A model generated the notes under the pieces. The model was not told where the DNA came from. It worked only from the letters and a program-made list of their open reading frames with translations, and did not search any database. Positions 1 to 32,551 of a stretch of 32,551 bases of DNA are shown piece after piece (position 1 is the stretch's first letter; every line of letters begins with the position of its first letter). The stretch is taken from NCBI GenBank assembly GCA_017428945.1, contig JAFRPW010000002.1, forward strand, positions 1 through 32,551. Reading direction: 5' to 3'. The translations under genes were made by a program, and so were the position numbers. This DNA comes from Bacteroidales bacterium. Lineage in GTDB: Bacteria; Bacteroidota; Bacteroidia; Bacteroidales; UBA932.

Positions 1-293
1 TCGGAATGGTCAATAACAATCCAGATGGCTCGATTGGCTTTGTCGGATAGATGGGAAGGCCATCCCTCCTTGTCCAGAATGCCGAATACAGTCGCTTGAT
101 TCAAAGAATCCACCCGTTCTATCTCTGTTGAATACTGCACAATCTCATCGGCTGACAGTGAAGACATTCTTTTGGTCCACTCACGTGCAGCCTGGTCATT
201 ATCGTACACATCTTCTAAGATGCGATTATATTGATTGCAGCTGGATAAAGCGGCTATGAAAAGAAAAAAAAGAATTCTACTATATCTAAGCAT
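1..293 (-). CDS. DUF6624-like lipoprotein, C-terminus cut by window edge
   Basis: This reading frame starts at an ATG at 293 and stays open to the left edge, giving 97 residues with the C-terminus outside the window. Residues 1-20 form a lipoprotein signal peptide: MLRYSR, then a hydrophobic stretch ending in the lipobox LSSC, with the lipidated Cys at about 20. The mature part ends in GWPSHLSDKANRAIWIVIDH, which resembles the GWP...A...IIQH core of the DUF6624 family as I remember it. DUF6624 proteins are secreted or lipid-anchored and have no known biochemical role. It is the last gene of the minus-strand series and is separated from the next gene by a copy of the 218-bp structured repeat. 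The gene is very likely real; the family assignment is moderate because only the first half is visible. Confidence 0.7.
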   Translation of the reverse strand, partial: MLRYSRILFFLFIAALSSCNQYNRILEDVYDNDQAAREWTKRMSSLSADEIVQYSTEIERVDSLNQATVFGILDKEGWPSHLSDKANRAIWIVIDHS

Positions 294-361
294 TGTAATG
301 TTAAATCTCGATTTCACGGTGTAAAAATACTCATTTTCTGCGACTTCCTCAAACTGGCCTG

Positions 362-579
362 TCGCTCCAGTCGGGTTGTCAGCAAGCTGCCAACCCCACT
401 TCCGCTCCGTCGGCGCCTGAGACCTTCACGTCGGCAGAGCCGCCGCGAAAGTCTCACGGCTCCACAGACTCCGTCATTTGTGCCGTCCGGACTGCGTCCT
501 CCCGTCCCAAACGCCGGAGACTGTTCCACCGCCGCGCCTCACACCGCCCGTCAGTCGGACAAGCCCGCCTGACCGGCTA
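362..579 (-). repeat. 218-bp structured repeat, copy A
   Basis: This copy aligns without any gap to 3299-3516 at a constant offset of 2937. Positions 411-579 differ from copy B at about 14 of 169 sites by my count. Positions 362-410 are mostly diverged but keep a hairpin in the same place: arms 373-383 and 386-396 with one mismatch and an AA loop. Other stems are GAGAC/GTCTC (419-423 with 451-455) and a right-hand hairpin at 550-573, again with an AA loop. The right end supplies the TAG stop of the adjoining membrane-protein gene. I see no credible coding capacity. It could be a non-coding RNA, a non-autonomous mobile element or a bacterial interspersed repeat. The strand shown follows the neighbouring genes and is a guess. 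Confidence 0.75.
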
Positions 580-996
580 ATCTTTGAGATACTTATACCA
601 CTTGATAAGAAATCGGATTCCTGCGGATAACAAGCCAGGACCGAGTCCCAAATAGAACCATGCAAAGAACGGTTCCGGAATACCGGGAATGTACTTGAGC
701 GTGATGCCCAGGGTAATCATGAAGGCAATGATGAGATATCCCTTCAGGCTGAACGTCTTATAGATGGGCTCTTTCGGCCCGGGCAGGGAATGAATCCGTT
801 CCGAGTACTTTCTCACTATGCCTGTGAACATCATATAGAAGCCCGCAAACACCAGTACGGACAGCGGAATCATCCACCACAGTTTCTCGCAGGTGTTGTA
901 ATGTAATGGCTGATACCGGTTATCGAAATCTTCGTTCCGATAGCCGTCCACATCAGGCCATTGATGGCCAGAAGGTGTATCTTCCGAACTTTGCAC
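577..996 (-). CDS. Hypothetical membrane protein
   Basis: The product has 139 residues and I do not recognise a family. The N-terminal 38 residues are polar and acidic. Three hydrophobic segments then follow at about 43-62 (WMIPLSVLVFAGFYMMFTGI), 84-101 and 108-128, so the protein probably spans the inner membrane three times with a basic C-terminal tail (KWYKYLKD). It is the last gene of the block that starts with the TM nitroreductase and lies 4 bp after the GNAT stop codon, so it is probably co-transcribed with it. Its stop codon falls in the last bases of structured repeat copy A, so the repeat may have trimmed or replaced the original 3' end. The function is unknown. Confidence 0.65.
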   Translation of the reverse strand: MQSSEDTPSGHQWPDVDGYRNEDFDNRYQPLHYNTCEKLWWMIPLSVLVFAGFYMMFTGIVRKYSERIHSLPGPKEPIYKTFSLKGYLIIAFMITLGITLKYIPGIPEPFFAWFYLGLGPGLLSAGIRFLIKWYKYLKD

Positions 997-1000
997 ATAT

Positions 1001-1525
1001 CTATAGCGCGTAATCCAGTCGCATAATTTTCACCGGCCGCTCACCACCACGGTAAAGGTGGCTGCACCAATTGATGTCACCGGTGTCGCGGAAACCGCAC
1101 TTTTCCATAACCCGGCCGGATGCGGGGTTATCTACAAAATAGTCGCTCCAGAGGGTCTGGAAGCCCTTTTTGTTGAAGCACCAGTCTATCATAGCCCGGA
1201 GAGCTTCCGTGCACAGCCCCTCGTTCCAATAGGGTTTGGCTATCCAGTAACCAAGTTCCGCATCGTTCTCTCCTATGGGGATGTTGCTTTCGCCATATGC
1301 ATAGTATCCCATACATCCGATAGGCTCGCCGGTCTCTTTCAACACCAGCGCCCAAGTGTGTCCGTTGGAGAAGATGTCACGGATAATCTTCCGGCTTTCC
1401 TCCACCGACTGGTGCGCCGGCCATCCGGCACGCGGCCCTACGTCCGGGTCCGAGGCATATTTGAACAGCGCCTCGGCATCAGAATCAGCCCACGGGCGGA
1501 AAAGGAGTCTAAGGGTTTGAATCAT
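1001..1525 (-). CDS. GNAT family N-acetyltransferase (RimJ/RimL-like)
   Basis: This 174-residue protein has the plan of the Acetyltransf_3 (RimJ/RimL type) GNAT fold, which transfers acetyl from acetyl-CoA to an amine. RLLFRPW at the N-terminus is the usual beta-1 of the family. GEPIGCMGYY (about 67-76) is beta-4. AELGYWIAKPYWNEGLCTEA (about 89-108) leads into the acetyl-CoA pyrophosphate-binding region, and NPASGRVMEKCGF (about 132-144) is the conserved C-terminal motif. The substrate cannot be told. The start overlaps the upstream hydrolase stop by ATGA (1522-1525), which indicates translational coupling. A decayed paralogue of this gene lies at 21728-21906, so this family has been duplicated or moved within the chromosome. 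Confidence 0.88.
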   Translation of the reverse strand: MIQTLRLLFRPWADSDAEALFKYASDPDVGPRAGWPAHQSVEESRKIIRDIFSNGHTWALVLKETGEPIGCMGYYAYGESNIPIGENDAELGYWIAKPYWNEGLCTEALRAMIDWCFNKKGFQTLWSDYFVDNPASGRVMEKCGFRDTGDINWCSHLYRGGERPVKIMRLDYAL

Positions 1526-2256
1526 ATCATTCCACTTATCCGTTTCGCCACCTCATCAGGATGGTCCACCAGGAGTTGTCCGTGATTCATTCTCGGGAAG
1601 ACCTCGACTTGGATGCCGGGATTGATTCTCTTCAGATGCTCCACCTGCGGCTTGGCCACGAAGGCTTCCTTCGACCCGTGCCAGAAATGGATGTCGGCGC
1701 CGTGGATGGACTCCAGTTTGTTGGTATAGACGGACTTGTACCCGTCCAGGACGGCACGCCCGCCGCCGAATGGATAGACCTTCCGGCATTCATCCAGCAA
1801 CACATCGAAGTAGTGGGAATGGAACACCCAACGCCAGAATCCCGTCCAGTGGACACAGGTCCAGACGTTGAAGCACTGGTAATAGCGCAGCGGCCCCACC
1901 AGCCATCTCGGCAGGGGCAGCAGCGGCGCGGCATCCAGGATGGCGTAATCGATGGTCACTTCATCGCGCTCCAGCACACGGGATAGAATCTTTCCGCCCA
2001 GCGAAAGGCCGTAGGCACAGTCCAGATTGCCACCGAGCTGCTCTTGGACATAAGTGATTACCTGCGCCGCCTGGTCATCGATAGAAGTAAACTTCGTATG
2101 TTTCTCCAGCGTAAATCCGTCCATCTGAACGGCAATGATCCGGAACTTGTTCTTCAGCAAGTCAATCAGCGGCAGGAATATCTCATACGATACCCCCAGT
2201 CCCGGAATGAGCAGTAACGTCGGCGCGCCTTCTTTGCCAAATACCTTGAAGTCCAT
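1522..2256 (-). CDS. Alpha/beta hydrolase
   Basis: The product has 244 residues and belongs to the alpha/beta-hydrolase fold. TLLLIPGLG (about 13-21) gives the oxyanion-hole strand and turn. GLSLGG (83-88) is the nucleophile elbow with Ser85. MNHGQLL near the C-terminus (about residue 224) carries the likely catalytic His. The acidic residue is not obvious: WHGSKEAF sits where the Asp or Glu usually lies. There is no signal peptide, so the enzyme is cytoplasmic. It resembles carboxylesterases and lysophospholipase-like enzymes, but the substrate is unknown. It starts 7 bp after ybjQ and overlaps the GNAT gene by 4 bp, in a compact operon. Confidence 0.85.
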   Translation of the reverse strand: MDFKVFGKEGAPTLLLIPGLGVSYEIFLPLIDLLKNKFRIIAVQMDGFTLEKHTKFTSIDDQAAQVITYVQEQLGGNLDCAYGLSLGGKILSRVLERDEVTIDYAILDAAPLLPLPRWLVGPLRYYQCFNVWTCVHWTGFWRWVFHSHYFDVLLDECRKVYPFGGGRAVLDGYKSVYTNKLESIHGADIHFWHGSKEAFVAKPQVEHLKRINPGIQVEVFPRMNHGQLLVDHPDEVAKRISGMI

Positions 2257-2263
2257 TATTGCT

Positions 2264-2584
2264 TTAAGCCAGTTTTACGGCTGTCCCGGAGGCGGTGACC
2301 ATGAGCATTCCGCCATTCTCTCCCAGAACCTCATAATCAATGTCAATGCCGACCACTGCATCGGCTCCTTTCTGGCGGGCGCGTTCTTCCATTTCCTGCA
2401 TAGCCTGGGTGCGAGCGGTAATCAGTTCCTCTTCGTAAGAGCCACTGCGGCCGCCGATAATGTTGCGGATGCTGGCAGCAAAGTCACGGATGAAGTTCAC
2501 GCCGGAGATGACCTCTCCGAAAACGACGCCTTTATACTCGGCGATAGTCCGACCTTCGATGGTCGGGGTGGTAGTAAGTATCAT
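2264..2584 (-). CDS. YbjQ family (UPF0145) protein
   Basis: The 106-residue protein closely follows the YbjQ/UPF0145 pattern: [12 protein letters not shown] at the N-terminus, then [20 protein letters not shown], then [13 protein letters not shown] and [11 protein letters not shown] at the C-terminus. The family is a small conserved heavy-metal-binding-like domain (DUF74) that forms pentamers; no enzymatic role is established. I chose the ATG at 2584 because it overlaps the nitroreductase stop as ATGA and matches the family N-terminus. An ATG three codons upstream (2593) would lie inside the nitroreductase gene. It is probably translated from the same mRNA as its neighbours. Confidence 0.9.
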
Positions 2585-3261
2585 ATTTTCCATGTAAAGT
2601 TTTCTTTTCCGGCGCCAATCTCGAAGTGGTATTTCGCAATACCAAGGTCAATGCGGGTGTAGCCCCAAGGAGAGAAGAAGGTCTTGGTTTCCACTACATT
2701 GCTTGGATGCAGGATGAACTTGAATTTCTGCTGATTAACGGCCGTGGGGGCCAGTAGGGCCGCTTCCATACCTTTCCTGAACCACTCTGGCGGAAGACCA
2801 TCCGACTCGTAGAAACGTTCCATCGGCTTCTGGGGATGCTGCACGCCGGGAATTGTCCCGTAACCAAGGGCGATAAGGCAATGGACGATATCGCCCTCTC
2901 GGAGCGTGAAAGTCCCGGGAATCTTCTTGTAGGTGAGACCGGCCCAGCAGGTGTTCAGACCAAGCGACTGAGCCAGGATGACGAGTTCCTCTCCGTAATA
3001 GCCGACCTTTTCTTCCCATTCCTTGCCCTTGGGAGCCGCTACCACAAGATAATTCTTTACGCCGGAGAACTGTCCGTAGGTGGTGATGAACAGGCCGTTG
3101 AAAGCTTTGGGCTCATCCAGGACCAATTGGATGTTAAGTCCGTTGTCTTGGTTGATGCGCTCGATGGCAGCCCGGAGCGTAGCCGCCTTGGCCGTCTCAA
3201 TTGGTTTGTTCAGATATGTCCGCACGGAATGCCGTGCCTTGATTGCTTCTATGAGTTCCAT
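2581..3261 (-). CDS. Putative TM nitroreductase family protein
   Basis: This is a 226-residue flavin-dependent nitroreductase-fold protein of the 'TM nitroreductase' type. The N-terminus [20 protein letters not shown] is the usual FMN-binding Arg-His-Ser-Val-Arg start. [20 protein letters not shown] and [16 protein letters not shown] are the family core, and [10 protein letters not shown] resembles the second FMN-contacting segment. The enzyme probably reduces a small electrophile with NAD(P)H, but the substrate is unknown. I placed the start at 3261. A -7 box TATCTTTG lies at 3288-3281, so transcription should begin only about 13-15 nt before this ATG; an in-frame ATG at 3279 would fall at or before the transcription start. 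It is the first gene of the five-gene block. Confidence 0.87.
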
Positions 3262-3280
3262 TGTCAATTCATTCTCCATA

Positions 3281-3288
3281 CAAAGATA
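3281..3288 (-). promoter_or_regulatory. -7 box of the nitroreductase operon
   Basis: TATCTTTG on the minus strand matches the Bacteroidota -7 consensus TAnnTTTG. It lies 20 bp before the chosen nitroreductase ATG and just outside the end of structured repeat copy B. The -33 region would fall inside the repeat, and I see no good TTTG there. Confidence 0.65.
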
Positions 3289-3298
3289 ACCAAAATCC

Positions 3299-3516
3299 CC
3301 GCTCCGACCAAGCGCACGGCAAAGCCGCACGCTTCGTCTCCGCTTATCGGCGCTTGAGACCTTCACGTCGGCGGAGCCGCCGCTAAAGTCTCCCGGTTCC
3401 ACAGACTCCGTCATTTGGGCCGTCCGGACTGCGTCCTCCCGTCCCAAACGCCGGAGACAGTTCCGCCGCCGCGCCTCTTGCCGCCCGTCAGTCGGGTAAA
3501 CCCGCCTGACCGGCTA
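3299..3516 (-). repeat. 218-bp structured repeat, copy B
   Basis: This is the partner of 362-579 at a constant offset of 2937 with no indels. Its left hairpin (arms 3311-3320 and 3324-3333, loop AAA) has an almost unrelated sequence to the matching hairpin of copy A but the same position and shape. Its right hairpin (3487-3510, loop AA) is better paired than in copy A, and one pair shows a compensatory change (C560-G563 in A, T3497-A3500 in B). A GC-rich inverted repeat, CGGCGG then CCGCCG, lies inside the GAGAC/GTCTC stem (3356-3360 with 3388-3392). It fills the gap between the pgeF stop and the nitroreductase promoter, so it may overlap the upstream promoter region of that operon. Confidence 0.75.
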
Positions 3517-3534
3517 TCCACGCGACAAAAATGA

Positions 3535-4230
3535 CTAAACCAGTTTGATGGAATTGATGATTCTTCCACACTGTACCCCCTCACGCCGGGCAGAGAAGTA
3601 GGCCTCAGTGGTATAGGTGTCTATCCCGCAGACCTGAATGTTTTCCGCATGGACTCCTGCCTGCTCCAGTAGCCAGCGGTTTGCATTGAAAAGGTCGATA
3701 TGATGGCCTCCCGACATGGGGGTTCCATCGCCTGGGCCATGGAAGGACCAGATGTTATCCATAGGAAAGTCGGTTTCCTTGAACTGCGTAGCCACCTCTT
3801 CGCCCACCTGGAAACTGTCCGGACCGATGCCTGGACCGATCACCGCTTTCATATCGGCGGGGTTGCACTTGAAGACTTGCGTCATCGCGGCGATAGCGCC
3901 TTGAACGATATGCAGCACGGTTCCTTTCCAGCCAGCATGGACTGCGGCTACGACGCGCTTTACCGTGTCATAGAGGAGAATGGGGACACAATCGGCCGTC
4001 CTCACGCCGATGGCTACTCCGGGGAGATTGGTGATGAAGGCATCGTATCCTTCCAGCTCCTCCCGCATCATGCCTGACCGTTTGATAATGGCCGCACGAC
4101 TGCCGTGGACCTGGTGGCCCTGCGTCACCTCATAGGGAAGGACGGCATCACGCTGCGTGGAAAACGCTTCCACGCCATCGCCCAGGTCATATTTCAGCAG
4201 CTCGTCGAACATGACTTCAAATTTAGTCAT
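3535..4230 (-). CDS. pgeF: Peptidoglycan editing factor PgeF (laccase-domain)
   Basis: The product belongs to the YfiH/PgeF Cu-oxidase_4 family, a cytoplasmic enzyme known to remove wrongly incorporated serine from UDP-MurNAc peptide precursors and able to oxidise polyphenols in vitro. The zinc or copper site is visible as HQVHG, RTADCVP (Cys ligand) and HAGWKGT (His ligand), followed by GPGIGPDSFQVG and CGIDTYT. From the ATG at 4230 it has 231 residues, shorter than many family members; the segment between AFSTQRD and the HQVHG motif lacks the usual glycine/asparagine-rich insertion. An upstream in-frame ATG (4284) would put a 10/11-bp DNA repeat array into the coding sequence, so I preferred 4230. 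It appears to be the chromosomal gene flanking the mobilizable element. Confidence 0.87.
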   Translation of the reverse strand: MTKFEVMFDELLKYDLGDGVEAFSTQRDAVLPYEVTQGHQVHGSRAAIIKRSGMMREELEGYDAFITNLPGVAIGVRTADCVPILLYDTVKRVVAAVHAGWKGTVLHIVQGAIAAMTQVFKCNPADMKAVIGPGIGPDSFQVGEEVATQFKETDFPMDNIWSFHGPGDGTPMSGGHHIDLFNANRWLLEQAGVHAENIQVCGIDTYTTEAYFSARREGVQCGRIINSIKLV

Positions 4231-4235
4231 TTTCC

Positions 4236-4305
4236 CCGACATGCCCTCGACATTTTTCGGCAGGGAATCGACATATTTCCGCATTTCATCGACATTCTAT
4301 CGACA
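4236..4305 (-). repeat. Seven-unit 10/11-bp direct-repeat array (operator or iteron-like)
   Basis: On the minus strand seven short units follow one another, consensus WTGTCGANNNN. The plus-strand TCGACA-like cores start at 4236, 4247, 4257, 4268, 4278, 4289 and 4300, spaced 11, 10, 11, 10, 11 and 11 bp. Four cores are exact TCGACA; the others are CCGACA, TCGGCA and TCCGCA. The spacing keeps every core on one face of the helix but is not a multiple of three, so this is a DNA-level signal and not a peptide repeat. It fills the gap between the ribbon-helix-helix gene stop and the pgeF start almost exactly. Confidence 0.7.
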
Positions 4306-4310
4306 AGAAT

Positions 4311-4622
4311 CTAACTTCGCTCGGCAAATTTCTTCGCTTTAGGGTACTTGGTGTCGATAAGATGCTCAATTGCCTCGGTGATGACATCGCCGAGGGAGGG
4401 GGCATCCTCCAGCCCTTCCGAGTCCAGCCAGATTCCCAGCAGGCGGATCTTGCGCTGAATCTCTTTGGGAATCCAGACGGCCGCCCGCTCCTGCGGGACA
4501 TCCTTTTTCTTTCTCACCTTCTTTGGCGCTGGGGACACCTCGGCCACCGGCTTGTCTCTCTCATCTTGATGCAACTTGGGGCGCTGTCGCAGCTGCTCCC
4601 GGAATTCGTCCAACTGTGTCAT
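4311..4622 (-). CDS. Ribbon-helix-helix-like DNA-binding protein (DUF3408-like)
   Basis: The product has 103 residues. The first half is charged and Lys/Pro-rich (SPAPKKVRKKKD at about 31-42). The second half, starting VWIPKEIQRKIRLLGIWL and ending ITEAIEHLID, has the strand-helix-helix pattern of ribbon-helix-helix proteins and resembles the C-terminal region of DUF3408 proteins carried by Bacteroides mobile elements. Such proteins act as partition, relaxosome or operon-autoregulatory factors. It is flanked by two repeat arrays, CTTGAT motifs on its promoter side (4637-4816) and TGTCGA motifs after its stop (4236-4305), which makes DNA binding at one of them likely. It marks the left end of the mobilizable element. 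The exact function is unproven. Confidence 0.7.
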   Translation of the reverse strand: MTQLDEFREQLRQRPKLHQDERDKPVAEVSPAPKKVRKKKDVPQERAAVWIPKEIQRKIRLLGIWLDSEGLEDAPSLGDVITEAIEHLIDTKYPKAKKFAERS

Positions 4623-4636
4623 ATCGATATAATGTT

Positions 4637-4816
4637 TACTTGGTGACTTGATTACTTGATATCATGGTATCTTCTCACATTATCATCATTTCATCACGTC
4701 ATCTTGATATCAATGTATCATTTAGCCATTGTTTCAACCTATCAAGCTATCAAGATGACAAGCTATCTTCTATCCTTTCTATCAAGATACATCCTTACAT
4801 TGATGCATTGATATCA
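4637..4816. repeat. CTTGAT/ATCAAG repeat cluster in AT-rich region
   Basis: This AT-rich stretch has three tandem 8-bp units (TACTTGGT, GACTTGAT, TACTTGAT at 4637-4660), two copies of the near-palindrome CTTGATATCA (4655-4664 and 4703-4712) and three TATCAAG copies (4740-4746, 4748-4754, 4780-4786). The looser ATTGATATCA is at 4807-4816. The exact hexamer CTTGAT or its complement occurs at least six times in 180 bp. It lies between the divergent ribbon-helix-helix and mob genes, the expected place for an operator, a centromere-like site or an iteron-type origin. I see no coding sequence in 4640-5090. Confidence 0.6.
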
Positions 4817-4866
4817 GAAAAGTCCGCCACAAATGTATATGTTTTGTCTTACTTTGTCAAATCGTA

Positions 4867-4898
4867 TTTGTCAATTTGCCACAAAATGCCTATGTTTG
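4867..4898 (+). promoter_or_regulatory. Promoter of the mobilization operon
   Basis: The -7 box TATGTTTG at 4891-4898 fits TAnnTTTG. A TTTG lies at 4867-4870, 20 bp upstream, as the -33 element. Transcription should start near 4903-4906, leaving a leader of about 190 nt that contains the nested inverted repeats at 4924-5053 before the first mob gene. Confidence 0.6.
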
Positions 4899-4923
4899 CA
4901 GCGCGACTTATAAAGGAGCGGTG

Positions 4924-5053
4924 AATCTGGACGTTAGTCCAGATTGCGAGATGGGCGTTCGTGTCACGAACGCAGACCCCTGCGGGGCCATCTCGCGCGC
5001 CTACGGCGGGCGTTGCAGGCTCCGAAGTCGCCTGCTTTCGGGCCTGAGGCCCG
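4924..5053 (+). other. Structured leader / candidate oriT with nested inverted repeats
   Basis: Five hairpins lie in 130 bp. AATCTGGAC and GTCCAGATT (4924-4932, 4937-4945) are perfect 9-bp arms. GCGAGATGG (4946-4954) pairs with CCATCTCGC (4988-4996) and encloses two further hairpins: GCGTTCGTG with CACGAACGC (4955-4973, 1-bp centre) and CCCC-TGC-GGGG (4977-4987). Together they form a three-way junction. Downstream are GCAGGC/GCCTGC (5015-5035) and CGGGCC/GGCCCG (5039-5053). Mobilizable Bacteroides elements usually carry oriT just upstream of the mob genes, so this is the best oriT candidate. As it lies after the promoter, it may also act as RNA. Confidence 0.55.
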
Positions 5054-5094
5054 TCTGGGCAGTGGAGACAGTGTTTAATGTAGAGTTTGGTATT

Positions 5095-5547
5095 GTGAGA
5101 GAGATTAGAAAACACTATGTCAATGTGCGTTTCTCGGAGAAAGAGTTCGAGAAGCTGAATACCCAGATGCATCTTTCCGGGTATAACAACCGTTCAAGGT
5201 ACATCCGTGACGCGCTGCTTTCTACGCGCGTCCGCAAGCGCAGGAACCTTAGTCTGAATGAGGCAAACGTGGCGAAGCAGATCGAGCTGCTCCGCCTGGA
5301 TCTCAAGCGCATCGGCGTGAACTACAACCAGCGCGTAAAGACGCTCAACCGCCTTGCGCTCGTGCGCGACAGGCACGGGAACGTCATTATCAATGCGCGG
5401 GACATCGAGCACGACATGACCGAGATGAAGGAGATGATGACCGAAATGGTCAGGACCTTTTCGGTCATCCGGGAGGAGGTGACCGGCTGCGCCGGTGAAG
5501 AAGGAGATGAGAAAGAAAGTGAGGATGATGAGTCCTCCTATGTATAA
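5095..5547 (+). CDS. Mobilization accessory protein (MobA/MobC-like)
   Basis: The likely product is about 150 residues with an N-terminal ribbon-helix-helix segment (HYVNVRFSEKEFEKL, then NNRSRYIRDALL), a central helical part that includes LDLKRIGVNYNQRVKTLNRL, and a long helix with an acidic tail. The conserved 'RIGVNYNQ' region is typical of bacterial mobilization proteins that bind oriT and help the relaxase form the relaxosome. There is no in-frame ATG near the start of the homology; I chose the GTG at 5095. GTG codons at 5071 and 5062 are alternatives. The frame is open further upstream, but only through the hairpin-rich leader. It is followed 22 bp later by the SSB gene and then the relaxase. 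Confidence 0.78.
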   Translation: MREIRKHYVNVRFSEKEFEKLNTQMHLSGYNNRSRYIRDALLSTRVRKRRNLSLNEANVAKQIELLRLDLKRIGVNYNQRVKTLNRLALVRDRHGNVIINARDIEHDMTEMKEMMTEMVRTFSVIREEVTGCAGEEGDEKESEDDESSYV

Positions 5548-5569
5548 CCATTTTTAACCCAAACGCATT

Positions 5570-5875
5570 ATGCAAACCATTTTGATTTCGGGGAACCTCG
5601 CCAAGGATTGCGAGGTGATCCAAGGGAAGGAAGGGGCCGAGATGCTCCGTTTCGACGTGGCCGTGAAAGACGGCCGGGACAAGGAAGAAAAGCCGACGTA
5701 CTACACATGCCGGATGAAGAAGACCGGCATCGCCGAGTACCTGAAGAAGGGACGCTTCGTGTCCATCCTCGGGAACCTCAAGGTGAATGTGGTGGAGAAG
5801 GAAGGCAAGACCTATGTGAACCTGGACGTCTGGGTGGGCAGCCTGGACCTGGCACCGCTCCCCAAGGAGAGCTGA
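5570..5875 (+). CDS. ssb: Single-stranded DNA-binding protein, short form
   Basis: The 101-residue protein is an OB-fold SSB. MQTILISGNLAKDCEV is the usual beta-1, FDVAVKDGRD the next strand and loop, and KGRFVSILGNLKV the conserved core. It stops shortly after the OB fold (LDLAPLPKES) and lacks the long flexible C-terminal tail with the acidic tip of housekeeping SSB. Short SSBs of this kind are common on Bacteroidota mobile elements, where they probably protect the transferred single strand. It lies between the mob accessory gene and the relaxase in one operon. Confidence 0.88.
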   Translation: MQTILISGNLAKDCEVIQGKEGAEMLRFDVAVKDGRDKEEKPTYYTCRMKKTGIAEYLKKGRFVSILGNLKVNVVEKEGKTYVNLDVWVGSLDLAPLPKES

Positions 5876-5915
5876 CTGATTCGGATTTACTCTGTTGACC
5901 TGAACTGTTTATGAC

Positions 5916-7097
5916 ATGGTAGTGAAAATCAACGCACCCACACCGCACTGTTCCACCAGCCTCCAGTACAATGAGAGGAAAGTGGAAGAGGGCAAGGCTG
6001 CCGTGGTCTGTTCCCAGGGTCTCGATAACCCGGAGAAACCGCTTGAGACTTTCGAGCGGTATGAACGCGGCAGCCGCCGGTGCGAGAAGATGTCCTTTCA
6101 CATGTCCATCAATCCGTCGGTGACGGACGGGATGAGCCAGGAACAGATTGTCAGCTTTGCTCGGGAAATGATGGAGGGCCTCGGTTATGGCAACCAGCCC
6201 TTCATCATCTACCGGCACAACGACATCGGCCGCGAGCACTACCATATCGTATCCGTGCGCGTGGACAAGGACGGCCGGAAGATTCCCGACCATCAGGAGC
6301 ACCGACGCTGCCAGGAGCTGATGAAGGAGCTGGCCCCGAAGTACGGCTTCACCATCGGCAAGGGAGAAAAGAAGGAGAAGAAGGACAAAGGGCCGAAGGA
6401 TGAGCGGGTGGATTATCCGCGTTTCGACCCTGAGAAGGGCGACTATATGAAGCAGATAGAAGCGCTTGTGGAGCTGGCCATGAAGTACCATTTCACCACC
6501 GGCGAGCAGTATAAGATGCTGATGAAGCAGTTCGGCGTAGTTGTGGAAGAGCAGATGATACGGCGCAAGCCGATGCTGGTTTACTATGGCGTTGACCCCA
6601 AGACCGGGCGCAAATGTACGGCGCCCATCCCGGAAAAAGACCTGAACGTACCTGCGATGGAAGAAATCCGCAAGCACATTGAAGATTGCAAGAAAGAGAA
6701 ACGTGACAAGGAGAAGCAGCGCGTGGCCAACCTGGCCCGCATAGCCTTGAAAAATGGCACTTCCGAGCTGCATACGCGGCGGATTCTTCGGAAAAAGAAC
6801 ATCGGGATTGTCTTTTCCCGCACCAAGGAGGGGAAGATTTTCGGCGTTACTTTCATCGACCATCAGACCCGCTGCGTGTTCAAGTCCAGCGAGTTGAAGG
6901 GCATCACCGCCGGTCAGTTCGAGGAAGCCCGGATGACCAAGTGGCCTCCGGAGGACCGGGAGTGGAAAGTCTGGGAGGAGCCCCGGCAGAAAACGGCAGC
7001 AGAAGAGGCGGCCGAATCGCTGGTGGCTGCGATGGCGGCGGAACGGAGCCGCCGTCACGAGGATGAGGAGATCATGAGAAGGGGAAGACACAGATAA
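5916..7097 (+). CDS. mobB: MobP-type relaxase/mobilization nuclease
   Basis: This 393-residue protein has the relaxase/mobilization nuclease domain at its N-terminus. LQYNERKV (Tyr18) is the likely DNA-nicking tyrosine, FHMSINPS (61-68) is the second motif, and HNDIGREHYHIV (101-112) holds the His101/His108/His110 metal site. The enzyme should cut one strand at oriT and stay bound to the 5' end during transfer. The middle is basic and Lys-rich (about 145-165), consistent with DNA binding, and the C-terminal region has charged helices. It starts 40 bp after ssb and ends 3 bp before the coupling-protein gene, so the three are one transfer operon. The symbol follows Bacteroides mob naming and is approximate. 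Confidence 0.88.
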   Translation: MVVKINAPTPHCSTSLQYNERKVEEGKAAVVCSQGLDNPEKPLETFERYERGSRRCEKMSFHMSINPSVTDGMSQEQIVSFAREMMEGLGYGNQPFIIYRHNDIGREHYHIVSVRVDKDGRKIPDHQEHRRCQELMKELAPKYGFTIGKGEKKEKKDKGPKDERVDYPRFDPEKGDYMKQIEALVELAMKYHFTTGEQYKMLMKQFGVVVEEQMIRRKPMLVYYGVDPKTGRKCTAPIPEKDLNVPAMEEIRKHIEDCKKEKRDKEKQRVANLARIALKNGTSELHTRRILRKKNIGIVFSRTKEGKIFGVTFIDHQTRCVFKSSELKGITAGQFEEARMTKWPPEDREWKVWEEPRQKTAAEEAAESLVAAMAAERSRRHEDEEIMRRGRHR

Positions 7098-7100
7098 AGA

Positions 7101-9035
7101 TTGAGGCGTATGGATTCAAGAACTAAACCCATGTTTTCGGCGTTCCTATATTTCTCGGGAGCGCTGGTACTGATAATGATTTACTATGAGGCCTACCCGT
7201 TCTGGGCGGAGTTGCACCTGACAGCCGGACTGACGGACTCGCTGATGCTGGCCATCTACAAGGCAGGAGTGATGCAGAACTGGTGGGATGTGCGGCTGAT
7301 TGCGCTGTTCTTCTGCACCTGGTCCGTGATGGTCCGGAGCGGCAGTTCCAAGGAGGCGCAGTGGCAGGAGGTAGCCCTTCCCGTCGGCATCGGGGCGGCC
7401 CTATTCTTCGGCGGACGTGCGGCGGGAACCGGGCTGCTGTACGTGTTGATGACACTGGTGGGTTTCGCCTTGTATCTGATGGGCGCCATCGCCCTGGGCC
7501 GTGCCTGGAGGGCGATGAAGGCCGGTACGATGGACCGGGGAAACGATACTTTCCCGCAGTGCGAAAGGCTGATTGAAAACCGCTACAGCATCAATATCCC
7601 CACGCGGTATCAGGATAAAGGCAAGATGCACAAGGGCTACATCAATGTGGTGAACCCTTTCCGCGGGACGATGGTCATCGGCACGCCCGGCTCCGGCAAG
7701 ACTCACTCGGTCTATGGCCCTTACATCCGGCAGATGATCCAGAAGGGCTATTCGCTCTTTGTGTATGACTACAAGTTCCCGGACCTCACTCAGCGCGTGA
7801 TGAACGAGCTGCTGGACAACATCGACTGCTACAAGGGCGTGAAGCCGGAGATGTATGTGGTGAACTTTGATGACCCGCTGTACTCGCACCGCTTCAACCC
7901 CATCCATCCGCGCTACCTGCAGGACCCCATCGACGCCACGGAGATTGCCGAGGTAATCATGAAAAACGCCAGCAAGGAGACGAACAAGGGGGATGATTTC
8001 TTCTCACTGTCTGCCCGTTGCTACGTGGATATGCTCATCTGGTTCCTTCGAATCTACGAGGGCGGCAAGTATTGCACATTTCCGCACCTCATCGAGCTGA
8101 TGGGGCAGAACTACAAGCACGTGCTGCTGATTATGCAGCGCTATCCGGAACTGGACGTGAAGCGCAACACTTTTCAGGACGCCATAACGGACCGGGCCTT
8201 CGAGCAGCTGCAGGGCCAGATTGCATCGGCCCGTGTGCCACTCAACCGCTTTGTCTCCGAAACCCTGTACTGGACGCTCTCCGGGGACGATTTCTCCCTG
8301 CAAATCAACGACCCGCAGCATCCGAAGATTGTCTGCGTGGGGAACAATCCCACCCGTCAGCAGGTCTACGGGACCACGCTGGCCATGCTGATGAGCCAGC
8401 TCTTCAAGATTATCAACCGGCCCGGGATGATGCGCTGCGGCGTGCTGATTGACGAACTGCCCACCATCTACCTGAAAGGCCTGGACCACCTCATCAACAC
8501 GGCCCGGCAGAATAAGGTCGCTGTGGTACTAGGCGCCCAGGACAAATCCCAGCTGGTGAAAGATTACGACAAGAAGGAATCGGACGTCATCTTCAACACG
8601 GTGGGGAACGTCTTTGCCGGTGCTGTCAAGGGCGAGACGGCCGAGGGACTGTCCAAGTCGTTCGGCAAGTTCGAGCAGGAAACACGCTCCTATCAGGAGA
8701 GCGACACCTCCGAACACGTCACCATATCCTTCCAGCAGCGGGATGTGCTCCCGGCCAGCCGTATAGAGGCGCTGTCGCAAGGCTCCTTCTGCGGCTACGT
8801 GGCCGATGAGTATCGGCAGAAGATCCACCCGAAGGTGTTCTGCGGGGAGATTATCTCGGACGGAAAGACGACCCACAAGGAGGAAGTCCCGCAGGTCGTC
8901 GATACAACAAAAGAAACAATCATGAAGGAGGTCCGGCTCAACTATAAGCGCATCCGCAACGAGGTTTATAACCTCGTGCAAAAGGAACTCAACCGGCCGG
9001 ATCCGGAGCCGGGGGCTACTGCTGCCTCTTCTTAA
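7101..9035 (+). CDS. mobC: Type IV coupling protein (MobC/TraG-VirD4 type)
   Basis: This 644-residue protein has several N-terminal membrane segments (about 11-27, 60-80, 92-105 and 110-133), then a VirD4/TraG-type ATPase. Walker A is GTPGSGKT (194-201) and Walker B is VLIDELP (Asp451-Glu452). Coupling proteins bring the relaxase-bound strand to a type IV secretion channel. No channel genes are present, so the element must use a helper conjugative element. The start at 7101 is 3 bp after the relaxase stop. The last 20 bp overlap the 3' end of the convergent HTH gene. The C-terminal residues (RPDPEPGATAASS) look like a flexible tail. Confidence 0.88.
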   Translation: MRRMDSRTKPMFSAFLYFSGALVLIMIYYEAYPFWAELHLTAGLTDSLMLAIYKAGVMQNWWDVRLIALFFCTWSVMVRSGSSKEAQWQEVALPVGIGAALFFGGRAAGTGLLYVLMTLVGFALYLMGAIALGRAWRAMKAGTMDRGNDTFPQCERLIENRYSINIPTRYQDKGKMHKGYINVVNPFRGTMVIGTPGSGKTHSVYGPYIRQMIQKGYSLFVYDYKFPDLTQRVMNELLDNIDCYKGVKPEMYVVNFDDPLYSHRFNPIHPRYLQDPIDATEIAEVIMKNASKETNKGDDFFSLSARCYVDMLIWFLRIYEGGKYCTFPHLIELMGQNYKHVLLIMQRYPELDVKRNTFQDAITDRAFEQLQGQIASARVPLNRFVSETLYWTLSGDDFSLQINDPQHPKIVCVGNNPTRQQVYGTTLAMLMSQLFKIINRPGMMRCGVLIDELPTIYLKGLDHLINTARQNKVAVVLGAQDKSQLVKDYDKKESDVIFNTVGNVFAGAVKGETAEGLSKSFGKFEQETRSYQESDTSEHVTISFQQRDVLPASRIEALSQGSFCGYVADEYRQKIHPKVFCGEIISDGKTTHKEEVPQVVDTTKETIMKEVRLNYKRIRNEVYNLVQKELNRPDPEPGATAASS

Positions 9036-9321
9036 AGGTCCACTCGAAATCGTAGCCGAGGGCGTCGGCCATCTTTTCCATGTCGGACATTTTGCAGTCG
9101 TCCACGGCGAAGCGGGTGCTCATGCTTTGGCGGGAGATTCCCACGCGGCGGCCGAGCTCCGAGAGGGAGACGTTTTCGTCCATCAGGAAGTCAAATACGG
9201 GACGGAGGCGGGCTCCCTTTTTCGTTCCGGGAGAAAAGGGCATTCTGGCCCTTGAATTCGGGGCTTGAGCGGCCTGGGCGGCAGATTCTACTGCTGCATT
9301 CTTAACTTCGTTTGCCATCAT
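9016..9321 (-). CDS. Cro/CI-type helix-turn-helix regulator
   Basis: The 101-residue protein has an Ala-rich, probably disordered N-terminus (about 1-30) and a HTH domain (about 38-95): VFDFLMDENVSLSELGRRVG followed by ISRQSMSTRF, then a DMEKMADALGYDFEWTF segment. This matches XRE-family repressors. It is the only minus-strand gene inside the element after the mob operon and diverges from the primase gene. The gap between them holds a perfect palindrome, GTCAAATTTGAC (9392-9403), which is a plausible operator for this protein. The gene's 3' end overlaps the coupling-protein gene by 20 bp tail to tail, which may give antisense interference. Confidence 0.82.
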   Translation of the reverse strand: MMANEVKNAAVESAAQAAQAPNSRARMPFSPGTKKGARLRPVFDFLMDENVSLSELGRRVGISRQSMSTRFAVDDCKMSDMEKMADALGYDFEWTFKKRQQ

Positions 9322-9389
9322 TTTTCCTTTTCAAATTTGGGCGTTTACGGCGCTTTGTTTTCCTTTGCAATGTCAGTCAACAACCGCCG

Positions 9390-9410
9390 TTGTCAAATTT
9401 GACTTGACAA
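9390..9410. promoter_or_regulatory. Candidate operator between HTH regulator and primase
   Basis: The perfect 12-bp palindrome GTCAAATTTGAC lies at 9392-9403. The wider arms TTGTCAA (9390-9396) and TTGACAA (9404-9410) share its sequence. The position between divergent genes, one encoding a Cro/CI-type protein, suggests autoregulation of the replication and excision genes. I find no good TAnnTTTG box for either side. Confidence 0.5.
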
Positions 9411-9460
9411 AAGTAAGGAAAAGAATCGGAAAAACCGAGAAAAAGATAAACTTTTTTCGT

Positions 9461-10360
9461 ATGTTCGACAACGAACTGTACAACATCCCGCTGGGGAAGG
9501 TGCTGGAAGCTCTGGGTGCAAGGCCGGGGAAGGCCAGGAATATGTGGACCTCTCCGCTTCGGAGCGAGAAGAATGCATCCCTGCATGTGGATCCGGTCAA
9601 GAACATCTGGTATGACTTCGGCCTGTCGCAGGGCGGAACCAACGTGGACCTGGTGATGCGCGTAAAGAAATGCTCGCAGGCCGAAGCATACAGTTTCCTG
9701 GCCAGGCTGGTTCCCACGCCGCTCCGTTCGGCCGCAAAGGAAGCGGTGGAACAGCGTCCCTCCATACAGATAAAGGCCGTCCGGGCCATCCGGAGCAACT
9801 ATCTCCTGCAGTACCTGGAAGGGAGGAAGATTCCGCTGAGCTTGGCCCAGCGCTATCTGAAAGAGATTATCGTCTATGACCCGCAGCGGGACCTTCATTT
9901 CACCCTGTTGGGAATTCCCAACAATGCCGGTGGCTATGCGATGAAATCGCCCAGCGGTCACAAGGGAACCGACAAAGCGGGAATCACCACTATAAATAAA
10001 GAAGGAAAGATTACCTCCAAACCGTCCACCCGAAAGGTGGCCGTCTTTGAAGGGATGTTCGATTTCCTTTCCTGGCGCGTGATGCAGGGAAGCGAACTGC
10101 CCAGCTGCGACGTAGTCATCCTGAACTCCGTCAACAACCTCGGCAAGGCCGCCGAATACATCAAGCAGCACGACGGTGCCACCTGTTTCCTGGACAACGA
10201 TGCCGCCGGGGAGCGCTGCTATCAGGGCGTCCGTGATTTCCTGAAAAGGAAGGACGTGGTGGACATGTCCGACCTATACGGCCAATTCAAGGATATCAGC
10301 GAAATGCTCCAGGCCTCCCGGGGTTATTCCTCTCATATGAACCTCTCTCCATCTCTGTAA
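9461..10360 (+). CDS. Mobile-element DNA primase (CHC2-like plus Toprim)
   Basis: The product, 299 residues from the ATG at 9461, resembles DNA primases carried by Bacteroides mobile elements. The N-terminal part (about 10-65) has the shape of a CHC2 zinc finger (TSPLRSEKNASLHVDP, then WYDFG), but the cysteine ligands of DnaG-type fingers are absent. The C-terminal half is a Toprim domain, with VFEGMFDF (Glu197) and LDNDAAG (Asp245, Asp247) for metal binding. It probably makes primers for replication of the transferred strand. An ATG at 9365 would add 32 residues through the palindrome region and is less likely. It is followed 12 bp later by the excisionase-like gene. Confidence 0.83.
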   Translation: MFDNELYNIPLGKVLEALGARPGKARNMWTSPLRSEKNASLHVDPVKNIWYDFGLSQGGTNVDLVMRVKKCSQAEAYSFLARLVPTPLRSAAKEAVEQRPSIQIKAVRAIRSNYLLQYLEGRKIPLSLAQRYLKEIIVYDPQRDLHFTLLGIPNNAGGYAMKSPSGHKGTDKAGITTINKEGKITSKPSTRKVAVFEGMFDFLSWRVMQGSELPSCDVVILNSVNNLGKAAEYIKQHDGATCFLDNDAAGERCYQGVRDFLKRKDVVDMSDLYGQFKDISEMLQASRGYSSHMNLSPSL

Positions 10361-10372
10361 AGGACCTCACCT

Positions 10373-10669
10373 ATGGACAACCTTGCACTAATGTTTTTGG
10401 AGTCAATCCGACCCGAACTGAATAAGATCGTGGAAGAAGCGGTCATGTCCGCTATGGGCAAGATGCAGCAGCAGGTCCCACGGTATCCGGAGAAGGTGAA
10501 CGTAGAGCAGGCCGCAGAAATTACCGGCTACTCCAAGAACAGCCTGTACCAGATGCATTCGCGCGGGCAGCTACCCTGCGCCATCAAAGTAGGCGCAAAA
10601 CTCATGTTCCGCACCAAGGAACTCCAGGAGTGGGTTGAAAACGGAGGGCCGGACTCGATTCAACAGTAG
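10373..10669 (+). CDS. Excisionase-like helix-turn-helix protein
   Basis: The 98-residue protein has an N-terminal helical part (ESIRPELNKIVEEAVMSAMG) and a C-terminal MerR-type HTH_17 domain: VNVEQAAEITGYSKNSLYQM, then SRGQLPCAIKVGAKLMFRTK and an ELQEWVE helix. This is the usual form of excisionase or DNA-bending proteins in Bacteroides integrative elements. It is the last gene before the tRNA-Pro attachment candidate, a typical place for recombination functions. An integrase partner is not seen. It probably shares a transcript with the primase. Confidence 0.8.
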   Translation: MDNLALMFLESIRPELNKIVEEAVMSAMGKMQQQVPRYPEKVNVEQAAEITGYSKNSLYQMHSRGQLPCAIKVGAKLMFRTKELQEWVENGGPDSIQQ

Positions 10670-10760
10670 ATAAACGGCCTTTATATAGAGTTGTCAAAGC
10701 CCTAACGGGACCTCCAAAGAAAGAAAAAGGAAGAAAATCTTGCTTTATAAAGGGCTAAAA

Positions 10761-10781
10761 TCACACCCTTTTCACACCCTT
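10761..10781. repeat. Direct repeat of TCACACCCTT near element right end
   Basis: TCACACCCTT occurs at 10761-10770 and again at 10772-10781. The pair lies between the excisionase-like gene and the palindrome next to the tRNA, where integrase arm-type or excisionase binding sites would be expected. The role is inferred from position only. Confidence 0.4.
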
Positions 10782-10786
10782 AAAAG

Positions 10787-10824
10787 AAATCAAGCACTTT
10801 CGGAATTCCGTAAGTGCTTGATTT
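10787..10824. terminator. Long palindrome / bidirectional terminator
   Basis: The arms AAATCAAGCACTT (10787-10799) and AAGTGCTTGATTT (10812-10824) are perfectly complementary. They enclose CGGAATTCCG (10801-10810), itself a palindrome, with a single T-T mismatch on each side. On the minus strand the hairpin follows the tRNA-Pro 3' end by a few bases and is followed by a T-rich run, so it should terminate the tRNA transcript. On the plus strand it ends with TTTTT and could stop transcription leaving the element. Confidence 0.7.
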
Positions 10825-10828
10825 TTAA

Positions 10829-10904
10829 TGGTCTGGATGACTGGACTTGAACCAGCGACCTCCTGGTCCCTAACCAGGTGCGCTACCAACTGCGCTACAT
10901 CCAG
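10829..10904 (-). tRNA. tRNA-Pro, anticodon AGG, CCA apparently encoded
   Basis: The minus strand folds into a cloverleaf: acceptor CTGGATG/CATCCAG, D stem GCGC/GCGC, anticodon stem CCTGG/CCAGG with loop TTAGGGA, a 5-nt variable loop, and T arm GCTGG/CCAGT with loop TTCAAGT. The anticodon reads AGG. C1-G72, A73, G35 and G36 agree with bacterial proline identity. The bases after the discriminator A are CCA (10831-10829), so the 3' end looks encoded. An A at position 34 is unusual for a bacterial tRNA-Pro. It has its own promoter and lies next to a mobilizable element, which probably used it as attachment site. Confidence 0.85.
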
Positions 10905-10916
10905 AAGAATGGACCG

Positions 10917-10947
10917 CAAAGGTACTACTTTTTTATGAAATAGCAAA
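10917..10947 (-). promoter_or_regulatory. Promoter of tRNA-Pro
   Basis: On the minus strand TTTG (10947-10944) and TACCTTTG (10924-10917) are separated by exactly 19 bp, the standard Bacteroidota arrangement. Transcription would start about 5-8 bp before the mature tRNA 5' end at 10904. Confidence 0.8.
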
Positions 10948-10962
10948 CATTTTTGCGGTTTT

Positions 10963-12174
10963 TTATATTATCACTTTGCGAATGCAGGGAGTCTGGTACT
11001 GATATGCCATCCTGGTGAGGTCCCAGCCGGGTTCGGTAAGTATCAGGGCTGCCTTTTTCCCAGGCGTTATTGAACCGTAGTCCTTGCTTATGCCCATGGC
11101 ATAGGCACTGTTCAGTGTCACAGCATTGAAGGCTTCAATGGGCGTGAGACGCATCCTGATGCAGCCCTGGGCCATCACAAAACGCATGTCTCCGCAAGGG
11201 GATGAGCCTGGATTATAATCACTTGCCAGGGCAACACCCAGGCCGGCCTTGATGTAATCCTTTGCCCGTCCATAGGGGAGGCCAAGGAAGAAGGAAGAAC
11301 CGGGAAGCATGGTTGGCATGGTGCGGGTTCCGCGAAGGGCTTCGATCTCAGCATCAGTTGTTCGTTCCAGGTGGTCTACGGAAAGCGCTCCGTGCTTTAC
11401 TCCCACCTGCACGCCGCCGCTTACGGCAAGCTCGTTTGCGTGGATCTTGGGCTCCAAAAGGCCTTTTGCGGCGGTCAGGATGCGGTCTGTGTCCTCCACG
11501 GTGAAGAAGCCCTCGTCACAGAAAACGTCTACGAAGTCTGCATACTTGGCTGCTTCCGGAATCATGTCGATGACTGCCTGGACATAGCCCTCGTGGCTGT
11601 ATCCGCGGCCAACGGCGTGGGCGCCAAGGAAAGTGCTCCTGACTGCAGCAGGAACGGTTCTGCGTATGCGGTCTATGACGCGCAGCATTTTCATTTCGCC
11701 TTCCGGGCAAAGTCCGTAGCCGCTTTTTATTTCCATGGCCACGGTGCCTTTTTTCATCATTTCACGTACACGGACCATGGACTGAAGATACAGTTCCTCT
11801 TCCGGCGTCTTGTTCAGAAGGTCGCTGGAATTGAGGATTCCGCCGCCGCGGGCAGCAATCTCCTCATAGCTGAGTCCGTTTATCTTGTCCAGGAACTCTG
11901 CGTCCCGGCTGCCCGCATAGACTATGTGGGTGTGGCTGTCGCAGAAGCCGGGCATCACCATGCCCCCGCCGGCGTTGATATTGTCCTCCACATCGGACTC
12001 GCAGGCAAGGTCCGGGCACTCTGACATGAGGCCGAATTCCGCTATTCTGCCGTCCTGGATGCGGAGCCAGGCATTTTCCATGAAACCGGTTTCCCCCTGC
12101 GAAGCGCCCTCCTTTCGGAGAACGCCTTCCGGGACTATTCCGGCAAGGATTCCTATATTATAGATAAGACTCAT
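10963..12174 (-). CDS. hutI: Imidazolonepropionase
   Basis: The 403-residue enzyme hydrolyses 4-imidazolone-5-propionate to N-formimino-L-glutamate, the third step of histidine breakdown, in the cytoplasm. It belongs to the amidohydrolase superfamily: GFCDSHTHIVYAG gives the His81/His83 metal site, LGAHAVGRGY and KIHANELAVSGG give further His residues, and ASDYNPGSSP gives the metal-binding Asp. Length and motifs are normal. It is the last gene of the hut operon and its start overlaps hutH by 17 bp (12158-12174). Its stop lies about 16 bp before the tRNA-Pro promoter, with no strong terminator visible in between. Confidence 0.95.
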   Translation of the reverse strand: MSLIYNIGILAGIVPEGVLRKEGASQGETGFMENAWLRIQDGRIAEFGLMSECPDLACESDVEDNINAGGGMVMPGFCDSHTHIVYAGSRDAEFLDKINGLSYEEIAARGGGILNSSDLLNKTPEEELYLQSMVRVREMMKKGTVAMEIKSGYGLCPEGEMKMLRVIDRIRRTVPAAVRSTFLGAHAVGRGYSHEGYVQAVIDMIPEAAKYADFVDVFCDEGFFTVEDTDRILTAAKGLLEPKIHANELAVSGGVQVGVKHGALSVDHLERTTDAEIEALRGTRTMPTMLPGSSFFLGLPYGRAKDYIKAGLGVALASDYNPGSSPCGDMRFVMAQGCIRMRLTPIEAFNAVTLNSAYAMGISKDYGSITPGKKAALILTEPGWDLTRMAYQYQTPCIRKVII

Positions 12175-13645
12175 TCCTGATGAATTCTATGGACTTCTCT
12201 ATGTAGGGGTGCATGTAGCTGTCAGTGTGCAGGAACGGCACTTCCTTGCGGTAGTCTTCCACAATCTTTTCCAGCTTGGGAGAAGTCTTTTCCGGACGGC
12301 GGAACTCCAGTGCCTGGGCCGCGTTGAAGAGCTCTATCGCAAGCACTGTCTCTACATTGTCCACAATCCTCACAAGCTTTGTTGCCGAGTTGGAGCCCAT
12401 GGAGACGTGGTCTTCCTGGCCCTGGGACGAGGGGATGGAGTCGCATGATGCGGGCCAGCACAGGCCCTTGTTCTGGGACACGATGGACGCCGCCGTGTAC
12501 TGCGGAATCATGAAGCCGCTGTTGAGGCCGGGTTCTGCCACCAGGTACTTGGGAAGGCCCCTGAGGCCGTCTATGAGCTGGAAAGTACGGCGCTCGGAGA
12601 TGCTTGCGAGCTCGCTCATGGCAATGGCCAGTGAGTCCATGGGGATGGCGATGGGTTCTCCGTGGAAGTTTCCGGCCGATATCACCATGTCCTCGTCCGG
12701 GAAGATATTGGGGTTGTCCGTGGCAGAGTTGATCTCGTTCTCAAGGACAGATTTCACGTACAGGATGTTGTCCTTGACGGCGCCGTGCACCTGCGGGATG
12801 CAGCGGAAGCTGTAGGGGTCCTGTACATGCACCTTGGGGCGGTTTATGAGCTGGCTGCCTTCCAGGATTTCCACGAACTTCTTGCCGGTGAGAATCTGTC
12901 CTACATGGGGCCTCAGTTGATGGGTGAGAGGAAGGAATGGCTCTATACGGCCGTCGTAGGCATCCAGGGAAATGGCGCCGATGAGGTCGGCCCAGCGGCT
13001 CAGGCGCATGCTCTTGAGGATGCTCCAGACGGCATGTGCGCTCATGAACTGGGTGCCGTTCAGAAGGGCAAGGCCCTCTTTGGACTGCAGGCGTATGGGC
13101 TCCCAGCCCTTTTCTGCCCAGACTTCCGCGGAAGGACGGACCTTTCCTTTATACAGGACTTCTCCAAGGCCGATGAGCGGAAGACACATGTGCGCAAGCG
13201 GCGCCAGGTCTCCGGATGCGCCCAGGGAACCCTGCTGGTACACCACCGGGAGGATATCGTCATTGAACATGTCGATGAGCCTCTGGAGGGTTATGAGCTG
13301 AACGCCGGAATGGCCGTAGGACAGGGACTGGACCTTCATCAGGAGCATCAGCTTCACTATCTCCGGACGCACCTTTTCGCCGGCGCCGCAGGCATGGGAC
13401 ATTACCAGGTTGTGCTGAAGCTGGGAGAGGTCTTCCTTTGGAATGGTTACGTTGTAAAGAGACCCGAAGCCGGTGGTTACGCCGTATACGGGACGGCCGA
13501 TGTCTTCCATCTTCCTGTCCAGGTATTCGCGGCACTTTACCACCGCCTGAACTGCCTCCGGGGACAGCTCCAGGGTCATTTTTTTGTCGATTATCTCCTT
13601 AACTCTCTCCAGCGAGAGATGCTCTTTGGATATGTAATGTATCAT
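12158..13645 (-). CDS. hutH: Histidine ammonia-lyase
   Basis: The 495-residue enzyme removes ammonia from L-histidine to give trans-urocanate, the first step of the pathway. GSLGASGDLAPLAHM contains Ala143-Ser144-Gly145, which cyclise to the MIO electrophile. YGVTTGFGSL (from Tyr54) supplies the catalytic Tyr, and SATDNPNIF and GNFHGEP are further family motifs. The length is normal. It overlaps hutU by ATGA (13642-13645) and hutI by 17 bp, so its translation is probably coupled to both. It is third in the transcript although it acts first. Confidence 0.96.
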   Translation of the reverse strand: MIHYISKEHLSLERVKEIIDKKMTLELSPEAVQAVVKCREYLDRKMEDIGRPVYGVTTGFGSLYNVTIPKEDLSQLQHNLVMSHACGAGEKVRPEIVKLMLLMKVQSLSYGHSGVQLITLQRLIDMFNDDILPVVYQQGSLGASGDLAPLAHMCLPLIGLGEVLYKGKVRPSAEVWAEKGWEPIRLQSKEGLALLNGTQFMSAHAVWSILKSMRLSRWADLIGAISLDAYDGRIEPFLPLTHQLRPHVGQILTGKKFVEILEGSQLINRPKVHVQDPYSFRCIPQVHGAVKDNILYVKSVLENEINSATDNPNIFPDEDMVISAGNFHGEPIAIPMDSLAIAMSELASISERRTFQLIDGLRGLPKYLVAEPGLNSGFMIPQYTAASIVSQNKGLCWPASCDSIPSSQGQEDHVSMGSNSATKLVRIVDNVETVLAIELFNAAQALEFRRPEKTSPKLEKIVEDYRKEVPFLHTDSYMHPYIEKSIEFIRNESYL

Positions 13646-15636
13646 TTTTCGAGTGCTTTTCTTACAAGTGAGTCATCTGCAAGGTTGGGGAGAGTTACCT
13701 TAAGTCCGGGTGTTCGGGCCATTTCACGTTCTATCGCGAAGCGTGCGCCTTCGTTCCTGGCCCAGGAGCGGCGGGCAATGCCGTTGTTCACGTCCCAGAA
13801 CAGCATTTCGCGGATGTGGCGGTCAGAGTCTTCGCTGCCGTCTATCACCATGCCGAATCCGCCGTTCATCACCTCGCCCCAGCCTACGCCTCCGCCGTTG
13901 TGGATGGAGACCCACGTTGCGCCGCGGAAGCCGTCGCCGATGACGTTCTGGACGGCCATATCGGCACAGAAGCGGGAGCCGTCGTAGATGTTGGAGGTCT
14001 CGCGGAAGGGGGAGTCCGTGCCGGAGACGTCGTGGTGGTCGCGGCCAAGGACGATGGGGGCGGTGATTTCGCCCTTCCTGATGGCATCGTTGAATGCCAG
14101 GGCTATCTTGGTGCGGCCCTCACAGTCGGCATAAAGGATACGTGCCTGGGAGCCCACTACAAGGTGGTTCCGGCCTGCTTCCTCAATCCAATGGATGTTG
14201 TCGCGCATCTGGCCGGCGATCTCTGCCGGGGCGGTGGCTGCTATCTCTCCAAGGACCTTCATTGCAAGGGCGTCGCTCTTTGCAAGGTCCTGAGGGTCTT
14301 CGCTCATGCATACCCAGCGGAACGGGCCGAATCCGTAGTCGAAGTACATTGGACCCATGATGTCCTGGACGTATGAGGGGTAACGGAAGCTGCCGTCCGG
14401 CTTCAGGATGTCCGCACCGGCGCGGGAGCTTTCCAGGAGGAAGGCGTTGCCGTAGTCGAAGAAGTACATTCCCTTGGCCGTGAGGCGGTTGATGGCGGCT
14501 ACATGACGGCGCAGCGACGCCTGGACAGCCTCCTTGAAGGCTGCCGGGTCATTAGCCATCATGTCTTTGGACTCTTCCAGACTGTAGCCCACGGGGTAGT
14601 ATCCGCCGGCCCAGGGGTTGTGGAGGGATGTCTGGTCGGAGCCGAGGTCTACGTGGACATCCTCGTCGGCAAGGCGCTCCCAGAGGTCCACCACATTGCC
14701 GACGTATGCCAGGGAGACCACTTCCTTTGCGGCAACTGCCTTGCGGATGCGGGCTATGAGCTCCGTGAGGTCTGTGTGGAGCTCGTCCACCCAGCCCTGG
14801 TCCAAGCGCTTCTGAGCGGCCTTGGGATTGATTTCCGCCGTCACGCTCACCACTCCGGCAATGTTTCCCGCCTTTGGCTGGGCGCCGGACATTCCGCCAA
14901 GGCCGGCGGTCACGAAGAGCTTGCCGGCAGGGGATCCGCCCTGCTTGCGGGCTGCGTTCATCACGGTTATGGTGGTGCCGTGCACAATGCCCTGGGGGCC
15001 AATGTACATGTAGCTTCCGGCCGTCATCTGGCCGTACTGGCTCACGCCCATGGCGTTCATGCGCTCCCAGTCATCGGGCTTGGAGTAATTGGGGATTACC
15101 ATGCCGTTGGTGACGATTACGCGCGGAGCGTCCTTGTGGCTGGGGAAGAGGCCCAGCGGATGGCCTGAATACATTACCAGGGTCTGCTCATCGGTCATGG
15201 TGGCAAGGTACTGCATCACCAGACGGTACTGAGCCCAGTTCTGGAAGATGGCGCCGTTGCCGCCGTAGATAATGAGCTCGTGAGGGTGCTGGGCAACCCT
15301 TTCGTCCAGGTTGTTCTGGATCATAGCCATTATGGCAGCGGCCTGGCGGCTCTTTGCCGGGTACTCGTCAATGGGCCTTGCGTATATCTTATAGGAAGGC
15401 CTGTAGCGGTACATGTATATGCGGCCGTAGTCTTCAAGCTCCTTTGCGAATTCAGGCGCTAGCTTTGCGTGAAGTGCCTCGGGGAAGTACCTGAGGGCGT
15501 TTTTCAGCGCCAGCACCTTCTCTTCCGGCTTCAGTATATCCTTGCGCTTTGGCGCATGGTTAATCTCCTTGTCATAGGGTTTTGCCTCCGGCAGCGATGC
15601 CGGAATCCCCATCAGTATTTCTTCTTTGAAGGTCAT
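13642..15636 (-). CDS. hutU: Urocanate hydratase (long form)
   Basis: The 664-residue enzyme converts urocanate to 4-imidazolone-5-propionate using tightly bound NAD+. Key segments are LIIYGGNGAIFQNWAQYRL, VTAGLGGMSGAQPKA (NAD-binding glycine-rich loop), HNPWAGGYYPVGYS and DYGFGPFRWVC. At about 660 residues it is longer than the roughly 550-residue HutU of Proteobacteria and Bacillus and resembles the long form known from animals; the extra length lies in the middle region around the ESKDMMANDPAAFKEAV segment. It overlaps ftcD by ATGA (15633-15636) and hutH by 4 bp. Confidence 0.95.
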   Translation of the reverse strand: MTFKEEILMGIPASLPEAKPYDKEINHAPKRKDILKPEEKVLALKNALRYFPEALHAKLAPEFAKELEDYGRIYMYRYRPSYKIYARPIDEYPAKSRQAAAIMAMIQNNLDERVAQHPHELIIYGGNGAIFQNWAQYRLVMQYLATMTDEQTLVMYSGHPLGLFPSHKDAPRVIVTNGMVIPNYSKPDDWERMNAMGVSQYGQMTAGSYMYIGPQGIVHGTTITVMNAARKQGGSPAGKLFVTAGLGGMSGAQPKAGNIAGVVSVTAEINPKAAQKRLDQGWVDELHTDLTELIARIRKAVAAKEVVSLAYVGNVVDLWERLADEDVHVDLGSDQTSLHNPWAGGYYPVGYSLEESKDMMANDPAAFKEAVQASLRRHVAAINRLTAKGMYFFDYGNAFLLESSRAGADILKPDGSFRYPSYVQDIMGPMYFDYGFGPFRWVCMSEDPQDLAKSDALAMKVLGEIAATAPAEIAGQMRDNIHWIEEAGRNHLVVGSQARILYADCEGRTKIALAFNDAIRKGEITAPIVLGRDHHDVSGTDSPFRETSNIYDGSRFCADMAVQNVIGDGFRGATWVSIHNGGGVGWGEVMNGGFGMVIDGSEDSDRHIREMLFWDVNNGIARRSWARNEGARFAIEREMARTPGLKVTLPNLADDSLVRKALEK

Positions 15637-17282
15637 AGTTCGATGTTTTTGTTTACAGCTTCAAGCACTTGTTCTTCCAGGGCAAGGGCCTCGGTGACGA
15701 TTTCGTCGGCGCGGGCAAGGAGGGGCTTTGCCGGGGCTTTGTCCTGGAGACCGGCGCAGTTGATGCGGACGTTGAGGCGGGCACCCTTGATGCCTGCAAC
15801 TGCGGCAAGGGCGGCCACACCGGCGTCCGATGCGCTTGCGGGGTTGCCCTTCTGTGCCATCTCAAGCGCCAGCGGAAGGGCCTTGAGCGATGTTTCCATG
15901 GTTTCAAGCGGCACTGAGGCTGCGTAAAGGGTGGCTTCTTCCATGGCCTTTTCACGGGCCGCCTTTTCCTGAGGAGTGCCCTTTGGCATGGAGAATACGT
16001 CCATTATGCGGTTGAAGGCTGCAGTGTCCTCGTCAATTAGGGCAAGGAGGCGGTCCACAAGGGCCTGTCCCTTTTCCGCAACGTCGGAGAACTCTTTCCA
16101 GCGGGCGTCCCAGCCCCTTTTGTGGGCCGATAAGTTAGCCACCATGGTGGCAAGTGCCGCTGCCGCTGCGCCCATAGCCGCCGATATGGAGCCGCCTCCC
16201 GGGGCTGCAGATTCCGAAGCGGTTTCCCGGATGAAGCCTTCCAGAGTCATGTCCACAAGGCCTTTCTTTTCATCGGCAATGAGATACTCGATGACCTTTT
16301 CCTTGGGGTTGAAGGGCTTGAGGTCGTCAAGGGACATACTCTTCACGGCGATTTTTATTATTTCTTCCTCGGCTATGCCAAGGGAGCGCTGCTGCTTTTC
16401 AAGGTAGAACTTGCCGGCTTCCGTGAGTACTTTCTTGGGGACTAGACCTACTATCTCGGCACCGGTGACCCTGAGACCCCTGGCCGCGGCTGCGCGGGAG
16501 ACTTCCTCGAAGGCAACGTGCAGGGGGGTGGTGTCAATGTCCGTTATGTTCATGGATACCTGGGCAATGCCGTATTCGTCTATGTACCAGCCGATTGCCT
16601 TGCAGCCTTTGAGAGTTCCGGGAATCCATCCCTCTCCTGAAGGGTTTTTGCGGCCTTTTTCGCGGACGTCGAAGGCAACGGCCATGGCGCGGCGGGTGCT
16701 GGTTGTATTGAGGTTGAAGTTTACGGCTACAAGGAAGTTGCGGGCGCCTACGTTGGTTGCACCGGCCTTGGCCGCGACCTCGTTCCAGGTACCGCCGAAA
16801 TCCGGCTTCTTTGCCGGGTCTTCCATCTTCTTTTGAAGGGCCTCGTACTCGCCCTCACGGCATACGGCAAGGTTTTTCCTCTCAGGGGTAAAGGCTGCTG
16901 CCTCATAGCAGTAGCAAGGGATGCCGAGTTCTTTCCAGAGGCGTTCGGCAAGGCCACGGGCAAGTTTTGCGCATTCTTCCAGAGTGATTCCTGCCACGGG
17001 AATGAGAGGGAGAACGTCGGTTGCGCCGCTGCGGGGGTGCGCACCGTGGTGCTGGCGCATGTCTATGAGTTCCTGGGCCTTCTTTGCGCCCTGGAATGCG
17101 GCTTCCAGAACCGGCTCTGGTGCTCCTACGAATGTAACTACTGTACGGTTTGTGGCTTCTCCCGGATCTACGTCCAGGACCTTGATTCCTTCTACACTTT
17201 TGATTGCTCCCACTATGGCGTCGATTACGGCCATGTCACGGCCTTCGCTGTAGTTGGGAACACATTCGATGATTGGTGTCAT
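15633..17282 (-). CDS. ftcD: Bifunctional glutamate formiminotransferase / formimino-THF cyclodeaminase
   Basis: The 549-residue fusion finishes histidine degradation: it moves the formimino group of formiminoglutamate to THF, releasing glutamate, and then cyclises formimino-THF to 5,10-methenyl-THF plus ammonia. The formiminotransferase part (about 1-325) starts ECVPNYSEGRD and has the catalytic His82 in HHGAHPRSGATDVLP. The cyclodeaminase part (about 345-549) contains ESAAPGGGSISAAMGA (Pro361-Ser365 region). I set the start at 17282 because the hut -7 box lies only 22 bp upstream; an in-frame ATG at 17315 lies upstream of the transcription start. It is the first gene of the operon. Confidence 0.95.
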   Translation of the reverse strand: MTPIIECVPNYSEGRDMAVIDAIVGAIKSVEGIKVLDVDPGEATNRTVVTFVGAPEPVLEAAFQGAKKAQELIDMRQHHGAHPRSGATDVLPLIPVAGITLEECAKLARGLAERLWKELGIPCYCYEAAAFTPERKNLAVCREGEYEALQKKMEDPAKKPDFGGTWNEVAAKAGATNVGARNFLVAVNFNLNTTSTRRAMAVAFDVREKGRKNPSGEGWIPGTLKGCKAIGWYIDEYGIAQVSMNITDIDTTPLHVAFEEVSRAAAARGLRVTGAEIVGLVPKKVLTEAGKFYLEKQQRSLGIAEEEIIKIAVKSMSLDDLKPFNPKEKVIEYLIADEKKGLVDMTLEGFIRETASESAAPGGGSISAAMGAAAAALATMVANLSAHKRGWDARWKEFSDVAEKGQALVDRLLALIDEDTAAFNRIMDVFSMPKGTPQEKAAREKAMEEATLYAASVPLETMETSLKALPLALEMAQKGNPASASDAGVAALAAVAGIKGARLNVRINCAGLQDKAPAKPLLARADEIVTEALALEEQVLEAVNKNIEL

Positions 17283-17303
17283 GGTTATAGTTTTAATGGG
17301 ACC

Positions 17304-17334
17304 CAAAGATAGCATTTTTCCCCGGATTTACAAA
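17304..17334 (-). promoter_or_regulatory. Promoter of the hut operon
   Basis: TTTG (17334-17331) and TATCTTTG (17311-17304) on the minus strand are spaced exactly 19 bp apart, a near-ideal Bacteroidota housekeeping promoter. The leader to the ftcD ATG would be only about 15 nt. A palindrome sits 2 bp upstream of the -33 element. Confidence 0.85.
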
Positions 17335-17336
17335 TA

Positions 17337-17353
17337 TTGGAAAGCCTTTCCAA
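17337..17353. promoter_or_regulatory. Palindrome upstream of hut promoter, possible operator
   Basis: TTGGAAAG (17337-17344) and CTTTCCAA (17346-17353) are perfectly complementary around one central base. The site lies immediately upstream of the -33 box of the hut operon and between hut and the divergent HNH gene. Its position suits an activator site or a regulator shared by both directions. No hut regulator gene is present in the window. Confidence 0.45.
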
Positions 17354-17413
17354 AAATGGGAAAACTGCTTCTGAAGCGCTTCCTTTGCACAAAACTCTTA
17401 AAACCAAAGAACT

Positions 17414-17809
17414 ATGAAACGTCAGAACAACACCCGTGAACGCCTGCTCCAGGAGAGCGCAGGCTGCTGCATCTACTGCGGCCATCCCCTTACAATTGAA
17501 ACCATGGAAACGGACCACATCGTCCCGCGCTCCAAAGGCGGGAGCGGAGACTACTCCAACAAGGTCTGCGCATGTCCCCGCTGCAATGCGGAGAAGGCAG
17601 ACATGGACGTCCGTGATTTCATTGACTCCATGCCCCCCAAAAAGCAGAGGGCGTACGAAAACCGCCTCATGACCCTGTTCGAGCAGGGAAAACTCAGGGC
17701 AGAGAAATGGGACCTTCTGGACCCGGTGGTCCCGCGCGCGCATACTGACATAATGGCAGATTGTCCGAATTGGCAGATAATTTGCTATCTTTGCGGCGAA
17801 TTTATTTGA
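17414..17809 (+). CDS. HNH endonuclease-like protein
   Basis: The 131-residue protein has a HNH/zinc-ribbon core: GCCIYCGHPL (Cys19, Cys22), METDHIVPRSKGGSGDYSN (Asp34-His35 and Asn49) and ACPRCNAEK (Cys54, Cys57). The four cysteines hold a structural zinc and the His-Asn pair binds the catalytic metal. The C-terminal 70 residues are not diagnostic. It is probably a nuclease of unknown target; similar small HNH proteins occur scattered in Bacteroidota chromosomes without a restriction partner. It diverges from the hut operon, and its last codons run through the grpE promoter. Confidence 0.82.
   Translation: MKRQNNTRERLLQESAGCCIYCGHPLTIETMETDHIVPRSKGGSGDYSNKVCACPRCNAEKADMDVRDFIDSMPPKKQRAYENRLMTLFEQGKLRAEKWDLLDPVVPRAHTDIMADCPNWQIICYLCGEFI
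17786..17793 (+). promoter_or_regulatory. -7 box of grpE-dnaJ
   Basis: TATCTTTG at 17786-17793 fits the -7 consensus and lies 18 bp before the grpE ATG at 17812, giving a very short leader. A TTG at 17761-17763 is the nearest -33 candidate, with a longer gap than usual. The box overlaps the 3' coding end of the HNH gene. I see no CIRCE-type inverted repeat. Confidence 0.7.
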
Positions 17810-17811
17810 TT

Positions 17812-18360
17812 ATGGCAGAGAAAAAGAATAAGGAAGTGCCGGAAGGCAAGAAAATGGCAGCGCTGGAAGCGCGTGTGGAAGGTCTTAACAATCAGCTTGA
17901 AGAGGCTTCCCAAAAGCTTGAAGAGGCCCAGAAACAGGCCTCTGACGCCAAGGCGGACTACCTCCGTCTCATGGCAGAGTTCGATACCTTCCGCCGCCGC
18001 ACGGCAGAGGAAAAGTTTGCCCTCGTGGGCAGCGCATCGGCAGACACCATAAAAGGCCTTCTTCCCATCCTGGACGACTGCGAGATAGCCCTTGCTGCCC
18101 TGGAAAAGAGCCAGGACAGCGCAGCCGCCAAGGAAGGCACGGAAATGATTTTCGGGAAATTAACGGCGTACCTCAAGACCAAAGGCCTCGAGAAAATCGA
18201 GGCCAAGGGCGCCGATTTCGATACTGAGGTTCACGAGGCCGTCACCACCTTCCCGGCGCCTTCAGAGGAGCTCAAGGGCAAGGTGATAGACGTTGTCCAG
18301 ACGGGCTATACTCTGGGCGGAAAGGTTCTCAGGTATGCTAAAGTTGTTGTAGGAGCATAA
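17812..18360 (+). CDS. grpE: Nucleotide exchange factor GrpE
   Basis: The 182-residue cochaperone releases ADP from DnaK. An N-terminal coiled coil (about 20-60; [20 protein letters not shown]) leads to [20 protein letters not shown], the family signature helix, and the C-terminal beta domain ends in [20 protein letters not shown], which matches GrpE proteins well. The start at 17812 follows the -7 box by 18 bp. It is separated from dnaJ by 4 bp, so the two form one operon; dnaK is not in the window. Confidence 0.96.
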
Positions 18361-18364
18361 CGCT

Positions 18365-19555
18365 ATGGCTGGCAAGAGAGATTACTACGAGGTCCTTGGA
18401 GTGGACAAGAAGGCATCGGCGGAAGAGATAAAGTCCGCCTACCGCAAACTTGCCCTCAAGTGGCACCCGGACCGCTGGGTAAACGGCACAGATGCGGAGA
18501 AGAAGACCGCAGAAGAGAACTTCAAGGAAGCTGCTGAAGCATATTCCATACTGTCAGACCCTGACAAAAGGGCAAAGTACGACCAGTTTGGATTCGCCGC
18601 AGAGCAGATGGGCGGCGGCGCCGGCGGGTTCGACTTCGGCGGCATGGACATCAACGACTTCCTGCGCAACATCTTCGGCGGAAGTTTCGGCTTCGATTTC
18701 GGAGGCGGCGGGTTCAATTTCGGAGGTTTCGGAGGCGGATCGGATTCCGGTACCCACGTAGTCCGCGGCCGTGACATCCGTACCAGCGTAAAACTCACCC
18801 TGGAGGAGATTGCAAACGGCTGTGTAAAGGAGGTTTCCATTGAACGCGCACGTCCCTGCCCGGACTGCGGCGGCAAAGGAGCCAAGAGCGATTCCGACAT
18901 CAAAACCTGCCCTACATGCGGCGGTCAGGGCCGCGTAAGGCAGCAGACCAGGGGCATCTTCGGAATTGGCTATACCATCGGCACGTGCCCTCAGTGCAGG
19001 GGGGAGGGAAAGATTATCTCCAATCCCTGCCGCAGGTGTAACGGAACCGGCCTTGAGAGGCGCCGGGAAACCGTCCGCGTGAACATTCCCGCAGGCGTAG
19101 AGGACGGCATGCAGATAACCGTAAGAGGGGAGGGCCACAGCGCTCCTCACGGCGGCCAGAACGGAGACCTTCTTGTTGTAATCAACGAGATTGCCCACCC
19201 TCAGCTCCAGAGGGACGGAAACAACCTCTTCTATACCCGTGTGATATCCGTCATGGACGCCATGCTGGGTGCGGAAATCAGCGTTCCCTGCATAGACGGC
19301 AGCACAAAGCTGAAGGTAGAGCCCGGTACGCAGTCCGGCACCGTAGTGAAGCTTCGCGGCAAAGGCCTTCCAAGCGTCCAGGGTTATGGCCGCGGCACCG
19401 GTGACATGTACGTCAAGTTCCAGGTATGGGTGCCCCACAAATTGTCCAGGAGTGAGAAAGAGGCCCTTGAGAATTTGCGCGGCAGCTCTAGTTTTACCCC
19501 GGATCTCACGCGTGAAGACAAGGCCACCTTCGACAAGGTGAAAAATATTTACTAA
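18365..19555 (+). CDS. dnaJ: Chaperone protein DnaJ
   Basis: The 396-residue DnaJ has the full class I layout. The J domain (1-70) carries the HPD motif at 34-36, which stimulates DnaK ATPase. A Gly/Phe-rich linker follows (about 80-125; [20 protein letters not shown]). The zinc-binding domain has four CxxCxGxG repeats: [24 protein letters not shown] and CRRCNGTG. The C-terminal substrate-binding domain follows. The J domain has a slightly longer loop after HPD ([15 protein letters not shown]), seen in many Bacteroidota DnaJ proteins. It follows grpE by 4 bp. Confidence 0.96.
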
Positions 19556-19570
19556 TTTCTTTGGAAATCT

Positions 19571-19601
19571 TTTGGAACTTCGGGAAAAGTTTGTATCTTT
19601 G
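19571..19601 (+). promoter_or_regulatory. Promoter of rplS
   Basis: TTTG (19571-19574) and TATCTTTG (19594-19601) are spaced exactly 19 bp. Transcription should start near 19606-19609, leaving a leader of about 65 nt. The leader contains GCAAC (19619-19623) and GTTGC (19648-19652), which could pair and form a ribosomal-protein leader hairpin. Confidence 0.82.
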
Positions 19602-19672
19602 CAGTCCCAAAAAATACAGCAACCTCTTGCAGGAGCCAAACCGCAAAGTTGCACTTAAGAAGAATTAGTACT

Positions 19673-20044
19673 ATGGATTTGATTAAAATTGCAGAGCAGG
19701 CTTTCCAGAATGAGAAAGTCGCCTCCTATCCGGAGTTCAAGGCCGGTGACACAATCACCGTGACCTACAGAATCAAGGAAGGTGATAAGGAGAGACTCCA
19801 GAAATTCCGTGGAGTAGTTATCCAGATAAAGGGTATGGATCCCTTCACCAGGACATTCACTGTCCGCAAGGTATCCAGCGGCGTAGGTGTTGAAAGGATT
19901 TTCCCCTACCAGTCCCCGTTCATTGACAGCATCGAGGTAAACAAGGTCGGTAAGGTTCGCCGCGCACGCATCTTCTACCTCCGTGATCTCACCGGCAAGA
20001 AGGCCCGCATCAAGGAAAAGGTCTACTCTGCAGAAAAAGAATAA
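19673..20044 (+). CDS. rplS: 50S ribosomal protein L19
   Basis: The 123-residue protein is ribosomal protein L19, which sits at the 30S-50S interface. [20 protein letters not shown], then [13 protein letters not shown] and [20 protein letters not shown], are the family core, and [20 protein letters not shown] leads to the basic C-terminus [10 protein letters not shown] chose the start MDLIKIAEQ at 19673; an ATG at 19649 would add residues unlike the family. It has its own promoter and lies 16 bp upstream of tRNA-Arg with no promoter between them, so it may be co-transcribed with the tRNA. Confidence 0.97.
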
Positions 20045-20060
20045 GGCCACAAGGCCAAAC

Positions 20061-20134
20061 GGCTCCTTAGCTCAATTGAATAGAGCATTTGACTACGGAT
20101 CAAAAGGTTACAGGTTTGAGTCCTGTAGGAGTCA
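20061..20134 (+). tRNA. tRNA-Arg, anticodon ACG
   Basis: The cloverleaf is clear: acceptor GGCTCCT/AGGAGTC, D stem GCTC/GAGC, anticodon stem TTTGA/TCAAA with loop CTACGGA, and T arm ACAGG/CCTGT with loop TTTGAGT, discriminator A at 20134. The anticodon ACG (20095-20097) is the usual arginine inosine anticodon. CCA is not encoded (CTAG follows). It begins 16 bp after the rplS stop and is followed by a terminator. Confidence 0.93.
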
Positions 20135-20138
20135 CTAG

Positions 20139-20173
20139 AAAACCCCGTCTGGCACGCGTCAGATGGGTTTTTT
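20139..20173 (+). terminator. Rho-independent terminator after tRNA-Arg
   Basis: AACCC (20141-20145) and TCTG (20148-20151) pair with CAGA (20160-20163) and GGGTT (20165-20169) around an 8-nt loop, with a small internal bulge. The hairpin runs into six T residues (20168-20173). It ends the rplS/tRNA-Arg transcript just before the convergent ATPase gene. Confidence 0.78.
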
Positions 20174-20184
20174 CTTTATTTCAA

Positions 20185-21489
20185 TTACCATTTCAAGCAA
20201 CCGAGCGGTATAACCTTGACGCTGTCCTGGCGGGTATATGCCATCTTGCCACCGGTGAGTACGATGAGTAGGTCGGGCTCTCGGATGGGATTCTGCTTTT
20301 CTTCCTTGTTATGCTCACAGATTAGGCGTACAATCTCTTTCAAGTGGGAAGCTCCGTCTTCAATCTCGGCGCTGCCCAACTTGCATTCAATGAGGGCATA
20401 GCGACCGTCACCAAGATGTAGCACAAGATCCGACTCCAGATTGTAACGGTCACGGAAGTAAGATAACTCGCCACGCTGTTGTTGGGAATAGGCACGTAAA
20501 TCACGTGCACACATATTCTCAAAAACGAAACCGAAGGTCTTTAACTGCGTCTGCAGTGCTTCAGGAGCTAGCCCTAAGGCTGCTACTGCTATTGATGGAT
20601 CAATGAACTCCCGCTTTAGACCGCTGCGGATGGCTGTTTTACTGCGGATAGGCGGGCACCATGCTTCGATGTCTTTAATGACAAAGAGCCGATTGAACAC
20701 ATCCAGATAATCATCCATCGTATCCATCGATACGCTGAACTCCCCTGAACTGGTAATATCGGCAAGAATGGCTGTCTTCTTGGTCAGCGTTGAAACGTTG
20801 CGAGCATATGAACGAAGAATCATCCGGGCTATCCGTTCATTGCGCTTAACGCCGTCTATGCGGTTGATATCATCCGAGCAAAGCGTATTGATATACTCCT
20901 GGGCTGTGAGCAGCCTGGCCACATCTGTCCTAGCCTTTAGGGAAGCAGGCCATCCACCGCGGCAGGCAAGGAAGATAAGGTCTTCTACCGAGAGAGGAGA
21001 CAGGGCTCCATCGAAGTCATAATCAGGGTCGTCAAATAGACGTTGCAGGGAGACTTCACCGCTGGATTCCTTGGATTCCCAAAGGCTCATCGGATACATC
21101 TTCATTTTGGCGATACGACCAGTTCCGGAATGCTTGATTTCCTCTTTATTCACGGCGTTTGAGCCAGTGAGGATGTATAGACCCACATCCGTGCGCCCGT
21201 CCACGTCATTTCTAACCGTATCCCAAAGTACGGGCGCATCCTGCCACTCGTCAATCAGGCGAGGATTCGCGCCCTTTAGAAGGAGGGACGGCTTAGTCGC
21301 AGCGGTGGCCAGATACTCTGAGGCATTATCCGGATCTTGCATTTTGATAATACTCTTTGCGTGCTGGCTGGCTGTAGTGGTCTTGCCGCACCACTTGGGC
21401 CCCTCAATAAGAACAGCACCGAACCCATCCAGTCTATCCATCAGCATCCTATCTGCAGCTCTTTCAAGATAATCCATATAGTCTTTCAT
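20185..21489 (-). CDS. AAA ATPase with DUF4143 domain (copy 1)
   Basis: The 434-residue protein has an N-terminal AAA_14-type ATPase and a C-terminal DUF4143 domain. Walker A is GPKWCGKT (30-37), Walker B is RLIDEW (Asp80-Glu81), and LTGSNA is the sensor segment. The C-terminal part contains YFRDRYNLESDLVLHLGDG followed by ALIECKLG, an Asp...Glu-x-Lys pattern like PD-(D/E)XK nuclease folds. Cellular roles are largely unknown; proposed roles include defence, toxin-like or mobile-element functions. A second, only distantly similar copy is at 27190-28617. It has its own promoter with a 23-bp-period repeat array directly upstream, and it converges on tRNA-Arg. Confidence 0.88.
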   Translation of the reverse strand: MKDYMDYLERAADRMLMDRLDGFGAVLIEGPKWCGKTTTASQHAKSIIKMQDPDNASEYLATAATKPSLLLKGANPRLIDEWQDAPVLWDTVRNDVDGRTDVGLYILTGSNAVNKEEIKHSGTGRIAKMKMYPMSLWESKESSGEVSLQRLFDDPDYDFDGALSPLSVEDLIFLACRGGWPASLKARTDVARLLTAQEYINTLCSDDINRIDGVKRNERIARMILRSYARNVSTLTKKTAILADITSSGEFSVSMDTMDDYLDVFNRLFVIKDIEAWCPPIRSKTAIRSGLKREFIDPSIAVAALGLAPEALQTQLKTFGFVFENMCARDLRAYSQQQRGELSYFRDRYNLESDLVLHLGDGRYALIECKLGSAEIEDGASHLKEIVRLICEHNKEEKQNPIREPDLLIVLTGGKMAYTRQDSVKVIPLGCLKW

Positions 21490-21502
21490 CTATTTTCTCT
21501 GC

Positions 21503-21533
21503 CAAAGGTACGACTAATTCTTGAAATTCCAAC
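21503..21533 (-). promoter_or_regulatory. Promoter of DUF4143 ATPase copy 1
   Basis: On the minus strand GTTG (21533-21530) and TACCTTTG (21510-21503) are 19 bp apart. The transcript would start about 7 bp before the ATG region, giving a leader of 5-10 nt. The 23-bp-period repeat array begins 4 bp upstream of the -33 element. Confidence 0.7.
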
Positions 21534-21536
21534 AGC

Positions 21537-21628
21537 TAATCGGAACTTTTGTGGTATTTTGTCCGGTGTTTTTGCGGTAATTTGATAGTAATATTTGTGG
21601 CATTTTAATCGGAACTTTTGCGGTATTC
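21537..21628. repeat. Four-unit 23-bp-period repeat array upstream of ATPase copy 1
   Basis: The plus-strand kernel TTTTGYGG recurs with its G at 21551, 21574, 21597 and 21620, exactly 23 bp apart each time. The core around it, about TTTTGYGGTATTT, is conserved with changes and the remaining 9 bp vary. The variable part CGGAAC is shared by the first and last unit: TAATCGGAACTTTTG at 21537 and at 21606. The units alternate a conserved core with a variable spacer, but they are too short for a CRISPR. Confidence 0.65.
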
Positions 21629-21727
21629 CTCCATTATAATGCAACCCTATGCAATGTGCTAAATGCTTCTTCTTAGGCAAATTTAACAAATAATAATTAG
21701 AATGCCGAATGTATTTGTAACTTCCCC

Positions 21728-21906
21728 TCACAACACATAATCCAACCTCATCACCTTCACTGGCCGCTCACCACACCTATACAGCTGACTCAGCCAGTTC
21801 ACCTCGCCGGTGTCTCGGAAGCCGCATCTCTCCATCACGCGGCCGGAGGCGGGGTTGTCCACTTGTTGAAGCACCAATCTATCATGGCCCGAAGCGCCTC
21901 GGTTCA
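21728..21906 (-). pseudogene. Decayed GNAT acetyltransferase fragment
   Basis: The minus strand encodes the C-terminal part of a paralogue of the GNAT gene at 1001-1525. From the stop at 21728 it reads back through GERPVKVMRLDYVL and VDNPASGRVMERCGF, nearly the same as the intact gene. Upstream, EALRAMIDWCFN is present, but about 34 bp between this segment and VDNPASG are missing, which shifts the frame. A further small deletion lies near 21900, and the N-terminal 100 or so residues are absent. It is a dead copy. Confidence 0.85.
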
Positions 21907-22057
21907 GATAGACCTGTATGCATCCGGCTTACACAAAACAGGGAGTACTGCTGTCAGGCGATACACGGCGATGGAACTGAAAGATCGTTTTGCGCTTATG
22001 AACGCGGCTTTTGACCAGAGCCCCTACAAGGTAAACAAGAAACTTGAGGTTATTTGA
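21907..22057 (+). pseudogene. Unidentified 3' gene fragment
   Basis: This plus-strand stretch stays open and ends at a TGA at 22055-22057. It reads VQIDLYASGLHKTGSTAV, then YTAMELKDRFALMNAAF and KVNKKLEVI, which looks like real protein-coding sequence. I do not recognise the family. Its upstream end joins the antisense of the GNAT pseudogene, so it has no start codon of its own and is probably the C-terminal end of a gene destroyed by rearrangement. Its last bases overlap the response-regulator stop. Confidence 0.5.
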
Positions 22058-22706
22058 CGGATACAATTCCACTGTTTACAGCATGGGCCACGCACTCTAC
22101 TATGCTGTCCAGGCCGAATTTCCCTTTTATGCGCTCTTTGTAGCTGTCCACGGTGTTCAGGGTAATTTCCAGGGCAGATGCAATCTGTGAATTTGAGTAG
22201 CCCGAGGTGGTGAGCTGGAGCACTTCCAGCTCGCGTGGCGTCAGTCCCTGCGGTTTACGGGCAAGCAGATTTTCACGTCCGCCAAATATGCGGGTGATCT
22301 GGTCAGCATCGATGGTTTCTCCGAAGAAAAGGCACTTTCCGGCTGCGACATCGGCAATAGCTTCCACGATGGACTTCGGCACGGAATCCTTGGCCAGATA
22401 GGCCGATGCCCCGGAAGAAATGGCTTTCAGGATATATGAGGGGGTCTTGTAGTGCGAAAGCACCAATGTCCGTACGGCGGGGAAGGCTTCACGGAGAATC
22501 CCCAGTAGCGTAAGACCGTCGGTCTCGGACTCCAAGGAGATGTCCACCACGGCAACGTCAGTTTCCGGATGGGCGTTGAGAAAGGCTACGGCAGCACCGG
22601 GAGTGGCAACAGATTCAATGGATGCGAACCCGCCATCGGACTGGAATGCCAACCCCAGTCCCATTACGAAAACGGCGGAATCTTCTACGAGAAGAACATG
22701 AATCAT
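22050..22706 (-). CDS. NarL/LuxR-family response regulator
   Basis: The 218-residue protein has an N-terminal receiver domain with the acidic pair Glu8-Asp9, phospho-acceptor Asp55 (VAVVDISLE), Ser84 in place of the usual Thr, and Lys106 (YLAKDS). A LuxR/GerE-type HTH follows (about 153-215): LTPRELEVLQLTTSGYSNSQ, then IASALEITLNTVDSYKERI. It should bind DNA after phosphorylation by the sensor kinase encoded just upstream, with which it overlaps by ATGA (22703-22706). The inverted repeat at 25466-25488 between the kinase gene and the divergent lipoprotein gene is a candidate target. Confidence 0.93.
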   Translation of the reverse strand: MIHVLLVEDSAVFVMGLGLAFQSDGGFASIESVATPGAAVAFLNAHPETDVAVVDISLESETDGLTLLGILREAFPAVRTLVLSHYKTPSYILKAISSGASAYLAKDSVPKSIVEAIADVAAGKCLFFGETIDADQITRIFGGRENLLARKPQGLTPRELEVLQLTTSGYSNSQIASALEITLNTVDSYKERIKGKFGLDSIVECVAHAVNSGIVSVK

Positions 22707-25414
22707 AGGTCAATGGTTATTTGAAGGCCCCCTTCGGGCCGATTATGCATTTCCATCCTGGCGCTGAGCTTGTCCAGCAGTTCGCGGACAATCACAAGGC
22801 CGAGGCCGTGTCCCCAATCGGGATTCTCTTCCCGAAAACCAGGGCCGTTATCGATGATGACAATCCGGCGCGCATGGAGAAGATTCTTCGTCGCTTCGCT
22901 CCTCAGGATGACAGGAGCCCCCGGGATGTCAGAATGCTGCGAAGCTTTTACAGCATTGCTCAACAGGTTCCGAAGGACGGTAAGCAGCATGTTCCGGTCG
23001 GTGCGTACAATCAAGTTTTTGGGAATATCAACCGTAATCACATCATGCCCACGGACGCTTTCCACAGCATCCTCGGCAAGGCCCAGGAGATTCACCTCAC
23101 GCATAACGGGCTTCAGCATGCCCCTCTGACTGAGTGACCACAGCAGGAGGTTCTCCAGCAGGGAGGAGGCGTTTTCGGCCGACCCGGATAACTCAGCAAG
23201 GCCTGCCTTCAACTGCTCCCCAGAGAGGCTGTCAACCTTCTCCAAGAGTTCCCGAGTCAAGATGTAATTTCCGGTAACAGGCCCCCTGAGATCATGGGAT
23301 ATAATGGAGAAAAGGCGGTTTCTCATATCCAGTTCCTTCACAAGGAGCCTTCGCTCGCGGAGTTTCATCACCATATAGATGATGGCGGAGAGCAGCAGGA
23401 GATACATGAGCAGGAAAGGCCAGCGGAGCCATATAGGTGGAGGCACGCGGATAAACCGTGAAACAGACTCGCCTTGATTCCACCTCCCGAAAATATCCGA
23501 GCTTTGCTCCTCAAGGGAATATCGCCCCGGGCGGATATTCTCCGGCAAGCCGATAAAGCGTCCGTCATTCCAGTCTCCACCATTAATGCGATACCTGTGG
23601 CGGATAAGACCCTCCAGCGCCAGATTCCCTGCGGCCTTGATGCCAAGCAGACTGTCCGGATGGAATACAATGGCTCCGCTGGCCCCTCCAAAGGACAGAG
23701 AACCGTCCCTGAGGGTGCAGGAAACATGTTCTCCGTAGATATCGGAAGAAAATCTCAGTTCCTTGGGAATGCGGCCGACGCTGCCGTCGGTGTCAATGAA
23801 CCAGAGTCCGTCCTCCGTTCCGGCCCATAGGCGACCTGCGGCATCCGCCTCTACCGACTGCACTTGCATGCCATCAAGGAAATGCTTGCCGGAGGGGCTC
23901 CACATCCCGCTGCGGGTGGCGGCCCAGACGGTGCCGTCTGGGGTTAGACAGAGGTCCGTGACATAGTCGTCAGGGATGGCGGAATTGCCTTTGTAATACT
24001 TGGTTACAAGGCCAGTTTCCGGGTTGATGATATTCAGCCCGGCCTCCGTGGTGGCGTAGACAAGGTTGCCGCCAGCATCCTCTATGAGCCTGCTTCCAAG
24101 CCTTGAACTCAGATAAATATTGGAATCCACCTGTGCCGATGGATAGCGGAACGGGCTCAGCCAACGGGGAGGCAGGCTGCGCCGCTCTTTTCTGTCCCAC
24201 TGGTTGAGACCTACGCCTTCCCATGTGACCACCCAGAACCGGCCGTTGCTGTCTTCCAGAAAATCCGATATCCAGTTGGCCCCGTCCAGGTGCCGGGCTT
24301 CGGTCTGTGCTTCCGGGAGAGGCCCGCTCAGGCGATCCTTGCGCATCTTCCCGTCCTTCCAAACTTCCCAGCCGGTGTTGTTCCAAAGGCCCACGTAAAC
24401 GGCGCCGGCACTGTCTTCGTACAAAGCCGACACCCTGTCTTCGGCAGTCCCGATCCACATTTTCCCTGTGTGATCCTCCAGCAAGGCCGTAACATTGGCG
24501 GAAGATATGGTCTGGACCTGTTGAAACGCCGGACAAATGACAGAAAGTCCGTTGTCTCCGCCCGCCCAGATATTGCCCTGGCAGTCTTCAAACAGGCAGT
24601 AGAGTTCTGTGGACGGTGTTTTATAGACAGGTGTATCATCCGGTTTTTCCAGATTCACCGGCCCGATGCCATACGAGCCGGCGGCCCAGAGGCGGCCTTT
24701 GCTGTCAGTAAGAAGCCTGGCATGTTCTATGGGAAGGCGGCCGCGCAAAACGACTGCTCTGTCTTCATAAGTATACAAAAGAGATGTGTGGTCATCAAAG
24801 GCATAGAGCTTACCTCCGACCTCTGCGAAACTTCCGGCGCAGAATCCGCCATTGCCGAATGGATGCATGACCTGAGGTCTTAGTCTGTCTTCAACGTACT
24901 GAAAACGGACAATCCGGCCAGCAAGCCAAAGTTTTCCGTCCCGAGCCTCGAATATCTGAAAATAGGGGTAATCTCCTTCCGAATCCCGCTTGTCGTACCA
25001 GCATCGGGCCTCCTCCCTGATGCCATCCTTGTAAGAGAGTTTCAGCAGCAGGGTGTCGCCTACGGTAGCCCAGACATAGCCCTCTGAATCGGCCAAAAGT
25101 GCCCGGATGTTGCCCTCCACCTTGTCATCTCTCACCCTGAGCCCCTTCGCCGTACCAATCCAGAGCCTGCCGCCATTATCCACTGCCAGGGCATTCACCC
25201 TGCCGTATTCCTTCCAAGATTTGAATTGTACTCCGTTAAAACTTGCCAATCCGTTACGTGTGCCCACCCAAAGTACACCGTCGGCATCTTGCGTGATGGC
25301 ATAAACCGTATTGGAAGGCAACCCGTCGGCCGCGTTGTAATTCACAAGACGGGGTTCCTGCGCCCATAATGTGCAGAAGAGAAGGAGCAAGGGTATGACG
25401 GCAAATCGGCGCAT
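22703..25414 (-). CDS. Two-component sensor histidine kinase with propeller sensor domain
   Basis: The 903-residue inner-membrane sensor starts with a signal peptide (RRFAVIPLLLLFCTLWAQ). A periplasmic region with two-component propeller repeats follows (ADGLPSNTVYAITQDADGVL; GRLWIGTAKGL; GNIWAGGDNGLS; GTVWAATRSGMW) and then a Y_Y_Y-like domain. One transmembrane segment lies at about 661-684. The kinase part has ISHDLRGP (His707), the N box LRNLLSNAVKAS, G1 DNGPGF and G2 GHGLGLVIV. Between the N box and G1, about residues 834-845 are encoded by a dispersed palindromic repeat (VILRSEATKNL). I chose 25414 for the signal peptide and because a -7 box ends 9 bp upstream. Similar systems sense polysaccharides, but no such genes are nearby. 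Confidence 0.93.
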   Translation of the reverse strand: MRRFAVIPLLLLFCTLWAQEPRLVNYNAADGLPSNTVYAITQDADGVLWVGTRNGLASFNGVQFKSWKEYGRVNALAVDNGGRLWIGTAKGLRVRDDKVEGNIRALLADSEGYVWATVGDTLLLKLSYKDGIREEARCWYDKRDSEGDYPYFQIFEARDGKLWLAGRIVRFQYVEDRLRPQVMHPFGNGGFCAGSFAEVGGKLYAFDDHTSLLYTYEDRAVVLRGRLPIEHARLLTDSKGRLWAAGSYGIGPVNLEKPDDTPVYKTPSTELYCLFEDCQGNIWAGGDNGLSVICPAFQQVQTISSANVTALLEDHTGKMWIGTAEDRVSALYEDSAGAVYVGLWNNTGWEVWKDGKMRKDRLSGPLPEAQTEARHLDGANWISDFLEDSNGRFWVVTWEGVGLNQWDRKERRSLPPRWLSPFRYPSAQVDSNIYLSSRLGSRLIEDAGGNLVYATTEAGLNIINPETGLVTKYYKGNSAIPDDYVTDLCLTPDGTVWAATRSGMWSPSGKHFLDGMQVQSVEADAAGRLWAGTEDGLWFIDTDGSVGRIPKELRFSSDIYGEHVSCTLRDGSLSFGGASGAIVFHPDSLLGIKAAGNLALEGLIRHRYRINGGDWNDGRFIGLPENIRPGRYSLEEQSSDIFGRWNQGESVSRFIRVPPPIWLRWPFLLMYLLLLSAIIYMVMKLRERRLLVKELDMRNRLFSIISHDLRGPVTGNYILTRELLEKVDSLSGEQLKAGLAELSGSAENASSLLENLLLWSLSQRGMLKPVMREVNLLGLAEDAVESVRGHDVITVDIPKNLIVRTDRNMLLTVLRNLLSNAVKASQHSDIPGAPVILRSEATKNLLHARRIVIIDNGPGFREENPDWGHGLGLVIVRELLDKLSARMEMHNRPEGGLQITIDL
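22881..22913. repeat. Dispersed palindromic repeat inside the kinase gene
   Basis: The plus strand begins AGATTCTTCGTCGCTTCGCT and ends CCTCAGGATGACA. As I recall, this is a widely dispersed bacterial intergenic repeat whose reading frames give peptides such as VILRSEATKNL in many dubious protein annotations. Here it lies inside the HATPase domain coding sequence without breaking the frame. CGAAGCG and CGCTTCG elements give it its palindromic character. Confidence 0.7.
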
Positions 25415-25422
25415 CTCACCCG

Positions 25423-25430
25423 CAAAGGTA
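25423..25430 (-). promoter_or_regulatory. -7 box of the kinase-regulator operon
   Basis: TACCTTTG on the minus strand fits TAnnTTTG and ends 9 bp before the chosen kinase ATG (25414). The -33 position is weak (no TTTG), which fits a promoter needing an activator. Confidence 0.6.
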
Positions 25431-25465
25431 TCAATTACATTCGAAATATCCTTATAAATCAGCGT

Positions 25466-25488
25466 CTTGTGGTGGATTCCGCCACAAG
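25466..25488. promoter_or_regulatory. Inverted repeat between kinase and lipoprotein genes
   Basis: CTTGTGGTGG (25466-25475) and CCGCCACAAG (25479-25488) are complementary except at one position and are separated by 3 bp. The site lies between divergent promoters, about 19 bp upstream of the lipoprotein -7 box where the -33 element would be, and 35 bp upstream of the kinase -7 box. A dimeric LuxR-type regulator would suit it, but this is inferred. Confidence 0.5.
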
Positions 25489-25506
25489 GGAGTCTTTCGG
25501 TCCGGC

Positions 25507-25514
25507 TATCTTTG
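25507..25514 (+). promoter_or_regulatory. -7 box of the lipoprotein gene
   Basis: TATCTTTG at 25507-25514 fits the -7 consensus, 18 bp before the ATG at 25533. The -33 position holds ACAA, within the right arm of the inverted repeat at 25466-25488, so the promoter probably depends on a regulator bound there. Confidence 0.65.
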
Positions 25515-25532
25515 CAAAAAACACATACGCGT

Positions 25533-27068
25533 ATGAAAAAGATATTATTGGCCGTACTGGCGCTTTTCGCAGCAATCGTATCTTCCTGCAACAAAGACGG
25601 TGAAGGCGGATCCAATGCCTCCGTCAAATTCCGCAAAGCAAACATTTCCGGAGCCCGAATGCTGGCTCTTGCCTCCGGTACCGGTGCCGCTACCAAGGCC
25701 GAAGGCGACATTACCGTCGGCCCCAAAGCCCTTTACACCGTGTCTGAAGACGGCTCCATGGTAGAAGTTAGCTATAATGTAGATGTGGAGGGGGCCGACG
25801 GTGAAGTGGCGGAGAGCATCCGGGCCAACCTCATCATTTCTCCCGGTTTTATTTTCCCGGTAGGCGAAGGCTGGCTGTGGCTGGCAAACTGCCATTATGA
25901 TATAAAGGGTGGTTGGGCAAATCATGAGCAGTTGTCCCTGTCAAAGTCTGCGAGCAACGCGCTCAGTAAGATTATCAATGATTTCAGCGCCAAGTACCAC
26001 GAGCGCCACGGCGCCCATTACCTCATCCGCAAAAGCGACGGCGCCCTCTTCGAATGGACGCTGGAGGCCGGTGCTCCTGACGGGATGGACGACGGCTTTA
26101 AGCAGCCCACATTCCTTAACGGCTGGTTCCACCAGTTGGGGAACGACCTGTTCGTGAGAGCGGGCGGATGGAATTATGATGGAAACTATCCCGGTGGACT
26201 TCCGTCACTTATCCGTCTGCAGGACAATGGCAACACGTTGGATGCTGTAAACGTGCTGGGGGACAATATCTCCTGCTGGAAACTCTATCCTGCAGGAGGT
26301 TCCTGTCTGGGCGGGACTTTCGGTTATCCTGGTGCAATGGGCGGGATGCAGGGAATCATTGCCCCGCCTTCCTTTGAGCCAGTGCTTCTCCAGGTGGAAG
26401 CAAGCAAGGAGTCTTTCCTTCTTTCTATCGGTGGAAAACTGTATTATGCCAACACTTATGAAAAAGTAATTGAAGAGGGAGACGGCAAGGAGGGGTCTTG
26501 GACAAGGACCGAAGACTGCACGGACTTCTACAATCTCACCGTTTCCGGAAGTTCAGTCTCACTTGGAAACCTCATCTGCACATTTAACGAGAGAATGGAC
26601 CCGGGACAGGTTTATATCTCCACGACGGAAAAACTCAGCTGGTGGAGCGGCAATGAATATGACGGGGCTGTGATCCATACCTTCGACCCCAAGGCCGGGT
26701 CCGTCACCTCCCGCTCCCTCCCGGAGCACTATCCGAGTAACGAAGGTGAATATGTGGACGGCGTGGCATACGTGGCCGATGGAACGTCCGGCTACTGGGA
26801 ATGCGACCTTTCCAAGGATGCGTCTGAATATGTAACGCTGGATTGGAGCAGCGCGGCCGAGTACCAGGGGAAGATTGTTTCCGGGACGCTTCGCTTGGTG
26901 CGCTTCGAAGCCGCATCCCTCACCCTTCACTTCGTCGCCTACATGACAAATGGGACGGAACTGACTTTCTATACGACGGTGACAGGCGCTGACAAGGGCG
27001 TCATCAAGACCTCCGTCGGCGGCAATAATGCAGGGATGGTGGTTACTACTATGGTAAGACTGAACTAA
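25533..27068 (+). CDS. Hypothetical secreted lipoprotein
   Basis: The 511-residue protein begins with a lipoprotein signal peptide (MKKILLAVLALFAAIVSSCN, lipidated Cys at 19), then GEGG and a polar linker. The rest is rich in beta-strand, Gly, Trp and Tyr segments (GWLWLANCHYDIKGGWA; SLIRLQDNGNTLDAVNVLG; VDGVAYVADGTSGYWECDLS), which suggests a beta-propeller-like outer-membrane-anchored protein. It somewhat resembles large Bacteroidota lipoproteins of the DUF4374 kind, but I cannot confirm this. It is transcribed divergently from the two-component operon and may be its target. A second, truncated secreted protein follows 6 bp downstream. Confidence 0.8.
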   Translation: MKKILLAVLALFAAIVSSCNKDGEGGSNASVKFRKANISGARMLALASGTGAATKAEGDITVGPKALYTVSEDGSMVEVSYNVDVEGADGEVAESIRANLIISPGFIFPVGEGWLWLANCHYDIKGGWANHEQLSLSKSASNALSKIINDFSAKYHERHGAHYLIRKSDGALFEWTLEAGAPDGMDDGFKQPTFLNGWFHQLGNDLFVRAGGWNYDGNYPGGLPSLIRLQDNGNTLDAVNVLGDNISCWKLYPAGGSCLGGTFGYPGAMGGMQGIIAPPSFEPVLLQVEASKESFLLSIGGKLYYANTYEKVIEEGDGKEGSWTRTEDCTDFYNLTVSGSSVSLGNLICTFNERMDPGQVYISTTEKLSWWSGNEYDGAVIHTFDPKAGSVTSRSLPEHYPSNEGEYVDGVAYVADGTSGYWECDLSKDASEYVTLDWSSAAEYQGKIVSGTLRLVRFEAASLTLHFVAYMTNGTELTFYTTVTGADKGVIKTSVGGNNAGMVVTTMVRLN

Positions 27069-27074
27069 AACGAT

Positions 27075-27189
27075 ATGAAACGGTTTCTATTTACATGGGC
27101 AGTCCTTCTTACCGCTTATGGCGTCTTTGCCCAGAACGTGAACGTCAAGATTGTTGCGGAGCAGTGCCCGGGCGCTGATTGCCGGACGG
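27075..27189 (+). pseudogene. Truncated secreted-protein gene
   Basis: A start codon 6 bp after the lipoprotein stop opens a frame with a clear signal peptide (MKRFLFTWAVLLTAYGVFAQ) and a short mature part, NVNVKIVAEQCPG. The frame then runs into the 3' end of the oppositely oriented ATPase gene (stop at 27190), and what follows is antisense to it. The natural gene was probably a longer exported protein in the same operon as the lipoprotein, cut off when the ATPase segment arrived. The exact junction lies somewhere in about 27160-27190. Confidence 0.65.
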
Positions 27190-28617
27190 CTACTCTACAA
27201 ACATCTGCCTCGCCAGCCGGTTTACCTCATCGATATCAAGAATCGGCAGGTCTATATCCTCCACACCATCGAACTCAAGGAAAAAGCCCATGTAGGATGG
27301 AACAGTGAGAATGGCATCCTCGCGGCCGACATTGTAGTCTCCAAATTTGATGGCATGAGTGATATGGTACTTTTCCGGATGATTCAGTACTGTCTTGACA
27401 CTCTTTGCTTTGTTGGATGTTGATTTAACCTCGCATGGGACGCACTCTCCCTTTTGCCGAATCAGAAAATCCAGTTCCAAGCCGCCGTCTTTGTGATAAT
27501 AATAGAGGTTCTGACCTTTCTTGTGTAGGAAGTCGGCCATGATTCCTTCGAAAATGGCACCTTTGTAGCCGTAGAGGTTCCCTTGGAGGACATCGGCTCG
27601 AGTACCCGGATCCAACATGGCCATAAGGATCCCGATGTCGGTGGGGTAAACTTTGAATACGTCCTCTTTTGCATTCCCGCCTAGCGGAAGTTCTGGAGAA
27701 TCTGTGTTGTAGCAGCGATGGATGATGCCAGCATCTTCGAGCCATTGCAAACTACCTGAATATTGGGATGCACGGGCGCCTTTTTTTATCGTGGAGTATT
27801 GGAATTTCTTGTTTTCTTTTGCCAGTTGGGCGGGAATGGATTCAAAGCATTCACGAATATGGGGTTTATCTGCATCATCGGCATATTTTACCATATCGTC
27901 CTCGTATTCGTCGATGATAGATTTGTAGACTTCGGCCACCTCGCCCATATGGTTGGTTTCAAGGAATTTATTGACGGCTGCGGGTAACCCGCCTACAACG
28001 ATGTAGCGGTAGAGGAGTTGTTTGAAAGCATAATGTACACCTTCGGGGACGGGTTGTTCTCGCAAAAAACATTTGCGGACGGCGTCGATGGCATCAGCAC
28101 GGATTCCGTTAGCCCAAAGAAATTCCTCGAAATCCAGCGGACACATGGAAATGATGGTCTCATAGCCCACAGGTACGGAATTCTTTCCCAGTTTTTTGTT
28201 TTTTTCTTTTTTCTTCTTGTTTCCATAGCCTTTCACTCCAAGTAGGGAGCCTGTGGCAATGACATCGAAGCGGCCATCGAGTTTGAATGACTTAAGAGAT
28301 GTGCGAGCGTCCGGACAGTCCTGAATCTCGTCCAGGATGATGCACGTCTTTCCAGGAATGAACTGGGCCTGAGGCATCAAGGTGGAAAGGTTAAGAATGA
28401 TGGTATCGACATCCTTGTTCCCGAGAAAAGCAGTGGTCTTATCGGCCTCCAGAGCAAAGTTGACGTATACGACAGAGTCGTAGTGTTGCCCCGCAAATTG
28501 CTGGACAATGAAGGTTTTGCCGCACTGGCGGACTCCTTTGATGACAAGGGGGTTGTGGTCAGGCTTGTTTTTCCACTGTAGGAGGGTATCTTCTATTTTC
28601 CTTTTAAGCATATGCAT
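27190..28617 (-). CDS. AAA ATPase with DUF4143 domain (copy 2)
   Basis: The 475-residue protein has Walker A GVRQCGKT (28-35), Walker B CIILDEIQ (Asp96-Glu97) and the sensor motif ATGSLLG. A DUF4143 C-terminal domain follows with DGGLELDFLIRQKGECVPCE and VKST, a nuclease-like Asp...Glu-x-Lys pattern. A lysine-rich insert (GNKKKKEKNKKLGK, about 131-144) lies after the sensor motif. It is a different subfamily from copy 1 (low similarity). Start codons at 28617 and 28611 are both possible; the -7 box leaves 7-14 nt of leader. A 32-bp-period repeat array overlaps its promoter, and broken genes lie on both sides of it. Confidence 0.9.
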   Translation of the reverse strand: MHMLKRKIEDTLLQWKNKPDHNPLVIKGVRQCGKTFIVQQFAGQHYDSVVYVNFALEADKTTAFLGNKDVDTIILNLSTLMPQAQFIPGKTCIILDEIQDCPDARTSLKSFKLDGRFDVIATGSLLGVKGYGNKKKKEKNKKLGKNSVPVGYETIISMCPLDFEEFLWANGIRADAIDAVRKCFLREQPVPEGVHYAFKQLLYRYIVVGGLPAAVNKFLETNHMGEVAEVYKSIIDEYEDDMVKYADDADKPHIRECFESIPAQLAKENKKFQYSTIKKGARASQYSGSLQWLEDAGIIHRCYNTDSPELPLGGNAKEDVFKVYPTDIGILMAMLDPGTRADVLQGNLYGYKGAIFEGIMADFLHKKGQNLYYYHKDGGLELDFLIRQKGECVPCEVKSTSNKAKSVKTVLNHPEKYHITHAIKFGDYNVGREDAILTVPSYMGFFLEFDGVEDIDLPILDIDEVNRLARQMFVE

Positions 28618-28630
28618 TCTCCGTTTGATG

Positions 28631-28638
28631 CAAATTTA
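28631..28638 (-). promoter_or_regulatory. -7 box of DUF4143 ATPase copy 2
   Basis: TAAATTTG on the minus strand fits TAnnTTTG. Its first two bases are the last two of a 32-bp repeat unit, so the repeat occupies the -33 to -7 interval and any protein bound there would block or tune transcription of the ATPase. Confidence 0.6.
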
Positions 28639-28724
28639 CACTTTTTTGGGGGAATAATCTAATGACGCTACACTTTTTTGGGGGAAAGATTTGAAGAATC
28701 TACATTTTGCAGATATCACCAGCC
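28637..28724. repeat. 32-bp-period repeat array upstream of ATPase copy 2
   Basis: TACACTTTTTTGGGGGAA occurs at 28637-28654 and again at 28669-28686, and a weaker unit beginning TACATTTTGCAG starts at 28701. The units are exactly 32 bp apart. Each has an 18-bp conserved core and a 14-bp variable part. The kernel (T-run, G, then GG) recalls the 23-bp array upstream of ATPase copy 1. Confidence 0.65.
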
Positions 28725-28759
28725 TTTTTTACCGCACGGATCAACCCTCTCCCGGTGGT

Positions 28760-28871
28760 GCGGCTGTAGGAGTTTTTTTATTGCCCCACGTTTGCCCCGC
28801 AGGATCATAGCTGGTTGGCCCGATGTCGAATAGATTCCCGGCCAGATGCCGGCAATGATGCCGGTAGCCAC
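28760..28871 (-). pseudogene. Remnant of an FtsX-like permease
   Basis: In one minus-strand frame this stretch reads VATGIIAGIWPGIYSTSGQP, then AMILRGKRGAIKKL, with a stop codon just before it and no start. The pattern G..P....S..QP...I.G matches the segment linking the two halves of MacB/FtsX-type permeases; compare GLLPAFAASRYQPIDVIKG in the intact neighbour. It is probably a leftover of a paralogous permease gene. It lies between the ATPase repeat array and the intact permease genes. The call rests on a short motif. Confidence 0.55.
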
Positions 28872-28895
28872 TCAGGTCTTTGGTATCATAATCTT

Positions 28896-31280
28896 TTACT
28901 CCTTCTTCAACTCTATCGCCGGATTGGTTTTCGCAGCCTTCAGCGTCTGCCATAGCACGGTACCAAAGGCGATGGCCAGTGAAATGATGACCGCCACCAC
29001 AAAGACCCAGCCGTAGTTCTCAACACGGTACGCAAACCGCTCCAGATACACCCTTGCGGCCCAGACGGCCAGCGGGATACCGATGGCGCAAGCAATGCCT
29101 GTCAGAACCATATAACTACGAACATTTCTCCAGGTCTCACTGCTCACATCGGCGCCAAATACCTTTCTCACGGCAATCTGCTTGGTGTTCTCATCAGCAA
29201 AGTAGGTGCTCATGGCTAACAGGCCCAGGAGAGAGATGAGCATTGCAAGAACCGCAAAGAGTTCCACCAGGCGGAGAGTCCTCCGAACAGGAGCCAGCAT
29301 TTTCCTGTTGATGTCACGCACAAAGCCGTACCGCCAGGCGGGTTCTTCCACACCGGAGGTTTCCAGCCGGTATTCCCTGTAAGCCTGCCGGATGGCCTTG
29401 TCGTAAGATTCGTCCTCTCCCGTGGTGCCGATGAGCATGCAGTTGGCATACCGAAGCTCTTCGGCCCGGGTTACGATGACGCCGCCATTAGGATTGCTTT
29501 CGCCCTCTGAGGCGGGCCGGGTGGGAAAATCCGTCACAACGCCGCCGATGAACTCCGGTTGGGCACCGTTCATATTGATTCTCCTGGGGAATACGGTAGA
29601 TGTGTCAGATACCGCGGCGGCATTGAAGGCACTTCGGCTCATCCAAAGCGAATGCGTCAGCGGATGTCCGAAATCTTCCTCCACCTCCAGTCCCAGCAGC
29701 TTGAAATAGGTGGAATCGCAAATGATGATGGGCATATCTACGCGATGCTCCTCGTCCACCTTGACACCCATGGTCATATTGATGAGCCCCGGGATACCGC
29801 GTCCCACGCCAGACTTTGTCACGAAAGGCAGCTGTTCCACCTTGTCCTTGAAGAGCTTCATCGCGTCATAGTTCTGGGCGGAGTACTCGATGTAGTAGAG
29901 ATTCTCCGTGGCGGCGTGCATCGGCCGGGTGAGCATGTGACGCATCTGGACCTCCATCACCAGCGCCAGGGCAATCAGGAATACCGACAAGACGTTCTGC
30001 ACCACGATGAACACCTTACTCAGAACCATCTTGTTGCGGCGCCGGAGCGTGCCTTTAATGACGTCGATGGGCTGATAACGGGAAGCGGCAAAGGCAGGGA
30101 GCAGCCCGTTGACCACGCCCAGAACCACAATGCCGGCAATGTAGGCCAGGATATACCCCGGCGTCATCATAAAGGAGAGCCTTACGCTGGTGTCTCCGAT
30201 GCCCAGCATCAGTTCATCCGGGTCGCCGGTGGAAACCAGGCTGTTCATCATGGGCGCCAGCAAATCGGCCAGCAGAAGCGCAGCGGCGAAGCAGACGGCG
30301 GTGAAGGCAACGGATTCGCCGATGTACTTCCACAGGATACCGGTTTTTTCGGCTCCAAGAAGCCTCCGGGTGGCCATTTCCTTAGACCGCTTGCCGGTCA
30401 GCGCGAGGCTCAGGTTCACATAGTTGAAAACAGCACTGAGCAGGAGCAGAAGTACGACGATTGTCAGGAGTTTGAGCATCTGGGTGTTGCCCTGCCGTGT
30501 TAGTCCATTGCTGTTCCCTGTGGAAAAGAAGGCCTCGTCCATCCGGTAAGCCCTCCAGGAATCCACCTTCTCTTCACTCCAGATAGCGTCGTAGTTCTTG
30601 TGCAGCAATGCTTTCACTTTGGCCCTCACATCGGCAGGATCCGCATCTTCGCGGGCACGAAACCAGGTGGTATAGTTGCCGATACTGCCGAAGTTACGCT
30701 CCTGCTCAGCGGCCCAAGTTGCCGAGATATGCGTAATGATGTCGTAGGGCATGAAGTATGTACCGTCAAAATCGGCAAAAACGCCTTTGATGGTTCGCTC
30801 CGATTGGTCGACGTTGATGACTCTCCCAATGAGGTTATCACCATCCACGGAAAGTTTCCTCGCCAGGGACTCACTGATAAGGACATCGTCCTTCCCGACA
30901 AAGCTATCGGCGCTCCCTTCGATTATCCGATATTGTGGGAACACCTTGAAGAAGTCGGCATCGGTCTCCATACCGGCGCATTGGAGCAGCTGATCGCCTT
31001 CGCGGATGAGCGGCTGCCACAGCATGGCAACATGGGTTGCTGCCTGGACCTCCGGGATGTTCATCTCCAGCTCCTCCTTGTCCCAATAGGTCAGGCCCAG
31101 AAACTCGTTGGTTCCCAGTACAAACGTGCGCTTCCACTCCTGTGACTCGTGCGCCACATCATACTGTTGTACCACATAGCTGCCAATCAGAATCACGAAC
31201 GCCAAACTCACCGCCAGTCCCACCGCTTCGATGACGGTGTATAGCTTGTTGCGGGACAGGAACTTCAGAAAACTCTTCAT
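28896..31280 (-). CDS. FtsX/MacB-like ABC transporter permease
   Basis: The 794-residue permease has the duplicated MacB layout common in Bacteroidota. A first transmembrane helix near the N-terminus (VIEAVGLAVSLAFVILIGSY) is followed by a large periplasmic MacB_PCD domain and three helices (about 275-415). A second half has its own lead helix (VFIVVQNVLSVFLIALALVM), periplasmic domain and three C-terminal helices ending TNPAIELKKE. The FtsX signatures RSKEMATRRLLGA and NTKQIAVRKVFGA are both present. It needs an ATPase partner, not in the window. Such transporters drive export or mechanical work at the outer membrane, but the substrate is unknown. It starts 1 bp after the stop of the next permease gene. 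Confidence 0.9.
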   Translation of the reverse strand: MKSFLKFLSRNKLYTVIEAVGLAVSLAFVILIGSYVVQQYDVAHESQEWKRTFVLGTNEFLGLTYWDKEELEMNIPEVQAATHVAMLWQPLIREGDQLLQCAGMETDADFFKVFPQYRIIEGSADSFVGKDDVLISESLARKLSVDGDNLIGRVINVDQSERTIKGVFADFDGTYFMPYDIITHISATWAAEQERNFGSIGNYTTWFRAREDADPADVRAKVKALLHKNYDAIWSEEKVDSWRAYRMDEAFFSTGNSNGLTRQGNTQMLKLLTIVVLLLLLSAVFNYVNLSLALTGKRSKEMATRRLLGAEKTGILWKYIGESVAFTAVCFAAALLLADLLAPMMNSLVSTGDPDELMLGIGDTSVRLSFMMTPGYILAYIAGIVVLGVVNGLLPAFAASRYQPIDVIKGTLRRRNKMVLSKVFIVVQNVLSVFLIALALVMEVQMRHMLTRPMHAATENLYYIEYSAQNYDAMKLFKDKVEQLPFVTKSGVGRGIPGLINMTMGVKVDEEHRVDMPIIICDSTYFKLLGLEVEEDFGHPLTHSLWMSRSAFNAAAVSDTSTVFPRRINMNGAQPEFIGGVVTDFPTRPASEGESNPNGGVIVTRAEELRYANCMLIGTTGEDESYDKAIRQAYREYRLETSGVEEPAWRYGFVRDINRKMLAPVRRTLRLVELFAVLAMLISLLGLLAMSTYFADENTKQIAVRKVFGADVSSETWRNVRSYMVLTGIACAIGIPLAVWAARVYLERFAYRVENYGWVFVVAVIISLAIAFGTVLWQTLKAAKTNPAIELKKE

Positions 31281-31281
31281 A

Positions 31282-32551
31282 CTACTCGTTCTTTAACGAT
31301 TCCACCGGATTGGCTCGGGCGATCCTCAGGCAGTTCAGCACTACTACGCCCAGCACAATCAGCAATACCAGGAGCGCACCGCCGATGAAATACAGCGGAT
31401 TCAAGGACACCTTTTCGGCAAACTGCTCCAGCCACTTGCGAGCCACGAAGAAGGCACCGATGCAGGCTATCACGGCCATCACTCCGGACAGCTTCAAGAT
31501 ATCCACGGCAAAGACGCTCAGGATGTCTCGGGTGGTGGCGCCATTGATCTTCCTGACGGCCATCTCTTTGCTCCTGCGAAGGCTCTCGTCCCGGATGAAG
31601 CCGATGAGACCAAGTAGTGCGATCAGCAGGCTGAACACAGCGCCGATGGCCATTGTATTCCGCATCTTCTTGCTGTCGGCGTATGCCGCCCGCATCTGCT
31701 CCTCGTAGGACAGGATGTTGATTTCCCGGCCCTCCAAGGCCTGCTCCAGCGCCTGACGCACTTTTGGTAGCGCCTCTGGCCGCACCTTGAAGAAAGTGTG
31801 CGGCATCCAGGAACTCATCGAGCCGATTTCTCCATAGAACAGCGCGCTGGGGCGCGGATCCACGCCGGTCAGGTTACCGATAAGATAGCTCTTATACACA
31901 CCGGAGATGGTGAAATAACGCCTTTCCGTATCGCTCGAACGGTCGTGTCCGGTAATAAACACCTGCTTGCCCACGGCGCCGTCGCTCCAGTCCGTAAACT
32001 CCGCCATCTTGGTCACAAACTTCTCATCCACCACAATCTCAGAGGAATCCCTGGGCGCACGGCCCTCCAGGAACTGGATGCCCATCAGGTCATAGAAATC
32101 CGGGGAGCATTCATACTGGTCGGCGATATTGAAGAGTTCGCGGTCATCATTCGGCAGATAAACATTATCGCCGTTGGAACCCTCGAAAGGCAGATTGTAT
32201 GCGGCTGCCACAGCGCTTACCTCCGGAAGGCTTCGCAGCGTTTGAGCCGCCCGGGTCAGTGCCTGCCGGTCCCCGTCGAACATATCAAAGTAATACAGGT
32301 TCTTGTAGTCGTACCCCGTATCGGCATTGGATACCTTCTGATACTGTCGGCCAATGATGAGCATCATCACAACCAGGAACACGTTGATGAGTACTTGCAC
32401 ACCCAACAGTCCCAGTTTCCAGTTGCGGGAATTCTCCGTATAGTTCTTCAGCGCCGCATACACCGGAACTCGCTGGTACAGTTCGGCCGGAACGACAATC
32501 GAGATGACCAGCACCAGCAGGATCACGGCTGCTATGGCCATGATACTCTGC
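31282..32551 (-). CDS. FtsX-like ABC transporter permease, N-terminus outside window
   Basis: The frame is open to the window edge, so about the C-terminal 420 residues are visible. They match the second half of the same permease type: a linker before LGLLGVQVLINVFLVVMMLI, a periplasmic MacB_PCD domain (FEGSNGDNVYLPNDDRELF; IQFLEGRAPRDSSEIVVDEK), then three helices with the FtsX signature RSKEMAVRKINGA and the terminal motif ANPVESLKNE. An ATG at 32541 exists, but it falls in a transmembrane helix and is internal. It precedes 28896-31280 in the same operon; the pair may form a heterodimeric permease. Confidence 0.88.
   Translation of the reverse strand, partial: QSIMAIAAVILLVLVISIVVPAELYQRVPVYAALKNYTENSRNWKLGLLGVQVLINVFLVVMMLIIGRQYQKVSNADTGYDYKNLYYFDMFDGDRQALTRAAQTLRSLPEVSAVAAAYNLPFEGSNGDNVYLPNDDRELFNIADQYECSPDFYDLMGIQFLEGRAPRDSSEIVVDEKFVTKMAEFTDWSDGAVGKQVFITGHDRSSDTERRYFTISGVYKSYLIGNLTGVDPRPSALFYGEIGSMSSWMPHTFFKVRPEALPKVRQALEQALEGREINILSYEEQMRAAYADSKKMRNTMAIGAVFSLLIALLGLIGFIRDESLRRSKEMAVRKINGATTRDILSVFAVDILKLSGVMAVIACIGAFFVARKWLEQFAEKVSLNPLYFIGGALLVLLIVLGVVVLNCLRIARANPVESLKNE

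Follow-up and report, generated by a model that had tools for sequence, protein, structure and literature searches.

What is the hairpin-rich sequence that lies at both ends of a short run of genes in this Bacteroidales genome, and why is it there? The window, meaning the whole stretch of 32,551 nucleotides analysed, was described preliminarily as carrying two gapless 218-bp copies of a sequence that might be a structured RNA, a non-autonomous mobile element or a new family of interspersed repeats. We examined the copies, their fold, their relatives and the genes beside them.

Two copies of one element

As modelled, positions 361–579 and 3298–3516 are same-strand copies of a single element, both on the minus strand. 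Copy 1 runs from its 5′ end at 579 to its 3′ end at 361 (222 bits with covariance model R1) and copy 2 from 3516 to 3298 (207 bits); both belong to the 28 training sequences of R1. A repeat search recovered 410–579 against 3347–3516 (170 nt, 92% identical, spacing 2937), in agreement with the pair first noticed. The remaining part of the proposed gapless alignment, 362–409, has low identity and hardly any indels, as only 26 of 53 columns match on the side of the 3′ hairpin, P5, where the fold of the terminal hairpin is nevertheless kept. By contrast, 151 of 165 alignment columns are identical in the P1–P4 core, and the two cores look homogenised relative to P5. The reading frames running through the element are mechanical calls, consistent with the earlier view that it encodes no plausible protein, and the stop codon of the neighbouring open reading frame (ORF) barely overlaps the 5′ edge of copy 1. 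Dispersal within the host genome was not seen: a search at E up to 0.001 found only these two copies, 2.9 kb apart.

A conserved fold on one strand

The consensus fold consists of a hairpin (P1), a three-way junction (P2–P3–P4) and a second hairpin (P5) at the 3′ end, all on the minus strand. P1 occupies 546–577 in copy 1 and 3483–3514 in copy 2, the junction 413–537 and 3350–3474, and P5 364–405 and 3301–3343, with differing sequence and the same fold. Within the junction of copy 1, P2 closes the structure by pairing 534–537 with 413–416, P3 spans 464–524, its apical part varying between copies, and P4 spans 418–456. The stems noted earlier are real: GAGAC/GTCTC corresponds to helix P4 and the terminal hairpin to P1.

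In the alignment of 28 copies, changes on both sides were seen in 27 of the 51 pairs, none of them in P2. Four of five covariation measures exceeded every one of the 500 shuffles, among them the fraction of paired cells (96.3% versus 85.4% in shuffles), the number of cells changed on both sides (150 versus 44.2) and the covariation score (0.340 versus 0.137), for each of which 0 of 500 shuffles scored as high; controls in which the alignment was slid were 30–41% paired. G–T cells outnumbered A–C cells by 58 to 7 (shuffles, 113 and 67); a single pair contributes 20 of these G–T cells. The sense strand was more stable than the antisense strand in 28 of 28 copies with both RNA and DNA parameters (mean folding z with DNA parameters, −7.0 versus −3.6; mean z for RNA folding, −6.6), and the antisense strand also beat shuffles in 24 copies (DNA) and 26 copies (RNA) of the 28. 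The G–T and A–C counts together with the folding energies place the fold on the minus strand of the window. An Rfam scan of the whole window returned no family at gathering score, and a scan of 300–640 at E up to 10 returned three matches, all far below their gathering scores. The element is a strongly supported structured family without an Rfam match.

A family of clustered copies among relatives

Further copies were found in related genomes, where the preliminary description had proposed to look. The model confirmed copies in at least 23 of the 400 congeneric genomes, a count that includes the host genome; DNA matches at E up to 0.1 occur in 123 of the 400, many spanning only 20–40 nt, and our counts use the model-confirmed genomes. 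One locus (L055) was omitted from the counts because it comes from the same genome as L054 and has identical element scores. Full copies measure 192–253 nt, and copies cluster in several other genomes. Some short remnants resemble deletions between internal repeats, and one genome (G149) carries a short remnant of the element.

Scanning genome contigs for a pattern picked out 19 stretches, of which 16 come from Bacteroidales or Bacteroidia; the three others (L063, L068 and L072) had no model match and were regarded as chance hits. When the model was run on 149 genomes sampled from the taxonomic family, a genus other than the host's contributed a single weak match (G514, 34.5 bits); at the DNA level, none of the 13 genomes of that genus, among them G514 itself, had a match. 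No match was found by blastn against plasmids and phages, or in viral contigs with one exact pattern. A literature search of titles and abstract openings, with little coverage of subscription journals, returned no description of such arrays. Of the options raised at the outset, the data support a conserved fold of a single strand as well as a new family of repeats. A freely dispersed non-autonomous transposable element was not supported, as the copies are arrayed and, in 16 loci, lie beside one type of mobilization module in one polarity.

Cassette arrays beside a mobilization module

In these arrays, elements alternate with cargo genes next to a relaxase/oriT module. Between the two copies in the window lie, all on the minus strand, a TM1586-type nitroreductase (2581–3261), a YbjQ family gene (2264–2593), an alpha/beta hydrolase (1522–2256), a GNAT acetyltransferase (1001–1525) and a last ORF without a Pfam family (577–996), whose stop codon is the one at copy 1. 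A TAnnTTTG sequence, a Bacteroidales promoter motif, is found ahead of the nitroreductase gene at 3281–3288 (minus strand), 9 nt past the 3′ end of copy 2. On the other side of copy 2 are the first cassette gene, of YfiH/laccase type (PF02578; 3535–4284, minus strand), and a leader gene encoding 103 amino acids (4311–4622, minus strand), which has no Pfam or NCBIfam family and is the first gene on the array side of a candidate oriT. This oriT (4924–4973) comprises two inverted repeats around CATCTCG/C on the minus strand. The module follows on the plus strand, with a NikA/MobC-like accessory gene (4876–5547, a mechanical ORF start, the true start probably lying further in), a single-strand binding protein (SSB) gene (PF00436; 5570–5875), a relaxase (PF03432; 5916–7097) whose best NCBIfam match is MobB NF041325 at 240 bits, below the cut-off of 400, a type IV coupling protein (7101–9035) and a CHC2/Toprim primase-like gene (9365–10360).

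Cargo in the arrays includes acetyltransferase, NUDIX, toxin–antitoxin and small unknown genes, and many cargo genes have the promoter motif right next to an element. Of 43 elements, 15 have TAnnTTTG, the single motif scanned, at most 70 nt downstream; inside elements it occurs in 0 of 44 on the sense strand and 1 of 44 on the antisense strand. In the 16 loci that contain both element and module, all 30 elements lie on the strand opposite the relaxase and NikA genes. The folded strand is the coding strand for most cargo genes, and by our reading at least 13 of 39 mapped elements have a neighbouring ORF, called mechanically, on the opposite strand. An exception to the pairing with a module is the strong copy in L053 (178 bits), upstream of which about 39 kb of sequence (L053 and L095) contain no mobilization gene.

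The candidate oriT is similar across 15 aligned loci. Its layout, a hairpin followed by CATCTYG/C, a sequence resembling a nic site, would direct the transferred strand to the array side. The same direction is suggested by analogy with conjugative plasmids, for which one account places the relaxase typically in the lagging region (PMC11541004). If the array is accordingly the leading region, the folded strand would be the transferred strand.

Cassette turnover and its breakpoints

Modules that are almost identical differ in their cassettes, and the breakpoints fall at the edge of an element or where the leader gene ends. Between the window and L039, identity is 98.3% over 6,020 bp, ending in the last codons of the leader gene, beyond which the genes differ. 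The window and L047 are 92.3% identical over 7,058 bp, across the YfiH gene and the whole element, and diverge 17 nt past it. The alignment of L040 with L041 (95.6%) stops exactly where an element ends (9042/8323), beyond which L041 has one additional gene-plus-element unit. Other breakpoints fall at the element 5′ edge (L039/L047, and L041/L080, where homology is a weak 77%). In many loci an element is followed by the nitroreductase gene, and what lies upstream varies, with at least six different neighbours. For the best event (L040 versus L041/L042), the crossover lies within roughly the last 60–96 nt, a range that leaves room for homologous recombination inside the element. An assignment of this crossover by one diagnostic base was withdrawn, as the base varies between orthologous elements.

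No recombinase was tied to the elements. Among 11 carrier genomes searched, only two (G023 and G246) have a tyrosine recombinase near an array, and these are of different types; the array contig of genome G163, 108 kb long, gave none at E up to 1e-5. Recombination is the mechanism that we infer for cassette exchange.

We also compared related modules without elements, defined as ten modules with the array side covered and no element at E up to 0.1 (L127, which starts inside the module, was excluded). A repeat search of the element-free stretches, L127 among them, found no comparable repeat; L117 has a 72-nt pair and L123 a short AT-rich family. The model, applied to 20 related stretches, gave one weak element (L111, 29 bits) and a match at E 0.68 in L112. 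SSB genes were present in 7 of 10 element-free modules and primase genes in 6 of 10 (looser threshold, both sides), so the idea that these proteins are specific partners of the element was dropped. At a strict threshold, on stretches cut on one side, the SSB region was found in 11 of 11 loci with elements and 1 of 11 without.

Interpretation

Building on the fold, the arrays and the polarity, the explanation that we prefer, at a probability of roughly 0.45, is that the element is an integron-like cassette-boundary site of an integrated mobilizable element, folding on the transferred strand. The array would be the leading region, and the element would fold while that strand is single-stranded during conjugation. 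The folded element may then be where a putative recombinase adds, removes and rearranges cassettes, acting like attC while unrelated to it. That it represents a second, independently evolved integron-like system, in which gene cassettes are bordered by a strand-specific three-way-junction site on single-stranded DNA in the leading region of mobilizable elements and are recombined at the time of conjugation by machinery other than the integron integrase, is a more tentative proposal, possible but somewhat doubtful.

The fold would suit RNA as well, as a stable intergenic transcript or an untranslated-region element on cassette mRNAs that is carried along with the cassettes. The strong RNA folding is consistent with this, as are the agreement of folded and coding strand in most cargo genes and the position of many elements close after a stop codon and close before a promoter motif. 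However, polarity is fixed to the module even where neighbouring genes lie on the opposite strand, no Rfam family matches, and the absence of sense TAnnTTTG inside elements, for the one promoter type scanned, leaves a discrete transcript without a visible promoter; we consider an RNA role unlikely. Sequence alone does not separate RNA from transferred single-stranded DNA, and the polarity, being fixed whatever strand the neighbouring genes use, favours DNA.

Two further explanations strike us as improbable. The element might be a single-strand initiation or priming site, or an Frpo-like promoter on the transferred strand, perhaps working with the SSB and primase encoded by the mobile element. 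Its multi-hairpin shape, its single polarity and the presence of both genes in the same module would fit, but these genes are also common in element-free modules, the promoter motif is nearly absent inside elements on either strand, most cargo is oriented such that it could not be transcribed from the presumed transferred strand, and the location at cassette borders is left unexplained. Alternatively, the copies might be passive repeats through which arrays grow and shrink by homologous recombination, the fold having an unrelated or former use. They are indeed direct repeats of about 200 bp with seemingly homogenised cores in the window, the L040/L041 crossover could fall anywhere in about 96 shared nt, and the deletion-like remnants would agree, but a functionless sequence would hardly retain 27 pairs changed on both sides, one polarity and breakpoints at its edges.

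The textbook example of folded single-stranded DNA capturing gene cassettes is the integron. If the cassette-boundary reading is correct, a structurally unrelated site in Bacteroidales would point to more than one origin of cassette capture and would link it to conjugation, because the arrays adjoin a mobilization module in a single polarity. With the covariance model, cargo arrays of this kind can be sought in uncultured gut bacteria, and even under another mechanism the structured family itself would stand.

Comparison with known systems

Integrons share with these arrays gene units that lie between sites and are gained or lost, and integron cargo is of a similar style; the arrayed, exchangeable units speak for working alike, not for integron membership. 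The R boxes of attC are inverted 7-nt sequences (RYYYAAC/GTTRRRY). Such a pair was found near the ends of 0 of 36 elements (at least 180 nt long, outer 25 nt, both strands), and the 5′ and 3′ ends paired in 0 of 36 minimum-energy folds, the consensus having local hairpins at both ends; on these two grounds we rejected identity with attC. The element also differs from attC in its three-way junction between two side hairpins, and the arrays differ from integrons in the promoter motif downstream of many elements. No integron integrase exceeded the TIGR02249 cut-off of 265 bits in 24 incomplete genomes (the 23 carriers and G149), in a search without a positive control in which 14 control genomes also gave none. 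The ends of IS200/IS605 or REP-type elements are strand-specific hairpins of mobile DNA too, whereas the copies here are arrayed, with no transposase among the scanned cargo genes.

STAXI is a similar kind of structured intergenic motif, found near SSB, antirestriction and integrase genes, for which the authors raise single-stranded DNA as a possibility (PMC2864571). It differs in being a repeated pseudoknot, and the Rfam scan matched no family to the window's element at gathering score. Frpo/ssi sites of conjugative plasmids are structured, present in several copies in the leading region and folded on the transferred strand (PMC11541004). Our element is likewise structured and multi-copy, and would lie in a leading region and fold on the transferred strand, but it lacks a sense TAnnTTTG inside and its cargo would mostly be untranscribable from that strand. 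For attC, PMC2727003 gives lengths of 57–142 nt, against the longer full copies here, and describes delivery in single-stranded form by conjugation. With attC the element shares a position between gene cassettes, a fold suited to single-stranded DNA, a variable terminal structure and a fixed polarity.

A folded element in two copies

The preliminary description reported two gapless repeat copies at an offset of 2937, and this was borne out: a repeat search of the window aligned 410–579 with 3347–3516 at 92% identity, without gaps and with a spacing of 2937. The covariance model placed both copies of the element on the minus strand, at 361–579 and 3298–3516. Their cores (P1 to P4) are identical in 151 of 165 columns and their P5 parts in 26 of 53, which explains the strong core and weak flank of that description. 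At 28637–28700 of the window, a 32-bp unit starting TACACTTTTTTGGGGGAA occurs as an imperfect tandem pair.

We aligned 28 copies of the element with MAFFT, without using structure. The fold has hairpins P1 and P5 and, between them, a three-way junction closed by P2 and holding P3 and P4. Among these copies, P3 differs in length and sequence in its apical part. Both sides had changed in at least one sequence in 27 of the 51 consensus pairs, and 26 of these 27 sit in P1, P4 and P5. Covariation says little about P2, which is nearly invariant. Four of five covariation measures exceeded all 500 shuffles, and for further pair types 9 of 500 shuffles were as high, a significance that is overstated because the aligned sequences are related. 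The safer evidence lies in the slid controls (30–41% paired, compared with 96.3% for the true register) and in how varied the pair types are (U-A 10, G-C 9 and C-G 5 at one P4 position, for example).

Read on the window minus strand, which is the sense strand of the element, the pairs comprised 58 G-T cells, 20 of them contributed by one single pair, and 7 A-C cells, compared with 113 and 67 in shuffles. With RNA and DNA parameters alike, this strand was the better folder in all 28 copies, and the opposite strand also fell below a z of −2 relative to its own shuffles in 26 of 28 (RNA) and 24 of 28 (DNA).

Distribution in related genomes

The genome of origin (2.6 Mb, 47 contigs) contains only the two window copies at E values up to 0.001. 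We searched 400 congeneric genomes, a draw from a larger group, by DNA and then ran the model on stretches fetched from the best DNA matches. The model found a copy scoring 45 bits or more in at least 23 genomes, the genome of origin included; this number is a lower bound, because the wide searches scored no more than two candidates from each genome and the model scan was confined to fetched stretches. The main model scan gave 70 rows, of which 41 were element-like at 34 bits or more (39 after removal of a duplicate, L055); the others scored at most 26 bits, and many were single hairpins on the opposite strand. Five elements from a further model scan gave the 44 used in the polarity and motif tests.

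Among 149 genomes drawn from the family, there was one further, weak match. A pattern scan of public genome contigs yielded 19 stretches, 16 titled Bacteroidales or Bacteroidia, several of which come from rumen, omasum or reticulum. Searches of plasmids and phages with blastn gave no match, and neither did one exact pattern run against viral contigs.

Breakpoints between related arrays

The window and L039, one of the fetched stretches, have 6,020 bp in common at 98.3%, ending at the last codons of the leader (the first gene on the array side of the candidate oriT), and then carry different genes. In further comparisons, L039 and L047 split at the leader's end and realign 3 nt before an element, and L041 and L080 split at the leader stop codon, with weak (77%) alignment resuming about 6 nt before an element. 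L040 and L041 stay aligned as far as the final base of the first element, beyond which L041 carries an extra gene and element, and the window and L047 share YfiH and an entire element and diverge 17 nt past it. In L058, a 92-nt element remnant is flanked on one side by sequence resembling L053 and on the opposite side by sequence resembling L046. These pairwise comparisons indicate that breakpoints recur at element edges and at the leader's end, on the 3′ side of the element in some comparisons and on its 5′ side in others.

We also observed a truncated element (L042:7597–7775) fused into the interior of a gene related to the 72-aa MKPKK gene, with part of an AlaX-like cassette about 3 kb beyond. 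Five stretches (L098, L099, L100, L101 and L102) contain short remnants, in at least some of which the P3 and P5 tips (CCGGCTTGCCGG) appear fused, as if by deletion between internal repeats.

Cargo genes

Genes adjoining elements encode nitroreductase, YfiH type, YbjQ, hydrolase, GNAT, AlaX-like, DUF5131, DUF4234, NUDIX, AbiEi/AbiEii, Fic, flavodoxin, radical SAM, CrcB and RadC proteins, and models of defence proteins, either known or candidate, match some of them. For at least 13 of the 39 elements that were mapped, an adjoining ORF lies on the opposite strand, by our reading of mechanically called ORFs. The promoter motif TAnnTTTG turned up in the 70 nt downstream for 15 of 43 elements and in the 70 nt upstream, pointing away from the element, for 12 of 44; among random 70-nt stretches, 2.7% contain it. 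Within the elements themselves, 0 of 44 have it on the sense strand and 1 of 44 on the antisense strand.

Past the last element of several arrays (L040:7507–7725 and relatives) lies a basic protein of 70–77 aa (MKPKKKQKKLRITEADF...) that matched no Pfam, NCBIfam or PADLOC family. It was matched in 7 of 11 element loci and 0 of 11 element-free ones, one of the latter being a stretch without the array side. The nitroreductase cassette gene at L048:504–659 was matched in two short pieces only and may be a pseudogene. A fragment related to the GNAT cassette gene (two pieces, 82% and 64% protein identity) sits 20 kb away at window 21731–21936, where no long gene was called, and the covariance model detected no element there.

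Polarity relative to the mobilization module

The array adjoins the leader gene and genes for a NikA/MobC-like protein, SSB, relaxase, coupling protein and a primase-like product. In 16 loci elements have genes of this module as neighbours, and there polarity relative to the module was identical in 30 of 30 elements, not all of them independent given close relatives among the loci (L051/L067 and L041/L042). The remaining element loci are short contigs or have no module within the fetched stretch; L053, which has a strong copy, shows none in about 39 kb on the upstream side. Across 15 aligned loci, the region from NikA to the leader contains similar inverted repeats around CATCTYG/C, which we take to resemble MOBP nic sites. 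If CATCTYG/C is such a nic-like site, the array would form the leading region, with the folded strand being the one transferred. The relaxase gene typically lies in the lagging region (Samuel et al. 2024, PMC11541004).

At window 10373–10904, tRNA-Pro lies after an AlpA-like HTH gene, and the interval separating the two contains no long ORF; this tRNA may mark the mobile element end. L050 and L086 have different tyrosine recombinases on this side of the module.

Identity of the element

We judge the element most likely to be a folded single-strand site at cassette boundaries, with a probability of roughly 45%. Weighing against this are that no recombinase was identified, that the crossover is bracketed, in the best case, only to roughly the last 60–96 nt of the element, that breakpoints fall on both element edges and that L053 lacks a module. 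A structured RNA is a possible but clearly less probable identity. The G-T and A-C counts and the folding energies are the same guide to RNA as to single-stranded DNA, and no Rfam family matches the element. We consider it unlikely that the element is an initiation site, and equally doubtful that it is a passive repeat acted on by homologous recombination. The openly available part of the literature yielded no description of the element.

For the cassette-boundary site, the closest comparison is attC, the cassette site of integrons. In a search run without a positive control, 0 of 24 genomes had an integron integrase over the cut-off. The element fails two attC hallmarks but is like attC in position, array form and turnover, that is, in its way of working.
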